A stretch of 64,000 nt of DNA from Caecibacter massiliensis (GTDB lineage Bacteria; Bacillota; Negativicutes; Veillonellales; Megasphaeraceae), in the NCBI GenBank assembly GCA_900095875.1, contig LT608311.1, positions 124,001-188,000 of the forward strand. Direction: 5' to 3'. A program made the translations under genes and the position numbers. The first letter of the stretch is position 1. Each line of letters begins with the position of its first letter. Under the pieces are notes generated by a model, which was not told where the DNA came from, made no database searches, and saw only the letters and a program-made list of their open reading frames with translations. This document shows positions 1-64,000 of this stretch, in pieces.

Positions 1-2
1 GC

Positions 3-506
3 AAGGAATTCTGGGATGCCCGGCACAATTGTTATGCTTATCAGATTGGTCCTGACGGCGCCATCCAGAAATCCAATGACGACGGAGAACCGTCGGGAAC
101 AGCTGGCCGCCCGATGCTGGAAGTACTGAAAAAAAACAGCATCACCAACACCGTTGTTGTCGTCACCCGCTATTTCGGCGGCATCAAGCTCGGTGCCAGC
201 GGCCTCATACGGGTTTATAGCCATTGTGTAACCCTCGGTCTGGAAGCAGCGGAAATTGCCGACTATCTCCCTTATCAGGTCGTAAACGTTTCCTTCCCCT
301 ATTCCTTTGTGAGCGTCATAGAACGTCTGGTCCCATCGTATGCCGTGCGCATCGCAGACCGTTCCTTTGCCTCTGACGTCACATTTACTCTGGAAATTCC
401 GGAAGAGCAGGCCGGTCCGGCAATCCAGGCCATTACAAATGCGACTAATGGCAACGCTATCTGCAAGACCGAAAAAACGAAAGTCATCCCCATCGTACGA
501 ACTTAA
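3..506 (+). CDS. YigZ/IMPACT family protein, 5' truncated by window edge
   Basis: The reading frame is open from the first bases of the window and has no start codon, so only the C-terminal part (167 codons) is present. Upstream of the first internal ATG (114) it reads the conserved IMPACT/YigZ signature, with HNCYAYQIG followed by DDGEPSGTAGRPML. It continues through the typical TRYFGGIKLGASGLIRVYS segment. The second half matches the small DUF1949-like domain usual in this family. Members are linked to translation control or proteolysis (E. coli YigZ), but the biochemical role is poorly defined. Ends at TAA 504-506, followed at once by a terminator. The assignment is firm; the function is not. 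Confidence 0.9.
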   Translation, partial: KEFWDARHNCYAYQIGPDGAIQKSNDDGEPSGTAGRPMLEVLKKNSITNTVVVVTRYFGGIKLGASGLIRVYSHCVTLGLEAAEIADYLPYQVVNVSFPYSFVSVIERLVPSYAVRIADRSFASDVTFTLEIPEEQAGPAIQAITNATNGNAICKTEKTKVIPIVRT

Positions 507-512
507 CAAAGC

Positions 513-573
513 CAGCAAAAAGCCCATAGATATGTACACCTTTCATCGTACACATCCATGGGCTTTTTGCTGG
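513..573. terminator. Bidirectional Rho-independent terminator
   Basis: A perfect 16-bp inverted repeat (ccagcaaaaagcccat at about 513-528, its complement at 558-573) with A-rich and T-rich flanks. It can stop the rightward YigZ transcript and the leftward DUF4127 transcript, which converge here. Confidence 0.8.
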
Positions 574-638
574 TTCATATTGTCCCTTCTGCACCCGTTT
601 TTCCAAAAACTACAATCTGTAAACTACCTTCTTCTGTC

Positions 639-2477
639 CTAGTCTTTGGGAACCCAGGTCCGGTTTTTCTGGGCCTGTTCTTCTTCCCGGGCCAGCTGTT
701 GGGATTGCAACTCTGCTTCGTACTGTTCCCGCGCAGCCTGTTCAGCCTGTTCCAGTTCTTCTTTTACTTTCGGATCTATCTTGGCATTTTTATCTTTAAC
801 CGTTTTCTGTTTTTCTGCTTCCAGAGCCTTGCGGGCTGCTTCCTGCTGGGCCGCCAGACGGTCCAGTTCTTTCTGGCGCAGTCCCTGCCGGACATCACTT
901 TCCAGACTTACATCCGGCTGAGAATGAACATCGACGTAGACTTCAAACAGCCGGTTCCACGGGAATGTGACATTGACAGTACGGGGATCGATGCCCAGAT
1001 ATGTCTGGGCATACCGCTGGAGCTGTTCTTTCGTACGGCTCTGCATTTCGCTCATCACCGTCGGATAATACTTCTGCTCTGTATTGGCCTCTACCTTCTG
1101 CTGTATCCGGTAAATATAATCCCGGACATTGGCCTGATACGCCCAGTTGTCCAGATACTGGGTCGTCAGCATGCGCTGATGGGCATCGGGAGACATATAC
1201 CGGGCCAGAATCCCCTGAGATATACCATATCCGACAGAATTGCTGGCTGTATTCCATCCATTATATGCCGCCAGCTGATACATCATCTTATCCTTATATA
1301 AACCATATATCAGCGTATTATCTGACCCGTTGGAAAAGGCCATATCGACGAGGCTGACTGGTATATTCTGGGCCATAGCCTTTTCTATCTGTGTGAGGAA
1401 TGTCCGCGTCGAGTCCAGCATGATGGGGAAATTTTCAAAATTCCCCGATTCACGCGTCGATGTCGTAAGAGGCGTATTGACGGCCAGCAGCAGGTCCGGC
1501 TTTTCCTTGTCCGTTATCGTACCGCCGATAGCTTCAATATGTTCGGCAATCGTCTTCCCTATAGCTTGTCCGTCGTAACTCGGCACAGTCTTTTCTCCCC
1601 CGCCGAGAGGATAGATGACCGTTACTTTAGGATGATAATTATTAAAATCATTATTAGCCCGCGTAATGAGCAGCAACCCCAGCTGATCAGCTCCCGGGAA
1701 CGACCCGAAACTGGTCTTCGGGATATCGGCTCCTGCTTGTTCAAGATATTTCGATTCCAGTGACGACTGGGTACGGACAGAATTATCATCATGACCGAGA
1801 CTGTAATAGGTAAAGATGCCTTTTCGGGCATCACTAATGAGGCGATAGTTAATGGCCATATTCTTCTTACGGCGGCTGAACCAGTCCTGCAGATATTCGG
1901 CCGGGACGCGGCGCATGATGCTGAACCAGTCATTCCGTTCCTGCGGAGTCAATCCTTCTTCATCCATCTTTGCCTGGAGTGATGCCAGCTCATAAATGTC
2001 ACTGCCGGATTTGAGATAGTAATCCGGTTCGACGCCCTTGCCACCGGCCCAGGGACTGCGCATGACTGTACTGAAAGCATAAATCGGCACTTTGCCAAAC
2101 TTGCTGTGCAGGTTTTCTACCTTTTCCAGACGGGCCAGCAGAGTATCCATAGAAAGGTTATGTTTGCGCGAATCGACAAGTCCCCCATAGACCAGGGAAT
2201 CCACCGACAGTACCATAGCATCGGCTTTGCCGGCATTTTCTTCTACCCATTCCATAAGCTTATCGGGAGAACCCTGGAAATTAGACCCCGATAAATACCG
2301 GTCTGGCGGAGTTATCACCGTATATCCGGCATCTTCTGCCGTACTGACCGTATAGGCAAAGTCAACGGGACGGTTGTCCTGCGGCACGTATAAAATCGTT
2401 TTGGCCAACGCTGCCGGGCCTGAACACAAACACAAAGATACGACGACAGCTCCTAAGACCTTACGAAAACCATTCAA
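639..2477 (-). CDS. DUF4127 family secreted protein
   Basis: About 612 residues. A short basic N-terminus is followed by a hydrophobic stretch ending in CSGPAALA, a likely Sec signal peptide, so the protein is probably exported. The mature part begins with the DUF4127 hallmark YVPQDNRPVDFAYTVSTA and has the DALVYGGLV-like block (SVDSLVYGGLVDSR). The last 100 residues are charged, rich in Glu, Gln, Ala and Lys, and likely helical. An ATG lies 18 bases upstream (2495), but a good Shine-Dalgarno (AGAGGTGATAG) lies between it and TTG 2475-2477, so the TTG start is preferred. No enzymatic role is established for DUF4127. It stands alone between a terminator and the divergently spaced TRIC gene. 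Confidence 0.8.
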   Translation of the reverse strand: MNGFRKVLGAVVVSLCLCSGPAALAKTILYVPQDNRPVDFAYTVSTAEDAGYTVITPPDRYLSGSNFQGSPDKLMEWVEENAGKADAMVLSVDSLVYGGLVDSRKHNLSMDTLLARLEKVENLHSKFGKVPIYAFSTVMRSPWAGGKGVEPDYYLKSGSDIYELASLQAKMDEEGLTPQERNDWFSIMRRVPAEYLQDWFSRRKKNMAINYRLISDARKGIFTYYSLGHDDNSVRTQSSLESKYLEQAGADIPKTSFGSFPGADQLGLLLITRANNDFNNYHPKVTVIYPLGGGEKTVPSYDGQAIGKTIAEHIEAIGGTITDKEKPDLLLAVNTPLTTSTRESGNFENFPIMLDSTRTFLTQIEKAMAQNIPVSLVDMAFSNGSDNTLIYGLYKDKMMYQLAAYNGWNTASNSVGYGISQGILARYMSPDAHQRMLTTQYLDNWAYQANVRDYIYRIQQKVEANTEQKYYPTVMSEMQSRTKEQLQRYAQTYLGIDPRTVNVTFPWNRLFEVYVDVHSQPDVSLESDVRQGLRQKELDRLAAQQEAARKALEAEKQKTVKDKNAKIDPKVKEELEQAEQAAREQYEAELQSQQLAREEEQAQKNRTWVPKD

Positions 2478-2559
2478 CACTATCACCTCTGACATACACA
2501 GAAATAGAAAAAATTATCAGTTTATTATACCAGATTTACCATCTGCCATGCAAATGCTT

Positions 2560-3225
2560 TCAAAAACGCTGTCCTCTCTTGCGCCGCTTGACTCTTGGCA
2601 GATTCCAGTGATAGCGGATGGCCAGGAGGCGGACGCCAACGGTCACAGCAAAACAAATAATGGATGCCACATCAGCTGCCTGGCCCAGGGGGATATACAG
2701 GACATAGAGGACGACGGCACCGATAAACGAAGCCGTAGCATAGACATCCTGAATCAGCGTTGCCGGGATGCGGCCTGCCAGGACATCACGGATGATACCA
2801 CCACCGACAGCCGTAATCAGCCCCAGAGAAATGCACAAAACCCAATAATGGGGAAACATATAACAGCCCAGCAATGTCCCCGTGACAGTAAACGAACCGA
2901 GTCCAATGGCATCACAGAAAAGGTACAGGTTGATAGATGCATGCATGAGGCGGTGACGGCGGTGCGTATCCATATAGCGCAGGAAAAAGATAGTTACTCC
3001 CATAGTCGCAATGATCAGCCAGAAATACATACTATTCTGGAAAAAAGCCGGGGGAATGCGTCCCAGTATGAGGTCACGTACGATTCCGCCACCGACAGCA
3101 GTCGCTGCGGCCAGTACGAAAATACCAAATATGTCCATGCGCCGCAAAACGGCAACCAGTGCACCCGACAGGGCAAAGGCCACGGTCCCCAGAATATCGA
3201 AAAGCTGCCACCAGAGTGATTGCAT
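2560..3225 (-). CDS. TRIC/UPF0126 family membrane protein (cation channel or glycine transporter-like)
   Basis: 221 residues, strongly hydrophobic, with two tandem UPF0126 repeats. The first contains GTVAFALSGALVA and TAVGGGIVRDLILGRIPP (about 12-60); the second contains GTLLG and TAVGGGIIRDVLAGRIP (about 100-150). The paired GGGxxRD motifs are diagnostic. Prokaryotic TRIC proteins are trimeric monovalent cation channels of the inner membrane, and related UPF0126 proteins such as E. coli YicG have been tied to glycine uptake, so the substrate stays open. ATG at 3223-3225 has a weak GGTGG Shine-Dalgarno. A terminal basic tail (VKRRKRGQRF) is likely cytoplasmic. Confidence 0.85.
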   Translation of the reverse strand: MQSLWWQLFDILGTVAFALSGALVAVLRRMDIFGIFVLAAATAVGGGIVRDLILGRIPPAFFQNSMYFWLIIATMGVTIFFLRYMDTHRRHRLMHASINLYLFCDAIGLGSFTVTGTLLGCYMFPHYWVLCISLGLITAVGGGIIRDVLAGRIPATLIQDVYATASFIGAVVLYVLYIPLGQAADVASIICFAVTVGVRLLAIRYHWNLPRVKRRKRGQRF

Positions 3226-3308
3226 TATATTCCACCATCCTGTACAATAAAATCAGTGTATCTGATAGTAACCTACCATGAATGCAAAAAAGAATCAAGG
3301 ATATCATT

Positions 3309-3782
3309 ATGACAAAAGATGAATTTTATATGGGGAAAGCCCTGGAAGAAGCCAAAACAGCCTATGCCGTCGGTGAAATCCCGATTGGCGCCGTCATTAT
3401 TTATCAGAAGAAAGCTATTGCCCGGGCCTACAATCTGCGGGAAAGCCTGCCCTGTGCCACCGCCCATGCAGAACTGCTGGCTATCGAAAAAGCCTGCCGC
3501 GCCCTCGGCCGGTGGCGCTTATCGGGCTGTACGCTCTATGTCACCTGTGAGCCCTGTCCCATGTGCGCCGGAGCCATCGTCAACAGCCGTCTGGACCGGG
3601 TAGTCTACGGCTGCGCCGACCCTAAGGCAGGTGCCGTACGGTCCCTGTTCCAGCTGGCAGACAGTCCGCTTCTCAATCACCGGGCTTCCATTACAGCCGG
3701 CGTCCGCGCCGATGAATGCGCCGCACTCCTCAAAGATTTCTTCCGAAAAAAACGAAAAAAAAGTGATTCTGGACAGCCCTGA
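3309..3782 (+). CDS. tadA: tRNA adenosine(34) deaminase TadA
   Basis: 157 residues from ATG 3309, chosen over an in-frame ATG 27 bases upstream because AAGGA sits 8 bases before it. It converts wobble adenosine 34 of tRNA-Arg(ACG) to inosine. The zinc and catalytic motif is visible as TAHAELLAIE (His plus the general-base Glu) and EPCPMCAGAI (two zinc Cys). The downstream NSRLDRVVYGC segment is also typical. The C-terminus ends in a very basic run FFRKKRKK, common in the family. Monocistronic, ending at a terminator shared with gatB. Confidence 0.95.
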   Translation: MTKDEFYMGKALEEAKTAYAVGEIPIGAVIIYQKKAIARAYNLRESLPCATAHAELLAIEKACRALGRWRLSGCTLYVTCEPCPMCAGAIVNSRLDRVVYGCADPKAGAVRSLFQLADSPLLNHRASITAGVRADECAALLKDFFRKKRKKSDSGQP

Positions 3783-3813
3783 GATAATCGTCATAACAGA
3801 CGAAACATAAGGC

Positions 3814-3859
3814 AAAGGACCATGCATGATAGCCGAAGACTTCATGCATGGTCCTTTAT
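3814..3859. terminator. Bidirectional terminator between tadA and gatB
   Basis: A 16-bp inverted repeat (aaaggaccatgcatga at 3814-3829, complement at 3842-3857) with T-rich flank on the right and A-rich on the left. It separates convergent tadA and gatB. Confidence 0.75.
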
Positions 3860-3883
3860 TGTATGTACTATGAACGCTGCTTC

Positions 3884-5323
3884 TTATTCCAGATTTTTCG
3901 TGAGCAGCTGGTTGACAACTCCCGGGTTAGCCCGCCCCTTAGTCTGTTTCATGACCTGTCCGACGAGGAAGCCGATAGCTTTCTTCTTACCTGCTTTATA
4001 GTCGGCGACAGACTGCGGATTGGCCGCAATGACCGATTTGACGATTTCTTCAATAGCACCAGTATCGGTAATCTGTACCAAGCCCTGTTCTTTGACGACA
4101 TCATCGGCAGACTTGCCGCTGGACCACATTTCCGGCAGGACTTTCTTGGCAATCTTACCGGAAATCGTACCTTTGGCAATGAGTTTGAGGAGACCTGCCA
4201 GCGCCGCCGGACGGACCGGAGCCTGATCGGCCGTTACGCCTTCTTCATTGAGTTTTTTGGCAAACTCGCCGAGCATCCAGTTGGAAGCCGTCTTGGCGTC
4301 GATTCCTTCTTTGACGACATCTTCAAAATAGTCGGCTGTCTGTTTTTCCAGTGTCAGGAGATTGGCATCGTATTCGGGAAGTCCCAGTTCATCCTGGAAG
4401 CGCTGGCGCCGTGCGTCCGGCATTTCCGGTAATTCAGCCCGTACTTTTTCAATATATTCCTTCGATACTTCGATAGGAATCAGATCCGGTTCCGGGAAAT
4501 AACGGTAATCGGCATCGCCTTCTTTGACACGCTGCAGGACCGTAATACCCTTGGCTTCTTCCCAGCCGCGGGTCGCCTGCTGGATTGTGCCGCCTTCATC
4601 GAGAATCTGGGCCTGACGGACCGCTTCGTATTCAATCCCCTTCTGGACACCACTGAAGGAATTGATATTTTTAATTTCCGTCTTCGTCCCCAGTTTATCA
4701 CTGCCGACGGGGCGTACGGAAATATTGGCATCACAGCGCATGCTGCCTTCTTCCATACGGCAGTCAGATACGCCGAGATACTGCATGATAGAACGGAGTT
4801 TTTCCAGATAAGCCCGGGCTTCTTCCCCACTGCGCAGATCCGGTTCGGATACGATTTCCAGCAGGGGCACGCCGGTACGGTTGTAATCGACGAAGGTCGT
4901 ATCCGATGTGTCGATAGAAGCGCCGCTATGGACCAGTTTACCTGCATCTTCTTCCATATGGATACGGGTCAGATGAACGCGGCGTGTCTTGCCCCCGACT
5001 TCGATATCGATATAGCCATTGAGGCAGATAGGCAGATCATATTGGGATGTCTGGAAATTCTTTGGCAAATCGGGATAGTAATAATTCTTACGGTCGAATT
5101 TGCTGAACGGCAGGATATCGCAGTGAAGTGCCAATCCGGCCTTTACGGCATAATGGAGAACTTCCTTATTGAGAACAGGCATGCTTCCCGGAAGGCCCAG
5201 GCAGACCGGGCATACGTGCGTATTGGGCTGGGCACCGAATTCAGTGGAGCAGCCGCAGAAAATTTTTGTTTTTGTTTTCAGTTCGACATGGACTTCCAGG
5301 CCGATAACGGATTCATATTTCAT
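3884..5323 (-). CDS. gatB: Aspartyl/glutamyl-tRNA(Asn/Gln) amidotransferase subunit B
   Basis: 479 residues, full length for GatB. This is the kinase/tRNA-binding subunit of the GatCAB complex, which turns Glu-tRNA(Gln) and Asp-tRNA(Asn) into the amidated forms. The N-terminal domain opens with YESVIGLEVHVELKTKTK and has the CSTEFGAQPN zinc-type motif. The YqeY-like C-terminal domain ends in GRANPGVVNQLL. Start ATG 5321-5323 shares one base with the gatA stop codon, so translation is coupled. Last gene of gatC-gatA-gatB. Confidence 0.98.
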   Translation of the reverse strand: MKYESVIGLEVHVELKTKTKIFCGCSTEFGAQPNTHVCPVCLGLPGSMPVLNKEVLHYAVKAGLALHCDILPFSKFDRKNYYYPDLPKNFQTSQYDLPICLNGYIDIEVGGKTRRVHLTRIHMEEDAGKLVHSGASIDTSDTTFVDYNRTGVPLLEIVSEPDLRSGEEARAYLEKLRSIMQYLGVSDCRMEEGSMRCDANISVRPVGSDKLGTKTEIKNINSFSGVQKGIEYEAVRQAQILDEGGTIQQATRGWEEAKGITVLQRVKEGDADYRYFPEPDLIPIEVSKEYIEKVRAELPEMPDARRQRFQDELGLPEYDANLLTLEKQTADYFEDVVKEGIDAKTASNWMLGEFAKKLNEEGVTADQAPVRPAALAGLLKLIAKGTISGKIAKKVLPEMWSSGKSADDVVKEQGLVQITDTGAIEEIVKSVIAANPQSVADYKAGKKKAIGFLVGQVMKQTKGRANPGVVNQLLTKNLE

Positions 5324-6786
5324 CAGAGTTCAACCTCCCCCATGGGCAGCGGCTTCTTCAGGTCCGTGCGGTTTTGTTCAAATGTATAGGCAACGCGCAG
5401 CAGTGTTTCTTCATCAAGAGCCTTGCCAATGAGCTGCATGCCAATGGGAAGACCGTTCTTGAAACCACAGGGAATGCTGATGCCCGGAAGGCCGGCCAGA
5501 TTCAGTGTAACTGTGCAGACGTCACCCAGATACATGGCCAGGGGATTATTGTCATTCTGACCGATTTTAAATGCCGTATCCGGCGCGGTCGGCGTAAGCA
5601 GGACATCACAGGTGCGAAGGGCATTGTCGAAATCCTGTTTTACCAGAGTACGTACTTTCATAGCCCGCAGATAATACGCATCATAGTAACCGGAACTGAG
5701 GACATACGTCCCCAGCATAATGCGGCGTTTTACTTCCGGTCCAAACCCTTCGGTACGGGTCTTGCGGTACATATCGACAATGTCCGTGCCATCTGCCCGG
5801 AATCCGAATCCAACACCGTCGTACCGTGCCAGATTGGAACTGGCTTCTGCCGGAGCGATAATATAGTAGGCAGCCAGACCATATTTCATATGCGGCATTT
5901 TGACCGGCACAATTTCAGCACCGAGCTTCTTATAGGTATCAATGGCTTCTTCCAGGGCTTTGCGGCACTGGTCATCCAGGCCTTCTACAAAGAATTCTTC
6001 CGGAACGCCGATTTTCATGCCTTTGACATCATTGATCAGTGCTTTTTTATAATCTTTCTTTTCCTGTGGGATAGACGTCGAGTCCTTCGCATCGTGCCCT
6101 GCAATGGCATTGAGGACGATGGCGCAGTCTTCTACGTCATTGGTAAATGGCCCAATCTGGTCAAGAGACGAGCCGTAAGCGACCAGACCATAACGGGAAA
6201 CGAGACCATATGTCGGTTTGAGGCCAACGAGGCCACAGTAGGCAGCAGGCTGACGAATCGATCCGCCCGTATCCGAACCAAGTGACCAGACGGCTTCCCC
6301 AGCTGCTACGGCAGCGGCCGAACCGCCGGATGATCCGCCTGGTACATAATCCAGATTCCAGGGATTATGGGTAATCTGATAAGCCGAATTTTCCGTTGAA
6401 CTGCCCATGGCAAATTCATCCATATTGGTCTTGCCAAGGCTGATATAATCGAGGGCATTCAGTTTTTCAATGACCGTCGCATTATAGGGCGATTTAAAAT
6501 GTTCCAGAATTTTCGAGCCACAGGTCGTATTTTGTCCGGCAACGCAGATGACATCCTTAATAGCTCCCGGTACACCGGCCATATCCGCAATAGCTTCCCC
6601 GGCAGCGATTTTCTTATCGACTGCGGCGGCTGCTTCCAGTGCATTTTTCCGGTTGTCAGATAAAAAGGCTTTGATATCCGGTTCCACCGTGTCTTTACGG
6701 GCAATAAACTTTTCTGTCAGCTCCACAGCAGATATTTCTTTATTTACGAGTTTATCATGCAGTGCATGTATGGTTAATGCTTCCAC
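5323..6786 (-). CDS. gatA: Glutamyl-tRNA(Gln) amidotransferase subunit A
   Basis: 487 residues. This is the amidase subunit of GatCAB that releases ammonia from glutamine. The amidase-signature core is visible as [15 protein letters not shown] and [11 protein letters not shown], giving the Ser-cisSer-Lys triad (Lys in GAIKDV). GTG 6784-6786 is chosen as start because the strong Shine-Dalgarno GAGGAGG lies 5-6 bases before it; a longer frame from TTG 6801 would put that site inside the gene. It begins 11 bases after the end of gatC and overlaps gatB by one base. Confidence 0.98.
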
Positions 6787-6797
6787 AATATCCCTCC

Positions 6798-7088
6798 TCA
6801 ATCCTGAATGACTTTGGGAACTTTAAAATAGCCATTTTCCGGTTCCGGCGCATTAGAAAGCGCTTTTTCATTGGATAAGGACGGCTGGGGCACATCGTCG
6901 CGCATGACATTGCGCATAGATACAGCGTGAGCCGTAGGCGCTACATCCGTGATATCAACCTGATTTAACAGGTCCATATAAGCCAAAATGTCATTCAGCT
7001 GTTTCCCGACTTCTTCAATCTGATCGTCTTCGATATTAAGACGGGAAAGCAGTGCGATTTTCTTTATTTCTTCAGCACTGATTTTCAT
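6798..7088 (-). CDS. gatC: Asp-tRNA(Asn)/Glu-tRNA(Gln) amidotransferase subunit C
   Basis: 96 residues from ATG 7088, which has AGGAG at proper distance; 12 upstream in-frame codons are not supported. GatC is the belt that holds GatA and GatB together. Typical sequence: [16 protein letters not shown], then [25 protein letters not shown] and a C-terminal KVPKVIQD. First gene of the operon. Confidence 0.97.
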
Positions 7089-7167
7089 ACGGACACTCCT
7101 TGTACTAATAATAATATTCAACAATCTAGATTATACCCCATATTGTGCCTCTTGTCATCTGCAGGAC

Positions 7168-7213
7168 AAAAAAATCAGGAGCCGCTTATAATAAACGAAC
7201 TCCTGATTTTTTA
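7168..7213. terminator. Terminator downstream of the feo operon
   Basis: Inverted repeat aatcaggag / ctcctgatt flanked by an A-run and a T-run (7168-7181 and 7200-7212). It follows the Cys-rich mini-gene on the minus strand and lies upstream of gatC. Confidence 0.75.
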
Positions 7214-7261
7214 CGGTTCTATTTTGAGAAAATGTTCTCAGAATACCTGAAAATGCAATTC

Positions 7262-7441
7262 TTATTTCTTTTCCCAACTTGTTTTTTCAGGATGGGAGCA
7301 GCAGGACGGGCAACTGCCACTGCAGGAACCACTGCTGCCACAACAGCTGGTCGTTCCCTTGAACAGCCCCCGGATATGACGGCCGATGTAAAACGCAGCT
7401 GCCAATACTACAAGTGCCACAATAATCGTTGCAATGCTCAT
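7262..7441 (-). CDS. FeoB-associated Cys-rich membrane protein
   Basis: 59 residues, start ATG at 7441 with AAAGG about 11 bases upstream. Residues 4-19 form one hydrophobic span (IATIIVALVVLAAAFYIG), followed by a short basic turn (RHIRGLFKG) and a Cys-rich tail with CC, CSGSC and CPSCC patterns (7 Cys between residues 33 and 48). This layout is that of the small FeoB-associated Cys-rich family, which replaces FeoC in many anaerobes and presumably binds iron or an Fe-S unit at the FeoB cytoplasmic face. It lies directly downstream of feoB on the same strand. Confidence 0.85.
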   Translation of the reverse strand: MSIATIIVALVVLAAAFYIGRHIRGLFKGTTSCCGSSGSCSGSCPSCCSHPEKTSWEKK

Positions 7442-7486
7442 ACAAGATCACAACCTTTCTCTATCGTTTCATTCGGTGATACTGGT

Positions 7487-7522
7487 ATATACTTAGGACG
7501 CCTTCCGGCGCCCTAAGTATAT
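7487..7522 (-). promoter_or_regulatory. Long intercistronic stem-loop between feoB and the Cys-rich gene
   Basis: atatacttaggacgcc at 7487-7502 can pair with 7507-7522 with a single mismatch around a four-base loop. No T-tract follows it on either strand, so it is not a classic terminator. It could stabilise the 3' end of the feoB message or act as a processing site. A similar structure lies between the DUF2325 gene and feoA. Confidence 0.55.
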
Positions 7523-7585
7523 CATTATTCCCATTATAAAATCAATAGTTAATTTCAAAAACGAGAATGGTGAATCGCATTCGTA

Positions 7586-10027
7586 TTATACACCCAGTCC
7601 GGCAAAGAGTGCCAGATGATAGGTAATAAAACCACCAATATAAGCAAATACGAGGCACATGCCATCGACGGCGAGGAGCATTTTCCAGGAACCGGTTTCA
7701 CGTTTGATGACGGCCATTGCTGCAACGCAGGGCATGTACAGCAGGCAAAATACCATCAATGAGAGGGCTACGGCCGGATTGAAGTCCGGGTCGTCTCTCA
7801 GGTAAGCGACGATGCCCGATTCATGCGTATCATCACCACCGACGCTGTAAATCGTACCCAGTGTCGAAACCATAACTTCCTTGGCAGCCGTGCAGGCAAT
7901 GAGGCCTACGCCGATTTTCCAGTCAAAGCCAAGGGGCTGGATAACCGGTTCGACGAAATGGCCGATGCGGGCCGCATAGGACTGTTCCAGTTTTTCGGCA
8001 TTCTGCTGGTCTTCGAGTTTGGCTGTTGCATCATCGGCTTCTGCTTTGGCATCAAACAAAGGCAGAGCCTGTGCAAATACAGTCGGGTTCTGTTCCTGGA
8101 GATCGGCAAAGCTGTCTGGGTATTTACCCATGAACAGCGTATTTTCTGCTTCTTCCGAATTCTTGACCTGATCTTCAACAGAACTCAGAGCCGCAGCCGG
8201 ATTCAGGGAGTTACCTGTATCCGCTTCGTCTTCGTCGGCTTCATCGGCTGCTTCGTCAGCTGCTGCTACCATGGCTTCATACATATCGTTCAATTCAGCA
8301 TTATCTTCTATGTCAGAAAGGCCATACCCGGTCAGGATGCTGGCTTGAGTTTCTTCCATCTGGGCCGTTACGGCTTCTTTGGCCGCATCGTAATCCTGGC
8401 TGTATTCTACATCCATCGGATAGGCCGTGAGGAACCATACCAGAATGGAAGCGCCAAGAATGAATGTACCGGCTTTTTTGAGGTACAATACGGTGCGTTC
8501 CCACATATGGGTCAGAACGCCTTTGAGCGTCGGGATATGATAAGGCGGCAATTCCATGACAAACGGTTCCTGTTCGCCCTTAAACGCTGTATGGCGGAGT
8601 ACCAGCGCGACGCATACGGAAACGATAATCCCCAGCAGATATATGCCGAAGAGGACCGTACCGCCGTGGCCGGAAGCACCGAAGAAAGCCGCAATCAAAA
8701 GTGTATACACAGGCAGGCGGGCACCACAGCTCATAAAGGGGCAGGCCATAATGGTGACCAGACGGTCTTTTTCATTGTCCAGTGTACGGGCAGCCATAAT
8801 ACCAGGAACGTTGCAGCCAAAGCCAAGGATCATCGGTATGAACGATTTCCCATGGAGGCCCAGGGCACGCATGGCCCGGTCAATGAGGAAAGCTGCACGG
8901 GCCATATATCCCGTGTCTTCCAGCAGACTGATGAATAAATACAACAGTACAATAAGCGGTACAAATGAAAGTACAGAACCGACACCGCCGATGACGCCAT
9001 CAACGACGAGGGAACGAAGCTGTTCGTCTTCAATCACATCATTGCACCAGTCACCGAGCATGCCAAAGCCTGTATCCAGCCAGTCCTGAGGATATGCGCC
9101 AAGATTGATGACGACAACGAACATGAGCCACATGAGGCCGAGGAAAATAGGAATGCCCAGGAAGCGGTTTGTCAGGACACTATCGATTTTATCCGACAGG
9201 GAGTCCGTCGTACCCGGTTTAATAACGGCATTATTATAGGCCTGTACAGCAAAACGGTGGCGGTATTCAGCAAAGCAGAATTCCAGATCTACTTTATTCT
9301 TCAAGGAATCCCGCAGCGTATGGGCCATGGCCAGGATGCCTTCCGTTCCATCGATGGCCTTTACCTTGCTGACGACATCACTGTCATTTTCCAAAAGTTT
9401 GATTGCCAGCCAGCGTACAGGATACTGGATAATGCCTGTCTTCTGGATCATATCTTCCAGGCTGGTGATGGCTGGTTCCAAGTCGGGGCCGTAATCGACG
9501 TTTGCGTTCTTTACCGTTTCTTCTTTCTGGGCTACATTCATGACGGCTTGCAATAATTCCTGGGTCCCTTTATTTTTACTGCCTACGAGAGGAACCACTG
9601 TAGCTCCCAGCTGTTCACCCAGTTTTTTCAAATCGATTTGGGCACCCATGCGTTCGGCAATATCCATCATGTTCAGACCGATGACAACAGGCCGCCCCAA
9701 TTCAATGATTTGGGCTGCCAGATACAGATTCCGTTCCAGGTTAGAAGCGTCCAAGACGTTTACGATGATGTCCGGTTTTTCATTAATAATAACATTTCTT
9801 GCAACGACTTCATCCAGAGAACGGGCTGTCAAGCTGTACGTACCGGGAAGATCGACGAACAAAAGGCTATGATTGTCATAATTGCAACGGCCTTCCTTCT
9901 TTTCTACCGTAACACCGGGGTAATTGCCGACATGCTGTTTTGCACCCGTAATATTATTAAAAATTGTCGTCTTTCCGCAGTTCGGATTGCCGGCGAGGGC
10001 AACCTTGATAGTTCCTGCATTATCCAT
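7586..10027 (-). CDS. feoB: Ferrous iron transport protein B
   Basis: 813 residues. An N-terminal G domain shows G1 GNPNCGKTT, G2 around PGVTV, G3 DLPGTYSL and G4 NMMD (residues about 9-125). A GDI-like helical region and the membrane domain follow, with two Gate motifs (GFGCNVPGIMAARTL; CPFMSCGARLPVY). It imports Fe2+ across the inner membrane. Between membrane segments, residues about 538-684 form a long soluble insertion that is strongly acidic, including a run of Glu, Ala and Asp near residue 600. This makes the protein longer than the roughly 770 residues of E. coli FeoB. feoA ends 5 bases upstream. Confidence 0.97.
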   Translation of the reverse strand: MDNAGTIKVALAGNPNCGKTTIFNNITGAKQHVGNYPGVTVEKKEGRCNYDNHSLLFVDLPGTYSLTARSLDEVVARNVIINEKPDIIVNVLDASNLERNLYLAAQIIELGRPVVIGLNMMDIAERMGAQIDLKKLGEQLGATVVPLVGSKNKGTQELLQAVMNVAQKEETVKNANVDYGPDLEPAITSLEDMIQKTGIIQYPVRWLAIKLLENDSDVVSKVKAIDGTEGILAMAHTLRDSLKNKVDLEFCFAEYRHRFAVQAYNNAVIKPGTTDSLSDKIDSVLTNRFLGIPIFLGLMWLMFVVVINLGAYPQDWLDTGFGMLGDWCNDVIEDEQLRSLVVDGVIGGVGSVLSFVPLIVLLYLFISLLEDTGYMARAAFLIDRAMRALGLHGKSFIPMILGFGCNVPGIMAARTLDNEKDRLVTIMACPFMSCGARLPVYTLLIAAFFGASGHGGTVLFGIYLLGIIVSVCVALVLRHTAFKGEQEPFVMELPPYHIPTLKGVLTHMWERTVLYLKKAGTFILGASILVWFLTAYPMDVEYSQDYDAAKEAVTAQMEETQASILTGYGLSDIEDNAELNDMYEAMVAAADEAADEADEDEADTGNSLNPAAALSSVEDQVKNSEEAENTLFMGKYPDSFADLQEQNPTVFAQALPLFDAKAEADDATAKLEDQQNAEKLEQSYAARIGHFVEPVIQPLGFDWKIGVGLIACTAAKEVMVSTLGTIYSVGGDDTHESGIVAYLRDDPDFNPAVALSLMVFCLLYMPCVAAMAVIKRETGSWKMLLAVDGMCLVFAYIGGFITYHLALFAGLGV

Positions 10028-10032
10028 GACTA

Positions 10033-10275
10033 CTAATGACCTCCTCCGACAGCTACACTGATCATAGCTGCTTCATTCTTTCTCAGTGCCAGCGCGGTCC
10101 CTTTGACCTTGACTTCAACGGGGTCGCCCAAAGGCGCAACTTTTACTACTGTGATATGGGATCCCTTGACGACGCCCATATCAACGAGACGATGCTGAAT
10201 ATTCCCATGTCCTTTCAGTGCTTCTACTACACCGCTGACACCGGGTTTCATATCCGCCAGTTTGACAATGTTCAT
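10033..10275 (-). CDS. feoA: Ferrous iron transport protein A
   Basis: 80 residues, a single SH3-like FeoA domain with the family signatures HRLVDMGVVKGSHI and APLGDPVEVKVKG. It is a cytoplasmic partner of FeoB needed for Fe2+ uptake. A good Shine-Dalgarno (AAAGGAGGTG) precedes ATG 10275. It lies 5 bases upstream of feoB in the same operon. Confidence 0.96.
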   Translation of the reverse strand: MNIVKLADMKPGVSGVVEALKGHGNIQHRLVDMGVVKGSHITVVKVAPLGDPVEVKVKGTALALRKNEAAMISVAVGGGH

Positions 10276-10311
10276 GATCTGACACCTCCTTTACCACTGT
10301 CCATTGCCCAT

Positions 10312-10351
10312 ATTACAGGCCCGGACGGCGGATGCCGTTCAGGCCTGTAAT
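10312..10351 (-). promoter_or_regulatory. GC-rich intercistronic stem-loop upstream of feoA
   Basis: attacaggcc (10312-10321) pairs with ggcctgtaat (10342-10351), and the inner part can pair further (gacggc with gccgtt). No U-tract follows. It sits just before the feoA ribosome-binding region, within the feo operon, and may act as a processing or stability element. Confidence 0.5.
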
Positions 10352-10357
10352 GGAGAT

Positions 10358-10651
10358 TTACAATGCACATCGCTCAGCACGAGCCTGTAATATAGACTTT
10401 AAAGCGCTTGAACTGCTCGTATGGGAACGAACGACTTCTACGTTCTTGCGCTGAGCTTCCTTCACAGCACAATGTACCATTCTATGGGACACGGTACTCG
10501 TAAACAGTACTACCAGATCGGGCGAACCGATTTTTGATTTGAAATCGCTTGGTACCTGGGTAAATACTTTTGCCTTATAATCAAACTTTTTACAAATACT
10601 TTTGTACTGGCAAACCATACAATCATTTCCACCTACAATGACAACACTCAT
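10358..10651 (-). CDS. DUF2325 domain-containing protein
   Basis: 97 residues. The start MSVVIVGGNDCMVCQYKSIC and the later SPDLVVLFTSTVSHRMV block are typical DUF2325: a small Rossmann-like fold beginning VVIVGG with a paired Cys (CMVC) that could bind metal. It is the promoter-proximal gene of the feo operon. DUF2325 genes are frequent companions of feo in Negativicutes, as I recall. Function unknown; a redox or iron-linked accessory role is inferred only from position. Confidence 0.8.
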   Translation of the reverse strand: MSVVIVGGNDCMVCQYKSICKKFDYKAKVFTQVPSDFKSKIGSPDLVVLFTSTVSHRMVHCAVKEAQRKNVEVVRSHTSSSSALKSILQARAERCAL

Positions 10652-10707
10652 TTACATCGCTTCCCTTCTCAGGCTCCGTAAATAATACTCACACATCCTC
10701 TCTTTAT

Positions 10708-10722
10708 TGATAACATTATTCA
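10708..10722 (-). promoter_or_regulatory. Fur-box-like site in the feo promoter
   Basis: On the minus strand TGAATAATGTTATCA matches 11 of 14 scored positions of the 7-1-7 Fur consensus TGATAATnATTATCA. It lies just downstream of the -10 element at about +4 to +18, where bound repressor would block transcription. Confidence 0.55.
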
Positions 10723-10733
10723 TTACGATATAT

Positions 10734-10762
10734 AGTATATAAAACCACTTACTGGTTGTCAA
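10734..10762 (-). promoter_or_regulatory. Sigma-70-type promoter of the feo operon
   Basis: On the minus strand a perfect TTGACA (10757-10762) is separated by 17 bases from TATACT (10734-10739). It points toward the DUF2325-feoA-feoB genes, about 80 bases from the first start codon. Confidence 0.8.
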
Positions 10763-10879
10763 TACTTGTTTTCATTTTCATAAATTTATTAAGCAATCTA
10801 TCTGTAAATTCCTTTATATAGGCCTAATTTTATAACATATTATGTAATAATGATAATATAATCGATAATTAATATAAAT

Positions 10880-10933
10880 AAAAAGCGAAAGATATCGTAA
10901 CAATATGTTACATATGATACCTTTCGCTTTTTT
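10880..10933. terminator. Terminator downstream of the P1B ATPase gene
   Basis: aaaaagcgaaagatatc and gatacctttcgctttttt form a strong stem with A- and T-runs. It ends the minus-strand operon whose last gene stops at 10977. The rest of 10763-10976 is AT-rich, with GATAAT hexamers at 10852 and 10864, and holds no gene. Confidence 0.75.
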
Positions 10934-10976
10934 ATTTCGTACTATATCATGAATCTATTTCTAATATCTTTGAAAA

Positions 10977-13064
10977 TTAAAATCGTTTCACACTTCGTGC
11001 CGGACCCAGGATGCGGACACTGTTCATGACGACTGCGAGTGTAGCCGTATTGTGAATCACAGCGGCCCAAAGCGGACTGATCCTTCCCAGAGCCCCCAGC
11101 AGCATAGCTGCCGAGTTGACGACAATGGTCGCCGTAAAGTTCTGATTAATGATTTTCATCGTTTTGCGGCCAATGACCAGGGCATCATACAATTTGGACG
11201 GATCTTCCGAACGGATAGTAATGGCTGCCGATTCTGCAGCAATATCCGTCTTATTGCCACCCAGGCTGACACCGATATCAGCAAATGCAAGGGCCGGCGC
11301 ATCATTAATCCCATCGCCGACCATCATGACGTTCCCCCGTTTCTGAAGCTTCATGACATAATTTGCCTTGTCTTCCGGCAGGATTTCTGCATGGTAGGAA
11401 TCAATATCCATATCGCGGGCTACTTCTGCAGCCACTTCTTTCGAATCGCCAGTCAGCATAACGACTTCATCGATGCCAAGACGGCGCATCTGATTCAGCG
11501 TCTTCTTCATAGCTGGCCGTATCGGATCCTGAATGGCCATGAAACCGATAAACGCCCCATCACGTGCTACATAGAGAAGGCTCTTGCCAACGGTCTTTCC
11601 CATAGCTTCCGGCAGGCCCGTGACACCTTCTTCGTTCATGAAACGGCGGCTGCCGACGAGAATCGTACCGCCTTTATACGTTTCAAAGTCAGGCACGACG
11701 GCACGCATTCCCCGTGCCACAATCGTTTCCGATGTATCATGGGACGGCGTCGTCCATTTATGATTTTTGACGTATTTCTGGATGGCGACAGCCAGTGGAT
11801 GAACTGAATGCATTTCCGCTGAAGCAGCCAGCAGGATCATTTCTTTTTCATCGACGCCAGGTGCCGTCTGAATCTGCTGTACCTGCGGAACCCCCATCGT
11901 AATGGTGCCGGTCTTATCGAGAACAATAGTATCGATATCAGCAAGATTTTCGATGTAGTTGCCGCCTTTGATCAGAATACCCTTGCGGGCAGCCACACCA
12001 ATAGCCGCAGAGATAGCCGTAGCCGTAGAAAGCTTCAGGCCGCAGGAAAAATCAATGAACAACAGGTTCAAAACACGCTGCCAGTCTTTGGTCGCACCAT
12101 AGACGATTGCCGCACCGATGAATGAAATAGGTACCAGCATATTTGCCATCTTATCGGCAAAGTTCTGTACCGGAGCACGTCTCGTCTGAGCTTCTTCTAC
12201 GAGATGGATAATCTGGGCCAGGGATGTATCGTTGCCGACCTTTTCCACGTGAATGACCAGACTTCCCGCTTCAATGACACTGCCCGCGTAGACGAAAGAG
12301 CCCTTCTGCTTGATTGCCGGATTCGATTCGCCGGTAATGGAGGCCTGGTTTACCGCGGCATTGCCACTTACGACACGCCCGTCAACACATATCTTTTCGC
12401 CGAGGTGAACTGCGATGTGATCACCTGGTTTTAACGATTCTACGGGGACTTTCTTTTCTTTTCCCTGTTCGATAAGCCATACATCACGCTGATCCAGCCG
12501 TAACAAGCCTGAAATCTGTTTGCGTGCCCGTTCTGCCGCATATTCTGTCAGCATTTCTGCCCCGTTGGATAAAGCCAGAAGAGTCAGGCTGGATTCGGGC
12601 TTCCCTGCCAGGACGGATGCAACGACAGCTGTCGCCGTCAACGTATCGGCATTGGCCTGATGTTCGCGTACGACACCAAGAACACCGTTTTTAATGAACC
12701 GGCGGGCAATGAACAGGGTAAAGAGCCGGCGGAACAAAAGAATGCTATCGTAAAATGCCGGATTGGTTTTGCGCAGGATATTCATGGCAATAAATCCACC
12801 AACAGACAGGATTGCTTCCCGTTTATAGGAAGCAATATCCAAATCTTTTCGTTCTTCCCGTTTTGCACCATACGTTTTTTCAAAGCTGTGGAGCAGCGGC
12901 AGAGCCGAGCGGGGATCAAACGGCCGTCTATAATACAGAGTAACCAGCCGGCCGTCAGTCGAGGCCGCTACGACACCTCGCAGCTGGCGCAGCCGCACTC
13001 CCAGCAGAGGACGGATCCGGGCAGGGATTTCTGCATGGAGCCGTAACTTGGTACACATATACAT
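10977..13064 (-). CDS. P1B-type metal ATPase, ferrosome FezB-like
   Basis: 695 residues from ATG 13064, 5 bases after the upstream stop with GAGAGG before it. P-type ATPase motifs are all present: ITGESN, DKTGT (phosphorylated Asp at 383), MLTGDS, VGDGINDAPA. There is no N-terminal CxxC domain; residues 7-90 look like an HMA_2-type domain with IPARIRP. The membrane metal motif that is CPC in Cu or Zn pumps is FSCGLKLSTAT here (Ser340-Cys341-Gly342-Leu343-Lys344). Such CPC-lacking pumps surrounded by PGRxR proteins recall P1B-6 ATPases (FezB) of ferrosome clusters, proposed to load iron into membrane vesicles. The ATPase class is certain; the iron and ferrosome role is inference. Confidence 0.8.
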   Translation of the reverse strand: MYMCTKLRLHAEIPARIRPLLGVRLRQLRGVVAASTDGRLVTLYYRRPFDPRSALPLLHSFEKTYGAKREERKDLDIASYKREAILSVGGFIAMNILRKTNPAFYDSILLFRRLFTLFIARRFIKNGVLGVVREHQANADTLTATAVVASVLAGKPESSLTLLALSNGAEMLTEYAAERARKQISGLLRLDQRDVWLIEQGKEKKVPVESLKPGDHIAVHLGEKICVDGRVVSGNAAVNQASITGESNPAIKQKGSFVYAGSVIEAGSLVIHVEKVGNDTSLAQIIHLVEEAQTRRAPVQNFADKMANMLVPISFIGAAIVYGATKDWQRVLNLLFIDFSCGLKLSTATAISAAIGVAARKGILIKGGNYIENLADIDTIVLDKTGTITMGVPQVQQIQTAPGVDEKEMILLAASAEMHSVHPLAVAIQKYVKNHKWTTPSHDTSETIVARGMRAVVPDFETYKGGTILVGSRRFMNEEGVTGLPEAMGKTVGKSLLYVARDGAFIGFMAIQDPIRPAMKKTLNQMRRLGIDEVVMLTGDSKEVAAEVARDMDIDSYHAEILPEDKANYVMKLQKRGNVMMVGDGINDAPALAFADIGVSLGGNKTDIAAESAAITIRSEDPSKLYDALVIGRKTMKIINQNFTATIVVNSAAMLLGALGRISPLWAAVIHNTATLAVVMNSVRILGPARSVKRF

Positions 13065-13069
13065 AACAA

Positions 13070-13693
13070 TCACTTTCCTCTCAAAAGGCTGTACGCCCAC
13101 CATAAGAGCTGCGGACCAGACGCCCGTTCATTCATCGCGATAGTCCGGCGCAGTCCCCGTATAATGAATATGAGGGAAACCAGCGCTTTCAAGTCAAGCA
13201 GATGACCTGTACTGTCCGATACTCCCTGATTGAACATACGGCAGACATCAGCAGCGGTATGACGGAAGTCTGATTCGACTTTCTGTTCCATCGTTTTAGC
13301 TTCGTCCAGTTCTTTCATCAGCTCTTCCCCCGGTAAGGGAACAGAAAAAACCTGTTCACTCAACACCTTTTCGACCGTATCGAGCGTTTTTTCATCCCCC
13401 AGGAGGAGGATACTGCCCGTTCGGGGATTGATTTCAACACGGCGGATGCCCGACATTTTATACAGACATTGTGCCAGGAGGCCGGCCAGGGCCTGATTGC
13501 GTACGAGGCTTCTGGCATAATAACGGCGTCGTCCCGGACTTTGGGATGCCCGACTAAAAAACGGTAAAACAGGAACAGGCCGGGAATCTGGTATAGTGTT
13601 GTGGGCGACGCCTGAATGGCCGGAGTTACTAAAAAATTGGTGAATCGACTTACCAATAGAGGCACCAATCATGAATCCTGATACATAAGACAC
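13070..13693 (-). CDS. HMA_2-like protein with SPGRRR motif, ferrosome cluster
   Basis: 207 residues, GTG start at 13693 with AAGGAGA 7 bases upstream. A short N-terminal hydrophobic segment (SGFMIGASIGKSI) is followed by SPGRRRYYARSL and an HMA_2-like ferredoxin-fold segment containing IRRVEINPRTGSILLLG. No CxxC is present, so it is not a classical copper or zinc chaperone. The C-terminus has a hydrophobic segment (LKALVSLIFIIRGLRRTI), suggesting membrane attachment. It lies 5 bases upstream of the ATPase and 4 bases downstream of the next HMA_2 gene, so the three are co-translated. Confidence 0.7.
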   Translation of the reverse strand: MSYVSGFMIGASIGKSIHQFFSNSGHSGVAHNTIPDSRPVPVLPFFSRASQSPGRRRYYARSLVRNQALAGLLAQCLYKMSGIRRVEINPRTGSILLLGDEKTLDTVEKVLSEQVFSVPLPGEELMKELDEAKTMEQKVESDFRHTAADVCRMFNQGVSDSTGHLLDLKALVSLIFIIRGLRRTIAMNERASGPQLLWWAYSLLRGK

Positions 13694-13697
13694 GTTG

Positions 13698-13976
13698 TTA
13701 TCTCCTTTCTATGCGCTTGACGACGTATTGTTCCACTTTCGCCAATTCGTGATTTGTCCGGAGCAGGCCAGGCTGATATTTGATTAATACGGAACCGGTC
13801 ACCATATTGACTTCAACCGAGTCTATTTCATGATAACTGGAAATATACGCATATACCTGCCGGCACAATCCGGCATTACCTATCAGCCGCTTGCTGTAGA
13901 GCCGGATACGGCCTGGAATATAAGAAGATATCTGCACAGACCGCATAATAATATCCCATTTTGAAAATGGCAGCAT
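13698..13976 (-). CDS. HMA_2-like protein with IPGRIR motif, FezC-like
   Basis: 92 residues from ATG 13976, which has AAAGG upstream; a longer frame to 14090 would run through a hairpin and overlap the upstream gene. It contains SSYIPGRIRLYSKRLIGN and then VNMVTGSVLIKYQPG, the shape of an HMA_2 domain without metal-binding Cys. The IPGRIR motif resembles the Arg-rich MIPGRxR motif reported for ferrosome Fez proteins (from memory). It sits between the mini-protein gene and the SPGRRR gene in the same operon. Confidence 0.7.
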   Translation of the reverse strand: MLPFSKWDIIMRSVQISSYIPGRIRLYSKRLIGNAGLCRQVYAYISSYHEIDSVEVNMVTGSVLIKYQPGLLRTNHELAKVEQYVVKRIERR

Positions 13977-14012
13977 ATTCTGTTTACCTTTCACAAATTC
14001 TGATATCACAAG

Positions 14013-14052
14013 AAAAAGAGACTGTCCCAGGAGGGCGAGACAGTCTCTTTTC
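14013..14052 (-). terminator. Terminator-like hairpin inside the fez-like operon
   Basis: aaaagagactgtc and gacagtctctttt (14014-14026, 14039-14051) form a 13-bp stem followed on the minus strand by CTCTTTTTCT. It separates the mini-protein gene from the HMA_2 and ATPase genes, so it may act as a partial terminator that makes the short message more abundant. Confidence 0.65.
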
Positions 14053-14058
14053 TTCTGA

Positions 14059-14277
14059 TTATTTAGCCTGTGCTGCTTCCTGTGCGGCAATCATATCTTC
14101 GAGTTCTTCTTTTTGACGCTGTAATTCAGCAACAGGAACTGTAGCCGATGCTGCTGTAGCAGCCGGCTGCTGCAGAGCCAGTAGCTGCTGTTCTCTTTCG
14201 ACCATCAGTTTATATCCGAAAATACCTGCCAGTACACCCACGCCTAAGCCAATCCAAAAATCCTGATTCTGAAACAT
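14059..14277 (-). CDS. Glycine-rich single-span mini-protein, copy 1
   Basis: 72 residues. MFQNQDFWIGLGVGVLAGIF begins a single membrane span with a GxGxGxxxGxxG zipper. It is followed by basic, Gln-rich and Ala-rich segments and a short amphipathic Glu-rich helix (ELQRQKEELEDMIAAQ). No known domain recognised. It is near-identical in layout and sequence to the 69-residue protein at 17549-17758. First gene behind promoter 14362-14391. A glycine-zipper membrane protein at the head of a FezB-like operon could be a FezA-like scaffold, but this is inference. Confidence 0.75.
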   Translation of the reverse strand: MFQNQDFWIGLGVGVLAGIFGYKLMVEREQQLLALQQPAATAASATVPVAELQRQKEELEDMIAAQEAAQAK

Positions 14278-14361
14278 AGGGACATCTCCTTTTATCCGGC
14301 TCCATCTTTCCTGAGAATTACGAAGCTGTTGTTGTGAAATTGATAACTTTTTACATTAATT

Positions 14362-14391
14362 ATTATATATGAAATCGGTAATTACTGTCAA
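14362..14391 (-). promoter_or_regulatory. Promoter of the fez-like operon
   Basis: Minus strand TTGACA (14386-14391), 18-base spacer, TATAAT (14362-14367). It points to the mini-protein gene at 14277. The 458 bases between the two ATPase operons otherwise hold only AT-rich sequence and the divergent promoter. Confidence 0.75.
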
Positions 14392-14617
14392 TATTGTGAT
14401 ATTATGTTTTTAAATTTTTTGAACGCCCTTGATATACATGTATTTTATCGCCTTGTCTTCGGAGATACGTTTATGTGCCTTATTATGCATTATATAATTT
14501 TAGATTTATTTATCAATATCTTCTAGCTTGAAGGTTTTATATGAACCTTAATAAATACCTGCCCAGTTTACTGAATCCAGTTTACTGAATAATATTATTA
14601 TAATAAAAATATCATCT

Positions 14618-14646
14618 TGACATCTGCCATCAGACAGCGTATGCTA
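14618..14646 (+). promoter_or_regulatory. Promoter of the Zn/Cd-type ATPase gene
   Basis: TTGACA (14618-14623), 17-base spacer, TATGCT (14641-14646). Start codon is 89 bases downstream of the -10. Confidence 0.75.
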
Positions 14647-14667
14647 ATAGCATAAAACAAATGAAGA

Positions 14668-14679
14668 TATGTTCATATG
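14668..14679 (+). promoter_or_regulatory. Possible metalloregulator operator
   Basis: atatgttcatat: two 5-bp palindromic arms around a two-base centre, placed about 15-27 bases after the expected transcription start. It resembles in size and composition the ATATG/TTCA elements bound by ArsR/SmtB-family zinc and cadmium sensors, but no such regulator gene is nearby. Tentative. Confidence 0.3.
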
Positions 14680-14734
14680 TTTAAATGTTAGAAATGAAGT
14701 TTATATACTATACTAATCAAAGAAGGTGCTTGAG

Positions 14735-16837
14735 ATGGAAAAAGTATTTGTTTTAAAAGGGCTGGACTGCCCGAACTGCTCCGCTAAGATTGAAAAAGAG
14801 GTAGGCGAATTGGAAGGCATTACTTCCTCTACGGTAAATCTCATGAAACAGACTCTGACGATTACGCTGGATGAGGACCGGGCCCGTACGATAACTCCCA
14901 TCATCGAATCAATCGTACATACACACGAACCTGATGTAGAGGTGCAGGAACAGTCAGAAGCATCTCCGGGCTGCAGTGAGGAGAATGAAAATACGCGAAA
15001 CCGCATCATCCGCCTGGCCGCCGGCGCCATCCTGTATGCCATCATCATGGTCCTTCATTCCTTTTACTCTTTTACCGGTATGACTTACCTGGCAGGACTC
15101 ATAGCCGCCTATTTTATCCTGGGCTATGACGTTCTCTGGCAGGCATTGCGCAATATCACCCATGGCCGGATTTTCGATGAACATTTCCTCATGAGCATTT
15201 CCACCATCGGAGCCTTTGGCATCGGCGAATATCCGGAAGCGGTTGCCGTCATGCTGTTCTACCAGATTGGCGAATGGTTCCAGGACCTAGCTGTAGACCG
15301 GTCCCGCCATTCCATTGCCGGGCTCATGGATATCCGCCCGGACATCGCTCATATCCGGCATAACGGAAAAGAAATCACCGTAACCCCCGATACAATCGCA
15401 GTCGGTTCGACGATTATCGTCCATCCGGGCGAACGGATTCCCCTGGATGGCCAGGTCATCAGCGGCAGTTCACTTCTCGATACGCGGGCACTGACAGGAG
15501 AATCGGTTCCCCGCCGTGTTCACAGCGGAGATACAGCCCTTTCCGGATGTATTGCCAAAGACGGAGTCATCGAAATTAAAGTCAGCCACACCTTTGGAGA
15601 ATCGACGGCCAGCAAAATCATTGACCTCGTACAGAATGCTGCCAGTCGCAAAGCGCCAACGGAACGGTTCATTACCCGGTTCTGCCGGTATTACACGCCG
15701 TTCGTCGTTTTCAGTGCGCTGCTCCTCGGTCTGGTCCCTCCCCTCTTCTTCGGTGGTCTCTGGGCCGACTGGCTGATCCGTTCCTTTATATTCCTCGTCA
15801 TTTCCTGCCCCTGTGCATTAGTCATCTCTATTCCTCTGACCTTTTTCAGCGGTATCGGAGCTGCTTCCCGCAAAGGGATTTTAGTAAAAGGCAGCAACTA
15901 TCTGGAAGCCCTGACCCAGCTCGGTACGGTTGTTTTCGATAAGACTGGCACACTCACCAAAGGCGTATTCTGCGTCACGGCAATCGATTCCACTGACAAT
16001 TTTTCCAAAGACACGGTCCTTCATCTTGCAGCACTGGCGGAATCTCAATCCCGCCATCCCATTGCCCAGTCTATCCGCCAGGCCTGGAAAAATCCGATTG
16101 ATACGACGACTTTATCAGATTATCAGGAATTATCCGGTCTGGGAATCTGCGTCGTCTACAGAGGAAAAGAAATTCTGGCCGGCAATGAAACGCTGCTCTA
16201 TCAAAAGCACATCACGTTTACTCCCAGTCCGGCAGCTGGAACCAAAGTGTACATCGCCTATGGCGGATCGTACGCCGGATGCCTGCATATCACCGACGAA
16301 ATCAAAGAAGACAGCCGGCAGGCTATCCAGGGACTCAAAGATGCCGGCGTCTCCCAGACGGTTATGCTCACAGGAGATGCAGAAGACATTGGCCGGACCG
16401 TTTCCCAAAAACTGGGACTGGATACCTATTATGCCCAACTGCTGCCACAAGATAAAGTAGACCGGCTGGAAGAGCTGGATGCCCACAAGCAGATTGGAAA
16501 GAAATTAGCCTTTGTCGGCGACGGCATCAATGATGCGCCCGTACTTGCCAGAGCGGATGTAGGCATTGCCATGGGCGGTCTCGGATCCGACGCAGCTATT
16601 GAAGCGGCCGATGTCGTCCTCATGACCGATGAACCCTCCAAGCTGGTGACAGCTATCCGCGTAGCAAGAGCAATTAAAGGCATTGCCTGGCAGAATATCG
16701 TCCTGGCACTGGGTATCAAGGGATTGCTCCTCATTCTGGGCGCGCTGGGTATGGCCACTATGTGGGAAGCCGTATTTGGCGACGTAGGCGTCATGATTCT
16801 GGCAGTACTCAATTCCATGAGAGCCCTGCGGGCATAA
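14735..16837 (+). CDS. Heavy-metal P1B ATPase, Zn/Cd type
   Basis: 700 residues from ATG 14735 with AGAAGG 8 bases upstream (an in-frame GTG lies 9 bases earlier). An N-terminal HMA domain has GLDCPNCSAKIEKEV (Cys12, Cys15). The membrane metal site is SCPCALVISIP (Cys358-Pro-Cys360). Phosphorylation motif DKTGT with Asp402, then MLTGDA and VGDGINDAPVLARADVGIAMG. The CPC with following ALVIS and the length fit ZntA/CadA pumps exporting Zn2+, Cd2+ or Pb2+ rather than CopA. Transcribed away from the fez-like operon and ended by a strong terminator. Confidence 0.9.
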   Translation: MEKVFVLKGLDCPNCSAKIEKEVGELEGITSSTVNLMKQTLTITLDEDRARTITPIIESIVHTHEPDVEVQEQSEASPGCSEENENTRNRIIRLAAGAILYAIIMVLHSFYSFTGMTYLAGLIAAYFILGYDVLWQALRNITHGRIFDEHFLMSISTIGAFGIGEYPEAVAVMLFYQIGEWFQDLAVDRSRHSIAGLMDIRPDIAHIRHNGKEITVTPDTIAVGSTIIVHPGERIPLDGQVISGSSLLDTRALTGESVPRRVHSGDTALSGCIAKDGVIEIKVSHTFGESTASKIIDLVQNAASRKAPTERFITRFCRYYTPFVVFSALLLGLVPPLFFGGLWADWLIRSFIFLVISCPCALVISIPLTFFSGIGAASRKGILVKGSNYLEALTQLGTVVFDKTGTLTKGVFCVTAIDSTDNFSKDTVLHLAALAESQSRHPIAQSIRQAWKNPIDTTTLSDYQELSGLGICVVYRGKEILAGNETLLYQKHITFTPSPAAGTKVYIAYGGSYAGCLHITDEIKEDSRQAIQGLKDAGVSQTVMLTGDAEDIGRTVSQKLGLDTYYAQLLPQDKVDRLEELDAHKQIGKKLAFVGDGINDAPVLARADVGIAMGGLGSDAAIEAADVVLMTDEPSKLVTAIRVARAIKGIAWQNIVLALGIKGLLLILGALGMATMWEAVFGDVGVMILAVLNSMRALRA

Positions 16838-16856
16838 ATAATACATTGAAGCACAA

Positions 16857-16906
16857 AATACGGAGCTGGATCCTGATGAGTTCGTTTCAGGAGACAGCTC
16901 CGTATT
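16857..16906. terminator. Bidirectional terminator after the Zn/Cd ATPase
   Basis: aatacggagctg and cagctccgtatt form a 12-bp stem (arms about 16858-16868 and 16895-16906) between convergent genes. Confidence 0.75.
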
Positions 16907-16950
16907 AATACGTGCAGCTACAGGCCGGCAGGCAGCCGGCCTGTAAGCGT

Positions 16951-17466
16951 TTATCCGGCAGGGAACCCTTTGCGGCGGGCGTGGGATGCCGCATAGCGGA
17001 TATAAGGTCGAAGCGGTTCCAATGCCGCTCCTTTTTCCGGATCATACACGATCAGCAGAAAACCGGTCCGGGAATTCATGTCCAGATGACCAATCTGACG
17101 GAAGGCTTCTAATGTTTCCCACAAAACCTTCTTGTATCCTTCCTGTCCTTTTAGTTCCCGGATATACAGGCGTATGCGTCCCGGTATGTAAAAAACGACT
17201 TCTCCATGTCCGGGAAAGGGGTTTCTTACACAGGGCAGTCTGTCCAATACATCTGGCCGCGGCAACACCGGTTTTCTGACCGGCAGAACCGGTTTACAGG
17301 CCCATGCCCCAAGCATCGCTTTCCGGTTCTGAAATGCGTGAATTAGTGAAAGACCTGTCAGTGCCATACCAAAGGCAATATGTGCCTGTTTAGATCCGGC
17401 AACCAGGGATCCAATCGTACCGGCAAGAGAAATGGTCAGAGGCAGTCCCAATGATATCCGTTTCAT
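16951..17466 (-). CDS. HMA_2-like membrane protein with IPGRIR motif
   Basis: 171 residues. The N-terminus carries hydrophobic stretches (LPLTISLAGTIGSLVAG, then HIAFGMALTGLSLIHAF), followed by a Pro-rich and Val-rich linker and an HMA_2-like domain with VVFYIPGRIRLYIR and SRTGFLLIVYDPEKG. No Cys pair for metal binding in the domain. It shares the IPGRIRLY block with the 92-residue protein at 13698-13976. It is the second gene of a two-gene unit with the mini-protein upstream. Probably a second ferrosome-type accessory protein; inference from motif and location. Confidence 0.7.
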   Translation of the reverse strand: MKRISLGLPLTISLAGTIGSLVAGSKQAHIAFGMALTGLSLIHAFQNRKAMLGAWACKPVLPVRKPVLPRPDVLDRLPCVRNPFPGHGEVVFYIPGRIRLYIRELKGQEGYKKVLWETLEAFRQIGHLDMNSRTGFLLIVYDPEKGAALEPLRPYIRYAASHARRKGFPAG

Positions 17467-17504
17467 CGTATCCCTCCTTGCTGGCCTTTATGCCAGCTAG
17501 CAAA

Positions 17505-17536
17505 ATAACCGGTGCAGCCAGGCTGTCACCGGTTAT
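17505..17536 (-). terminator. Hairpin between mini-protein copy 2 and the HMA_2 gene
   Basis: ataaccggtg (17505-17514) pairs with caccggttat (17527-17536). It mirrors the placement of the 14013-14052 hairpin after mini-protein copy 1, so it probably trims or partly terminates the message. A minor stem (gctggcctttatgccagc, 17480-17497) lies beside it. Confidence 0.5.
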
Positions 17537-17548
17537 ATAGACTAAATA

Positions 17549-17758
17549 TTACTGCTGCGCTTCCTGTGCGGCAATCATGTCTTCCAAAGCTTCTTTCTGA
17601 CGCTGCAGTTCTTCCAGGGACGGTGTACCAGCGGCTGCCGGTGCCGGCTGCTGCAGGGCAAGAAGCTGCTGCTGTCTCTGCTGCATGAGCTTATACCCAA
17701 AGATACCTGCTACGACGCCAATACCTAAGCCAATCCAAAAATTCGTATTCTGAAACAT
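17549..17758 (-). CDS. Glycine-rich single-span mini-protein, copy 2
   Basis: 69 residues, a clear paralogue of the protein at 14059-14277. It has the same MFQN start, FWIGLGIGVVAGIFGYKLM span, QQQLLALQQPAP block and terminal ELQRQKEALEDMIAAQEA helix, differing mainly in the linker. Its duplication together with an IPGRIR gene and a hairpin shows that the whole head of the fez-like operon was copied. Function unknown; probably membrane-bound with the C-terminus in the cytoplasm. Confidence 0.75.
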   Translation of the reverse strand: MFQNTNFWIGLGIGVVAGIFGYKLMQQRQQQLLALQQPAPAAAGTPSLEELQRQKEALEDMIAAQEAQQ

Positions 17759-17829
17759 AAAAATCCTCTCCTAACTACAGATACAACATATAAAAATAAC
17801 AGGAATACACAAATCCCCTTATCTTCTTT

Positions 17830-17859
17830 ATTATAGTCGCGCAAGTAAATGAATGTCAA
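17830..17859 (-). promoter_or_regulatory. Promoter of the second mini-protein/HMA_2 unit
   Basis: Minus strand TTGACA (17854-17859), 18-base spacer, TATAAT (17830-17835). The same spacing is seen in the promoter of the first copy. Confidence 0.7.
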
Positions 17860-18160
17860 TAACAAAATACGCCTTATTTTTTCATAAATCTTTTTGTTGT
17901 TGTTTTATATATTTATTAATTTATATATTTAAATATTTATTATAGTGGATTTTTATAGTTAAATTTGCATAATTATCATTTATTATTGAATAGTATACAC
18001 AGTGTAAAAATATATTTTATGTTAAATTAAATAAATGATTATCATAAACATTTATTTAATGCAGTAGACAGACGCTCCGATCTCTGCGTATAATCCGCTT
18101 CTAGTTTATGGATATATATCAAAATAAAGCCCGCATCCGATTGATTTATATATTGGTTTA

Positions 18161-18175
18161 TGATAATTAATATCG
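18161..18175 (+). promoter_or_regulatory. Fur-box-like site upstream of the DUF3793-flavodoxin unit
   Basis: TGATAATTAATATCG matches 12 of 14 scored positions of TGATAATnATTATCA. Weaker relatives occur at about 18036-18050 and between the -35 and -10 at 18252-18266. The remaining 17860-18245 is AT-rich with no gene. Confidence 0.5.
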
Positions 18176-18245
18176 TAAAATTCTTTTTTTACGGCTTTAA
18201 TCCACATTGTATCATGTTATTTTGATATTTTATCTCAAATAACTA

Positions 18246-18274
18246 TTGACATCGGTTATCATAATTGGTATAGT
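18246..18274 (+). promoter_or_regulatory. Promoter of the DUF3793-flavodoxin unit
   Basis: TTGACA (18246-18251), 17-base spacer, TATAGT (18269-18274). The spacer itself contains GGTTATCATAA, a half Fur-like site. Confidence 0.8.
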
Positions 18275-18309
18275 AACTATGGCCGAAAAATACAGGAAGG
18301 AGGACTGAC

Positions 18310-18867
18310 ATGAACATCGATCATTTACTCGTTACATACTGTGCACCGACACTGGCCCGTCTGAAAATAGGTGCACTGCTCTGTCTTCACCGGGAAGGAA
18401 CAACGGAAGAATATGAAACCAGCGTCGCCCAGTATAACCGTCAGTATAATAGTAAAGGGCTATATTTCCGCATTCTCTATCAGTGCCCCCAGCGGACACT
18501 ATTATACGTCTTTCGTCCGGAAATGGTAGAAGCTTATACCCGGAAATCTTATATTGCACGGTTTCTCCAGTCATATGGATATCATCCGTACAGCAGCATA
18601 TCTCAACTTTTAGATCATCTCTCCCAGCGCTTCCAGGAAGATGGCTGTTTTCCACACGAATCAGGAATATTCCTGGGGTATCCTCTCGCCGATGTGCTGG
18701 GGTTCATTACAAACAAAGGTAATCATGCCAAGCTGTGCGGTGAATGGAAAGTATATGGCGATGTTCGTCAGGCCGCCGCCTTATTTCATGCCTATACGTG
18801 CTGCCGCAAAGATTATATGGACCGCTTTGCCATCGGCACGACATTAGAAAAGCTCATCGTAGCATAA
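18310..18867 (+). CDS. DUF3793 family protein
   Basis: 185 residues, ATG 18310 after AGGAAGGAGG. The N-terminal CAPTLARLKIGALLCL, the central LYVFRPEMVEAYTRKS and the C-terminal GIFLGYPLADVLGFITNKG-type block (with Gly-Tyr-Pro) are characteristic of DUF3793. Several Cys are present (CAPTL, LLCL, KLCG, TCC). Family function is unknown. In clostridia and Negativicutes it commonly precedes a flavodoxin gene, as here (13-base gap), and often lies near feo genes. An iron-starvation role is inferred from the Fur-like sites. Confidence 0.85.
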   Translation: MNIDHLLVTYCAPTLARLKIGALLCLHREGTTEEYETSVAQYNRQYNSKGLYFRILYQCPQRTLLYVFRPEMVEAYTRKSYIARFLQSYGYHPYSSISQLLDHLSQRFQEDGCFPHESGIFLGYPLADVLGFITNKGNHAKLCGEWKVYGDVRQAAALFHAYTCCRKDYMDRFAIGTTLEKLIVA

Positions 18868-18880
18868 GGAGGACTCAATT

Positions 18881-19294
18881 ATGGTAGAAATCGCATATTG
18901 GAGTGGTACAGGAAACACAGAAGCTATGGCACAGGAAATCGCCGCCGCTGTTAAAGCCGCCGGTGCTGATGTAGAAAGTGTACTGATGGAAGATACGACC
19001 CCCGATGCCGTCGCTCAGCATGACGTCATTCTCCTGGGTTGCCCTGCTATGGGTTCAGAAGAATTGGAAGACAGTGTGGTCGAACCATTCTTTACGGCCA
19101 TCGCTCCCAAATTAAATGGTAAAAAAGTGGGCCTCTTCGGTTCCTATGGCTGGGGAACCGGCGAATGGATGGACACATGGAAACAGCGCGCCCAGGACGC
19201 CGGCGCTGTCGTATTTGGTACGGCTATCGTCAATGAAACACCCGATAATTCAGAAGAATGCGCTGCTCTCGGCAAAGCAGCAGCCGCTCAATAA
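18881..19294 (+). CDS. Flavodoxin
   Basis: 137 residues, a short-chain flavodoxin. The FMN phosphate loop is WSGTGNTEAMA (residues 7-17), and the isoalloxazine-binding loops are GCPAMGSEELEDS and SYGWGTGEWMD with the stacking Trp. The protein closely resembles the classical M. elsdenii flavodoxin (same length and same loops), which is the main reason for naming the host Megasphaera-like. It replaces ferredoxin as a low-potential carrier when iron is scarce. Second gene after DUF3793, with AAGGAGG before ATG 18881. Confidence 0.97.
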   Translation: MVEIAYWSGTGNTEAMAQEIAAAVKAAGADVESVLMEDTTPDAVAQHDVILLGCPAMGSEELEDSVVEPFFTAIAPKLNGKKVGLFGSYGWGTGEWMDTWKQRAQDAGAVVFGTAIVNETPDNSEECAALGKAAAAQ

Positions 19295-19336
19295 CAAGAT
19301 TCACCGGGCCGACTCCTTTTTTTCTCATATAGAAAC

Positions 19337-19377
19337 GGGACTGACACAGAATACGATTCTGCATCAGTCCCTTTTTT
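19337..19377. terminator. Terminator between flavodoxin and EFR1 genes
   Basis: gggactga and tcagtccc (19337-19344, 19364-19371) with an inner cagaat/attctg pair, followed by TTTTTT. Separates convergent genes. Confidence 0.85.
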
Positions 19378-19378
19378 A

Positions 19379-20149
19379 TCAGCGCAAGAAAAGGTCTTTG
19401 ACTTCTATATCGGGATGATGATACTGGTCTTCCCGGGAAATAGCGTGTCCATGAACCAGGATACCTCCCGATGGACACCAATGGGCACAGGCCATGCACG
19501 ATACACACTGATCACCTGCACGGGCTTTCCCATTCTTTATAGTGATATTATGCATAGGGCAAAGACGCTCACATATCCCGCACCCGGTACAGGCCTCTAT
19601 ATCCACGCTGATGGCAAAGCGCCGTTTTCCCATGTGCCGGACAAGCTGCATGGCCATAAGCGATCCCGTCAGAGAGCGCTTTACTTCGTCCGTATTGACC
19701 GTTCTGGCCCGTACGGCTGTAGCAATAGATACTAATTTTTTCCGGGCTGTTTCAAGACGGCTCAAATCATACGTCACGCCCTTTTTCCATGTAGCTGTAC
19801 TATTGGCAATCATAGGCACTGCCCGCCCATACGACAGGTGGCAGCGTTTCCGTTCCAGAATTTCCTGCAGATTGTACAAGGAATTGCCGGGTGTACTGCC
19901 ACAAGTAGCTACCGCATAAAAATAGGTCGAAGGTGCAAACCGTGTATATTCTGCAAATTCCCGTACGGGATCAGGCAGATCACCAAAATAAACGGGAAAT
20001 ACGAAACCGATGACTTTATCCTGAATTCCCCTGCACGTGCCACAGTGAGCCGTCAGATCTACCACATGAACAGCCGTATCCCCCGTCTCTCTGGCCAAAA
20101 ACCGCGCAGCGCTCAACGAATTACCTGTGCCGGAAAAATAAAGTATCAT
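19379..20149 (-). CDS. EFR1 family flavodoxin-ferredoxin fusion
   Basis: 256 residues. The N-terminal half is flavodoxin-like with MILYFSGTGNSLSAARF as FMN loop and FVFPVYFGDLPDPVR. The C-terminal half carries two 4Fe-4S motifs, CTGCGICERLCP and CVSCMACAHWCP (residues about 187-225). EFR1 proteins are soluble electron-transfer proteins of anaerobes; the partner is unknown. It lies convergent to the flavodoxin gene and divergent, through a 200-base gap with a palindrome, from nothing obvious, with the TetR gene further up on the same strand. Confidence 0.92.
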   Translation of the reverse strand: MILYFSGTGNSLSAARFLARETGDTAVHVVDLTAHCGTCRGIQDKVIGFVFPVYFGDLPDPVREFAEYTRFAPSTYFYAVATCGSTPGNSLYNLQEILERKRCHLSYGRAVPMIANSTATWKKGVTYDLSRLETARKKLVSIATAVRARTVNTDEVKRSLTGSLMAMQLVRHMGKRRFAISVDIEACTGCGICERLCPMHNITIKNGKARAGDQCVSCMACAHWCPSGGILVHGHAISREDQYHHPDIEVKDLFLR

Positions 20150-20211
20150 TTTCCTTCACCTCATTACATTTGATTTTGTCACGTTCTGTTTTAGTGTTAC
20201 TTTTTCTTAAC

Positions 20212-20226
20212 TATAGTATCACTATA
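20212..20226 (-). promoter_or_regulatory. Palindrome upstream of the EFR1 gene
   Basis: tatagtatcactata is a 6-3-6 perfect palindrome that also contains a TATAGT -10-like hexamer on the minus strand. It could be an operator overlapping the EFR1 promoter. The -35 is weak. Confidence 0.35.
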
Positions 20227-20349
20227 ACACATATGAATACAAAATTCCATATATTTCACTACATATGGTCATGTAATCGTGGTGATTACCTTGATTTTTC
20301 TATTTTTCTGCTCCTTCCTTCACGCAATAACAGGTCCGGATACACAGCT

Positions 20350-21003
20350 TCATTGCTGATGAATCATCGTATTGGCGATATCCCTGATTTCCGGCAGCCG
20401 CTCCCGCAGCCGTTTCAGGACGGCGTCGGTTTCATCGCAGTCTACCTCCAATAGTTTCAGCGCCGTACGCAGACAGATTCCGCTGTACCGGCCGGCATCA
20501 ACGGAAGTAGAAAAGCCGAACTGGATGACATAACTCCGCATAGCTCCCTTAATCAGGAGGGACCGGAGAAATACGTCCTCACGGGAAAGAGTCAGACTGT
20601 CACCAAAAATCTGTATGGTCATTTCCGTCAGATGATTCGTTACTTTTTCAAAAATGACCGGTGAGGTATAGCCTTCATAATACGTTTCCCGTACCAGCTC
20701 ATTCATACGGACCGCTTCAAACTCGACCTGACACAGGGCAGCATAGCGGAACGCCGGCGATTCGTCATGAAAATGCTCACCAATGAGATAGTTGCACTGA
20801 CTGAACAGAGATAATACGAGAGACTGAAAAATATCTTCCTTATTCTTAAAAAAATAGTAAATACTGCCCGTCAATACGCCTGACTCTTCGACGATCTGAC
20901 GGATGGTCGTCTTTTTATATCCCTGATGAACAAATAAGTCCTTTGCCGTCGCCAGGATGCGCTGCCGCACACCATTCATATTCTCCCGATTCTTTTTCGT
21001 CAT
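20350..21003 (-). CDS. TetR/AcrR family transcriptional regulator
   Basis: 217 residues from ATG 21003, with AAGG 8 bases upstream (a TTG 24 bases earlier would overlap the operator). The N-terminal TetR HTH is clear: RQRILATAKDLFVHQGYKKT then TIRQIVEESGVLTGSIYYFF (residues about 10-52). The C-terminal ligand domain is not assignable. Its promoter carries a perfect palindrome, so it is probably self-repressing. The neighbouring autotransporter or EFR1 gene could be a target, but no second copy of the palindrome was noticed. Confidence 0.92.
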   Translation of the reverse strand: MTKKNRENMNGVRQRILATAKDLFVHQGYKKTTIRQIVEESGVLTGSIYYFFKNKEDIFQSLVLSLFSQCNYLIGEHFHDESPAFRYAALCQVEFEAVRMNELVRETYYEGYTSPVIFEKVTNHLTEMTIQIFGDSLTLSREDVFLRSLLIKGAMRSYVIQFGFSTSVDAGRYSGICLRTALKLLEVDCDETDAVLKRLRERLPEIRDIANTMIHQQ

Positions 21004-21013
21004 CCTCACCGCC

Positions 21014-21027
21014 TTGAACGCGTTCAA
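21014..21027 (-). promoter_or_regulatory. Perfect palindromic operator of the TetR gene
   Basis: TTGAACGCGTTCAA is a 14-bp perfect palindrome, 11 bases before the start codon and at about +6 to +19 of the predicted transcript. Confidence 0.65.
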
Positions 21028-21039
21028 TATTACAAATAT

Positions 21040-21068
21040 AGTGTAAAATGAAACAGGAAAGTTGTCAA
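21040..21068 (-). promoter_or_regulatory. Promoter of the TetR gene
   Basis: Minus strand TTGACA (21063-21068), 17-base spacer, TACACT (21040-21045). Confidence 0.75.
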
Positions 21069-21105
21069 GAAAAAAGGCCTGCCGTTAAAAAATTGAACAG
21101 GTCTC

Positions 21106-21147
21106 AAAAAACCCCGCTAAAAAGAATCACCATGCGGGGCCTTTTTT
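21106..21147. terminator. Terminator downstream of the autotransporter
   Basis: aaaaaaccccgc and gcggggcctttttt pair around a central loop; poly-T on both strands. It ends the autotransporter transcript and insulates the TetR promoter. Confidence 0.75.
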
Positions 21148-21206
21148 GATAAACCTATTCTTTTTTCCTACCTATGCGATGGAGCAGTCTCTTCTTTATT
21201 GCTTCT

Positions 21207-23714
21207 TTACCATAAGAAACGAAGTCCTGCATTGAATTGCCATTTTGTTGTTACATCCCCACCAAAAGACTTTTCAACGTCTCCATAAAAAACAGTATTG
21301 TCCGTCAGGGAAACTTTACCACCAATTCCAAAGGTATACCACGTATCTCCGCCATCACAATGCTGATAATAGGAGGCATCGGTTCCCCAAAGGGCCATGT
21401 CCCAATCTCCGGAAAATTCATGGAGAGCATTGAATTTTAAGTAAATCTGGTTGGGTTCCTGTCCTTTTGCTGTAGCAAAAGATTTGCCCAGGCGGAACCC
21501 CAGTCTGCCAATCAGGCTGTCTTCTCCATCATCATGTACTTTAACACCATTCGATAACGTATAGTCACTTCCACCAGATTTGCCATATACCAGCTGAGAT
21601 TGCGGCTCGATGAACCATTTACCGCCCATGTCGAACTTACGGCCATATTCGGCACTAACCATCCAGGCATAATCCGAATAGTCCGCATCTGCCGCTTTCA
21701 TGCCATCATGGTAAACATTGTATTTGTTGTTATAATGGCTGTAGGACAAGACATAATCCATATAATGGCCTTTGCTGCCAGCCCAGCCAGCATACAAGGA
21801 GCCCCCATAATTACGCATATCGCCATCTCCATGATGATAGTCTACATCGCCCATGGCACTGTGAAAAGCTCCGCCGATGTGCCATTTACCATTCTGATTA
21901 TCGGCCACAGTCCGGTCGTAGCCTAATTGATAGAAGTTCCAACGATAGTTGTAATGACCATATTTATCCGATTCCGTTTCCCCAGATTTCATGCGGAACC
22001 AGACACCATCTTCCGTGTCACTATAGTCCCGCAATTCACCAAGACGCTGGTTCAATGTGTCGATGTTCCGGTGCGATAACAAATCACCATGTACGGCAGA
22101 GGCAGAGGCTACAGGAATCTTGATATTATCCGTCGGATTTTCAGAATAATCGACAAAATACCAGTCATTGCCGTTAGTCCCAAACCGTTCAGACACAATA
22201 TTCTTATCAATGACCGGCGTATAATCAAACAGGGCCCCATCTGAAATATCCGAAGTTTTAGTAATCGCTTTAAAAGTAATGCCAGCAGCGGCATCGGCAA
22301 AGCGGACCGGGTTATCAGGGCTGACGCCTTTTAATGCAGAAATATCCGCTGGCTGGACATAGACCAGGCCCGAGCCATCTTTAATGGTGAAGAAATCGGT
22401 ACCCGCGTTGCGATAAGCATTATTTACTTTAGCCCCACTGGCATCCATGACGAAAGTCCCTTCATTGGATTTCAAGTTATGCAGGACCAGATTATTGACT
22501 GTATCCTTATCCTCAGTATGGACATTATAGGCATGCGTATCAATGATGCCACCTTTATCGAGGGTAATGGCACTCAGATAATTGCTCCGTGTATCCAGCC
22601 CCTGTTCATCTTTTCCGCGCAGCATAATGTCGGGAACCCACTTGGCACCATCGGCCAACGTAACCTGCAGCCGGCTGTCACCGCGGACATCACCATACGT
22701 TTGTGTCGCTTCATCATAGTTAATCAGGCCGACACCGGCACCATACCAATAGGAATCTTTACCAGAAAATCCGACGCGGATAGTTCCTTTTTTTGCATCA
22801 AGGTTACCGTAAATTTGGACGGTATTCTCCGGATTCAGGATGGTTCCATCTTCGTTAGCATTGATATTGACCGTTGAACCACCACCGTGCTTAGCTGATA
22901 CGGCATCGTTTTTGCTAATGGTATTAACATTTCCCTTGGTATCAATATCATACTCATTGTCGTAGCCTTCATGAGTTCCCGTTGCAATCTGGTCGTTAAT
23001 ATAGGTATTCCCCGTGACATTGATGACAGCCCCCTGGTCAGCATATAAGCCATTATGCGCAATACTGCGTCCCGTCGTACAATTGGGATCCAGTTTGGTA
23101 TCAATGTACAAATTTCCGATATTTGTGGTCCCTTTTCCGATGAAATAGGCATTGGTATTGACGATACCGCTGTCTTTAATGGCATTTGTTAAATCCGATT
23201 TTATCGTCAGATTATCAAGACTCATAGCACCTGAGCTATAAATGCCATAAACGCCAACACCACCGCCATACTTATGGGCTAGCAATCCATCGACCTGAAG
23301 ATTCACATCGCGAATCGTAGCACCATTGTATTTCGGTTCTAATAAAACAGTCTGATAATCACTCTTTTGGTAATCGGCCATGGTCTTAGACGAATCGGCT
23401 CCAAGTGTGGCACGAACAGTATATGAATTCAGGTCTTTCTTGGAATTCATGATGATAAGGCCCCGTTTTTCTTTTGAAAGCTTGTCGCCTGTATCATACG
23501 TAAAATTCCCATCCTTGAGCAATCCACTCGTATCCACTTTAAGGCTGGGATCTTTGTCATTCTGGGTTACCGTATTATTTTCGTTGATATACAAAATCTG
23601 TTCATAAGGTGGATATCCATCAGCGTACACATCTCCGCTAACTAATCCTCCCAGTGTACAACCAGCAACCAAACTGAATAAGATAAGTCGTCGCAAATTC
23701 CGTCCGTTCTTCAT
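21207..23714 (-). CDS. Autotransporter with outer-membrane beta-barrel domain
   Basis: 835 residues from ATG 23714, whose Shine-Dalgarno GGAGG lies 7-8 bases upstream (an ATG two codons earlier is too close to it). A signal peptide with basic start and hydrophobic core (LILFSLVAGCTLGGLVSG) is followed by a passenger of about 500 residues rich in Asn, Asp, Gly and Thr, likely beta-helical. From about residue 570 a barrel domain of alternating aromatic strands begins (YGHYNYRWNFYQLGYDR) and ends FNAGLRFLW, an outer-membrane sorting signal with a terminal aromatic. Type Va secretion in a diderm Firmicute. No adhesin or protease motif recognised. Confidence 0.9.
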   Translation of the reverse strand: MKNGRNLRRLILFSLVAGCTLGGLVSGDVYADGYPPYEQILYINENNTVTQNDKDPSLKVDTSGLLKDGNFTYDTGDKLSKEKRGLIIMNSKKDLNSYTVRATLGADSSKTMADYQKSDYQTVLLEPKYNGATIRDVNLQVDGLLAHKYGGGVGVYGIYSSGAMSLDNLTIKSDLTNAIKDSGIVNTNAYFIGKGTTNIGNLYIDTKLDPNCTTGRSIAHNGLYADQGAVINVTGNTYINDQIATGTHEGYDNEYDIDTKGNVNTISKNDAVSAKHGGGSTVNINANEDGTILNPENTVQIYGNLDAKKGTIRVGFSGKDSYWYGAGVGLINYDEATQTYGDVRGDSRLQVTLADGAKWVPDIMLRGKDEQGLDTRSNYLSAITLDKGGIIDTHAYNVHTEDKDTVNNLVLHNLKSNEGTFVMDASGAKVNNAYRNAGTDFFTIKDGSGLVYVQPADISALKGVSPDNPVRFADAAAGITFKAITKTSDISDGALFDYTPVIDKNIVSERFGTNGNDWYFVDYSENPTDNIKIPVASASAVHGDLLSHRNIDTLNQRLGELRDYSDTEDGVWFRMKSGETESDKYGHYNYRWNFYQLGYDRTVADNQNGKWHIGGAFHSAMGDVDYHHGDGDMRNYGGSLYAGWAGSKGHYMDYVLSYSHYNNKYNVYHDGMKAADADYSDYAWMVSAEYGRKFDMGGKWFIEPQSQLVYGKSGGSDYTLSNGVKVHDDGEDSLIGRLGFRLGKSFATAKGQEPNQIYLKFNALHEFSGDWDMALWGTDASYYQHCDGGDTWYTFGIGGKVSLTDNTVFYGDVEKSFGGDVTTKWQFNAGLRFLW

Positions 23715-23760
23715 ATGCATACCTCCATGTTTTTATATTTTTTATGTACTATATGTTAAT

Positions 23761-23788
23761 ATTATATATCTTATTTTAATTATTTCAA
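23761..23788 (-). promoter_or_regulatory. Promoter of the autotransporter gene
   Basis: Minus strand TTGAAA (23783-23788), 16-base spacer, TATAAT (23761-23766). The rest of 23790-23955 is AT-rich with no gene. Confidence 0.55.
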
Positions 23789-23955
23789 AGTAGCATCGCC
23801 TGCATTATAATTAAGCATGGTAAATTTTAATATACAGTAATGTAATGACATCAAGTTGTGAACCACTTATAATTTGTATATTGTACGTGTATTTCATGCT
23901 CTCACGTATTTGAATTTATTCAAGTCAGTCAATTTTAAAAAAATTAGACATAAAT

Positions 23956-23988
23956 AAAACCGCATGAATAGCTTATTCATGCGGTTTA
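23956..23988. terminator. Terminator of rplM-rpsI
   Basis: aaaccgcatgaata and tattcatgcggttt form a 14-bp stem, followed on the minus strand by TTTTATTTATG. Confidence 0.75.
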
Positions 23989-24023
23989 CCTGTATTATGG
24001 AATTGTAACAATATACAGCGTGA

Positions 24024-24416
24024 TTAACGTTTGCTGAACTGGGAAGCTTTACGAGCTTTCTTAAGACCATATTTACGGCGTTCTTTTTCACGCGGATCAC
24101 GTGTAAGAAGACCAGCCTTTTTGAGGGGTTGACGGAAATCAGCATCGACTTCGAGAAGTGCGCGGCTGATACCGTGACGGATAGCGCCAGCCTGACCGGA
24201 CGGGCCACCACCCTTAACGTCAGCGATGACATCATACTGTTCGGTAACACCGGTCAGTACGAGAGGCTGCTTAATAACGAGTTCCAGCGTTTTACGGCCA
24301 AAATATTCGGTCAATCCTTTTTTGTTTACTGTGATATTACCCTGACCCGGAACCAGACGAACTCTGGCAACGGAGGTTTTTCTACGGCCAGTGCCGTAGT
24401 ACTGTGCTACTGCCAT
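24024..24416 (-). CDS. rpsI: 30S ribosomal protein S9
   Basis: 130 residues, standard length. It opens with [20 protein letters not shown] and ends with the invariant [12 protein letters not shown] tail that reaches the P-site tRNA. It follows rplM by 21 bases, the universal L13-S9 pair. Confidence 0.99.
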
Positions 24417-24437
24417 GAAATCTTCCTCCCGGTTATA

Positions 24438-24878
24438 TTAACGAATGTTCAACTTTAATTCTTCTGGCTGCTGTGCCTGATGCGGATGTTCAGCACCAGC
24501 ATATACGTTCAGTTTGCGATACATCTGTTCGCCCAGTTTGTTCTTCGGCAGCATGCCGCGAACAGCCATTTCAACAACGCGTTCCGGACGTTTTTCAAGC
24601 ATGTGGCCTGCCTGTGTAAACGAAGAACCACCGGGATAGCCGGAATGACGGAAATACGTCTTCTGAATGAGTTTTTTACCTGTGAGTTTTACTTTTGCTG
24701 CGTTTACAACGATTACATAATCGCCTGTATCTACATGCGGGGTAAATGTCGGTTTATGTTTTCCCCGAAGAACTTTTGCGACTTCGGCAGCAAGACGACC
24801 TAATGTCTGACCTTCAGCGTCAACAACATACCATTTACGTTCAATGTTGCTGGCGTTGGCCATAAATGTAGTTTTCAT
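24438..24878 (-). CDS. rplM: 50S ribosomal protein L13
   Basis: 146 residues. Typical L13 blocks: [32 protein letters not shown] and [20 protein letters not shown]. Start ATG 24878 has GGGAGG upstream. An untranslated leader of about 90 bases from its promoter contains short inverted repeats (near 24905-24950) that could serve autogenous control; no known leader class was recognised. Confidence 0.99.
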
Positions 24879-24973
24879 GCTGTATAATCCTCCCTGAATA
24901 ACTATCTTAAGCCTAAGCTTTAGGATCTTTTTCTCCGGGGCTGGTGGAGTCCAAGTGAAAAGCTTACCTATAT

Positions 24974-25002
24974 ATATTACCCGTACCGGCAGTCTTTGTC
25001 AA
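24974..25002 (-). promoter_or_regulatory. Promoter of rplM-rpsI
   Basis: Minus strand TTGACA (24997-25002), 17-base spacer, TAATAT (24974-24979). Divergent from the metA leader promoter, with only 23 bases between the two -35 boxes. Confidence 0.75.
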
Positions 25003-25025
25003 GCTATTTTTCTGACAATTTCTAT

Positions 25026-25054
25026 TTGACAATCTGGTATAAGCATGTTAGAAT
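25026..25054 (+). promoter_or_regulatory. Promoter of the metA T-box leader
   Basis: TTGACA (25026-25031), 17-base spacer, TAGAAT (25049-25054). Confidence 0.8.
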
Positions 25055-25069
25055 GAGCCCATCAACTTG

Positions 25070-25336
25070 ATAGCGTTGCTAAGACGAGAAGAGTATGCAG
25101 CAGGGACTGTCACAGAGAGCTCCTGTCCGGTGCAATGGAGCACAGAAAGCGCTGCAGAAGATGGACTCTGAGCAGACGTGCCGAATAGTCAGGCCGTCCG
25201 GTTGTACCCGTTATCGTACTATGGTATTGAGGGCCTTAGGGCCTGCGTACCTGAAGAGGCTGTTTTCGTGAGGAAACAGTGAAATTGGGTGGTATCACGG
25301 TGCTTCCGTCCCTTACTGGGGCGGAAGCTTTTTTTG
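25070..25336 (+). promoter_or_regulatory. T-box leader controlling metA (tRNA-Met sensing)
   Basis: Classic T-box order: a long Stem I region beginning near 25070 with AGTA-containing segment (agagtatgcag), a candidate specifier ATG at 25161-25163 (gaagatggact), and the T-box sequence ggGTGGTatcacGG near 25287-25300. The TGGT bulge would pair with an ACCA acceptor end, as in tRNA-Met with discriminator A. The leader ends in an intrinsic terminator (gcttccgtccc / gggcggaagc, 25302-25328, then seven T). Uncharged tRNA-Met would favour the antiterminator. The adjacent methionine gene supports the specifier. Confidence 0.88.
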
Positions 25337-25397
25337 CATAGTGCCGGCAACCGTCAAGTAACTACAACGTACATCAAAAGAAAAGAGGAATCGTATC

Positions 25398-26330
25398 ATG
25401 CCAATCAAAATCATTGACGGATTATCCGCAAAAGAAAAATTACACGAAGAAGGAATCGCCACTATCGACCGCCGCAAGGCACTACACCAGGACATCCGTC
25501 CCCTGCGCATCCTGATTCTGAACCTCATGCCGCTCAAAAAAATTACAGAACTCCAGTATCTCCGCCTCCTCGGCGACTCGCCCCTGCAGATAGAAGTCGA
25601 TTTCTGTCACACGGTTACCCATATCAGCAGCAATACTGATGCATCCTACCTCGATGCCAACTATCGCACGTACGACGAAATCAAGGACACCTACTATGAC
25701 GGATTCATTATCACCGGCGCTCCCGTAGAAACACTGCCTTTTGAAGAAGTAGATTATTGGCCGGAATTAGTAAAATACCTGGACTGGTCCCGTACCCATG
25801 TCTACTCTACTCTGTCGTTCTGCTGGGGTGCTCAAGCTGCACTGTATCACTTCTACCATATCAAAAAGCAGCTCCTGCCCCAGAAGCTGTTCGGCATTTA
25901 TGAATATCAGCTTACACGTCGCCACCATCCTCTGCTGCGTGGATTCGATGACCGTTATTTTATTCCCCAGTCACGTCATACGGCTATCGATGATGTCGCC
26001 GTCTACAATACACCAGAACTGGAAATCCTTTCACGCAATGCCAAAAACGGCATCAATATCATCGGCACGCCGGACAACCGCCAGTTCTTTATTCTCGGCC
26101 ATTTCGAATACGACCGGGATACACTGGCCAAGGAATATACACGCGACAAGAATAAAGGCCTTCCCATCGCTCCGCCGGCCAATTATTATCCTGATAATGA
26201 TGACCGCAAGACGCCGGCCTTTACCTGGTGCAGCTATGCCCATATCTTCTATCATAACTGGCTCAACCTGGTCTACCAGGAAACACCGTATATACCGGAA
26301 GAAATCGGCCATGTCGCCTGCGCTCACTAA
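25398..26330 (+). CDS. metA: Homoserine O-acetyltransferase (MetA family)
   Basis: 310 residues, ATG 25398 after AGAGGA. First committed step of methionine synthesis: acylation of L-homoserine. The MetA/HTS fold signature is seen in LNLMPLKKITELQYLRLLG and the catalytic Cys in STLSFCWGAQAAL, with His in FILGHFEYD. Residue 111 is Glu (GAPVE), the residue reported to set acetyl-CoA rather than succinyl-CoA use in Bacillus cereus MetA; E. coli has Gly there. So the product is probably O-acetylhomoserine. Expression is governed by the upstream T-box. Confidence 0.95.
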   Translation: MPIKIIDGLSAKEKLHEEGIATIDRRKALHQDIRPLRILILNLMPLKKITELQYLRLLGDSPLQIEVDFCHTVTHISSNTDASYLDANYRTYDEIKDTYYDGFIITGAPVETLPFEEVDYWPELVKYLDWSRTHVYSTLSFCWGAQAALYHFYHIKKQLLPQKLFGIYEYQLTRRHHPLLRGFDDRYFIPQSRHTAIDDVAVYNTPELEILSRNAKNGINIIGTPDNRQFFILGHFEYDRDTLAKEYTRDKNKGLPIAPPANYYPDNDDRKTPAFTWCSYAHIFYHNWLNLVYQETPYIPEEIGHVACAH

Positions 26331-26335
26331 CAACT

Positions 26336-26392
26336 AAAATGGACTGTAACGAAAACGGGCAATATTCCCATTACGTTACAGTCCATTTTTTA
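26336..26392. terminator. Bidirectional terminator between metA and upp
   Basis: aaaatggactgtaacg and cgttacagtccatttttt form a 16-bp stem with A- and T-runs. Confidence 0.85.
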
Positions 26393-26418
26393 TCAGTGGA
26401 ATCGTTTCCTATTGTCCG

Positions 26419-27042
26419 TTATTTCGTACCAAAAATACGGTCACCGGCATCGCCCAGACCGGGAAGGATGTAGCAGTTTTCGTTCAGGCGGTCATCGAGT
26501 GCCGCTGCATAAATCTTTACATCGGGATGTTCACGGTTCAGGCACTGTACCCCTTCAGGAGCTGCGACCAGGCAGATGAACTTGATATTCTTGATTCCCC
26601 GCTGCTTGAGCAGCGTAATAGCCGCCGAAGCACTGCCGCCTGTAGCTAGCATGGGATCGACGATAATGAAATCACGGCCTTCGATATCAGGCATCTTGCA
26701 ATAATATTCGACCGGCTTCTTCGTTTCCGGATCGCGGTACAGTCCGATATGACCTACCTTTGCCATTGGCATGAGATTAAGCATGCCCTGAACCATTCCC
26801 AGGCCGGCGCGCAGGATAGGGACAATGACCAGCTTCTTGCCGCTGATCTGCTTGCCCGTCATTTTCTGCAGCGGCGTTTCAATTTCTATGTCTTCCAGGG
26901 GAAGGTCTCTGGTGATTTCATAGGCCATGAGCATGGTAATTTCTTCCAGCAATTCCCGGAAATCTTTGGAATCTGTTTCTTTTTTCCGCATCAGCGTCAC
27001 TTTGTGCTGAATCAGCGGGTGATTTAATACTTCGATCTGCAT
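26419..27042 (-). CDS. upp: Uracil phosphoribosyltransferase
   Basis: 207 residues. Pyrimidine salvage: uracil plus PRPP gives UMP. Motifs: [17 protein letters not shown], the PRPP loop [14 protein letters not shown] and the terminal [15 protein letters not shown] uracil-binding segment. Follows rpiB on the same strand after 42 bases. Confidence 0.98.
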
Positions 27043-27084
27043 GTGGCATATTCCTTTCTTTATGACATATAGCTGCCTTGCGGC

Positions 27085-27522
27085 TTATTTATCCATTTCC
27101 TTAATCATGTTGACACGGACTTCATGACGGCCGCCATCAAACCCCGTAGAAAGGAAAATGCGGACGATTTCTCTGGCAAGGCCCGGACCGATGACCCGAC
27201 CGCCCATAGTAAGAATATTGGCATCATTGTGGCGGCGGCAGTATTCGGCAGAGAACATATCGTGGCACAAAGCAGCCCGGATGCCATGGACCTTGTTGGC
27301 AGCAATACCGATACCAATACCGGTACCGCATACGAGGATACCTCTGTCAAATGTACCATCGGCAACGGCTTCAGCTACCTTTTTGGCAATGACCGGATAG
27401 TCACACCGTTCCGGCGTATGTGTACCATAATCAGTGTAGGCAATTCCCTGTTCGTCCAAGTATTGTTTGATGTTTTCCTTCAAATCGAAACCACCGTGGT
27501 CTGCACCAATTACTAATTTCAT
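27085..27522 (-). CDS. rpiB: Ribose-5-phosphate isomerase B
   Basis: 145 residues. Interconverts ribose 5-phosphate and ribulose 5-phosphate. Family marks: IGADHGGFDLKENIKQYL at the start, CGTGIGIGIAANK (catalytic Cys loop) and the NDANILTMGGRVIG segment. Strong Shine-Dalgarno (AGGAGGAAA). Upstream of upp; both feed nucleotide synthesis. Confidence 0.97.
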   Translation of the reverse strand: MKLVIGADHGGFDLKENIKQYLDEQGIAYTDYGTHTPERCDYPVIAKKVAEAVADGTFDRGILVCGTGIGIGIAANKVHGIRAALCHDMFSAEYCRRHNDANILTMGGRVIGPGLAREIVRIFLSTGFDGGRHEVRVNMIKEMDK

Positions 27523-27629
27523 AGACTATTTCCTCCTGTACATAAACAAAATAAACACCGATGCGACAGACACCTTTGCTTTTCTTATTTATTATACTCT
27601 GACAGGACAGAAAAATAAAGCGTTCTTCC

Positions 27630-28685
27630 TTAAACGGAACGGACATCTCCGCCGGCAGATTTCTTCATGCGGTTCATAATAGCCATTCCCAGGCCTTCTT
27701 CATCTGTACCTTCAGCCAGGATATGATCTACATGGACACTGTCAAAGAACAAAAGGCCCGTATACAGCTGGGCTGCCAGGGCTGCCTTGTCATCATGGTC
27801 TCCCCAGATGTACATGGCATCTTTTGGAAATGCTTCAGCCGTCTGCCGGCTCACCAAAAAACCGACTTTCTTTCCTTCGGCCGTAAGTCCCAGCGCCTGT
27901 TGTTCCATAGCCTGCCGTACGTGTTCTACAGAGCCTACGTAAACCGTTACCGGAGCTGACGGCGCATAATGGCGGTACTTCATCCCTGGTGCCTTAGGTA
28001 CGCCTTTCCCTGTAATGATGTGACGGTCTACATCGACATTTCCTTTTCCCACGACTTCTTCCAGCATCGGCAGGGTCACTCCGCCGGGACGAAGAATTGT
28101 AACCGTATCATCATCGTGGCATTCGACAATAGTCGATTCGACACCGATATGACAGGGACCTCCATCGATGATCATATCGACCCGTCCATCCATATCGTGG
28201 GCGACTTCTCCGGCTGTCGTCGGGCTGGGGCGGCCCGACCGGTTGGCGCTGGGAGCCGCGACAGGTACACCGGCCGCCTTGAGGAACGCATGGGCAATAT
28301 CATGGTCCGGGCAACGTAAAGCGACGGTATCCAGTCCTCCCGTGGCAGCATCGGGCACACAGGATTTACGTGGGAAGATGATGGTGAGAGGCCCCGGCCA
28401 GAACGCATCGAGCAGCTTCTGAGCCGTCGGCGAAACGTACGCGGCAACCTCATGAGCTGCCTCCTGGTCCGGAACGGTCAGGATGAGCGGGTTGTCGCTG
28501 GGACGCCCTTTGGCGGCGTAAATACTGCGGCAACAGTCGGCATTGAGGCCATTTGCTCCGATACCATAGACCGTTTCTGTCGGGAATACGACGATACCGC
28601 CATCCCGGATGATGCGGCCAGCTTCTTCCAATATATCCTTATCTTTTTCTACGTCCGTTATGCGGACTATTTTTGTCTGTTTCAC
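27630..28685 (-). CDS. L-threonylcarbamoyladenylate synthase (Sua5 type)
   Basis: 351 residues with GTG start at 28685. Makes threonylcarbamoyl-AMP for t6A37 of tRNA. YrdC domain at about 15-205 (FPTETVYGIGANGLNA, KGRPSDNPL, VAAPSANRSGRPSPT) followed by the C-terminal Sua5 domain (from about 235, APGMKYRHYAPSAPV). This full-length Sua5 form is the usual Firmicutes type. It starts 6 bases after the prmC stop; prfA-prmC-sua5 is a common Gram-positive order. Confidence 0.96.
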   Translation of the reverse strand: MKQTKIVRITDVEKDKDILEEAGRIIRDGGIVVFPTETVYGIGANGLNADCCRSIYAAKGRPSDNPLILTVPDQEAAHEVAAYVSPTAQKLLDAFWPGPLTIIFPRKSCVPDAATGGLDTVALRCPDHDIAHAFLKAAGVPVAAPSANRSGRPSPTTAGEVAHDMDGRVDMIIDGGPCHIGVESTIVECHDDDTVTILRPGGVTLPMLEEVVGKGNVDVDRHIITGKGVPKAPGMKYRHYAPSAPVTVYVGSVEHVRQAMEQQALGLTAEGKKVGFLVSRQTAEAFPKDAMYIWGDHDDKAALAAQLYTGLLFFDSVHVDHILAEGTDEEGLGMAIMNRMKKSAGGDVRSV

Positions 28686-28691
28686 ACTGAT

Positions 28692-29552
28692 CTACTCTTT
28701 TCGCTGGAATACGACGACCCGTTCGATGCCGCCGTAATCCTTTACTATTTTTTGTAATACGAAATGACCTGACGCCGTAAGAATCGAGGCAACATCCCGG
28801 CTCTGTCCGGCCCCACATTCGACGGCACAAAACCCGTCTACTTTCACATACGGCACGGCATCCCGGGCTATACGGCGGTAATAGTCAAGCCCGTCTTTGC
28901 CTCCAAACAAGGCCTGCCGGGGATCATGGCGCACCTCCGGCTGCAAATGGTTCATATCATCTGCCGTCAGATAAGGGGGATTGGATACGACCCAGTCATA
29001 GACAGACGGCGGTACCGATGCAAACAGATCGCTTACCTGCCAGCTTACCCTGTCTGAAAGCCCCAGCCGTTCCCCATTTTTCCGGGCAACAGCCAGCGCC
29101 TTTTCTGAAATATCGACACCCAGCCCCTGGCACTGCGGCCTTTCGTGGAGCAGACTCAACAAGATGGCCCCGCTTCCCGTGCCTATGTCGAGGATCCGTG
29201 CCTCCGCTTCCGGTTCCAGCTGCTCCCATACGGTTTCGACGAGCATTTCTGTTTCCGGACGGGGAATCAGCACGTTTTCATTGACCAGGAAATCCAGACC
29301 CATAAAAGACCTTTCTCCCAAAATATGTGCCACAGACAACCGGTCAGCCCGTTTTTTGACCAATTCCCGGTACGTGGCCAGTTCTTCTGTTGTCATCGGT
29401 TCATCATAGTGGGCATAGAGATAAATCCGTTCCTTCTTCAATACGTGAGAAAGGAGGATTTCCACATCCAGCCGTGGCGAATCAATGCCCTTCGATGCAA
29501 AAAACTGCGTCGTCCAGGTGAGAAGTGCCCCTATGGTCCACAACTTACTCAT
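28692..29552 (-). CDS. prmC: Release factor glutamine N5-methyltransferase
   Basis: 286 residues. Methylates the GGQ Gln of RF1 and RF2. An N-terminal helical domain, then the SAM site [15 protein letters not shown] and the signature VVSNPPYLT (residues about 180-190). Start ATG overlaps the last 8 bases of prfA, its substrate gene. Confidence 0.97.
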
Positions 29553-30630
29553 TTTCTGATTCTTCTTTCATCAGTTCTGCCCGGTGCGCTTCCGCCAGAG
29601 CCTGAATGAATTCATCCAGGTCTCCGTTGAGGACGTTTTCCAGCTTGTACAACGTCAGATTGATGCGGTGATCCGTTACCCGCCCCTGCGGGAAATTATA
29701 TGTCCGGATCCGTTCGCTCCGGTCGCCCGTACCGACCTGGCTGCGCCGTGCTTCCGTCACTTCTGCATCGGCTTCCTGCTGGGCTTTGTCCAACAGGCGC
29801 GCCTTCAGTACGCGCATGGCCTTGGCCCGGTTTTCCAGCTGGGACCGTTCGTCCTGGCATTCGACAACAATTCCCGTCGGCATATGGGTCATGCGGACAG
29901 CCGAACTCGTCTTATTGACGTGCTGACCGCCGGCCCCGCTGGATCGGAAATAATCGACGCGGACATCATCCATATTCAGATCGACTTCCACATCTTCCGC
30001 TTCCGGCAGTACGGCTACCGTAGCGGTAGACGTATGAATGCGGCCGCCGGCTTCCGTAACAGGTACACGCTGCACACGGTGTACACCTGATTCGTATTTC
30101 AGTTTGCCATATACGCCATGGCCTTCAACGGAAAAAATAACTTCTTTGAAACCGCCCAGTTCAGGAGCATTGGAACTGATGATACTCGCCTTCCAGCCAG
30201 GCTGTTTTTCGATGTATTTCATATACATGCGGAACAAATCTCCCGCAAACAGGGCTGCTTCGTCACCGCCGGCTCCGCCACGGATTTCCATGATGACGTT
30301 TTTATCGTCCCGCGGATCTTTGGGCAGCATAAGGACATGCAGCTCTTCTTCCAGTCCGGCCTGCTTCTTTTCCAAATCCGCTACTTCCTCTTTGGCCATG
30401 GCGATGATTTCGGCATCACTTTCCGGATCTTTCAATAATTCCCGGTCGTCCCGGATTTGTTCCGTCACCTGTTTGTACTGACGGTATGCCTCTACTATCG
30501 GGGACAGCGACGCATGTTCCCGTGTCAGCTTCTGCCATTCTTCCTGGCGGGCAATGACCGACGGGTCACTGATGCGTTGTTCCAGATCCATAAATTTATT
30601 TTCAACAGCCTGCACTTTATCAATAAACAC
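29545..30630 (-). CDS. prfA: Peptide chain release factor 1
   Basis: 361 residues, GTG start at 30630 with AGAGAGGA upstream. Recognises UAA and UAG. The GGQ loop is [17 protein letters not shown], and the codon-recognition tripeptide region is [14 protein letters not shown] (PVT in place of the PAT of E. coli RF1, common in Firmicutes). Operon with prmC and sua5. Confidence 0.98.
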
Positions 30631-30664
30631 GTAAATTCCTCTCTTTCGTTACCACATCCCGGAG

Positions 30665-31618
30665 TTACGCCGATTCGACACGGGATGCATCCTCATTTCC
30701 GGGTTTTACTGGCGTAATCGTTACGGTGGCAGTTTCACCATCCGGCGTTTCCGTATGATCTTCCGGCTTGGCAGCATTCATCGCTTCAATAGCCACTTCA
30801 ATCTGATCCGCATGAGGTTCCCGCGTCGTCAGATACTGGAGATACAGGCCCGGCTTAAAAATTGCCTGGACAAGCGGATTTTCCGTCCGCGCGGCTATGC
30901 GGATCATTTCATAACTGATACCAGCCACGACAGGCATTAAAAGAATCCGTGATACCACCCGTTCGGCCAGATTCGGCCACCCCAGGAAGGCAAAGACAAA
31001 AATAGAGACGACCATGACGATGAGCAGAAAATTAGTACCGCAGCGCGGATGAAGACGGCTGTGTTTTTTGACATTATCAACGGTCAGTTCTTCTCCTGCT
31101 TCGTAGGTCCAGATAGTTTTATGTTCAGCGCCGTGATATTCATAGACACGGCGGATATCGCTCGTAAGGGAAATGCCCCATATATACAATAAGAAGATAA
31201 GCAGCCGTAATACGCCTTCCACAATGTTCAGGCGGACGGCGCTGTCCATGACACCCGGTATGAATTTGGCGCCATACGTCGGAATGAGGAGAAAAATGAC
31301 AATGGCCAATACAATCGAAAAAGCCATCGTTGCCATCATCTGCGGGCGGGACAGTTCCTCTTCTTCTTCGCCGGCAGCCTGGGCAGAATAGGACAGGCAT
31401 TTCATGCCATATACCAGGGATTCATACAAGGCAATCGTACCGCGCAGCAGGGGTTTCTTCAAAATCGGGTACCGTTCACACAATGAATGTACTTCATCTT
31501 TTTTGACCGTAATCTGGCCGGACGGCGTCCGCACTGCCGTAGCAATATATTTCGGCCCCCGCATCATGACCCCCTCTATGACAGCCTGGCCTCCTACATA
31601 CGTAGTGGGTTTATTCAA
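30665..31618 (-). CDS. DUF1385 membrane protein (YqhQ-like)
   Basis: About 317 residues. Begins NKPTTYVGGQAVIEGVMMRG, the hallmark of DUF1385/YqhQ, and later has EYHGAEHKTIWTYE and RLHPRCGTNFLL. Several membrane spans lie between about 85 and 245; the tail is acidic and Thr-rich. Function is unknown, although it is consistently near prfA or rpmE in Firmicutes. TTG 31618 is preferred as start: the longer frame (to 31678) runs through the rpmE terminator hairpin. Exact start is uncertain (GTG 31627 is an alternative). Confidence 0.88.
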   Translation of the reverse strand: MNKPTTYVGGQAVIEGVMMRGPKYIATAVRTPSGQITVKKDEVHSLCERYPILKKPLLRGTIALYESLVYGMKCLSYSAQAAGEEEEELSRPQMMATMAFSIVLAIVIFLLIPTYGAKFIPGVMDSAVRLNIVEGVLRLLIFLLYIWGISLTSDIRRVYEYHGAEHKTIWTYEAGEELTVDNVKKHSRLHPRCGTNFLLIVMVVSIFVFAFLGWPNLAERVVSRILLMPVVAGISYEMIRIAARTENPLVQAIFKPGLYLQYLTTREPHADQIEVAIEAMNAAKPEDHTETPDGETATVTITPVKPGNEDASRVESA

Positions 31619-31649
31619 AAGGCACACCCCATTTCCACACAAACAAATA

Positions 31650-31672
31650 GAGCAGAGCATTTCTGCTCTGCT
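31650..31672 (-). terminator. Terminator of rpmE
   Basis: agcagagca and tgctctgct form a 9-bp stem just after rpmE, followed on the minus strand by TATTTGTTTG. Moderate strength, so read-through into the DUF1385 gene is likely. Confidence 0.55.
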
Positions 31673-31687
31673 GCACACTTGTACTGC

Positions 31688-31900
31688 TTATTTACTAGCT
31701 TTTTTACCATAACGTTTATTGAACTGTTCGATACGGCCACGAGCCTGCTGGGCACGCTGCTGGCCCGTAAAGAACGGATGGCATTTAGAGCAAATTTCAA
31801 CACGCAGTTCCGGTTTAGTTGAACCTGTTTCGAATGTATTACCACAAGCACACGTTACTTTGGCGTTGCTGTAGTATTTCGGATGAATTCCTTCTTTCAA
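31688..31900 (-). CDS. rpmE: 50S ribosomal protein L31, zinc form
   Basis: 70 residues. [20 protein letters not shown] with a paired Cys, then [10 protein letters not shown], gives the four zinc ligands of the C+ form. Preceded by GAGGTG. Sits between the phosphoribosyltransferase gene and the DUF1385 gene. Confidence 0.98.
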
Positions 31901-31934
31901 AATTTACACCTCTTCTCATCTATCATACAAAACC

Positions 31935-31956
31935 TATGCTAGACTAGTTTAGCATA
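31935..31956 (-). terminator. Weak hairpin downstream of the phosphoribosyltransferase gene
   Basis: tatgcta and the complementary tagcata enclose gactagtt; on the minus strand GGTTTTG follows. Could be a weak terminator or an operator in the rpmE promoter region. Confidence 0.4.
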
Positions 31957-32001
31957 AAGGCCCGGGAAATGCAAGGGAAAATATCCGTTATTCCCATAGA
32001 A

Positions 32002-32562
32002 CTATTCTGCATCCTCCGGTTTCAAAAGGGGAAGCGGTGCCAGATAAATGATATCTTCCCGTTTTGCCGCATCCCCTTCGGCCAGGATAGCCGCCTGTCC
32101 GGCAATATGAGCCCCGGCTTTTTCAGCCAGCGCCTTCAGAGCTTTCATCGATCCGCCCGTGCTGATGACATCATCGACGAGGAGGACCTTTTTACCACGC
32201 ATGAGCGCCACGTCAGCAGCCGAAAGGTACAGGCGCTGTTTGCCTGCTGTCGTTATGGATTCATCTTCTACCCAGATAGGATCATCCATATATGCTTTAA
32301 CCGATTTCCGGGCCACGACATATTGTTTCATGCCGCTCAGACGCGCCATTTCATGGGCCAGGGGAATTCCCTTTGTTTCGGCAGTCATGATGACGTCTGT
32401 ATCGGCAGGCATTTTTTTAACCAGTTCCCTTGCCGTAGCCGATACGATATCTACATCTCCCAGGATAACAAACCCGGCAATAGCCAAGTCGTCATTTAAT
32501 TTGATGATGGGAAGCTGCCGTGTACAGCCGGCTACGTGCAATTCATAATAGTTCTTTGCCAT
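32002..32562 (-). CDS. Phosphoribosyltransferase family protein (adenine PRTase-like)
   Basis: 186 residues from ATG 32562 (MAKNYYELHVAG), which follows a GAGGTGTG Shine-Dalgarno. The PRPP-binding motif is VLLVDDVISTGGSMKAL, preceded by the TAETKGIPLAHEMARL pyrophosphate loop. The overall plan resembles adenine or xanthine PRTases (COG0503) but differs from canonical Apt at the N-terminus, so the substrate base is uncertain. Confidence 0.85.
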   Translation of the reverse strand: MAKNYYELHVAGCTRQLPIIKLNDDLAIAGFVILGDVDIVSATARELVKKMPADTDVIMTAETKGIPLAHEMARLSGMKQYVVARKSVKAYMDDPIWVEDESITTAGKQRLYLSAADVALMRGKKVLLVDDVISTGGSMKALKALAEKAGAHIAGQAAILAEGDAAKREDIIYLAPLPLLKPEDAE

Positions 32563-32650
32563 ATTACACACCTCATTTTTAGAGTTCTTATATTTTCATT
32601 ATACCCTTTCTTCATTCTGGTGGCCAGAGCGATTCCGCCAGATTACCCGT

Positions 32651-33196
32651 TCACTGTAAATCGGACGGTGCATCGCTGCGGATGAAACCATTGGAACAGC
32701 GCATATCGTACAATGCTTCAATAAAGCTGTCCATATAAGGCAGGAACTGCTGCCGGTGAATCATATGGAGCACCTCGTCGCAGGCAGCATAGCGGGCAGC
32801 CCGGACTTCTGCATCCTGCAGGTGCAGGGACGACAAGGGAACATCGGCTATGACGACATAAATATCGTCAAACCCGTGATGGAACCGGAGCCGCATGAGC
32901 GGTGCCTGCCCGGTAAGATCAACAGGAAGTCCTATCTCCTCGCGCACCTCCCTCATGGCCGCTGCCTGGCTCGATTCGCCACTATGTACATGCCCAGCAA
33001 CAGTCAAATCCCAACATCCATCCAGCGGATCTCCCGGCTTCCGCCGCTGCTGGATGAGAAGACGCCCGGCATGATCGAAAATACAGACGTGGACAATGAG
33101 GAAGTATTCCCCGTCAGACAGTGTATCTTCCTGGCTGCGGTCGATAGTCCTTCCCGTAGACATGCCACGGTAGTCATAAATATCCAGACGTTCCAT
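32651..33196 (-). CDS. NUDIX hydrolase
   Basis: 181 residues. Nudix box: GHVHSGESSQAAAMREVREE followed by IGL (residues about 68-90), with the Mg-binding REVREE. The N-terminus (ERLDIYDYRGMSTGRTIDR) and the QQRRKPGDPLDGCWDLTVAGH block resemble YfcD/isopentenyl-diphosphate isomerase-like NUDIX proteins. Substrate unknown. Starts one base after the stop of the 79-residue gene. Confidence 0.9.
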   Translation of the reverse strand: MERLDIYDYRGMSTGRTIDRSQEDTLSDGEYFLIVHVCIFDHAGRLLIQQRRKPGDPLDGCWDLTVAGHVHSGESSQAAAMREVREEIGLPVDLTGQAPLMRLRFHHGFDDIYVVIADVPLSSLHLQDAEVRAARYAACDEVLHMIHRQQFLPYMDSFIEALYDMRCSNGFIRSDAPSDLQ

Positions 33197-33197
33197 T

Positions 33198-33437
33198 TTA
33201 TCCCTTCTCTTCTTTCAAAAATTGCCGTAACAGGCGGCGCAGTAATACCGACGGTTTTTCATCCGCTTCTTCACAATAGCGCTGCAGAGACTGCCAATCC
33301 GCATCGTCGAGATACGTATCGACTTTATGCCGCTTCTGCTTTGTTTCCTCTATTCGTGTCCTGCGCCTAGGGCGGGGTGGTTCTTCAGGAAAGAAATCCT
33401 GTATTTTCCGCCGTTTTGGTATTTCCTCAAACTCCAT
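33198..33437 (-). CDS. Hypothetical basic protein, 79 residues
   Basis: The N-terminal half is charged, with PRPRRRTRIEETKQKRH. The C-terminal half (VDTYLDDADWQSLQRYCEEA then KPSVLLRRLLRQFLKEEKG) has the look of a ribbon-helix-helix-like or small helical DNA-binding segment, but this is not certain. It overlaps the end of the 376-residue gene by 11 bases and abuts the NUDIX gene, so all three are probably co-transcribed. Confidence 0.65.
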   Translation of the reverse strand: MEFEEIPKRRKIQDFFPEEPPRPRRRTRIEETKQKRHKVDTYLDDADWQSLQRYCEEADEKPSVLLRRLLRQFLKEEKG

Positions 33438-34557
33438 AAGCTGTTCCTCCCAGCGTTTCTAATGTATTTAATACGATCTTTACCCGTTCATATTCCTCGT
33501 CGAGGCGGCATATGTCTTCATGGCCGGTTTCATAATCGGCTTCCAGTTTCTCACCACTGCGGATATTGGATTCCTTTTCCTCTTCCAGACAATCTTCCAG
33601 AACGACGACATACTCACAAAGCTCATCACAGATATCGAGTATCCGGTTGCAATAGCCCTTATAGTCTTTCTGCAGGTCATACCAGTCCTCTTCCAGGCGG
33701 TCTTCCCAGTCTTCCAGCTCTTCCCGGTGCTGTTCCAGATGATGACCGCGGCGGCTGAAATCAAAGACAGGCTTGCGCCCCCACAGGCCGGAATGTTCGT
33801 ACTCTTCTTCGTCCTTCATGAACTGCCGGCGTTCCCGGGACAGGTCTGCCCGTTCCGTAAAGTAAGACCGGCATCGTTCCCGCCAGTCCAGCCAGAAAGA
33901 TTCGGCTTTTTGTGCCGACTCTTCATATCCGGCCAAGGTATGGGCAAAGCTGGCAGCGTCATCCAGTTTGGCAAACACGGGCTGCCACGTCGTAAAATTA
34001 CGGATACCCTTCAGGAGGCGCTGGTAAAAATCTTCCGTTTCCGTCATATCATCCAGGGGCACATACTTCCTGCCGGCCCAGTCGCGGTCGTATTCATTTT
34101 CCCTGTCCCGGACATACGACACAGCCTCTTTAAGGGCCTTTCGGACACTGTCCAGAGCGAGATTGCGCTTTTCTATTTTCTTCCGGGTACTCTCATGGTT
34201 TTCAAAATACGAGGCTTTCGCCTGCCGGGCTGTCCGTACCATATACAGATGACGTTCTATGCTGTCACAAATAATAGGAATCTGCGTATAAATAAAGCTA
34301 ATCTTATCGGCTTCAGCCAACGACCCTCCATAAGACAAATTCCATAAGGATTTCGCATCAGCCTCAAAGTGGGAATACACTACCAATTCAGACGCACTGT
34401 TCCGTAATACCGTCAACAGGCGGTCGTATTCAGGCAGGCCATCGGCCGGTTCAGCCGTATACGCCCGTATGTCATCCAGGACATGATCTGTATCCGGACG
34501 TGCCTTCTGGGTTAAACCGGTCTTTACTTTTCCTAATTGTTTTTTCAGCCAGCTCAT
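33427..34557 (-). CDS. Hypothetical coiled-coil protein, 376 residues
   Basis: Not recognised. Begins MSWLKKQLGKVKTGLTQKA. Most of the chain is charged and helical with long predicted coiled-coil stretches (ESTRKKIEKRNLALDSVRKA; LEEDWYDLQKDYKGYCNRIL). Aromatic and acidic residues abound, and there is no signal peptide or membrane span, so it is likely cytoplasmic. It heads a three-gene unit with the 79-residue protein and the NUDIX hydrolase. Confidence 0.7.
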   Translation of the reverse strand: MSWLKKQLGKVKTGLTQKARPDTDHVLDDIRAYTAEPADGLPEYDRLLTVLRNSASELVVYSHFEADAKSLWNLSYGGSLAEADKISFIYTQIPIICDSIERHLYMVRTARQAKASYFENHESTRKKIEKRNLALDSVRKALKEAVSYVRDRENEYDRDWAGRKYVPLDDMTETEDFYQRLLKGIRNFTTWQPVFAKLDDAASFAHTLAGYEESAQKAESFWLDWRERCRSYFTERADLSRERRQFMKDEEEYEHSGLWGRKPVFDFSRRGHHLEQHREELEDWEDRLEEDWYDLQKDYKGYCNRILDICDELCEYVVVLEDCLEEEKESNIRSGEKLEADYETGHEDICRLDEEYERVKIVLNTLETLGGTAYGV

Positions 34558-34682
34558 CGATGTTCAACCTTCTCCCCTGATTCATTCCCAGTTTTTAATT
34601 ATAGCAAATCATAGAGATTTGAACTAGTCACATAACACATTTTATACTTGCAGTATTGATACGAAGAAATAATCATTAGTAA

Positions 34683-34711
34683 TTGACTGCACCCAATCTC
34701 ATAGCTATAAT
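34683..34711 (+). promoter_or_regulatory. Promoter of the 91-residue membrane protein
   Basis: TTGACT (34683-34688), 17-base spacer, TATAAT (34706-34711). Confidence 0.75.
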
Positions 34712-34745
34712 ATAGCCATTATAAATATTGAGGGGGAAATATTTG

Positions 34746-35021
34746 ATGAAAAATCTGATTGTAATAGGTCTGTTCGTACTTCTTGTACTGAGCCATCTCT
34801 ATCCCGGCAGTCCCGTGGCAACGTTAGCCATGCTTACTGCTTTGGTAGCTATCGGCGGCGCTTGCGTCAAACTTGGCGAATATATCTGGGGCAGCGACTG
34901 CGAAGCCTGGCTGACGGTTGTAGGTCTGGCCTCTACGGCACTCATCGTAACCTATGTCCCGGCCTGCGTTCCCCAGGGAATCAATCATCTGGCCCTCCTC
35001 GTAACGACTATGATTCACTAA
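34746..35021 (+). CDS. Small membrane protein, function unknown
   Basis: 91 residues from ATG 34746 (GAGGGGG about 10 bases upstream; an ATG 18 bases earlier would include it). Three hydrophobic segments: LIVIGLFVLLVLSHLYPG, LAMLTALVAIGGACVKLG and WLTVVGLASTALIVTYV. No recognisable family. Single gene with its own promoter and terminator, so it is expressed independently. Confidence 0.7.
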   Translation: MKNLIVIGLFVLLVLSHLYPGSPVATLAMLTALVAIGGACVKLGEYIWGSDCEAWLTVVGLASTALIVTYVPACVPQGINHLALLVTTMIH

Positions 35022-35067
35022 TAATAACTGACAGCTGGAATTTTTCCGGTTGTCAGTTATTTTTTTC
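35022..35067 (+). terminator. Rho-independent terminator
   Basis: aataactgacagc and its near-complement gttgtcagttatt followed by seven T. Begins right after the stop codon of the small membrane protein. Confidence 0.8.
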
Positions 35068-35149
35068 TATTTTTCTCCTTGTATACATGTCAAGAGCTGG
35101 TAAAGCATGGTAAAATAGTAGTAAATAAGTAGTAAATACTTCCTTTAAA

Positions 35150-35188
35150 TTTACATGATTTTTACAAAGTATTTACACAGGACTGACA
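35150..35188 (+). promoter_or_regulatory. Four-copy Pho-box-like direct repeat
   Basis: TTTACA at 35150, 35161 and 35172 and CTGACA at 35183: four hexamers at an exact 11-base period, the arrangement of PhoP (Bacillus TT[ACT]ACA repeats) and of PhoB boxes. It lies directly upstream of the phosphate transport pair. Confidence 0.7.
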
Positions 35189-35206
35189 AAGTATACGTAT
35201 ACTTTG
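35187..35206. promoter_or_regulatory. 20-bp perfect palindrome in the pit promoter region
   Basis: caaagtatacgtatactttg is a perfect palindrome that starts at the end of the last Pho-like hexamer. It contains TATACT on either strand and so could be both an operator and the -10 region. A tandem repeat agtagtaaat lies just upstream (about 35117-35137). Confidence 0.5.
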
Positions 35207-35235
35207 AAAAGAGTATATTAGGAGGCGTACCTTAC

Positions 35236-35862
35236 ATGTTCAGCATCAGCAATAAACACGAAGAATTTTTTGACTATCTCATCGAAAATGCCGAGAAATT
35301 CCGGCGCGGCGCCGTCATCGCCAACGAAGTCATGAAAGACCTGTCACTCCTGCCGGATCATATGGAAGAAATTACCAATCTGGAACACGGGGCAGACAAA
35401 GTCAATTTTGATGTCATCAAACAACTGGCCCGCGTATTTATCACGCCGATCGACAGAGAAGATTTTTACAATCTGTCCTGCCGGCTGGAAGACTGTATCG
35501 ACAACCTCCACGGCTTTATCATGCGCGTCGATATGTACCATATTACCCAATCGACGCCAGCTGCCGTGCGTGGTACGGAAGTCCTCATCGATATGGGAAA
35601 TGAACTGGCCAGCACCTTTGAATTGTTAAAGAATATTGACAAGCACCAGGCAGAACTCATTTACCATACGGAAAAGCTCAACAAGATGGAAACAGAAGTA
35701 GACCATATCTACCGGGCAGAAATGTCCCGTATTTTCAGCGGGGAAATGCCGCTTCTGGATGTCATCCGCTGGAAAGATACGATGGCGTCCATCGAAGAAA
35801 CAGCGGATAAAGTAGAAGCACTGGGTAACCTGATCAAAGGAGTGGTTATGAAGTATGCTTGA
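35236..35862 (+). CDS. DUF47 family PhoU-like protein, partner of Pit transporter
   Basis: 208 residues from ATG 35236, with GGAGG about 10 bases before. Helical, PhoU-like throughout: FFDYLIENAEKFRRGAVIAN, ITNLEHGADKVNFDVIKQLA with ExxxD metal-binding patterns, and IEETADKVEALGNLIKGVVM. DUF47 proteins bind metal and regulate the adjacent low-affinity phosphate transporter. Overlaps the transporter gene by 8 bases. Confidence 0.93.
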   Translation: MFSISNKHEEFFDYLIENAEKFRRGAVIANEVMKDLSLLPDHMEEITNLEHGADKVNFDVIKQLARVFITPIDREDFYNLSCRLEDCIDNLHGFIMRVDMYHITQSTPAAVRGTEVLIDMGNELASTFELLKNIDKHQAELIYHTEKLNKMETEVDHIYRAEMSRIFSGEMPLLDVIRWKDTMASIEETADKVEALGNLIKGVVMKYA

Positions 35863-36859
35863 TACGTACATGATTATCCTCGTCGTCGTTCTGGCCCTGA
35901 TTTTTGATTTCATCAACGGCTTCCACGATACAGCCAATGCCATCGCTACCTGCGTATCGACACGGGCAATCCGGCCCGGCCTGGCTATCATCGGTACGGC
36001 TATCCTGAACTTTATCGGTGCCATGATTTCTACAGGCGTTGCCAAAACGATTGGCGGCGATATCGTCATATCGGCCAGTATGATCAATGAACTGATTATC
36101 GTGTCCGGCCTGACAGGAGCCATCATATGGAATCTCCTGACCTGGTACGTCGGCATGCCGTCCAGCTCTTCTCACGCTCTTATAGGCGGCATGATTGGCG
36201 CCGTTGCCATTTCTGTCGGTTTCGGTGCCCTCAACGGCTGGGGCATATTAAAAATTTTTCTCTCCCTTATCCTGTCCCCTATAACCGCCATCATCGTCGG
36301 TTATATTATCATGAATCTCCTCTTTGCCTTCTGCCATAATTACCGTCCGGCCGTCGTCAACCTGACGGCCAACAGGCTGCAGATCCTGTCCGCTGCTCTC
36401 ATGGCCTTTTCCCACGGATCCAATGATGCCCAGAAATCGATGGGGATCATTACACTGGCCCTGCTTTCTGGCGGATTCATCGAAACACTGGAAGTTCCTA
36501 CTATTGTTAAACTGCTCTGCGCCGCCGCTATGGCCCTGGGAACCAGTGTAGGCGGCTGGAAAATCATCCGTACGGTAGGCGGTAAAATTTTCAAGATGCA
36601 TCCCATCCACGGATTTGCTGCCGATCTCAACTCGGCAGTGGTCATCTTTACGGCTACGCTGCTTCACCTGCCTGTATCGACGACCCATGTCGTATCCGGT
36701 TCTATCATGGGTGTGGGCGCCGCCCAGCGCGTTAAAGCCGTCCACTGGAATGTAGCGCGCCAGATGGTCTCTGCCTGGGTCCTTACCATCCCCTGCACAG
36801 CCGTCATGGGAGCACTTGCCTTCCTGATTATCCGTTACGTCTTCTTTGCCACCGTCTAA
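35855..36859 (+). CDS. pit: Inorganic phosphate transporter, Pit family
   Basis: 334 residues. Two PD001131-type signatures: FDFINGFHDTANAIATCVST near residue 13 and MAFSHGSNDAQKSMGIITLA near 185. About ten membrane spans. Takes up metal-phosphate with protons. Translationally coupled to the DUF47 gene, and the pair sits behind the Pho-box-like repeat, which suggests induction at low phosphate. Confidence 0.96.
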   Translation: MLDTYMIILVVVLALIFDFINGFHDTANAIATCVSTRAIRPGLAIIGTAILNFIGAMISTGVAKTIGGDIVISASMINELIIVSGLTGAIIWNLLTWYVGMPSSSSHALIGGMIGAVAISVGFGALNGWGILKIFLSLILSPITAIIVGYIIMNLLFAFCHNYRPAVVNLTANRLQILSAALMAFSHGSNDAQKSMGIITLALLSGGFIETLEVPTIVKLLCAAAMALGTSVGGWKIIRTVGGKIFKMHPIHGFAADLNSAVVIFTATLLHLPVSTTHVVSGSIMGVGAAQRVKAVHWNVARQMVSAWVLTIPCTAVMGALAFLIIRYVFFATV

Positions 36860-36890
36860 TCATCAAACATCATACATCAAGAGTCAAACT

Positions 36891-36942
36891 CAAAACAGGG
36901 ACTGGCCCATGAAATCGTATCATGGGCCAGTCCCTGTTTTTC
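36891..36942. terminator. Bidirectional terminator after pit
   Basis: aaaacagggactggcccatga pairs along its whole length with 36920-36940, followed by T-rich sequence. One of the strongest stems in the window. Confidence 0.85.
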
Positions 36943-36997
36943 CACATCTCGCTTCTGCATCAGCCCGTAAGAACATGGCTATGCGGCAATCACAATA

Positions 36998-37633
36998 TCA
37001 TATAGTAAATACATCAGCCAGGCTATGTACCTGTTCTTCTTCATGGATTACGCGATAGGCTGCATGGAAAGTCATGGCATTACGGTATATTTTAGCCACT
37101 GATTCCAGCGTTTCCATTCGATAAAACGCCTGATTGAGATTCGTACCTACGGCACAAGCCCCATGACTTGCCATGAGGATGACATTGACTTTCTTCAATC
37201 CCTGAGCACACTTGACAGCCAGATCCATTGACCCCGGTTCGGCGAAAGGCACGGTAATGACCGGTCCGAGGAAATCCCGCCCTTCCGTTACAACCTGACT
37301 GGGAAACTCCAGCCCTGCCACGGACACCGCCGTAGCCGTCACAGGATGGCAGTGGACGATGGCTTTCACATCAGGACGGGCCTTATAGATTTCCAGATGA
37401 AGGCTCGTTTCGGACGACGCCTTGCCTTTTCCTTTTACGATATGCCCCTGCATGTCGATGAGCAGCAGATCGGACGGCCTGAGTTCTCCCTTTGGCACAC
37501 CGGAAGGCGTGATGACAATCAGGCCGTCATCGCGGCGATAACTGATATTACCATCGCAGGCTACGACCAGCCCGCCTTCCTTCATCTTCCGGCCGATGCG
37601 GCATAGTTGTTTTTTTGTATCCTTTGTATCCAT
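36998..37633 (-). CDS. Class II aldolase/adducin family protein (fuculose-phosphate aldolase-like)
   Basis: 211 residues from ATG 37633 (AGGTGA upstream). Signature: LVVACDGNISYRRDDGLIVI, phosphate-binding; zinc ligands HCHP at about 98-101 and a distal His in ASHGACAVG. SSETSLHLEIY fits the catalytic Glu region. Likely cleaves L-fuculose 1-phosphate or a related sugar phosphate to DHAP and an aldehyde, but substrate cannot be fixed from sequence. It stands alone. Confidence 0.88.
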   Translation of the reverse strand: MDTKDTKKQLCRIGRKMKEGGLVVACDGNISYRRDDGLIVITPSGVPKGELRPSDLLLIDMQGHIVKGKGKASSETSLHLEIYKARPDVKAIVHCHPVTATAVSVAGLEFPSQVVTEGRDFLGPVITVPFAEPGSMDLAVKCAQGLKKVNVILMASHGACAVGTNLNQAFYRMETLESVAKIYRNAMTFHAAYRVIHEEEQVHSLADVFTI

Positions 37634-37700
37634 ACCATTCACCTGTTCTTTCCTAAAAGATATCTCAATCATATCACAAAGTCCGTATGATAGTAAAAAA

Positions 37701-38984
37701 TCAAAGTGTCACCGTAAAGGTGATGACGCCATTCTTATACGAAACATTGATAGAGCCTTTCAACAGCCGTACCAGTTCTTCCGCCATAGACAGGCCGATA
37801 CCGTATCCGGCTTTGGCACTGCTGTGCGATTCATCCCCCCGATAGAAACGTTCGAAAAACCTCGTATAATCGACGCCCTTTCCACCGGCAAAATCATTAG
37901 AGACGGTCAGTACAGCCCCCTTGCCGATTTTCTTCGTCGTCAGAGTCACGGTAATCGTTCCTGCTTCATCGCAATACTTAACGGCATTATCGAGAAGGAT
38001 ACTGGCGATTTCATAGACACAGCGCTGATCCGCCACGACATGGATTCCCTCTTTTATGCGTGGCACGAGCATCTTTCCCTGGTCTTTGGCCAGGGCATCG
38101 AAAGATTGGACAGCCGACTGGATTTCATGAGAAATATCTATATCCTGCAGCGTTATATCTGCCCGGGAACGTTCGCCCCTTTTTGCCAGCATGATCAAAT
38201 CATTGATTAGCTGTGACTGGCGCCGGACCTGTTTTAAAATATTGTCCGTCCACTGACTCTTGCCGTTGAGCATCTCGATAGTCTCAGCATTGGCCGAAAT
38301 GATGGCAATCGGTGTTTTTAATTCGTGGCCGGCATTGGTAATGAACCGTTTCTGGTTTTCCATATTGCGGACAAAAGGCCGGACGGCCAGGCTGGACAAA
38401 GCCGCCAGAATGATTACATACAGAACAATGACAATCAGACCAAACCAGAAGGAATAGCGCAGCATATGATTGATGGACATGATATTTTTCGTGCTGTCCA
38501 GTACAATGAGCAGCCGGGACCCATCGGGATAGTCCTTCCTGAGATAGGCATAAACGGCCTTATCTTTATTGAGGAAACCTTTATCACTGGAAAGGCGGGA
38601 TGCCATGTCAGCATAGACAATTGCTGAAGAAGCATCAAAAGCAGCGGTATGACTGATATCGACACGGGACACAGTCTGGTCTGCATCCCAGTAGACAGAA
38701 AAATATCGTACCTGGTAGAGAAAATCGGGTGTACTGGAAATCCAGTCATCACCGTCCAGCAGTACTTTATCGACGGCTGACCAGCCTGCATCACGATGAA
38801 TCTGCCGTCCATCCGGCAACGTTCCGTCATTTTCAGCAATAGAAGTTATAATCCAGTCGATTTCCCTTATTTCATGCATATACACGATAGCATTGAGGAC
38901 GGCCAGTGCTCCGACTACGATGATGATGACAGCGGCAGTACCGGCCAGGATGAACTTCCGGTGCATCTTTTTAATCATACTCAT
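37701..38984 (-). CDS. Sensor histidine kinase
   Basis: 427 residues from ATG 38984 (GGAG at 8 bases; begins one base past the response-regulator stop). Two membrane spans (ILAGTAAVIIIVVGALAVL near 10-30; FGLIVIVLYVIILAAL near 175) enclose a periplasmic sensor of about 140 residues. H box NAGHELKTPIAIISANAETI, N box LLDNAVKYCDEAG, G box GYGIGLSMAEELV. The sensed signal is unknown. Third gene of a coupled operon: alarmone synthetase, regulator, kinase. Confidence 0.95.
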   Translation of the reverse strand: MSMIKKMHRKFILAGTAAVIIIVVGALAVLNAIVYMHEIREIDWIITSIAENDGTLPDGRQIHRDAGWSAVDKVLLDGDDWISSTPDFLYQVRYFSVYWDADQTVSRVDISHTAAFDASSAIVYADMASRLSSDKGFLNKDKAVYAYLRKDYPDGSRLLIVLDSTKNIMSINHMLRYSFWFGLIVIVLYVIILAALSSLAVRPFVRNMENQKRFITNAGHELKTPIAIISANAETIEMLNGKSQWTDNILKQVRRQSQLINDLIMLAKRGERSRADITLQDIDISHEIQSAVQSFDALAKDQGKMLVPRIKEGIHVVADQRCVYEIASILLDNAVKYCDEAGTITVTLTTKKIGKGAVLTVSNDFAGGKGVDYTRFFERFYRGDESHSSAKAGYGIGLSMAEELVRLLKGSINVSYKNGVITFTVTL

Positions 38985-38985
38985 A

Positions 38986-39654
38986 TCAGGACTCCTGCAC
39001 GAGGCGGAAGGGACCTCCTTCATCGCCCCGAATCGTAATATCGGCATCGATGGCCGCTAATTTTTCCTTAAGATAGGAAATGTAAATCCAGACAATTTTT
39101 TCATCTTCGTCCTCATCAGGCCAGACGCGGCTGAGGATATCACTAGTTGTCAGATCCTTATGGGCATTCATCATCAATAACTGCATGAGTTTCGTTTCTT
39201 TGGCCGAAAGGCGGACTGCATTGGTACTGCATAATTCCTGTTCCGCCACGTCCAGAGACACGGAACCAGTCTGCAGTTTCTGTGGTGTAAATGCCGTCGA
39301 ACGCCGTGTCATGGCCCGCAGACGGGCCAGTAATTCAGCCATGGCAAAAGGCTTGGTCAGATAATCGTCCGCTCCGGCATCCAGTCCGTTGATACGGTCC
39401 GATACTTCTGATTTGGCAGTCAGCATAATAACCGGCGTCACATCGCCGCCATCACGGATCTGCTGCAGCGCCTGTACCCCGTCCAGTTTGGGCATCATAA
39501 TGTCAAACACCATACAATCATAGGAATGGCTCTGTGCCATGCGGACTGCCGCCTCTCCATCATAGACAGGATCGACTTCATACCCCGAATGGGTCAGTAT
39601 GGCAACCAGTGCAGCCGACATATCTTTTTCGTCTTCTGCCAGTAAGATTTTCAT
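38986..39654 (-). CDS. OmpR-family response regulator
   Basis: 222 residues. Receiver domain MKILLAEDEKDMSAAL with the phospho-Asp in MVFDIMMPKLDGVQ (about 51) and Lys in MLTAKSE. C-terminal winged helix (about 125-222) with DILSRVWPDEDEDEKIVWIY. Start ATG shares a base with the stop of the alarmone synthetase gene (TAATG), so the three genes are translated together. Confidence 0.96.
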   Translation of the reverse strand: MKILLAEDEKDMSAALVAILTHSGYEVDPVYDGEAAVRMAQSHSYDCMVFDIMMPKLDGVQALQQIRDGGDVTPVIMLTAKSEVSDRINGLDAGADDYLTKPFAMAELLARLRAMTRRSTAFTPQKLQTGSVSLDVAEQELCSTNAVRLSAKETKLMQLLMMNAHKDLTTSDILSRVWPDEDEDEKIVWIYISYLKEKLAAIDADITIRGDEGGPFRLVQES

Positions 39655-40286
39655 TACGATTTCCCTCCCGTGTTATCTGCACGAATCAGATTCCGTATGG
39701 TCTGCATGGATAAATCACACGAAGCCAGTTCATCGGCACAGCGTTTCAACTCGCGGCTGATCATTTCCGGATTCTGGATATGTTTTTTATATTTCATTTC
39801 ATGTTCCAGGCTGGCCCAGGAATCCATCGCCAGTGTACGAAGCTGTATTTCCGCAAAGTAGCGCCCCGGGTTGTGTCCCAGCACGTCGGTAAACAGTGTC
39901 GTCACGGCCAGGATCAGATGATAGCTGCGATATCCGTTGGGCTTGGCATGGCGGACATAATCCTTCTCCTCTACTACCTCTACCTGAGGCAGCTGGCGTA
40001 AGTAATTAATATTGGTATAAATATCGTCGATAAACCGGCAGACAATCCGCAGCCCGATAGCGTCGTGAATGTCATATAATGCCGATCGTTCTGTCTGCGG
40101 CAGTCCTTTCCGGTCACATTTGCCGCGCATACTACTGTCTGTTTTTATGCGGTACAGCAAGTGTTCATAAATCGTCGAACCCGTGCGGGCCTTTTCCCGT
40201 TCACTATACGCCCGGATTTCCCGGACCAGTGTTTCCATGACCTGTTCCAGCGAAGTCCTGTATATGCCGTATATATCTGTTTCCAT
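39654..40286 (-). CDS. Small alarmone synthetase ((p)ppGpp synthetase, RelA/SpoT domain)
   Basis: 210 residues, only the RelA_SpoT synthetase domain: no HD hydrolase, TGS or ACT domain, hence a small alarmone synthetase (YjbM/YwaC class). Conserved blocks: YEHLLYRIKTDSS, ALYDIHDAIGLRIVCRFIDD, HAKPNGYRSYHLILAV, and AEIQLRTLAMDSWASLEHEM with Glu for Mg binding. Makes (p)ppGpp from ATP and GDP or GTP. First gene of an operon with a two-component system; the pairing is unusual. Confidence 0.92.
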   Translation of the reverse strand: METDIYGIYRTSLEQVMETLVREIRAYSEREKARTGSTIYEHLLYRIKTDSSMRGKCDRKGLPQTERSALYDIHDAIGLRIVCRFIDDIYTNINYLRQLPQVEVVEEKDYVRHAKPNGYRSYHLILAVTTLFTDVLGHNPGRYFAEIQLRTLAMDSWASLEHEMKYKKHIQNPEMISRELKRCADELASCDLSMQTIRNLIRADNTGGKS

Positions 40287-40409
40287 GTACTCACCCTTTT
40301 ATCACTATAATGATTTAGTATACCAGACCGAACCGTGAAATGCCATGTGCCGGCCATCACAATTTCGTCACAGTTACAACGTTTTCTCTTATTATTGTAC
40401 CACATCTGC

Positions 40410-40438
40410 TTGACATCTGCCGGGAAAGCCCCTATGCT
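40410..40438 (+). promoter_or_regulatory. Promoter of the GNAT/secreted-protein pair
   Basis: TTGACA (40410-40415), 17-base spacer, TATGCT (40433-40438). The -35 region TTGACATCTGCC and the -10 are the same as in the promoter at 14618-14646. Confidence 0.75.
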
Positions 40439-40471
40439 GAAAGTATCTACTGACAGAAAGGATGAAGGCCT

Positions 40472-40999
40472 ATGACGATAAAAAAAGCCGCAACCAGTGA
40501 CATCGATGACGTAGCCCGGAGCTATGAAGCCTTGTTCGATTATTTCGATTCCCATCGCGACCGGACGCACTGGCTGCGGGGAACCTATCCGACCCGTGCC
40601 GTAGCCGAACGGGGAGTTGCCGAAGGCTGGCTGTACGTACTGCGCGATGAAGAGGGCACGCTCCTGGCCAGTATGCTCCTCAATCACCATCAGGACGACG
40701 AATATGCTTCCCAGCCCTGGCGATATCCGGCAGATTCCGCACACGTGCTGGTACTGCATACGCTCTGTGTACTCCCCGGGCACAGCCGCCGCGGCATTGG
40801 CCGGCAGATGGTACAGTTTGCCCTGGACCAGGCCCGTTCCCGGGGATGTACGGTCATGCGCTTCGACACGAATATTGATAATATTCCCGCCAGCCACCTC
40901 TATGAAAATATGGGATTTGAACTAGTCAGCACGGGAAAGGCTATGCTAAATGGAATATTGCCTGTTACGTTACGCTATTATGAAAAGAAACTGGATTAA
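40472..40999 (+). CDS. GNAT family N-acetyltransferase
   Basis: 175 residues. Acetyl-CoA motif A: LCVLPGHSRRGIGRQMVQFA (residues about 100-120), then NIPASHLYENMGFELV, typical of GNAT. Preceded by GAAAGGATG. Substrate unknown. The next gene starts 20 bases before its stop, so the two are coupled. Confidence 0.92.
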   Translation: MTIKKAATSDIDDVARSYEALFDYFDSHRDRTHWLRGTYPTRAVAERGVAEGWLYVLRDEEGTLLASMLLNHHQDDEYASQPWRYPADSAHVLVLHTLCVLPGHSRRGIGRQMVQFALDQARSRGCTVMRFDTNIDNIPASHLYENMGFELVSTGKAMLNGILPVTLRYYEKKLD

Positions 41000-41588
41000 G
41001 GTGCATCTCATCGGATCATGGCTGTTGGCCCTTTGCCTTTGTATCGCTGTTCTGACAGTCTGGCCAGCCGCTGCCGCCGCACATCAGCCGGCAGTGACTC
41101 AGGACATGCCGTCCTCTCCGGCTGCCCGGGAATGGAAGGATGACAGGCTGGGCATCTCCCTGCAGCTTCCCGCTGGCTTTGCCCTGACTACGCCGCCCCG
41201 TCCGGAAATACACTTGGCAGCCGTACAGCCAGAGGGCCGGCTCTGCATCCAGATTTCGGAAGAAAAGCGAAGTCAGCCCATATCCCCGGGCAAGCAAAAA
41301 GCCTATCTGAAACAAAGCTGGGAAGCCTACCGGCGCGTATTGAAAACGGATCATACCGTCCGGGACATCCACACGGGTATGACTCATATCGGCACCCATC
41401 AGGCATCCCGTCTGACCTATACACAACGGTTCTACCTGGGGGATCAGATCATCGACCTGTACACCGAACGCTACCTTCTTTTATGGGGAAACAGCCTGTA
41501 TATCCTGACACTGACGGCCGATGCCCAAACGAAAGAACCATATCTTCCGGCTATGCGCCAGTGTCTGCAAACGTTTACAATGTATTAG
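40980..41588 (+). CDS. Secreted protein of unknown function
   Basis: 202 residues from ATG 40980, overlapping the GNAT gene. A signal peptide is clear: KRNWIKVHLIGSWLLALCLC then IAVLTVWPAAAAAHQ, so the product is exported. The mature part starts with a loop and continues WKDDRLGISLQLPAGFALTT, which recalls PsbP/DcrB-like folds, but similarity is only visual. No catalytic motif seen. Confidence 0.75.
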   Translation: MKRNWIKVHLIGSWLLALCLCIAVLTVWPAAAAAHQPAVTQDMPSSPAAREWKDDRLGISLQLPAGFALTTPPRPEIHLAAVQPEGRLCIQISEEKRSQPISPGKQKAYLKQSWEAYRRVLKTDHTVRDIHTGMTHIGTHQASRLTYTQRFYLGDQIIDLYTERYLLLWGNSLYILTLTADAQTKEPYLPAMRQCLQTFTMY

Positions 41589-41680
41589 CTTCCCGATGCA
41601 GGATGCGTTTTCAGCTATGTCTGAATATCCCCCGATAAATAGAGGATGCCGTGATCTACACAGCATCCCCCTGTCATGCA

Positions 41681-41718
41681 AAACAGCTTGCAGATACGGT
41701 CTGCAAGCTGTAATTTTT
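41681..41718. terminator. Bidirectional terminator upstream of the yebC stop
   Basis: acagcttgcaga and tctgcaagctgt (41683-41711) form a perfect 12-bp stem followed by TAATTTTTTATT. Confidence 0.85.
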
Positions 41719-41720
41719 TA

Positions 41721-42455
41721 TTATTCTTCTTCGTCGGGAAGTTCCCCATTATGATATACGTCCTGGACATCATCGATTTCATCGAGGGCATCGATGAGGT
41801 TTTCCAGTTTCTTGGCATCTTCAGCACCGAGAGCAATAGTATTATCCGGAACCATCGTAATCTGGGCATGTTCTGTTTCGATGCCGCTATCTGCCAGCGC
41901 CTTTTCTACATCATCAAAGGCTTCTGGAGAGGTGATGATTTCAAACTCTTCATCACCGGTCTTGACATCATCGGCACCGGCATCGAGAGCGACTTCCATC
42001 AGCTGGTCTTCCGTTGCGTTTTCCTTAGATACGATGAAAATGCCTTCATTTTTGAACATCCAGGAAACACAGCCGGTTTCACCGAGGTTTCCACCGTGTT
42101 TGCTGAATTCATGACGGACAGCGGCTGCTGCACGGTTGCGGTTATCTGTGAGGACATTGACCGTAACGGCAACGCCAGCCGGGCCATAGCCTTCATAGGT
42201 GATTTCTTCGTAATTCTGGCCTTCCGTTGCGCCGGCGCCCTTCTGGATAGCCCGTTTGATATTATCCTTCGGAATATTGTTTTCTTTTGCCTTCTGCAGA
42301 GCAAGTTTCAGGCGCATATTACCCGTCGGGTCTGCTCCGCCCATACGGACGGCAATCGTGATTTCGCGGCTGATTTTTGTCGTGATCTTGCCACGGATCG
42401 CATCGTTTTTACCTTTTTTACGTTTAATATTCGCCCATTTTGAATGTCCGGACAT
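41721..42455 (-). CDS. YebC/PmpR family protein
   Basis: 244 residues. SGHSKWANIKRKKGKNDAIR at the start and MRLKLALQKAKENNIPKDNI are unmistakable. Family members were long called transcription regulators; some (YebC2/TACO1-like) relieve ribosome stalling. Which subtype applies here cannot be told by eye. Downstream of the methyltransferase gene by 15 bases. Confidence 0.95.
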   Translation of the reverse strand: MSGHSKWANIKRKKGKNDAIRGKITTKISREITIAVRMGGADPTGNMRLKLALQKAKENNIPKDNIKRAIQKGAGATEGQNYEEITYEGYGPAGVAVTVNVLTDNRNRAAAAVRHEFSKHGGNLGETGCVSWMFKNEGIFIVSKENATEDQLMEVALDAGADDVKTGDEEFEIITSPEAFDDVEKALADSGIETEHAQITMVPDNTIALGAEDAKKLENLIDALDEIDDVQDVYHNGELPDEEE

Positions 42456-42470
42456 CTTAGTTCCTCCTCT

Positions 42471-43043
42471 TTAGTTCCACCAGTCCTCGCCGGCAAGACG
42501 ATCCAGAATAATCGCCGCAGCCGAACGAACGGAGAGATGATTGTAATCCCCTGCACCATAAATTGGTTCCAGGATAAAATCAAATTGTTCCATCGTTTCT
42601 TTTGTCATGCCATATCCCGTACCAAGGAGCAGCAGGACAGGAGTATCTTCTTCTTCTCTCTTGCGTCGGAGGTCCTTGTAGGAAATCGTATTGGCGTACG
42701 TCCTGGCATCGGTCGTCACGACATAAGGCCTTTTTCCTTCTGCATCGGTGACGGCCTGGACAGCCGCCCCGATGGAAGGATGGATGTCGAGGATGTCAAG
42801 AGCTTCCGTACGATACGAATTATAATTCTTTCCTACAGGGCTGCGCCAGAAATCGATAATCTTACGCACCATGTCCAGTTGTGCTTCGACATGGTGGATA
42901 ATGAAATATTTTTTTACGCCATAAGTGCGGGCCGACCGGGAAATATCATGGAGATCGTAATTCGTAATGGCCGTAGCAATGACGTTGAAGTTTTTATCAT
43001 AAATCGGGTAGTGAACGAGCCCGATATACAGTGATGATTTCAT
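42471..43043 (-). CDS. SPOUT-type RNA methyltransferase (PF09936-like)
   Basis: 190 residues from ATG 43043, overlapping the trmD stop by 4 bases (ATGA). Contains VHYPIYDKNFNVIATAITNY at the start and a C-terminal knot with LLLGTGYGMTKETMEQFDFI and IYGAGDYNHLSVRSAAAI, typical of SPOUT methyltransferases in the family often named tRNA_m1G_MT-related. Target RNA unknown. The coupling with trmD suggests a tRNA substrate. Confidence 0.88.
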   Translation of the reverse strand: MKSSLYIGLVHYPIYDKNFNVIATAITNYDLHDISRSARTYGVKKYFIIHHVEAQLDMVRKIIDFWRSPVGKNYNSYRTEALDILDIHPSIGAAVQAVTDAEGKRPYVVTTDARTYANTISYKDLRRKREEEDTPVLLLLGTGYGMTKETMEQFDFILEPIYGAGDYNHLSVRSAAAIILDRLAGEDWWN

Positions 43044-43777
43044 AATTCCGTTTCCTTCTGTATGCGTTCCAGTATCATGCGGTCTGTATCCGAAAGAGAG
43101 CAACCCTGTAGAAGATCCGGTCTTTTAGCCACCGTACGGCGCAGTGACTGTTCACGGCGCCAGGCTGCAATTTTAGCATGATTGCCATTGCGCAGCACTT
43201 CTGGAACGGCATGGCCGCGAAATACGGCCGGCTTCGTGTATTGCGGGTATTCCAGCAGGGAATGATAAAACGAATCATCCGAAGCACTGCCAGCTGACCC
43301 CAGGACACCGGGAATCATGCGGGCTACGGCATCGGTGATGATCATAGCCGGCATTTCACCGCCTGTCACGACGAAATCGCCGATGGAAATCGTTTCATCA
43401 GCCAGATACTGCTCTACCCGGTAATCGACACCCTCATAATGACCGCACAACAAAATGAGCTGGTCATAAGCAGCCAGCTCACGCGCCTTGGCCTGATTAA
43501 AGGTCGAGCCGGCCGGTCCCATGAGGATGACACGCCGCCGGGGCACATCTCTGCGCACCGATTCTACGGCTGCAAACAACGGGCCTGCCTTCATCAGCAT
43601 GCCACAGCCACCGCCATAAATGGTGTCATCCACCATGCGGTGCCGGTCATAGACAAAACTCCTGGGATTAGTCACATCGAGCTCCAGGAGTCCCTGTGCC
43701 CGTGCGCGGCCGATGATGCTATGCTGATAGAAAGCCTCTATAAATTCAGGAAATAAGGAAATTATATCGATTCTCAT
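43040..43777 (-). CDS. trmD: tRNA (guanine37-N1)-methyltransferase
   Basis: 245 residues. Makes m1G37 and prevents frameshifting. Start RIDIISLFPEFIEAF; trefoil-knot SAM site LLCGHYEGVDYRVEQYL and DFVVTGGEMPAMIITDAVAR. Overlaps rimM at its start (43774-43777) and the SPOUT gene at its end. Confidence 0.98.
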   Translation of the reverse strand: MRIDIISLFPEFIEAFYQHSIIGRARAQGLLELDVTNPRSFVYDRHRMVDDTIYGGGCGMLMKAGPLFAAVESVRRDVPRRRVILMGPAGSTFNQAKARELAAYDQLILLCGHYEGVDYRVEQYLADETISIGDFVVTGGEMPAMIITDAVARMIPGVLGSAGSASDDSFYHSLLEYPQYTKPAVFRGHAVPEVLRNGNHAKIAAWRREQSLRRTVAKRPDLLQGCSLSDTDRMILERIQKETEL

Positions 43778-44277
43778 TCGTCAATCCATTCTGGCGGATT
43801 TACCACCATCTTCTTCGCTTTGATATCCACAGAGCGTATTACTTCAGGAATGACAGCTAATAGAAGCTCATTGCCGGCGTCATCGTTTACCACGTAAACG
43901 TCATTGCTTCCTGTCTTCAGAACGTCCGTCACTTTCCCCAGCAGCCTGCCTTCCAGGTTGTAGACAGCTATGCCGATGATATCAAAGACATAGTACTGCC
44001 CTTCTTTCAGCGGCATCAGATCTTCCCTTGGCACCTGCAATTCCTTGTGTACCAGAAGTTCCGCTGCATTACGGTCATCGACACCGGCAAACTTCATCAG
44101 GACGACATGTTTATGGAACCGTGCCGCCTTGACTTCATAGCGCTTGCCGTCGATGTACCCGTATTTCATATGCAGGAATCGTTCGGGAAAATCCGTATCG
44201 GGATAAATACGAACATCACCCCGCACACCGTGCGGGGCAACTATTTGACCGATAGTATAGAGATCCATACCCGTCAT
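43774..44277 (-). CDS. rimM: Ribosome maturation factor RimM
   Basis: 167 residues from ATG 44277; the alternative ATG 44268 (MDLYTIGQI) is nearly as good because no Shine-Dalgarno is evident and start probably relies on coupling to the YlqD stop 4 bases upstream. 30S assembly factor binding S19. N-terminal LYTIGQIVAPHGVRGDVRIY, PRC-barrel part with YYVFDIIGIAVYNLEGRLLG and DVYVVNDDAGNELLLAVI. A much longer open frame exists upstream but is the YlqD gene read in another frame. Confidence 0.95.
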   Translation of the reverse strand: MTGMDLYTIGQIVAPHGVRGDVRIYPDTDFPERFLHMKYGYIDGKRYEVKAARFHKHVVLMKFAGVDDRNAAELLVHKELQVPREDLMPLKEGQYYVFDIIGIAVYNLEGRLLGKVTDVLKTGSNDVYVVNDDAGNELLLAVIPEVIRSVDIKAKKMVVNPPEWIDE

Positions 44278-44281
44278 CGTA

Positions 44282-44689
44282 TTACTGGCGGAAGGCAATG
44301 ATCTTGTCGTCTTCGAGCAAGATTTCCGTGCCCATGAGTTTGCCCAGATCGTCTCCGACTTTGACAACGACCGTCTGTTCGAGCGTTCCCTGCCGGATTT
44401 CGGAGCCGATTTCGAGCTGTTCCGCCTGTTCGCGTTCGTGCTGGGCTTTCGCTTTGGCAGCGGCAATGTGCTGCTTCTGTTCTTCCACTTGTGCACGAAG
44501 AGATATCAAACCCTGTGCGTCGATTTTGGCCTGTTCGGTCATCATGCGCTTAGCCTGGAATTCCAGGTTCTGAGCTTCACGATCGATATCGCTCAACGCC
44601 TGATCAGCATTTCTGATGATTTTGTCTTTCAGTGCCTGTGTAACTTTGGACTTGACAGTCACCGGTACACGCAACGTAATCTGATCCAT
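44282..44689 (-). CDS. YlqD family protein
   Basis: 135 residues, mostly helical: ITLRVPVTVKSKVTQALKDK, then a coiled coil (LRAQVEEQKQHIAAAKAKA) and a terminal VVVKVGDDLGKLMGTEILLE segment. YlqD is conserved in Firmicutes at exactly this place between khpA and rimM; function unknown. Confidence 0.88.
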   Translation of the reverse strand: MDQITLRVPVTVKSKVTQALKDKIIRNADQALSDIDREAQNLEFQAKRMMTEQAKIDAQGLISLRAQVEEQKQHIAAAKAKAQHEREQAEQLEIGSEIRQGTLEQTVVVKVGDDLGKLMGTEILLEDDKIIAFRQ

Positions 44690-44697
44690 GGTTCCTC

Positions 44698-44925
44698 CTA
44701 TACGATATCCACTGATACTTTTTTGTTAGCCTTCACTGCAGCCGCCTTGACGACAAGGCGCAGGGCCTTGGCAATCTTGCCTTGTTTGCCAATGACCTTG
44801 CCCATATCTTCCGGGGCTACATGAAGCTGATAGACTTCGAGGCCTTTCTTTTGAATCTTTGTAACTGTTACTGCTTCCGGTTTCTTTACCAGAGACCGGG
44901 CAATACAAGCAATCAATTCTTCCAT
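44698..44925 (-). CDS. khpA: KH-domain RNA-binding protein KhpA (YlqC)
   Basis: 75 residues from ATG 44925, preceded by GTGAGG; an in-frame start 15 bases earlier overlaps that site. Single KH domain with the GxxG loop in DMGKVIGKQGKIAKALR. KhpA forms a dimer with KhpB (Jag) and binds sRNAs and mRNAs. Standard position downstream of rpsP. Confidence 0.93.
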   Translation of the reverse strand: MEELIACIARSLVKKPEAVTVTKIQKKGLEVYQLHVAPEDMGKVIGKQGKIAKALRLVVKAAAVKANKKVSVDIV

Positions 44926-44940
44926 CGTATCCAGCCTCAC

Positions 44941-45207
44941 TTACTTTTTGGATGCTTCAAACTGAGCCATGATACCGGCTTTTTTGAAGAGAGAACGAAT
45001 GGTATCAGTCGGCTGTGCGCCTTTGCCGAGCCAGGACAGAGCTGCTTCTGCGTCTACAGTCAGGCAGTCAGCGCCTTTGGCCGGATCGTACATGCCCAGA
45101 GTAGCAACAGGACGACCGTTTTTACGGGCATCGTGGGAATCAGCTACAACGACGCGGTAGATCGGTTTTTTCTTTGCGCCTAAACGAGCTAAACGAATTT
45201 TAATCAT
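44941..45207 (-). CDS. rpsP: 30S ribosomal protein S16
   Basis: 88 residues from ATG 45207, with a textbook AAGGAGGTGA at 8 bases. MIKIRLARLGAKKKPIYRVV is diagnostic, with LGMYDPAK and SWLGKGAQPTDTIR following. Confidence 0.99.
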   Translation of the reverse strand: MIKIRLARLGAKKKPIYRVVVADSHDARKNGRPVATLGMYDPAKGADCLTVDAEAALSWLGKGAQPTDTIRSLFKKAGIMAQFEASKK

Positions 45208-45250
45208 GAAAATCACCTCCTTATATGGACTGTCGCTTCATGAGAAGCCT

Positions 45251-46603
45251 CTAAAAGGGAAGACGTGGCAAGAAGCCCCGTCGTTTGTTCTTCTGCATTT
45301 TCTTGGCCTGCTTCATCATCTTCTGCATATCCGTAAACTGCTTGATGAGGCGGTTTACATCCTGCACCCGCGTGCCGCTTCCTTTGGCAATACGGCGTTT
45401 GCGGCTGTCTTTGATGAGCTGTTTCGGATTGGCACTGGCCCGTTCCTGGGCTGTCATAGACTGGATGATGGCTTCAATCCGCTTGAATTCCTTGCCATCC
45501 ATATCGATTTTATCAATTTCTTTCTTATATTTGCCAATCCCGGGGATCAGGCTGACCAGACTGCTCATGTTCCCCATCTTCTTGACCATGTTCAGCTGTG
45601 CCAGGAAATCATCAAAGGTAAAGCTATTGCTCTTCATGGCCTTTTTCATATTGGCCATCGACTCTTCGTCAAAAGCAGCCTGCGCCTTTTCGATGATCGT
45701 TTCCACATCGCCCAGGTCGAGGATACGCGATGCATACCGGTCGGGATGGAATTCTTCCAGGCCGTCCAACTTTTCGCTGACGCCAATGAACTTGATGGGT
45801 TTACCCGTCACGGCCTTGATGGAAAGGGCCGCACCACCACGGGCGTCACCGTCGAGCTTGGTCATGATGATGCCATCAATGCCCAGCGCCTGATCGAAGG
45901 CAGATGCTGCCGTCACAGCGTCCTGGCCTGTCATGGCATCGACGACGAGCAGGATTTCATGGGGCTTGACCTGTTCCTTGATATGGACCAGTTCATCCAT
46001 GAGCGTTTCATTGACATGAAGCCGCCCTGCCGTATCGATGATGACCACATCTTTCAGATGACTCAAGGCATATGGTATGGCATGCTGGGAAATAGCAACG
46101 GGATCTTTGCTCCCTTCTTCCGTATAGACGGGAATATCCAGATCCTGACCCAGCACCTGTAACTGTGTAATAGCCGCCGGACGGTATACGTCTGCCGCGA
46201 CCAAAAGCGGGTTCTTGCCCTGGCCATGCAGCTTTCTGGCCAGTTTGGCCGCCGTCGTCGTCTTGCCGGCGCCCTGCAGCCCTACCAGCATAATAATGGT
46301 AGGTGGCTTACTGGCCATGGCGATACGGCTCTGCGTGCCACCGAGGAGTTCGGCCAGTTCATCACGGACAATCTTAATGACCGTCTGCGATGCATTCAGA
46401 CTGCCAAATACTTCTTCGCCGACTGCCTTTTCCCGGACCCGCTTGATGAAGTCCTTGGTAACGGCGAAATTGACATCCGCTTCCAGGAGGGCACGGCGCA
46501 TCTCTTTTAGCGCTTCACTGACATCTTCTTCAGAAAGCTTTCCCTTGCCGCGTAGTTTTTTGAATGCAGCCTGAAACCGTTCGGACAAACTCTCAAATGC
46601 CAT
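45251..46603 (-). CDS. ffh: Signal recognition particle protein Ffh
   Basis: 450 residues. NG domain with MLVGLQGAGKTTTAAKLA (P-loop), DTAGRLHVNETLM, TKLDGDARGGAAL; M domain (about 300-445) with Met-rich helices and SGTRVQDVNRLIKQF, binding 4.5S RNA and signal peptides. Co-translational targeting to the membrane. Between ylxM and rpsP, as in Bacillus. Confidence 0.99.
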   Translation of the reverse strand: MAFESLSERFQAAFKKLRGKGKLSEEDVSEALKEMRRALLEADVNFAVTKDFIKRVREKAVGEEVFGSLNASQTVIKIVRDELAELLGGTQSRIAMASKPPTIIMLVGLQGAGKTTTAAKLARKLHGQGKNPLLVAADVYRPAAITQLQVLGQDLDIPVYTEEGSKDPVAISQHAIPYALSHLKDVVIIDTAGRLHVNETLMDELVHIKEQVKPHEILLVVDAMTGQDAVTAASAFDQALGIDGIIMTKLDGDARGGAALSIKAVTGKPIKFIGVSEKLDGLEEFHPDRYASRILDLGDVETIIEKAQAAFDEESMANMKKAMKSNSFTFDDFLAQLNMVKKMGNMSSLVSLIPGIGKYKKEIDKIDMDGKEFKRIEAIIQSMTAQERASANPKQLIKDSRKRRIAKGSGTRVQDVNRLIKQFTDMQKMMKQAKKMQKNKRRGFLPRLPF

Positions 46604-46633
46604 TGATGGACCTCCCTTTCTGATTTACGCACA

Positions 46634-46963
46634 TTACAATTCAATGTCTTTCAATATATGTTCTGCCTGTTCCTGCGCCGACTCTGTGCCAGACTCCAAC
46701 AGCGATACAGCCGTATCGATTTTCTCCCGGATGGCATCTGTACGGGCAAGCAGGCCCAGTCTCGATTCATATCCTTCCAGCGACCGGGACGCCCGGTTGA
46801 GCATATCGTAGGCCCCCTGCCGCGAAATATGAAGCTCTTCTCCGATTTCACTGAGGGACAGGTCCAGATTAAAATACATCTCCATGCAACGGCGCTGCCG
46901 TTCTGTCAAAAGCGGCCCGTAAATATCAAGAAGTCTGCCCTTGCGTACAACATCTTCAATCAT
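46634..46963 (-). CDS. ylxM: YlxM-family putative DNA-binding protein
   Basis: 109 residues from ATG 46963. HTH of sigma-70 region 4 type: LTERQRRCMEMYFNLDLSLS followed by EIGEELHISRQGAYDMLNRA. In Bacillus and streptococci YlxM precedes ffh and modulates SRP GTPase activity. First gene of the ylxM-ffh-rpsP-khpA-ylqD-rimM-trmD operon. Confidence 0.92.
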   Translation of the reverse strand: MIEDVVRKGRLLDIYGPLLTERQRRCMEMYFNLDLSLSEIGEELHISRQGAYDMLNRASRSLEGYESRLGLLARTDAIREKIDTAVSLLESGTESAQEQAEHILKDIEL

Positions 46964-47534
46964 CGCCTCACCGCCCCGTGTGAATTCGTACTTTGCTAGT
47001 ATACCGTAAGCAACGCTAACTGTCAAGTACTTTTACTTGGCAGTTAGCATAATATAAACCACATATGATATTGTCTCAATAGACCACAGATGAAAATGTC
47101 CCCAATTTATGATATAATCTCTCTTCTTTATCATTATAAATATAAGGGGAGGGATTCCTATCAGAAAGGTAGAACTATCCATGAATGAAACCGGTACATC
47201 CTGTCTCCCAAAGCAACCAAAGCAAAAAAGAAACGAATGCAACATGAAATCTTTACCGATAGGCGTACTGTGTTCACCTATCAATGCAAAAAATCCCCAT
47301 CGATTGATGAGGATTCCTAAGGAGAATCCATCTTTACCTTAAACCATGAGCCATCCGTGGAAACGAGCCTCCTTTGAACGGTATATTGCCGCTCAAAAAC
47401 ATCATACATCAACGGAAATATCACGACTCATGTTGTAATATTAATACTATAAAAATTATAAAACTCTCTTTTCTAAGCCCTATGATACACCGCTGCTTTT
47501 GACCCCTATCCAAATGAGTACGAAGAACGTTATC
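46964..47534. other. Gene-poor stretch with one possible small ORF
   Basis: 570 bases, AT-rich toward both ends. On the plus strand 47181-47342 could encode 53 residues (MNETGTSCLPKQPKQKRNEC at the start) after AAAGG, but there is no family match I can name and codon use is unremarkable. A short inverted repeat (aatccccatc / gatgaggatt, about 47291-47315) lies inside. This is where the rest of a type I-F cas locus (csy genes) would be expected; none is present. Confidence 0.4.
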
Positions 47535-48284
47535 TTAAAAAACGACTCGCTCTCCCTTCTCTTGCTTGCGGCGCAGAACATAATCGAGATACGCTTCCTG
47601 CTCATGGCGGAGCAGCAAAACCTGACGGCTGTGATAACACATGAAGAGACGAAATGGTCTGCCAGCATCAAGGCTTCCCGCGCATATAGAAGGAGCGGAC
47701 GCAAAGCCAGGCTTGAATTAGTACAGAGCTGCTGCAGCTGTGCTTTTTCCCGGAGCAGACGGGCCATCCATTTTTTAACAGCCTTATTCCAGTCGTCATC
47801 ATCCAACAGGAACCCTTTTGAAAAAGAAAAACACATGATTGGCGGCATCTTCGGCAATGCATCTGCCTGATCACTATGCTTCTTCATCTCGTTCTTCAAG
47901 GTTGTCTTTTTCAACATTCCTTCCAAGAAGAGATGCATCCAAGCATCATCATCCTGTGTGTCACCACTGATATCCGCTACAGCCGCCAACAATTGACAAT
48001 AGACCCACTCATGGCGATATGGGTCTTTTTCCAACGATGATGACCGCATTTTTTTCTGGAAGTGATCGGATGATTTTCCCCAATCATGAAAAAGGGCTGC
48101 AACAGCTACCACTGCTTTGAGCAGGGACAGATACGGCCAACCACCTTCCCATTCATTATGCAGGATATTTTTTCGCGTTGTATTGACCGGCACCAGGCCT
48201 TCTTCATTGAATTTGTCGCGGTTTCCCACCACCCAGAGGAGTTGGCTGCGATTGCGAGAGCGAATCCAGCGGCAGGACACCGCC
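47535..48284 (-). pseudogene. cas3: Remnant of type I-F cas3 (Cas2-3 helicase-nuclease)
   Basis: Reads as Cas3 HD-domain sequence of the I-F type: CRWIRSRNRSQLLWVVGNRD, NTTRKNILHNEWEGGWPYL, VAALFHDWGKSSDHFQKKMR (the HD motif) and DPYRHEWVYCQLLAA, down to REALMLADHF. There the frame shifts and jumps to CYHSRQVLLLRHEQEAYLDY plus VLRRK, a block I place in the helicase part of I-F Cas3, ending at TAA 47535. The Cas2 part, most of the helicase and the C-terminus are missing. Inactive. Confidence 0.8.
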
Positions 48285-49049
48285 GTGTTTTTCCATGCAT
48301 GACGGCAAAGCCATGCGGTATCCCTAAAATCCAGAGGGTGACCGCAGCCAGACCATAGGCCAGGTAATTGCCGTGATTCAAGAAGATATTGGCCTTATCT
48401 CCCGCAGGAGCATCATGAAGGCGAACAAAATCTGGCATATCAACGTGTTCGCTCGCATATTTATAAAGCGATTTCATAAAGATTGCCTCACCGGCCAACA
48501 ATTGTTTGATATCCACGGCTTGCCGGATGACCCGCTGGAAACGATGCATAGCCGACTGAATATCATCGTCATCTGCATAGAATCCCCAGCTTTGCAAGTC
48601 TCGATCTTTCTGCCAGACCTGCTCGATGAACTGGCATCTCTTTAGTTGGAATTCTTTTGCCGCTGCCAACCGCTTGTCTTCCTGAAACCAAAAAGAAAGC
48701 CATCCCTGCAATATTCTGTTGGCCGGTATTCGCTCTGAGGACTGAGCCATTCAATTTCGACACCAGAGAGCAACGGCGTTCCACCACTACCGCAAAATCC
48801 GACCATGACGCCAGCCATAGACAGCATCCGTATGGCTGCCTGCGTGATGGATGTACCTGTTCCCAACAGCAGCACCGTCGTATTGGCAATCGGTATATTC
48901 CAATATTGATTTTCGCGTTTACCTTCTGTCAGATAAAGCACGCGTCCATCCTTCTGCATGACCCGGCACTTTTCCAGGTAATAGATATTCGCTCTCTTGG
49001 AATGCAAGATGACTTTTAAATTCGATGCTTCAATTTCTGTTCTTGTCAT
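48285..49049 (-). pseudogene. cas1: Remnant of type I-F cas1 with frameshift and truncation
   Basis: N-terminal part 49049 to about 48720: LKVILHSKRANIYYLEKCRV, YWNIPIANTTVLLLGTGTSI, WLSPQSEYRPTEY, the I-F Cas1 beginning. The frame then shifts near 48720 and continues with LQGWLSFWFQEDKRLAAAKE, LNHGNYLAYGLAAVTLWILG and IPHGFAVMHGKTRR near 48300, where Cas1 stops short of its C-terminal acidic residues and runs into cas3 sequence. A good Shine-Dalgarno (AAAGGTG) remains. No functional integrase can be made. Confidence 0.8.
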
Positions 49050-49108
49050 GACATCACCTTTATCATAGTGTACAATCCGTTAATCACGTTTTCAAAAGTG
49101 CAATAAAA

Positions 49109-49136
49109 ATAACACACTGCCTGTGCGGCAGGTTAC
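49109..49136 (-). CRISPR. Single degenerate type I-F CRISPR repeat
   Basis: On the minus strand the 15-base core CTGCCGCACAGGCAG (49117-49131) equals the hairpin core of I-F repeats of the form GTTCACTGCCGCACAGGCAGCTTAGAAA-like type (5-bp stem, 5-base loop with G and A at its ends), while the flanks (GTAAC before, TGTGTTAT after) have diverged. It lies 60 bases upstream of the cas1 remnant. Only one copy is seen, so there is no array. Confidence 0.5.
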
Positions 49137-49275
49137 TCTTATTTACGTTGTTCTCCATTTCCGCGCCAAAGTACTCGGCAATGTCAACGGTATCTTTAGT
49201 GGTAAAGGCGATGGTAAAAACTTTCATAAATTAGTCGTTATCTTAGTCGCTTTTCTTGGTTGGTTAGCGACCAAG

Positions 49276-49373
49276 TTATTTTTTCCTGTACTTCTGGTTA
49301 CGGCTTTTCGGTTTTCCGGAATGGTCATCTCAATAATTCCCAGCTCCAAGGCTGGAGTCAAGTAGTAATCTAT
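49276..49373 (-). pseudogene. Fragment of an ATP-binding (RecG-like/AlbA_2) protein gene, C-terminus
   Basis: One frame reads DYYLTPALELGIIEMTIPE and, after a one-base shift, the next reads KPKSRNQKYR. Together they give the common C-terminal sequence pattern of AlbA_2/RecG-like ATP-binding proteins (LEAGLIEMTIPDKPxSxxQKYR as I recall). The rest of that gene is absent. The surrounding 49140-49947 has stops in all frames and looks decayed. Confidence 0.45.
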
Positions 49374-49947
49374 ACCTCACTCTTTCGATTGTTGATTCAA
49401 TTAATGCGCCCTCGTCTGCAATGCTACGTTCTCGACGCGGCTCGATTGGTTCATCTTGATGTCGAGTGTATAGCCAGATTTGCGTTCGTCCGCGGGAATT
49501 GGTCAATGTGTGTTTTTGTCTGAAAACCACCTTTTTTCAAGGCTTCGCTCTGAGGGAATATGTCCGAAGTCCCATCGTCCTGACATATCTATTGTTGCAA
49601 TCAAAATTGTATATTGAATGTTCGGCTTTCTCTTTTCAATACACGATTTTCGTCTCCAATGTCCCGCTTTTCAATCTTCCCTGCATTAATATAACAATTT
49701 TATTATACATCACAAAAGCGTTGCCCTTCAATATTTTTATTTCTGAAGTTAATGTCAAGAAGTTTTCTGTCTTTCCTCTAGACGCGAATCTTTCGTAAAC
49801 AAATAATAATCGTAACTTAAGAAATGTTTTCATGAAATTTCTCCTTGAAGCTGAAAAGGTGTGATGCTTACTATGGGATTTATCCCGACTTGGAAAAACC
49901 TCATCAAAATTTGTCATTAAATTATTGAGCGACTATTTTTGTATTTT
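49374..49947. other. Decayed intergenic region
   Basis: No credible gene. A short minus-strand reading frame ends at 49401 with VENVALQTRAH before a stop, similar to the gene end at 51061 (see findings). The rest is AT-rich with scattered stops. Confidence 0.4.
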
Positions 49948-50000
49948 AAATCACCTGTCTCAAAGATCCGAATCAGACCTTTGAAACAGGTGATTTTTTT
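49948..50000. terminator. Terminator of the RIC gene
   Basis: aatcacctgt and acaggtgatt with further pairing ctcaaag/ctttga, A- and T-rich flanks, immediately after the RIC stop on the minus strand. Confidence 0.75.
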
Positions 50001-50007
50001 CTTATCG

Positions 50008-50703
50008 TTAGACTTGTTCGGCGTATTCAGGGAAGGCGATGGAGTTTTCCTTGAAGATATGGATGAAGATGTCGTCAAAGAGCTGTTCCATGACAACATA
50101 CGTGTGGCGGAAGGTCGGGCAAGCATCTGCTGGCGGCGTGAAGTTATCCGTCAGTTCCTGGATTTCTTTGATGACGTCGCCGGCACCGGTATGCTCCGTT
50201 TCCAGGTCCTGGATAAGTGCCAGCGTCTGGCTGTCCGGATGCGGATGCTGGCGCATCAGCGGGAACACGAGCTGTTCTTCCTTGGCAAAATGTTCTTCCA
50301 GTTCTGCTTTCAGGCCGGCATAGAGATGATGAAGGCGCGTGAGCATTTTACTATGATGCAGATAATGGACGATAAGGATCTTGTTGAGGAGTTCTTCTGT
50401 TTCAGCCATGAGTCTGCGGTCTGTAACGTGATGCGTCGCTTCCAAATCGTCAAGCATCTCCGTGACTTTAAGCGTCTTGAACGCTTCGATATCGTCATGG
50501 ACGTCCCGCTGTGTCGCTTTTTTGGCAGCTACCTGATTGAGTTCGGCCAGGAATTTATCCACGTCCAGGCCCTTTTCACGGACAGCCATGGCAATGGGGT
50601 CATGGCCGCCACAGCAGTAATCAAGATGCAAACCATTAAGGAATCCAATCGTATTCGGATGGGCTTTTACAACGTCAGCTAAGGTCATGTCTTTCGTGAT
50701 CAT
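50008..50703 (-). CDS. Iron-sulfur cluster repair di-iron protein (RIC/ScdA/YtfE)
   Basis: 231 residues from ATG 50703 (GGAAG 7-8 bases upstream). N-terminal ScdA domain with FLNGLHLDYCCGGHD (paired Cys), then a hemerythrin-like four-helix domain with metal His and Glu in HYLHHSKMLTRLHHLYAGLK, HFAKEEQLVFPLM, LETEHTGAGDVI and FRHTYVVMEQLF. RIC repairs Fe-S clusters after nitric oxide or oxidative damage, useful in a strict anaerobe. Single gene. Confidence 0.93.
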   Translation of the reverse strand: MITKDMTLADVVKAHPNTIGFLNGLHLDYCCGGHDPIAMAVREKGLDVDKFLAELNQVAAKKATQRDVHDDIEAFKTLKVTEMLDDLEATHHVTDRRLMAETEELLNKILIVHYLHHSKMLTRLHHLYAGLKAELEEHFAKEEQLVFPLMRQHPHPDSQTLALIQDLETEHTGAGDVIKEIQELTDNFTPPADACPTFRHTYVVMEQLFDDIFIHIFKENSIAFPEYAEQV

Positions 50704-51016
50704 AGTATCGCTTCCTTTTCTCGCATAATCTATTTTCATGCATTGGTTTCTTGGAACATCTTGAGTATAACAGATAGCGGCAGTGGTATCCGTCGTATTT
50801 GCAACATAGAAATATTCTTATATGGCTGTTTTTTTTTGCGGTCTCCGTCCTTTTCCATCGCCTGTATGCGATTTCGCAGGGGACGCCCAAAGCCTTTCGG
50901 CCCGCCAGGTGCAGAGCGGTTATCAGAATGGACAGCAGCGGCGGGCGTCCCGCGTGAATCCTATGCACAGCTGAAATTTATGACGAACGGCGCACAAAAC
51001 GCCGCATTTGAGTCCG
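50704..51016. other. Intergenic stretch without recognisable gene
   Basis: Contains a TATACT hexamer (minus strand, near 50763) that may belong to the RIC promoter, and a GC-rich inverted repeat gggacgccc / gggcgtccc (about 50880-50888 and 50943-50951). Short open frames on both strands show no family features. Confidence 0.4.
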
Positions 51017-51051
51017 AAAAAGGCGCTGTCGCATGAAGACAGCGCCTTTTA
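51017..51051. terminator. Bidirectional terminator beside the putative attachment site
   Basis: aaaaaggcgctgtc and gacagcgccttttaa form a 12-bp stem 10 bases past the stop of the gene fragment at 51061. Confidence 0.75.
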
Positions 51052-51060
51052 AGTTTGAAG

Positions 51061-51141
51061 TTATGAGTGAGCTCTCGTCAGCAAAGCCACGCACTCCACA
51101 TGGCTCAAGCCAATGCTACTCTTCGGCAAATTTCGCTGTAA
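51061..51141 (-). pseudogene. 3' fragment of a methyltransferase-like gene; putative prophage attachment site
   Basis: The minus strand is open for only 27 codons and ends GLSHVECVALLTRAHS then TAA 51061-51063, right before a terminator. SHVECVxLLxR is the usual C-terminus of RlmD/RumA-type 23S rRNA uracil methyltransferases. The 3' end of that gene is a known insertion site for elements with serine recombinases. The recombinase gene begins 158 bases further on. So this is probably the displaced host gene end and att site. Inference. Confidence 0.45.
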
Positions 51142-51257
51142 TTATCAGCAGACTCGCCGTTTTCTTAATGAAAGTCCCATCGAACGTATCGTCTCTACAC
51201 TCCTGTTATTTGGTCCTTATATAATGTATTATATAGAGGAAAACATTCCATTGCAAT

Positions 51258-51291
51258 AAAAAAAGGCGCACCCTCGAAGGATGCGCCTTTT
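51258..51291 (-). terminator. Terminator of the serine recombinase operon
   Basis: aaaaggcgca and tgcgcctttt (51261-51270, 51282-51291), poly-T on the minus strand, 8 bases after the recombinase stop. Confidence 0.85.
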
Positions 51292-51298
51292 CATCATG

Positions 51299-52867
51299 CT
51301 ATAAGTCGATTTGTGTCTCCAGGCCTGACTTGAAGACGACTATGAAGTGATCGTCGAAAACGACGATTTTTTCAATCAGCCGGCGGACTAGAAGTTCATC
51401 GTATGCAGCAATCTTTCCTGATTGATGCTCCAGGAAATCCATCATCACATTGATGCGCCGCTGCTTTTCCCTGTTGTCAGCATCCGTGAGGGCCAGAGCA
51501 TCCTTTTTTGCCCGGAGGCTATCCATCTGCTCGGTTAGATCTGTATACGGCTGTTTTTGTTTGACCCGTTCGAGTAGTTCCCCTTGCAGCTTTTTTATTT
51601 TTGCGTCAAGGGCTTGTACGGGCTTCTGCGTCCTCTGGCTGATGGCTTCCCGGATATTGTTTTTCATGATGCGGATGAAATTCTTCTTATCCGGCAGGAT
51701 CCGGTTGATGGCTTTCACCACGACCTTTTTCAGTAGCTCTTCCTCGACTGTTCGGGAATAACATGGGATGCTTAAATTCTTCTTTTTCCGTTCTACTCTG
51801 CTGACGCATCTCCAGACAACTATCCGATCTTTACCTTTCGGACTCCAGGTGAGGCGGCGATAGGTTTCCCCGCAATGGGAACAATACACGATATTGGACA
51901 AGGCGTATTTCCCGCCACTAATGAAATGCCCGGTAGTTCCCCGGCGGCGGGACCGTCTTTGCATTTCTTCCTGTACGTTCATGAAGATATCCTTCGGAAT
52001 GATTGCCTCGTGGTCGTCCTCTACATAGTACTGCGGAGCAAGGCCATTATTGATGGCCCGCTTTTTATTCAAAAAATCTGTTGTAACTGTTTTCTGCAAC
52101 AGTGCGTCTCCCATGTATTTTTCATTCTGGAGCATCTTCCTGACTGTCGACCCTCGCCAATAGGTACTGCCCGCGGCGGTCTTTATTCCGTCCGCCGCAA
52201 GATGGTCGCCGATGCTCTGATAACTCCAGCCTTCCAGGAACTCCCGGAAGATGCGCTTCACTACCTCGGCTTCTTCCGGATTGATGACGAGCTTCCCATC
52301 TTCATCCTTATCGTAACCCAGAAAGCGATTCGTGTTCACCCGGACCTGTCCTTGCTGGAACCGATACTGTACGCCCAGCTTGACGTTCTGTGAGAGGCTC
52401 TGGCTTTCCTGTTGGGCCAGGGATGCCATGATGGTGAGTAGCACTTCCCCCTTGGCATCGAGGGTATTGATGTTTTCTTTTTCGAAGAAAACGGCAATCT
52501 GCCTTTCCTTCAGCCTACGGATGTATTTCAGACAGTCCAGCGTGTTGCGGGCGAAACGGCTGACGGATTTCGTGACGACCATGTCAATATTGCCCGCCAT
52601 GCAGTCCTCGATGAGCCGGTTGAATTCACTGCGGTTCTTCGTGTTCGTGCCGGAGATACCTTCATCGGCATAGATGCCGGCAAATCGCCATCCCGGATGC
52701 ATTTGGATATAGTTGGTATAATGTTCAATCTGCGTTTCATAGCTCGTCGCCTGTTCATCGGAGTCTGTAGATACGCGGCAGTACGCTGCGACTCGCAAAG
52801 CTGTGGATTTTTCTTCTGTTGACTTGTCTGCTTTCCTGCGGGCAGGAATTATCGTTACATTTGCCAT
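51299..52867 (-). CDS. Large serine recombinase (first of a triple module)
   Basis: 522 residues. Resolvase domain with catalytic Ser33 in RVAAYCRVSTDSDEQATSYE and YADEGISGTNTKNRSEF, SVSRFARNTLDCLKYIRRLK; recombinase domain (about 165-280); zinc ribbon YCSHCGETYRRLTW with later Cys; C-terminal coiled coil. Catalyses site-specific integration and excision. Start overlaps the end of the middle gene by 13 bases. Confidence 0.95.
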   Translation of the reverse strand: MANVTIIPARRKADKSTEEKSTALRVAAYCRVSTDSDEQATSYETQIEHYTNYIQMHPGWRFAGIYADEGISGTNTKNRSEFNRLIEDCMAGNIDMVVTKSVSRFARNTLDCLKYIRRLKERQIAVFFEKENINTLDAKGEVLLTIMASLAQQESQSLSQNVKLGVQYRFQQGQVRVNTNRFLGYDKDEDGKLVINPEEAEVVKRIFREFLEGWSYQSIGDHLAADGIKTAAGSTYWRGSTVRKMLQNEKYMGDALLQKTVTTDFLNKKRAINNGLAPQYYVEDDHEAIIPKDIFMNVQEEMQRRSRRRGTTGHFISGGKYALSNIVYCSHCGETYRRLTWSPKGKDRIVVWRCVSRVERKKKNLSIPCYSRTVEEELLKKVVVKAINRILPDKKNFIRIMKNNIREAISQRTQKPVQALDAKIKKLQGELLERVKQKQPYTDLTEQMDSLRAKKDALALTDADNREKQRRINVMMDFLEHQSGKIAAYDELLVRRLIEKIVVFDDHFIVVFKSGLETQIDL

Positions 52868-53292
52868 GTGGTTTCCTCGCTTTCAATTAAACTGTACATG
52901 TATTCGGCTTGACGATACGGGTTCTGGTGCGTTGCCAGCTTTTTCTTCATATGGAACTGTGTCGATATCGGGGCAGGCTTTGGGGACTTTTTCTTTAGCT
53001 TATCCTTCCCCCAGCGTTTAGCACGGCGTTCCTTTTCCGCCCGGACTGCGTCCTGTAATTCTTTATCTAAGATAGGCGGATAGAACTCGTTACCACAGTA
53101 CCGGGGATTGAGCATCAATGCCCCGGCCCGGGAGTGATCTTTCTTCAATCCGACCGCTGCAGCCGCCTTGCTCAGTGACAGCCCTGACAAGTAGGCTCGA
53201 CACATCCTTCTAAGCTGCAATGCCTCCTTGGGCACGATTCCGATCGTACCGTCAACCATTTTGTATCCAAACGGAATGATACCTCTAGCCAT
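52855..53292 (-). CDS. Small recombinase-domain protein (middle of triple module)
   Basis: 145 residues. Carries only a recombinase-like DNA-binding segment (IPFGYKMVDGTIGIVPKEA, RMCRAYLSGLSLSKAAAAVG, LNPRYCGNEFYPPIL) and lacks the resolvase domain and catalytic Ser. Such short middle genes are typical of three-gene serine recombinase modules in Firmicutes elements; the partner role is unknown. Overlaps both neighbours, so it is translated with them. Confidence 0.85.
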   Translation of the reverse strand: MARGIIPFGYKMVDGTIGIVPKEALQLRRMCRAYLSGLSLSKAAAAVGLKKDHSRAGALMLNPRYCGNEFYPPILDKELQDAVRAEKERRAKRWGKDKLKKKSPKPAPISTQFHMKKKLATHQNPYRQAEYMYSLIESEETTWQM

Positions 53293-54841
53293 CTGTCTTC
53301 ACCCTTTCTGTCAAATTCAATCCGCACTTCAAATGAAATGTGAATTCCGTCTGCGAAAGAACGAGTATGTGATCAACAAAGCGTGTAAATGCCTCACCAT
53401 CGAAAGCAGTCTGCATCGGAAACTCCTTCAGATATTGTATGAGCTCGTCAAGATTCTTCTGTTGTGCCATCTGCTCAGGACTACGTTGCACGCTCCGCTG
53501 CTTTTCCAAGGTGTCCATTTCTATCTTCAGCTTGGCCATCTCCGTATTATAAGCATGGGATGGAAGATACCCTTTATGGAGAAAGTCTGCCAACTGTTCC
53601 TGTTGTATCCTGCATTCTGTGAGACGCCTGTTTATCGCTTCCATTTTTTCAGGATCCTGTTGAAAGGTATTTCCGTTCAATGCCCTTTTCAGAGTCTCCA
53701 GTATAGGCTTGCGTCCAAAAGATAGCTTGTTCATCAATACTATGAAAGCCTGTTGAAGCGCAGTCTCCTTGACGCTTTTTTGCGGACACTTCGAAACATC
53801 AGCAAGATGCTGACGGCAAGCCCAAGACGGGTACACAAGGGAACCCGTATACTGCATGCGCCTCTGGAAATGTTTTCCACAGTGGCCACAGACGATTTTG
53901 CCGGAAAAAGGGTATCGATTCAAGCTTCTCCCACCCTGGGGATCCACATTCTTTTCCTTACCAAGGAAGTCAAGCATTCTGGCCGCAGCCTCGAAAGTCT
54001 TACGGCTGATGATTGGTTGGTGATCATCCTGCAGATAGTACTGATCCCGCTCACCATGATTCACATGGCGTTTAAACTCGTCATCCATATACGTCTTCTG
54101 CACGAGGCAGTCGCCGATATATTTTTCGTTTCTCAAGACGGCTCTCACGGTGCTTTCAGCCCACTTCCCTCCCCTTTTGGTCGGTGCCTGCCGCTTGTTG
54201 AGGTCATCCGCAATGGTATACGCACCCTTTCCTGCCAGACATTGCTCAAAAATATAGCGCACCCAGATGGCTTCCTCTTCATTGACGATGTACTTGCCGT
54301 CTGTGACAGTATAACCATATGGGGCATAGCCGGCTTTGTAATTGCCCGACTTGAACCGTTCCTGGTAGCTCCATTTTTGATTATCTGATATGGAGCGTGA
54401 TTCCTGCTCGGCAAGGCTGCCCATGAGAGTCACCAGGAACTCATCCTGCATACTGCCTGTATCGATATTTTCCTTTTCGAAGTAAATAGGGATGCCGAGA
54501 TTCATGAGCTTGCGAACCATCTCAATGCAGTCTGTCGTGTTGCGGGCGAACCGGCTGAGCGACTTCGTGATGATATAGTCTATCTTGCCTAGTTCGCAGT
54601 CCGTTATGAGCTGCTGCAATCCTGGGCGTACTTCCTTTTTCGTCCCGGTAATGCCTTCATCAAAATAGATACCGGCAAGCTCCCATCCGCGCTTGGATTT
54701 GATATATTCTTCATAATGGCTTTTCTGTGTTTCCAAACTTGTCAGCTGATCATCGAAGCTGGTCGAGACGCGGCAATAGGCTGCCACACGGAGCTTCTTT
54801 TTCTTCGGTTTGTCCGGCATGATTTTTGTTACTGTTTTCAT
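53285..54841 (-). CDS. Large serine recombinase (third of a triple module)
   Basis: 518 residues. Catalytic Ser26 in RVAAYCRVSTSFDDQLTSLE, then YFDEGITGTKKEVRPGLQQL and SLSRFARNTTDCIEMVRKLM; recombinase domain about 160-270 and zinc ribbon VCGHCGKHFQRRMQ. Clearly related to the 51299-52867 protein. First in the operon. Confidence 0.95.
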   Translation of the reverse strand: MKTVTKIMPDKPKKKKLRVAAYCRVSTSFDDQLTSLETQKSHYEEYIKSKRGWELAGIYFDEGITGTKKEVRPGLQQLITDCELGKIDYIITKSLSRFARNTTDCIEMVRKLMNLGIPIYFEKENIDTGSMQDEFLVTLMGSLAEQESRSISDNQKWSYQERFKSGNYKAGYAPYGYTVTDGKYIVNEEEAIWVRYIFEQCLAGKGAYTIADDLNKRQAPTKRGGKWAESTVRAVLRNEKYIGDCLVQKTYMDDEFKRHVNHGERDQYYLQDDHQPIISRKTFEAAARMLDFLGKEKNVDPQGGRSLNRYPFSGKIVCGHCGKHFQRRMQYTGSLVYPSWACRQHLADVSKCPQKSVKETALQQAFIVLMNKLSFGRKPILETLKRALNGNTFQQDPEKMEAINRRLTECRIQQEQLADFLHKGYLPSHAYNTEMAKLKIEMDTLEKQRSVQRSPEQMAQQKNLDELIQYLKEFPMQTAFDGEAFTRFVDHILVLSQTEFTFHLKCGLNLTERVKTDG

Positions 54842-54904
54842 CAGTTTTCACCTACTTTCCATACGTATATATCCAATAAACGAACTGATATAGCAAGTCG
54901 AATA

Positions 54905-55114
54905 TCAATATAAATCTGATAAATATGCGGCAAAACTGCGCTGGTTAGCAGCCTTCAAAGCAGTCAGCTCATCAGCCGTAATAAGTCCGGCATCAAAGAG
55001 CGCCACGGCCATTTGGTTGGCCCGCAGGCAATTGATGGTGCTCTCAAGGTCCTCGTGCGTACAGGTTCGGGGTATGGTAGTCTGTTGTTCAATCTGCATT
55101 ATCTTCTGTTCCAT
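54905..55114 (-). CDS. Small SHOCT-like protein of the recombinase module
   Basis: 69 residues from ATG 55114, with AGGAGG 8 bases upstream (an upstream in-frame start to 55192 would cross it). C-terminal half LFDAGLITADELTALKAANQ is SHOCT-like, as is the end of the zinc-finger protein at 55919-56854. Length and place next to the recombinases would also fit a recombination directionality factor. A decayed copy of its leader and first codons lies upstream. Function unknown. Confidence 0.7.
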   Translation of the reverse strand: MEQKIMQIEQQTTIPRTCTHEDLESTINCLRANQMAVALFDAGLITADELTALKAANQRSFAAYLSDLY

Positions 55115-55349
55115 AAAGCAATCCTCCTTAAAAAAAAGTCCTTCTACCTTTCCTAAGGAGGTTTCGCGACAATTTTTCCGGCTTTTCAGCAAAATTTTTC
55201 AAAAAATTTAAAAATGCTCTTTCAGGCATCTGTTTTTAGTCTGCATTGTCTTCATTTCTATAAAGCAAAACTTCTTAAATGCCTTTCTAACTTTCCTAAG
55301 GAGGGTTCACGAGAGTTTTTCCAGCCATTCAGTAAAATGCCACAAAAAT
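55115..55349 (-). repeat. Imperfect tandem duplication of a leader plus first codons
   Basis: The 90-100 bases upstream of the 69-residue gene recur about 145 bases further up. Shared blocks include tttcctaaggagg followed by ttcgcgac/ttcacgag, tttttcc, cagcaaaat/cagtaaaat, and, past the ribosome site, ATGGAACAGAAGATAATGCA against ATAGAAATGAAGACAATGCA. In the distal copy the ATG is ATA and the frame stops after about 15 codons. So the gene start was duplicated and one copy decayed. Confidence 0.6.
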
Positions 55350-55394
55350 ACAAAAAACTCCTGCAAGCATCAGAAGATGCCTGCAGAAGTCGTT
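55350..55394 (-). terminator. Terminator upstream of the duplicated leader
   Basis: On the minus strand CTTCTGCAGGCATC pairs with GATGCTTGCAGGAG (one bulge), followed by TTTTTTG. It ends the transcript of the DUF4926-like gene region. Confidence 0.75.
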
Positions 55395-55437
55395 GATTAC
55401 GCTATTTTTATTATCCGTACCTGCCTGTGAATGGCAA

Positions 55438-55467
55438 TAAAAAAGACACCCGTTAAGGGTATCTTTT
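55438..55467 (-). terminator. Terminator overlapping the stop of the 56-residue gene
   Basis: Minus strand AAAGATACCC and GGGTGTCTTT stem with TTTTTT after it; it begins inside the stop codon region of the gene at 55466. Confidence 0.7.
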
Positions 55468-55636
55468 AGGCACTGTAAGTTATCTTTTCTATTTCTTCAA
55501 TACTCACTACTTCTAAATCACCATCGTCAGGGACAGGCGACAATTCGACAAGATAATAACCATCATGTGAATCCTCTAGAATGGTACCTTCACGACCATC
55601 CTTTAATAAAATGCAATCTAATTCCTTAGGCCTCAT
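55466..55636 (-). CDS. DUF4926-like small protein
   Basis: 56 residues. RPKELDCILLKDGREGTILE, then DSHDGYYLVELSPVPDDGD and a terminal VVSIEEIEKITY. The pattern (short barrel with KDGREGTI and GYYLVE) is that of DUF4926, often found beside toxin-like or immunity-like genes in mobile elements. Lies 32 bases after the frameshifted gene upstream. Role unknown. Confidence 0.65.
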   Translation of the reverse strand: MRPKELDCILLKDGREGTILEDSHDGYYLVELSPVPDDGDLEVVSIEEIEKITYSA

Positions 55637-55668
55637 TTTTTCCACTCCTTCTTAAAGCTCATCGCACT

Positions 55669-55922
55669 TTAAAATTCAACATCCTCAAAATCATCTATTA
55701 TTTGATTTAGCGATTTTCCATCAAATAATGGATAAATCATTACCTCGTTGATATCATCAAAGTGATGGCAGAATCTCCATACCACATATCTACATTACAA
55801 GCAGAGAAAGGATCTATGCCGCATTCTTTTCCTTTGTACGTAAACAAAATATGGCTTTCTAGTGATTCAATCCTTTGTTTCATCATTTCAGGTTTCACCA
55901 TATTATGGCTTCCATCCTTCAC
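55669..55922 (-). pseudogene. Frameshifted hypothetical gene (small acidic protein)
   Basis: GTG start at 55922 overlapping the upstream stop (GTGA). First frame: ILFTYKGKECGIDPFSACNV then DMWYGDSAIT, ending early at 55740. A +1 shift near ACTTTGATGA restores FDDINEVMIYPLFDGKSLNQ and IIDDFEDVEF to a stop at 55669. The two halves make one protein of about 84 residues of a family I only know as hypothetical in Firmicutes. A real mutation or a sequencing error. Confidence 0.55.
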
Positions 55923-56854
55923 GTTTCGTCCAGCCCGACAAATATCGGATTATATTTCTTCATCATCTTTTGTTCAAAGGCCTTATACTCTTTTTTTGTG
56001 ATAAGCTTTTGTTCGAGCATTTTACGAGCGGTATGCATCGTTGCTTGGTAGACAGCCTCGTCGTGAAATGTTTCCTTATCCATCCTAAGGGCCTCTTGTC
56101 CGTTTACAGTTGTAGTTTTCGCCTCATTTGCTTTAGACCGTTCCTTCAATTTATCTGGGCAGGAAGTTCCCTTCTGTTTCTCCTGTGAAGCAAAAGCAGC
56201 AGCCGGTTTCTCCACTTTGGATGTGCTAGGCACTTCCCTATGAACAGTCTGTACGTCCAGCATGGCCGGCTTGATTGCACCCTCATCCTGACGTATCTTC
56301 TTTTCTATCTTCGGACGTTCTCGGTACGCTGGGATTTCATCCATAGTAGCATTTACTTTAACCTGTTTCTGCAAATGGTCTGGGCTAGGAGTTGCCTGAT
56401 GAATTTCCCGAGCTGTATGTACTTTAGCCGTTATCTCCGACTGCGTCGGACGTGGATTTGTTTCCTGAGACAACTGTCCAAAACGATGCTCGATATAGCA
56501 GGCATGGCAACAGTACTTCCGCTTACGGCCGCCATAAACGGTGAACTTCTTCCCACAGTTCAGACAGATGTAGGTGTGCGTGGTTTTGTGTTTTACCAGG
56601 TCGAGGTGGCTGTTCCACCAGGCATTCCTGCATTTATCCGAACAAAAGCGCTTTTGTTTCCGACCAGGTGTCTGTATGATGGGCTTGCCACAATATTCGC
56701 AGACCAACGACGGTTTACTGCCGTCCGGTAAGTTATGTCGCCGGCACCAAGATTTTACAGTATTGATGGATAGATTCAGTACTTTGGCTATCGTACCATA
56801 ACCTACACCAGCGCGACGCATAATCGTCAACTGTCTTTTTTGCTCGTCTGTCAT
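55919..56854 (-). CDS. Zinc-finger/HTH regulator of the recombinase module
   Basis: 311 residues. N-terminal sigma-like HTH: RQLTIMRRAGVGYGTIAKVL then NLSINTVKSWCRRHNL (residues about 8-40). Two zinc fingers: CEYCGKPI with RFCSDKCR, and CLNCGKKF with YCCHACY (about 52-125). A long charged, low-complexity linker (about 130-250) leads to a SHOCT-like end (TARKMLEQKLITKKEYKAFE). This architecture is a regular neighbour of triple serine recombinases in clostridial elements; it probably controls transcription or excision. Confidence 0.8.
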   Translation of the reverse strand: MTDEQKRQLTIMRRAGVGYGTIAKVLNLSINTVKSWCRRHNLPDGSKPSLVCEYCGKPIIQTPGRKQKRFCSDKCRNAWWNSHLDLVKHKTTHTYICLNCGKKFTVYGGRKRKYCCHACYIEHRFGQLSQETNPRPTQSEITAKVHTAREIHQATPSPDHLQKQVKVNATMDEIPAYRERPKIEKKIRQDEGAIKPAMLDVQTVHREVPSTSKVEKPAAAFASQEKQKGTSCPDKLKERSKANEAKTTTVNGQEALRMDKETFHDEAVYQATMHTARKMLEQKLITKKEYKAFEQKMMKKYNPIFVGLDET

Positions 56855-56944
56855 ACGATTTGCCTCCTATTTTAAGTCCGCCAGGTTGTTAATATATTAT
56901 AACTATATGATACCGTTTTTACGTAAATATACAAGACATTAAAA

Positions 56945-56985
56945 TAAGCCGGCACAGAGTAATGTCACTCCATACCGGCTTTTTA
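56945..56985. terminator. Terminator left of the toxin-antitoxin cassette
   Basis: taagccgg and ccggctttttat stem with T-run. Its position relative to the partial gene copy at 56991 matches that of the 57876 terminator relative to the intact gene. Confidence 0.65.
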
Positions 56986-56990
56986 TATCT

Positions 56991-57083
56991 TACGCTATTT
57001 TCTTTTTCACATCGGCCACGATGGTCTTCACGGCCTGTTTCATCAGGACGATGTACAGGCGGTTGCGGATTTACACCCACCAG
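56991..57083 (-). repeat. 93-base partial copy of the 3' end of the phage gene at 57927
   Basis: 84 of 93 positions match 57928-58020 by my count, including the stop codon and the sequence for IRNRLYIxLMKQAVKTIVAD. A stop interrupts the copy, so it is a pseudogene fragment. The two copies flank the toxin-antitoxin cassette in direct orientation. The remaining bases up to 57200 are AT-rich promoter-like sequence for the toxin. Confidence 0.8.
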
Positions 57084-57202
57084 TTGAACTTAAGTAGGGA
57101 GCCTTCCTTGATTAAAGCCGAGTTTCCCATGTTATTAATTTCTATAAAATACGACTTTACAATATGGGATATATCCCCTATAATGAATCTAGAGGTGATA
57201 GG

Positions 57203-57574
57203 ATGCCTAAAATAAAGGTCGTTTATTATATAAAGAAAGATGGTTCTATCCCAGTCCAAGAATTTATCGAATCATTGGAAACAAAAATGGCGGCTAAAGT
57301 TATGCGAACAATTAAGCTGCTTCAAGATAATGGCAGTGATTTACGTCTTCCTCATTCGGAATATTTAACAGATGGAATATATGAATTACGTTCAAAACAA
57401 GGAAGCAATATAACTCGCATCATGTATTTTTTCGTTATAGGTAATAAAGCTATCTTGACGAATGGCTTTACAAAGAAAAGCCAGAAAACACCTAAAAAAG
57501 AAATAGAATTAGCTAAGAAATATCGAGAAGATTACATGAAGCGCATTTTAGGAGGTGGCAGTGATGAATCCTGA
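57203..57574 (+). CDS. RelE/HigB-like toxin (phage-derived Gp49-like)
   Basis: 123 residues from ATG 57203 (GAGGTGATAG directly upstream; an earlier in-frame ATG lacks a site). VYYIKKDGSIPVQEFIESLE, HSEYLTDGIYELRSKQGSNI, TRIMYFFV and the lysine-rich GFTKKSQKTPKKEIELAKKY are typical of Gp49/HigB-like ribosome-dependent RNases. Overlaps the antitoxin gene by 11 bases; toxin first is the higBA order. Confidence 0.92.
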   Translation: MPKIKVVYYIKKDGSIPVQEFIESLETKMAAKVMRTIKLLQDNGSDLRLPHSEYLTDGIYELRSKQGSNITRIMYFFVIGNKAILTNGFTKKSQKTPKKEIELAKKYREDYMKRILGGGSDES

Positions 57575-57863
57575 AGTAGAATTTAGCTTTGATGATGATT
57601 TAAAAGAGCGTTTAAAAAATCCAGAATTTAAAAAAGCTTATGACGATTTAGAACCCGAATTTGCCTTTATTCAAGCACTTATTGATGCACGGCATGAAAA
57701 AGGGCTTACGCAAAAGGAACTTGCTAAGCGAACAGGAATCGATCAGTCTGACATCAGTAAAGTAGAGCGTGGCAAATTAAATATCTCCTTCCGTACCATG
57801 CAACGCTTAGCTCATGGGTTAGGTAAATCTCTGAAAATTGAATTAGTTGACGATCATACATAG
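57564..57863 (+). CDS. HigA-like XRE antitoxin
   Basis: 99 residues from ATG 57564 with AGGAGG 8 bases upstream. Helix-turn-helix: IDARHEKGLTQKELAKRTGI then DQSDISKVERGKLNISFRT (about 40-80). N-terminal acidic DDDLKERLKNPEFKKAYDDL typical of this antitoxin class. It neutralises the preceding toxin and represses the pair. The A+T-rich codon use differs from the surrounding GC-richer phage genes. Confidence 0.93.
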   Translation: MNPEVEFSFDDDLKERLKNPEFKKAYDDLEPEFAFIQALIDARHEKGLTQKELAKRTGIDQSDISKVERGKLNISFRTMQRLAHGLGKSLKIELVDDHT

Positions 57864-57875
57864 TAATTAAAAATA

Positions 57876-57928
57876 AAAAGCCAGTGCCAGGTGATGACTT
57901 TCATCCCGCTCAGCACTGGCTTCTTTTT
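57876..57928. terminator. Terminator between antitoxin and phage gene
   Basis: gccagtgc (57880-57887) and gcactggc (57913-57920) stem, then TTCTTTTT. Serves both convergent genes. Confidence 0.75.
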
Positions 57929-58193
57929 ACGCTATTTTCTTTTTGACATCGGCTACGATGGTCTTGACGGCCTGCTTCATCAATGCGATGTACAGGCGGT
58001 TGCGGATTTTGACCCACCAGCTGGTCGTGGTCTGCGCTTCCGCTTCGAGTGGGTCCGTCAGGTTCTTCAGCTGTGCTTCGACGAGCTGTTCCACCTCGTC
58101 CAGGTCGATGCTGGCAAGGGCAGCTTTCGCTTCGTCCTGTGCGAAGGTGACGATCGTCTGCGTGACGGCCTTGCGGATTTCTTCTCTATCCAT
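57927..58193 (-). CDS. Small phage protein next to the amidase
   Basis: 88 residues, helical: VTQTIVTFAQDEAKAALASI, DLDEVEQLVEAQLKNL, and VKIRNRLYIALMKQAVKTIV with a basic end. No recognised family. It overlaps the amidase gene by one base and closes the lysis/tail operon. Its 3' end is the source or copy of the repeat at 56991-57083. Confidence 0.7.
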   Translation of the reverse strand: MDREEIRKAVTQTIVTFAQDEAKAALASIDLDEVEQLVEAQLKNLTDPLEAEAQTTTSWWVKIRNRLYIALMKQAVKTIVADVKKKIA

Positions 58194-58750
58194 TATGCTT
58201 CACCTCCTACAACGAGTTCATAGTCTGTAATGCCACGGGCAATGGCTCTGGCAAAGTCATCCTGATCGTCGGCAAGAAGCTGCTCATCGCTTACGTTGCT
58301 GATGAAAGCAAGCTCGACGAGGACTGCCGGCATGGCTGTGTTGCTCAGGACATACAATCCGTTGACACCGGGCGTGGCGATCTTCACGCCACGGTCCGTC
58401 GTACCGAGGGCTTCTACGATCTGCTTTTGGATGCAGTCTGCCAAGATGCTGCCACGGTAGCTTCCCGCACAGGCCCAGGTCTCCGTGCCGTTCGCGCTCT
58501 CTGCATCGACGGCATTGCAGTGGATAGAGACGAAGATGTCTGCGCCACTGTCGTTTGCCGTCCGGCAGATGTCACCGAGGCTGTCGGACTGTAACTGTTC
58601 CGTTGTGACTCCTGCTGCGTTCAGGTACTGTTCCACGTTATCCGCGACGCATTTTGCGACGTCACATTCACGAAGGCCCGTGGTGTCATTGACGGCACCG
58701 GGGTCCGGATTACCGTTCGGCGCATGGCCGGGATTGATGAATACAACCAT
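58193..58750 (-). CDS. Phage N-acetylmuramoyl-L-alanine amidase (Amidase_3)
   Basis: 185 residues. Zinc ligands His in INPGHAPNGNPDPGAV, Glu in TTGLRECDVAK and His in FVSIHCNAVDAESANGTE; catalytic Glu in VLVELAFISNVSDE. Cuts the bond between MurNAc and the stem peptide; as an endolysin it releases phage. No separate cell-wall-binding domain. Coupled with the 54-residue membrane protein upstream (TAATG overlap). Confidence 0.95.
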   Translation of the reverse strand: MVVFINPGHAPNGNPDPGAVNDTTGLRECDVAKCVADNVEQYLNAAGVTTEQLQSDSLGDICRTANDSGADIFVSIHCNAVDAESANGTETWACAGSYRGSILADCIQKQIVEALGTTDRGVKIATPGVNGLYVLSNTAMPAVLVELAFISNVSDEQLLADDQDDFARAIARGITDYELVVGGEA

Positions 58751-58914
58751 TATTTATCTTCTCCTTTCGGTTTCACATTCGCCCCGATATAGCCGAGAAG
58801 GCCGGATGCAATGCTCATAGCCAGCTCGTTCAGGGCATAAAAAATGGCCAGTAGCAACGCTGCCGCCAGCGTCACTATGACCAGTGTGTCGGGAATATTG
58901 ATTTTTTCGATCAT
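58750..58914 (-). CDS. Small phage membrane protein, holin candidate
   Basis: 54 residues. One or two short hydrophobic segments: TLVIVTLAAALLLAIFYALN and SIASGLLGYIGANV, then a basic tail KPKGEDK. Placed directly before the amidase with a one-base overlap, where a holin or pinholin is expected. Family not recognised. Confidence 0.7.
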   Translation of the reverse strand: MIEKINIPDTLVIVTLAAALLLAIFYALNELAMSIASGLLGYIGANVKPKGEDK

Positions 58915-58940
58915 GCCGTCACTTCCTTATCACACCACGG

Positions 58941-59552
58941 CTACTTTAACCGGATGGTAATATCCTTACCGGCATTATAATTAGCTTTGATACGCTCCCA
59001 TCCTGCAGAATCCGCATTGGATGTGCCCCACATGATTAGACCAAAGTCGGAACCCTTAAGCGCATTGTAAACACTCAAAAATTCAATCGTCGTGCTTCCA
59101 TCAGATATGGATAAGGCTCGATTTTTAAAAATGGATACAACACTGTCATAAATGCTCGTTTGCAGCCACATGGTAACCAGCGCAGGATAGATAGAAAAAT
59201 CCCACAGGTTATAATTCGATGCTTTTTGCAGCATAATATAATCCGAGTTGTTTTTAATCGCTCCAAAATGATACAGCGGAATCTCCGTATTATAGTTGCT
59301 GTTATTAATCTTCCACACATTCATGGTGTCGTACTTATCTTTACTTTCACCGCCACCTGCTGTCCCCGTTGCGGTACCCGTCACCAGCTCACCGTCCGCT
59401 GTATAGAACTGTTTCCCCGCCGCAACGTCTGATGCTACAGCCGTCGTATCGGAAACCTCGCAGAAACGCACCTTGCCGCCACTCTTTAAGGGCAGAAAAA
59501 TGGCAGGTACACTGCTATAACTGGCACCGGCTATTTTTACATCTACCTTCAT
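58941..59552 (-). CDS. Phage tail fibre-like protein
   Basis: 203 residues from ATG 59552 (AGAGG 8 bases upstream). Contains a short repeat typical of tail accessory proteins, GKQFYTADGELVTGTATGTA, also seen in altered form in the next protein. The C-terminal part (WKINNSNYNTEIPLYHF onward) may be a receptor-binding domain; no family recognised. Last of the tail fibre genes. Confidence 0.65.
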   Translation of the reverse strand: MKVDVKIAGASYSSVPAIFLPLKSGGKVRFCEVSDTTAVASDVAAGKQFYTADGELVTGTATGTAGGGESKDKYDTMNVWKINNSNYNTEIPLYHFGAIKNNSDYIMLQKASNYNLWDFSIYPALVTMWLQTSIYDSVVSIFKNRALSISDGSTTIEFLSVYNALKGSDFGLIMWGTSNADSAGWERIKANYNAGKDITIRLK

Positions 59553-59564
59553 ATCCATCACCTC

Positions 59565-60071
59565 TTACTCAATCGTCAGCACCTTCGACGTACTGTCCTG
59601 GGATACGGAAACGGTCGTTAGCTGGCCTGTAATCTTAGCACCGTTGATATAGGCTGTCTTGCCACTGACAATCGTACCCGCTGCCGCCGTGGCATCCGCC
59701 GTATCGACAACGGAGCTCTTGCCAGACACACCAAGGATAGTCGTCCCGGCCTTGATATTGGCGGCGATGATCTTTGCCTGCTCCGTCGAACTGATCTTGA
59801 CGGTACCGGTACCACTGTGGTAACCCTTGGGGACTGTGTACGTACCAGAAGCCGTACTGATGGAGCCGGATACTGCTCCATTGTTCGTCATGCTGCCCGT
59901 GACGGCACCGGCACTGAGGAAGGCCGTCTTTCCCGTCAGGATATCTGCGGATTCTGCCGTAGCGGACGTCGTATCGTAGAAATCTGCACTCCCAGAGCCA
60001 CTCGACAGCGGGATACTGACCTGCGGGACGCTTTCATAGGTAACGCCATTGATTTTAATGCTTTTCGACAT
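59565..60071 (-). CDS. Phage tail protein with repeated GKTA motifs
   Basis: 168 residues, rich in Ser, Thr, Gly and Ala. Units: ADILTGKTAFLSAGAVTGSM and GTIVSGKTAYINGAKITGQL, plus IKAGTTILGVSGK. Such repeats are common in minor tail proteins of Firmicutes phages and build beta-prism shafts. N-terminus KSIKINGVTYESVPQVSIPL parallels the start of the next gene (DVKIAGASYSSVPAIFLPLK), so the two are related by duplication. Confidence 0.7.
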   Translation of the reverse strand: MSKSIKINGVTYESVPQVSIPLSSGSGSADFYDTTSATAESADILTGKTAFLSAGAVTGSMTNNGAVSGSISTASGTYTVPKGYHSGTGTVKISSTEQAKIIAANIKAGTTILGVSGKSSVVDTADATAAAGTIVSGKTAYINGAKITGQLTTVSVSQDSTSKVLTIE

Positions 60072-60087
60072 GTGTACATCTCTCCTT

Positions 60088-60318
60088 TTATTCCACTTTC
60101 AGGATATAACCATTGAACGTAATCTTTCCGTAGTTGGACGGAATCGCTGCAACCGTGACTTCGAGCAGGCCATTGTAGCCATCATCGGCTCGGACGACCT
60201 GCTCCGTATCACCGGGGATGATCACCTTCTTTTGATACGTTCCGGAAGGCTTGAGCGGCATGGACAACTGGCCCTGCAGCTTCTTTTTATGGTTCAGTCT
60301 GCCTTGCAGATGGTTCAT
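60088..60318 (-). CDS. Small phage protein, 76 residues
   Basis: Begins with a basic segment and continues YQKKVIIPGDTEQVVRADDG, YNGLLEVTVAAIPSNYGKIT. The central DGYNGLLEVTV unit is a frequent tail-protein motif. Overlaps the 128-residue gene by 32 bases. Confidence 0.65.
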   Translation of the reverse strand: MNHLQGRLNHKKKLQGQLSMPLKPSGTYQKKVIIPGDTEQVVRADDGYNGLLEVTVAAIPSNYGKITFNGYILKVE

Positions 60319-60673
60319 GCGTCGTCACTTCCTCCGTTACAATAAAAAGGCCCGGCGGCACGACCGTATCCGTATAGCCCGATACCGTCACGAGCTCCAC
60401 ATCGTATTTGTAGATGCCATAGGATAAGTCTGCCGTATCCGCCGGGTCCAATAGAATCGAGATACTGTCCTCGTTCCGGACGATGCCATGATCGAGCGTC
60501 TTTTGGATGACAGGTTCCCGGTCATGGATGGTTTTCTTTACGGTGAAATACACCTGGTCCTCGCCGCCCGGTACGAAGGGCTCTCCCGTCTGGGGATTGG
60601 TGATAGTAAGGACCAGTTCCACCGAATCGCCTCTTGTTAAAATGATACGGCTGCCAAAGATAGAAAAGCCCAT
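60287..60673 (-). CDS. Phage baseplate/tail accessory protein (BppU-like N-terminal domain?)
   Basis: 128 residues: IILTRGDSVELVLTITNPQT, QVYFTVKKTIHDREPVIQKT, SISILLDPADTADLSYGIYK, YDVELVTVSGYTDTVVPPG. This beta-sandwich pattern resembles the N-terminal domains of baseplate upper proteins of Gram-positive phages. Assignment by pattern only. Confidence 0.6.
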   Translation of the reverse strand: MGFSIFGSRIILTRGDSVELVLTITNPQTGEPFVPGGEDQVYFTVKKTIHDREPVIQKTLDHGIVRNEDSISILLDPADTADLSYGIYKYDVELVTVSGYTDTVVPPGLFIVTEEVTTHEPSARQTEP

Positions 60674-60684
60674 GCAATCACCTC

Positions 60685-60954
60685 CTACGGCTGGCCGTCT
60701 TGGTTCTGACGGGTTTCCAGTACATCGAGCCGATGATGCGCATGGGAAGCAGACTCCTCGACCTTGGAGAGCCGTTCGGCCATCTCCTGTCGTTTCCCTT
60801 CGGTGTCGTAGAGCTGGCGCCTAAGGCAATCGACAGAATCCCGGAGGCCTCGGACGGTATCGTTCAAGGGCTTAATGACGCTGAAGTTAAAGATGACACC
60901 CAGCATCGTCAGCACGGAAACGGATACCCCTAATACCTGAGTCCAATGTTCCAT
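60685..60954 (-). CDS. Phage membrane protein, XhlA-like
   Basis: 89 residues. N-terminal hydrophobic segment (VLGVSVSVLTMLGVIFNFSV), then a long charged coiled coil (VDCLRRQLYDTEGKRQEMAE). The layout resembles haemolysin XhlA-type proteins that accompany holins. Between tail genes rather than beside the amidase. Confidence 0.6.
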   Translation of the reverse strand: MEHWTQVLGVSVSVLTMLGVIFNFSVIKPLNDTVRGLRDSVDCLRRQLYDTEGKRQEMAERLSKVEESASHAHHRLDVLETRQNQDGQP

Positions 60955-60967
60955 AAGACTTCACCTC

Positions 60968-61924
60968 CTAGGCGGTACGCCTGAAAATATACACGGCGAT
61001 GGACGGCTGCATGTTGTTATGGGCCTGACTGCCACCCGTTCGATTGATACCAATGGAGTGCATATGAGCCCCATCTGTCGACGTTCTCCGATTCGACCAA
61101 TAGTTACTCCCGCCGTCACCAGCGTTTTCATCTCGCCCTCGGGTAATGACACTATCCACGTTATGGCTATGGGCACCGGATGAACCACAGGATGCCGCAT
61201 GATCATGAGATGGCATTTCGTTCGTGTTCAGGGTATGCTTTTCTTCGCCGAGCTTCTGCCCGCCGGTGTACATGGTCCCGCTATCGGCAGTCCCTGCACC
61301 GATCAGACAGCGGCCCATGGCAAAGGCCACCCAGGTCGTACCCGGCCAGTAGTTGGCGGGATTCTTCCCATCCACGGAGATATAGACAGACGAAACGGGA
61401 AACGGGCAGGCCTGGATCTGTTTGACCGTTTCCTCTGCCATATCGGCGTAAGTAACCTTACCCCAGCTGCCGTTACTGTGCAGGACCGTGTTTGTCTTAC
61501 CCGCAGCCGGTGACGGAACGACACCACTCTGACCGGCAACGGTATCCCCACAGCCTGTAAAATCCGGGAGCGTGATATCCTTCGTCCCGTCAAATTCAAC
61601 CCGATGGATTTTACGAGCTGTCTGCAGCTTGGTGCTGCTGGCAGCGTTCCCTGCGATGCCCTTAGCATGAGCTTTCGGGTCCGTCAGATGTGCGTTGCTA
61701 TCGGCAGAGGTCGCCGAGATGCGTTCATACAGCCGTTCATCGTTACTTACGAGCTGCGAAATCGTTTTATTCTGCAGGTTGTACACGACCGGGTCATCGG
61801 AGATGTATTGCGGGAAGTTGACGTCATAATCGAGGGTATTATCGATGGCCTCCTCCGGCCGTACTTCCTGCCCGGCCCGATTGGGAAAGGTATCGGACCA
61901 CTTGTCTTTGTTATACGTTGACAC
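60968..61924 (-). CDS. Phage tail fibre with collar-type tip
   Basis: 318 residues from GTG 61924, chosen for its AGGAGG 8 bases upstream; it overlaps the preceding gene by 14 bases. N-terminal YNKDKWSDTFPNRAG attachment region, central LTDPKAHAKGIAGNA, and a C-terminal tip with HTLNTNEMPSHDHAA, AHSHNVDS and AHNNMQPSIAVYIFRRT. The tip, rich in His and with SHDHAA/HSH, resembles phage tail-collar and baseplate wedge (Gp10-like) domains. Confidence 0.8.
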   Translation of the reverse strand: MSTYNKDKWSDTFPNRAGQEVRPEEAIDNTLDYDVNFPQYISDDPVVYNLQNKTISQLVSNDERLYERISATSADSNAHLTDPKAHAKGIAGNAASSTKLQTARKIHRVEFDGTKDITLPDFTGCGDTVAGQSGVVPSPAAGKTNTVLHSNGSWGKVTYADMAEETVKQIQACPFPVSSVYISVDGKNPANYWPGTTWVAFAMGRCLIGAGTADSGTMYTGGQKLGEEKHTLNTNEMPSHDHAASCGSSGAHSHNVDSVITRGRDENAGDGGSNYWSNRRTSTDGAHMHSIGINRTGGSQAHNNMQPSIAVYIFRRTA

Positions 61925-62462
61925 TCGTAGTGCCTCCTTTCGTCGTAATCGTCGCCGTCGAGAAGGTCGCTTCGGCGTTCCAGTAGATCTTGCCATTCCA
62001 GGAATAGCCAAGGTAGATGGCGTATCCCAAGTGGGCTGGTTTATAGATGTCGATTTGTGTAATCAGCTTCTGGAGTGTCGCATCATCCTCGTCGTTTAGA
62101 ATGCAGTAGACGCGGAAATAATACTCCTCATTGACCTCCTCGATATGGCCGACGCTGTATAAATTAATGATGGAATTCATGAACGCCTCCGTCGATACAT
62201 CGACGTGCTGCAGCTTAAAGAGAATCCGCTGCCGCCGGATGTCGTCGGTGTCCTCGGCTTCTGGCTCTATCCCTAAGAAATGCTCGTATAAGGGAATGGC
62301 CCAGGTGGCCGTATGGACGAAGAGGTTATCGGCAAAGTCCTGCAACGCCAGACGCAGCCGGTTATGCTCGGTACTGCAGGTATCCGCTGCCTTATGGAAC
62401 ATAGGGTCTTTCGAGAGAAATCTTGGTAAATACGATAAGACGTCAATCGGGTACTGTCTCAT
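61911..62462 (-). CDS. YmfQ/DUF2313-like tail protein
   Basis: 184 residues from ATG 62462, 5 bases after the baseplate J stop. MRQYPIDVLSYLPRFLSKDP at the start, PLYEHFLGIEPEAEDTDDIR and QIDIYKPAHLGYAIYLGYSW near the end match DUF2313/tail protein I of Mu-like and PBSX-like contractile phages. Confidence 0.85.
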   Translation of the reverse strand: MRQYPIDVLSYLPRFLSKDPMFHKAADTCSTEHNRLRLALQDFADNLFVHTATWAIPLYEHFLGIEPEAEDTDDIRRQRILFKLQHVDVSTEAFMNSIINLYSVGHIEEVNEEYYFRVYCILNDEDDATLQKLITQIDIYKPAHLGYAIYLGYSWNGKIYWNAEATFSTATITTKGGTTSVNV

Positions 62463-62466
62463 CCAC

Positions 62467-63537
62467 TCATTCGCTGGCAAGGGTGAGCACCACCTTTCCG
62501 ACAACGGGCAGTTGCTCGTTGGTAAGTTCCACATTGGCTGCCTTTCCGTTTAGCAGTAAATCTTTATAATCCTTGATGCCATCCACGCCCAGGATGAGCT
62601 TTCCGATCTGGGCGAGACTCACGTAGGAAAGGGAAAAGCCGGTTTGACGGAAATAGGCCATCAATGCTTCCTTTACGGCATCCACATCGGCAGCGCCATA
62701 GACGGTAACTGAGATATCAATCACTAAGGGAGCCGGCGAAACGACCGTAACCGTCGCTCCGATCGGCCGCTGGGATTCGATATAATCGTAGACCGTCTGG
62801 ATAAGCTCGGACGAGGCTGACTCGTTCTGGGCTGTAACGATGATGACCTTCACGGTACCGTTCCCGTTCCAAAGCGGGATGACCTTGCAGTTGCCAACGC
62901 CATCCACGGATAACGCCCAGTCCCGGTAATGGTTCGCATTGCCACTCGTGATGGGCTGACGGACACGAAACAGGAGCCGTTCGAGTAAGGCGGCATCGGT
63001 TTCTTCATTGGCGCCGTCCGTGCATTTCTCGGGATTCGTCACACTATAAACGTTCGGAATGGAGTATGGGATTTCCGTAATCGTTCCGGCCGTCGCATTG
63101 GAAGCGATACCGGCTGCGTCGGCCTGGATGGGAATGGAAACGCTCGTCTCTCCTTCCGGGATGGTCGCAGATTCCGTGGTGTAGAACTTGAGTCCTTCCT
63201 TCGTCTGGAACAGGCTGCCACGGATGATGTAGGCCCCGGACTGGCCGGTGACGGTAACACTCCCTACGGCCTTCACAGCCTGCTTGCGCTCGATGCCAAA
63301 CTCCGCAGCTCGTAGTGTGAGGTACTCGCCCCAGGCGGTCTCAGCAAAGGCGGCATCCCGCAGCATGGCCATTTCTGCGTAGCTGTTCTCGAACTCCACG
63401 GCATTCGTATCGATCATGTCTCTGGCAAAGTTCCCTTCGATGGCTGTCTTGTCAGCTCGCGCCAGGGTATGGAAAACTTGTGTCATGCGCTGCTCGATCG
63501 TATCTTTCGTCTGCGCATCAAATAAATCTGCCATCAT
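62467..63537 (-). CDS. Baseplate J/gp47 family protein (XkdT-like)
   Basis: 356 residues. ALVERLLxR-type block seen as TDAALLERLLFRVRQPITSG, with NANHYRDWALSVDGVGNCKV and PLWNGNGTVKVIIV, which are diagnostic for baseplate J. Forms the baseplate wedge around the tube. Start ATG 63537 overlaps the DUF2634 gene. Confidence 0.95.
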   Translation of the reverse strand: MMADLFDAQTKDTIEQRMTQVFHTLARADKTAIEGNFARDMIDTNAVEFENSYAEMAMLRDAAFAETAWGEYLTLRAAEFGIERKQAVKAVGSVTVTGQSGAYIIRGSLFQTKEGLKFYTTESATIPEGETSVSIPIQADAAGIASNATAGTITEIPYSIPNVYSVTNPEKCTDGANEETDAALLERLLFRVRQPITSGNANHYRDWALSVDGVGNCKVIPLWNGNGTVKVIIVTAQNESASSELIQTVYDYIESQRPIGATVTVVSPAPLVIDISVTVYGAADVDAVKEALMAYFRQTGFSLSYVSLAQIGKLILGVDGIKDYKDLLLNGKAANVELTNEQLPVVGKVVLTLASE

Positions 63538-63986
63538 ACACTCCTTCCTGCGGTTACGGTGAGGGAATCGTCGCTGTAAATCGAGGTCACATTGACGGTA
63601 ATTTCCAAGTCATCGTTCTCCCGCTTCGTAATGGTAATACTGTTAATCTTGGCTATATACGGATTGATGGAAAGTCCCTCGCGGATGTTCTGCCGGATGC
63701 GGTCCGCCGTATAGACGTTATTCGGCATCGTCCCTTGATAGGGCTCGACGGTAATGCCATACTCGTCATGGTAGGCAAGGTACCTATACCGTTCGGTGAG
63801 GATAGCTTTATAAATCCACACCTTGAGGGCTTCGTCCTCGGTGACGGTGACGTTGTTACCGTTCTCATCATAGAGGAACTGCTGGGTATCGAAGTCGTAG
63901 CCGTACTCCGTGAACAGTGGCAACGTATCTGCTGCCGATTGGATTGTCTGTGTATTTCGTGCAATGAACGGATCAGCCATGGCCAT
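63534..63986 (-). CDS. DUF2634 family baseplate protein (XkdS-like)
   Basis: 150 residues (or 148 from ATG 63980). YGYDFDTQQFLYDENGNNVT, DEALKVWIYKAILTERYRYL and INPYIAKINSITITKREN are the family pattern, related to gp25-like wedge proteins. GAGG lies before both candidate starts. Overlaps baseplate J by 4 bases. Confidence 0.9.
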   Translation of the reverse strand: MAMADPFIARNTQTIQSAADTLPLFTEYGYDFDTQQFLYDENGNNVTVTEDEALKVWIYKAILTERYRYLAYHDEYGITVEPYQGTMPNNVYTADRIRQNIREGLSINPYIAKINSITITKRENDDLEITVNVTSIYSDDSLTVTAGRSV

Positions 63987-64000
63987 CTAACCTCACAATT
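63973..64000 (-). CDS. 3' end of an upstream phage tail gene, partial
   Basis: On the minus strand IVRLDGHG followed by TGA (63973-63975) is open to the window edge and overlaps the DUF2634 start by 14 bases. By order in PBSX-like phages a DUF2577/XkdR-like gene would be expected here; only 8 codons are visible. Confidence 0.35.

Follow-up and report, generated by a model that had tools for sequence, protein, structure and literature searches.

An iron-linked, P1B-6-like gene cluster of Caecibacter massiliensis, sister to ferrosome systems and with accessory proteins of its own

Is the gene cluster at 10977–17859 of our Caecibacter massiliensis window (the whole stretch of DNA analyzed, 64,000 nucleotides) a ferrosome operon, a relative of one, or a different kind of metal-handling system? 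In this part of a Megasphaera-like genome, a P1B ATPase, three HMA_2 (PF19991) proteins, and two glycine-zipper mini-proteins are encoded in two units, both with promoter-like sites. We conclude that the locus encodes a P1B-6-like system with a link to iron, related to ferrosomes as a sister and equipped with accessory proteins of its own, and that it may transport iron, be regulated by iron, and form an organelle. The features are:

7586..10651, minus strand: context, DUF2325 (by Pfam), FeoA and FeoB (by eye), downstream on the same strand
10977..13103, minus strand: P1B ATPase of the xCG clade (placed by trees), 708 aa, with DFSCGLKLST, DKTGT, GDGINDAPAL, and HN near the C terminus
13070..13693, minus strand: SPGRRR protein, HMA_2 at 98 bits, with a 34-base overlap with the ATPase start
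13698..13976, minus strand: short PGRIR protein, HMA_2 without a membrane hairpin, 92 aa counted from its own ATG
14059..14277, minus strand: mini-protein 2, a glycine-zipper span plus the tail QRQKEELEDMIAAQEA; first gene of the core operon
14362..14391, minus strand: promoter-like TTGACA-18-TATAAT ahead of mini-protein 2, 12/12, a consensus match only
14726..16837, plus strand: CPC-type, P1B-2-like ATPase with a CxxC HMA domain, on the other strand between the two units
16951..17466, minus strand: long PGRIR protein, a helix hairpin plus a PGRIR HMA_2 domain
17549..17758, minus strand: mini-protein 1, which shares 77% identity with its paralogue, mini-protein 2
17830..17859, minus strand: promoter-like TTGACA-18-TATAAT ahead of mini-protein 1, 12/12, a consensus match only
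18156..18174, plus strand: best Fur-box-like 19-mer of the window, 15/19 to the consensus
18310..19294, plus strand: context, divergent DUF3793 (by Pfam) and flavodoxin-like (by eye) genes

All items named in the initial annotation are present in the sequence, but it left unmentioned the CPC-type P1B ATPase at 14726–16837, which splits the cluster. We considered this ATPase as a member of the system and rejected it: it is of CPC type and on the opposite strand, and its best relative in the genus (64%) and others are located elsewhere. It is probably outside the system. A TTGACA-18-TATAAT site begins at position 17859, where the cluster was said to end; the region contains 25 promoter-like sites, compared with 15.1 (sd 3.9) in shuffles.

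The four-gene set is more than a chance neighborhood. The order mini-protein, PGRIR protein, SPGRRR protein, ATPase is kept in 23 of 26 loci of the xCG ATPase type, with the mini-protein following the ATPase in the other three, and the HMA_2 proteins of the cluster are the only ones in the genome to exceed the curated PF19991 cut-off of 30 bits (98.2 bits for 13070–13693, 45.6 bits for a slightly longer frame of 13698–13976, and 41.2 bits for 16951–17466; a fourth protein falls below the cut-off). As first described, these three proteins carry SPGRRR or PGRIR motifs and no Cys pairs: they contain 2, 1, and 2 Cys, respectively, with no CxxC, and two Arg are invariant within each PGRxR family alignment. 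Structure prediction, which had been suggested for the PGRxR proteins, gave an HMA-like fold for the SPGRRR protein, in which residues 44–116 of the model align to HMA domains such as 6ff1 (Z 8.1, rmsd 2.5, 65 residues); model and alignment together describe an N-terminal helix, the HMA-like fold without CxxC, and C-terminal helices with an invariant Trp. Foldseek with the long PGRIR model returned no match at E ≤ 0.001. A homologue of the long PGRIR protein in genome G011 sits among genes that resemble, by eye, a TonB receptor and an ABC transporter.

The two mini-proteins are also as reported, each with a single hydrophobic span containing GxxxGxxxG and with no Cys or His, and the extra PGRIR and mini-protein copies in the cluster are real. 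The mini-protein tail is Glu/Gln/Ala-rich, with an invariant KExLEDxIA. A survey of 398 genomes from the phylum placed the mini-protein in the same 17 that contain an xCG ATPase and in no others, apart from one weak match; among the 15 genus genomes, a second mini-protein occurs in the window genome only. A PHROGs search with four proteins returned nothing.

What kind of pump is the ATPase? Its metal motif, LFIDFSCGLKLST, has SCGLK in place of CPC, as originally noted. SCA in TM4 is a P1B-6 feature, and the window ATPase has SCG instead. The CG is invariant in all 11 aligned xCG rows, preceded by S, A, or I, and an HN motif (AVIHNTATL in the window ATPase) is likewise present in 11 of 11. HN in TM6 is given as a P1B6 feature, and DUF6110 as linked to P1B6 ATPases, in PMC9374683; since HN also occurs in 6 of 9 CPC rows labeled P1B12, it is not P1B6 specific. 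The N-terminal IPARIR noted in the ATPase is present but proved to be a degenerate trait, reading LPVRMR, IPSRMR, LPPRVR, and similar at other loci of the genus; Pfam found no HMA_2 in this region, although the relatives from Priestia and G144 retain an intact PGR.

In two trees, xCG ATPases form one clade (support 100 and 100) that is sister to a clade of SCA/SCV ATPases (99 and 98), with CPC HMA_2 ATPases outside both; the rows were our own selection and did not include the validated FezB proteins of C. difficile, D. magneticus, S. putrefaciens, and R. palustris. Most ATPases of the SCA/SCV clade adjoin DUF6110 or YtxH genes, which marks them as the P1B-6 kind, the group in which FezB is placed. 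A table in PMC7558416 lists Fe(II) as the P1B-6 substrate. On the basis of both trees, we rejected the reading of the xCG ATPase as an ordinary P1B-1/P1B-2 or CtpC-type pump. An NCBIfam search of the ATPase returned general P1B names and no FezB model. A scan of genome contigs, with third-base limits favoring AT-rich genomes, yielded 10 loci, to which C. difficile contributed none; its limits were too narrow and exclude the Fusobacterium and Priestia motifs as well.

If the ATPase is sister to P1B-6 pumps, is the cluster simply a fez operon? Kinship with the P1B-6 kind is supported by the sister position, the HN motif (not a specific one), the shared PGRxR/HMA_2 traits, and the feo neighbors, but in our trees, which lack validated FezB, the xCG ATPase lies beside rather than inside the P1B-6-kind clade. 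DUF6110 (PF19605) has no match in the operon proteins or the window genome, and the FezC (DUF4405) cytochrome has no Pfam match among the ten window proteins scanned. Arg-rich PGRxR proteins, a defining Fez trait, are present as the three HMA_2 proteins. We do not claim Fez membership because no validated FezB sequence was compared; “ferrosome-like” is a fair label. It is rather unlikely that the cluster is a plain fez operon within the published FezB set, new in species only, a reading that would itself be compatible with storage. A 2022 ferrosome paper reportedly describes FezB in diverse bacteria and archaea, and its survey may already include xCG ATPases. However, the window type has its own fully supported clade and a different metal motif and small partner, and a small sample of ferrosome literature does not mention the xCG type.

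The core-operon ATPase is found in 14 of 15 genus genomes, and xCG relatives are found in Selenomonadaceae, Pectinatus, Succinivibrionaceae, Fusobacterium, further members of the phylum, and on a plasmid of Priestia megaterium. The cluster does adjoin feo and a flavodoxin unit, as originally observed, with DUF2325-FeoA-FeoB downstream and the DUF3793 and flavodoxin-like genes divergent. Same-strand feoA/feoB genes lie within 4 kb in 8 of the 26 loci, in addition to the window, and represent three lineages; the remaining 18 loci, some cut by contig ends, have no nearby feo gene. The DUF3793 and flavodoxin-like pairing recurs at L067 and L080 (Pectinatus haikarae), and the flavodoxin-like gene occurs in two families; a literature search on DUF3793 found no relevant paper.

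Could iron also regulate expression? The Fur-box-like 19-mer may serve the divergent DUF3793 gene, since it lies 135 bases before that gene and approximately 400 before mini-protein 1. In 9 of 26 upstream regions, the Fur-box-like site is matched by at most 5% of simple shuffles; this is not so for the other 17, including both window regions. A motif search of the upstream regions recovered the ribosome binding site only. From such matches, we would not claim Fur control. We had expected the genus to lack ferritin, which was wrong: all 15 genus genomes have ferritin-family genes (PF00210) above the cut-off, 12 of them scoring ≥57 bits and 3 <30 bits, and PF00210 also matches in 14 of 14 control genomes. 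Since ferritin-family genes are present in all 15, the xCG system is not the sole possible iron store.

How might the parts work together? Taking together gene content, conserved order, the tree sister position, mini-protein/ATPase co-occurrence, the HMA-like SPGRRR model, and feo adjacency, we consider it somewhat probable that the operon is an iron-handling machine, sister to the Fez system, that stores metal in a membrane-bounded space using a mini-protein scaffold and PGRxR nucleators. The xCG ATPase would move a transition metal from the cytosol into this space; the likeliest candidate is Fe(II) imported by the neighboring FeoAB. The mini-proteins may self-associate through their glycine zippers, and their conserved KExLED tail may collect the ATPase in a patch of membrane or a vesicle. 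We picture the PGRxR proteins as HMA folds whose conserved arginines, close to the first strand, would replace the Cys pair; the proteins may help nucleate the store through contacts with phosphate, iron-phosphate, or the head groups of lipids. We count against this reading the non-specificity of HN, the 18 of 26 loci without feo, the Fur-box statistics, ferritin in all 15 genus genomes, and the presence of the system in P. megaterium, an aerobe.

It is also conceivable, but unlikely, that the cluster encodes a plasma-membrane efflux platform without an organelle, in which the mini-protein is a PacL-like scaffold clustering the ATPase to export excess Fe(II) or another metal. PMC9374683 and PMC13043812 describe PacL1 as a protein with a single membrane span and Glu/Ala repeats and report that PacL proteins depend on a two-glycine groove to function; our mini-proteins similarly have one span, GxxxG, and a Glu/Gln/Ala tail. 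The next branch of the tree holds CPC HMA_2 ATPases, among them one from Rhodococcus whose gene neighbors a DUF1490 gene. However, the mini-proteins lack Cys and His and therefore a PacL-like metal-binding tail; none has a Pfam match over the cut-off, DUF1490 and DUF6110 included, and an hhalign comparison with the DUF6110/YtxH set covers just 22 columns (probability 85). The adjacent feoAB uptake genes also fit storage better than export. It is quite improbable that the same machine handles Zn, Mn, Co, or Ni beside coincidental iron neighbors. In favor of this reading are CtpC, a zinc pump described as P1B6-like (PMC9374683), the CPC P1B-2-like ATPase between the units, and the lack of a close feo gene at most loci. 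Against it, feoA/feoB genes reappear in three lineages and a flavodoxin-like gene in two families, the sister group is of the P1B-6 kind listed as Fe(II) (PMC7558416), and the CPC ATPase lies on the opposite strand, with genus relatives elsewhere.

What appears new is a conserved cousin gene set of iron-store systems with its own scaffold-like small protein of no known family. That it represents a second class of bacterial iron organelle is a tentative proposal: xCG ATPase, obligate mini-protein, and stand-alone PGRxR proteins would build ferrosome-like stores in Negativicutes, Succinivibrionaceae, Fusobacterium, Priestia, and further phylum members, after diverging from the FezB lineage and gaining a scaffold of their own. 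A limited literature search on ferrosomes and host names found the word ferrosome in none of the papers listed, which is no proof of absence. If the proposal is correct, anaerobes common in the gut, rumen, and mouth, as well as a tractable soil Bacillaceae, would possess membrane-bounded iron stores whose small protein is a different one. The sister systems have ATPase and HMA_2 traits in common but not the small partner, and a comparison would then reveal the compartment-making parts; mutation could directly target the invariant KExLEDxIA tail and the glycine zipper.

How does the cluster compare with known systems? Fez systems include fezXAB of C. difficile, FezA/B/C of D. magneticus, and the six-gene operons of R. 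palustris and S. putrefaciens. The window cluster resembles them in the kinship of its ATPase to the P1B-6 type and in having a small membrane partner, PGRxR proteins, and iron-uptake neighbors. It differs, with no validated sequence compared, in having xCG rather than the presumed SCA metal motif of Fez, an ATPase in a sister clade of its own, a mini-protein that belongs to no Pfam family, and extra stand-alone HMA_2 proteins, and in lacking FezC. We infer that the DUF6110-type small membrane partner is FezA, which, with FezB, is reported to be required for C. difficile ferrosomes.

SCA/SCV ATPases with DUF6110/YtxH partners occur in Deinococcus, Azospirillum, Arcobacter, probably Vibrio, and genomes G126, G128, G304, G403, and G424. 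These sister systems share an N-terminal PGRxR-like motif in most cases and a small one-span partner, mostly with a KExxED-like tail, whereas their metal motif is SCA or SCV and their partners are PF19605 or YtxH proteins; in the 398-genome sample, they occupy other genomes than the xCG type. Mycobacterial PacL-CtpC likewise places a one-span small protein with a glycine groove and a Glu/Ala-rich tail beside a P1B ATPase with an HN motif but has a CPC motif and handles zinc; the DUF1490 domain and metal-binding tail are absent from the window mini-proteins (no Pfam match over the cut-off, no His or Cys). We know of no extra PGRxR proteins for PacL-CtpC platforms. Within the xCG clade itself, plasmid pBM400 of P. 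megaterium QM B1551 (motif ICG; HMA2-HMA2-ATPase-HMA2-mini) carries the same kinds of parts, mini-protein included, but on a plasmid of a soil Bacillaceae and with an added 196-aa HMA_2 protein after the ATPase.

The cluster lies on contig C2 (positions 124001–188000 form the window) of a 2.65-Mb genome and consists of two minus-strand units, the second of which is the core operon:

17859–17830, minus strand: promoter-like TTGACA-18-TATAAT before unit 1 (12/12 consensus match only)
17549–17758, minus strand: mini-protein 1, unit 1
16951–17466, minus strand: long PGRIR protein, unit 1
14726–16837, plus strand: P1B ATPase of the CPC type, with CxxC in its HMA domain, between the units
14391–14362, minus strand: promoter-like TTGACA-18-TATAAT before unit 2 (12/12 consensus match only)
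14059–14277, minus strand: mini-protein 2, unit 2
13698–13976, minus strand: short PGRIR protein, unit 2
13070–13693, minus strand: SPGRRR protein, unit 2
10977–13103, minus strand: xCG ATPase, unit 2

The region holds 25 promoter-like sites, compared with 15.1 (SD 3.9) in shuffles. The SPGRRR and ATPase genes overlap by 34 bases. As the initial annotation had stated, the cluster adjoins feo and a flavodoxin unit: DUF2325, feoA and feoB genes follow the core operon on the same strand, and DUF3793 and flavodoxin-like genes lie upstream in divergent orientation. The only Rfam match above threshold in the window is a T-box leader (25072–25316).

The ATPase motif is D[FY]xCG[LI][KR]LST, with C-G and L-S-T kept in 11/11 aligned ATPases; since the residue before C-G varies (S in most, A in G144, I in Priestia), we call the type xCG. 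SCA is the canonical P1B-6 motif. In a first tree (39 rows) and a second (38 rows, after adding four SCA rows and removing L121, L125, the CPC ATPase of the window and both PMG rows), the xCG rows were monophyletic (12/12, support 100/100), as were the SCA/SCV rows (9/9 and 11/11, support 100/100), and the two groups were sisters (99/98). CPC ATPases with HMA_2 N termini branch next, as a weakly supported group (88/68, 77/54). From the sister position, the xCG type is placed beside the P1B-6 kind; this supports the proposed kinship with P1B-6 pumps, the kind to which FezB is assigned, but the xCG proteins form their own clade rather than falling within SCA/SCV. Near CPC HMA_2 ATPases we also saw an unusual P-type ATPase with a PGRIR N terminus, LCPMG instead of CPC and an extremely long tree branch (adjoining, L074/L075; G211, G144), and divergent genes for ∼1530-amino-acid proteins with N-terminal PGRVR/PGRIR and, by eye, a P2-type-like ATPase core (L070/L073; G177, G261).

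Among 398 genomes of the phylum (presumably Bacillota), 17 contain an xCG ATPase scoring at least 1030 bits. A further 706-bit match in G211 is a second, partial copy, and the remaining matches among those listed score 660 bits or below; the 16 lower-scoring loci that were read comprise 12 CPC, 1 CPG and 3 SCA. The mini-protein profile (E < 1e-20) matched exactly the same 17 genomes, with one further weak match (G289, 5.5e-4). Some of these genomes contributed to the profile, so their recovery is expected, and the informative part is its absence from the other 380. The 17 genomes are not independent, as they fall in four lineages. DUF6110 occurs in 7/398 genomes (5 over cut-off), overlapping the 17 only by a below-cut-off match in G202. 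Searching the window genome with an SCA ATPase returned three P1B ATPases (the xCG, the window CPC and a 959-amino-acid frame elsewhere), with no SCA motif in the two whose motifs were read.

At E ≤ 1e-100, the xCG ATPase is present in 14/15 genus genomes, the exception being 78% complete, and in 0/45 genomes from elsewhere in that family and order. Megasphaera hutchinsoni (L078) carries the same operon, making the earlier description "Megasphaera-like" a fair one. The 26 fetched loci of this type (L030, L045–L069), some ending at contig edges, have the order mini-protein, PGRIR, SPGRRR, ATPase in 23 cases; in the other three the mini-protein follows the ATPase, and in two of these the scan showed no separate PGRIR gene. 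Split SPGRRR and ATPase frames in L057, one of the 23, and two overlapping feoB frames (322 and 504 amino acids) in L048 (G002) are either assembly errors or decayed genes. Multiple gene copies had been suggested as a new variant; the second mini-protein is real but, among the 15 genus genomes, confined to the window genome. The PGRIR protein is of the long kind in L058, L064, L066–L068 and L080, and L061–L063 encode a long in addition to a short one. Beyond the window genome, the only clear long-PGRIR homologue in the genus (G011, 45%) is distant from the ATPase, beside what by eye are an ABC transporter and a TonB receptor.

A single wider contig scan added 10 loci, from Megasphaera, Pectinatus haikarae, Anaerovibrio, two Selenomonadaceae and five Succinivibrio, Anaerobiospirillum or other Succinivibrionaceae, and a plasmid search matched Fusobacterium vincentii and Priestia megaterium pBM400, where the run is HMA2, HMA2, ATPase, third HMA2 and a 74-amino-acid mini-protein; Fusobacterium, Succinivibrionaceae and Priestia come in addition to the four lineages of the 398-genome sample. 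No mini-protein gene was seen in L082 or L084–L086, which are limited by contig ends. In two Succinivibrionaceae (L081:1593–1892, L083:1324–1584), an extra small gene with a glycine-rich span lies directly 3′ of the mini-protein.

Structure prediction agrees with the HMA_2-like assignment. In the SPGRRR model (mean pLDDT 85, pTM 0.48; 27 rows), a ferredoxin-like domain sits between an N-terminal helix and helices at the C terminus, and residues 44–116 align with HMA domains from copper chaperones and pumps (Z 7–8.6; 6ff1, Z 8.1, rmsd 2.5, 65 residues). Small folds commonly give Z scores near 8, and the L-type subunits of RNA polymerase reach 7.8, so the main support for this fold is its agreement with the PF19991 match. 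Judging from the aligned ranges, the arginines are found where the strand matching HMA strand 1 begins, and the likely Cys-pair position holds no such pair. The long PGRIR model (mean pLDDT 81) combines a domain of this kind with a helix hairpin and has no Foldseek match at E ≤ 0.001; the two HMA_2 families align with each other (probability 99).

In the window and in 8/26 fetched loci, which fall in the genus, lineage f5 (L066) and G261 (L068), feoA or feoB is encoded on the same strand no more than 4 kb from the ATPase; none was found in the other 18, some of them contig-limited. Divergent DUF3793 and flavodoxin-like genes flank the operon in the window (18310–19294), L067 and L080, spanning two families; the sole literature mention of DUF3793 found was unrelated. 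Against a Fur consensus, the best sites in the window, L067 and L080 each match 15/19, the window's lying in the divergent region, closer to DUF3793 than to mini-protein 1; such sites could belong to either or both divergent units. The best site was matched by at most 5% of simple letter shuffles in 9/26 upstream regions, with 17/26 above that level, including both window regions (350 bases each). Ferritin-family genes exceed the cut-off in 15/15 genus genomes (<30 bits in three).

The operon is most simply explained as an iron system that diverged from the FezB line. We lean toward ferrosome-like storage as its predicted function, since its closest kin are of the P1B-6 kind, to which organelle-forming FezB belongs, and iron importers adjoin it in three lineages. 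The main rival, metal export at the plasma membrane with the mini-protein as scaffold and no organelle, draws on the PacL-like appearance of the mini-proteins; we consider it unlikely. Storage can also be compatible with the operon being a plain fez member, and confidence in one does not exclude the other.

Across 19 rows, the mini-protein family keeps G14, L52, K56, E57, E60, D61, I63 and A64 unchanged, and the five members scanned have no Pfam match over cut-off. The mini-protein profile aligns with a DUF6110/YtxH set over only 22 columns, around KExxED (probability 85), which is suggestive of shared function and weak as a sign of shared descent. DUF6110 genes adjoin SCA/SCV ATPases in G424, G126, G304, G128 and two Deinococcus plasmids, with an internal stop in G403 and just under cut-off in G150; YtxH-annotated genes do so in Azospirillum and Arcobacter, a YtxH-like gene (by eye) in Vibrio and a small gene in G265. 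The Arcobacter plasmid SCA cluster also has a DUF2202 protein, which we take to be ferritin-like, among small membrane genes (L123:3028–3711), with TonB receptors and a ChaN lipoprotein nearby. In G304, a small regulator-like gene (L162:5553–5930; DtxR-like by eye) stands before those for DUF6110 and the SCA ATPase.

On Azospirillum brasilense p3, the ATPase gene is the last of an uninterrupted run of six. R. palustris likewise has six fez genes, RPA2333–2338 (PMC12016538); the runs, equal in gene number, may correspond. For C. difficile, fezAB is given as CD630_05910–05920 (PMC11651100), and a table has these as an ATPase and a hypothetical protein among iron-related genes, with positive values (PMC6311696). 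By analogy, the regulator–DUF6110–ATPase arrangement of G304 may mirror C. difficile fezXAB.
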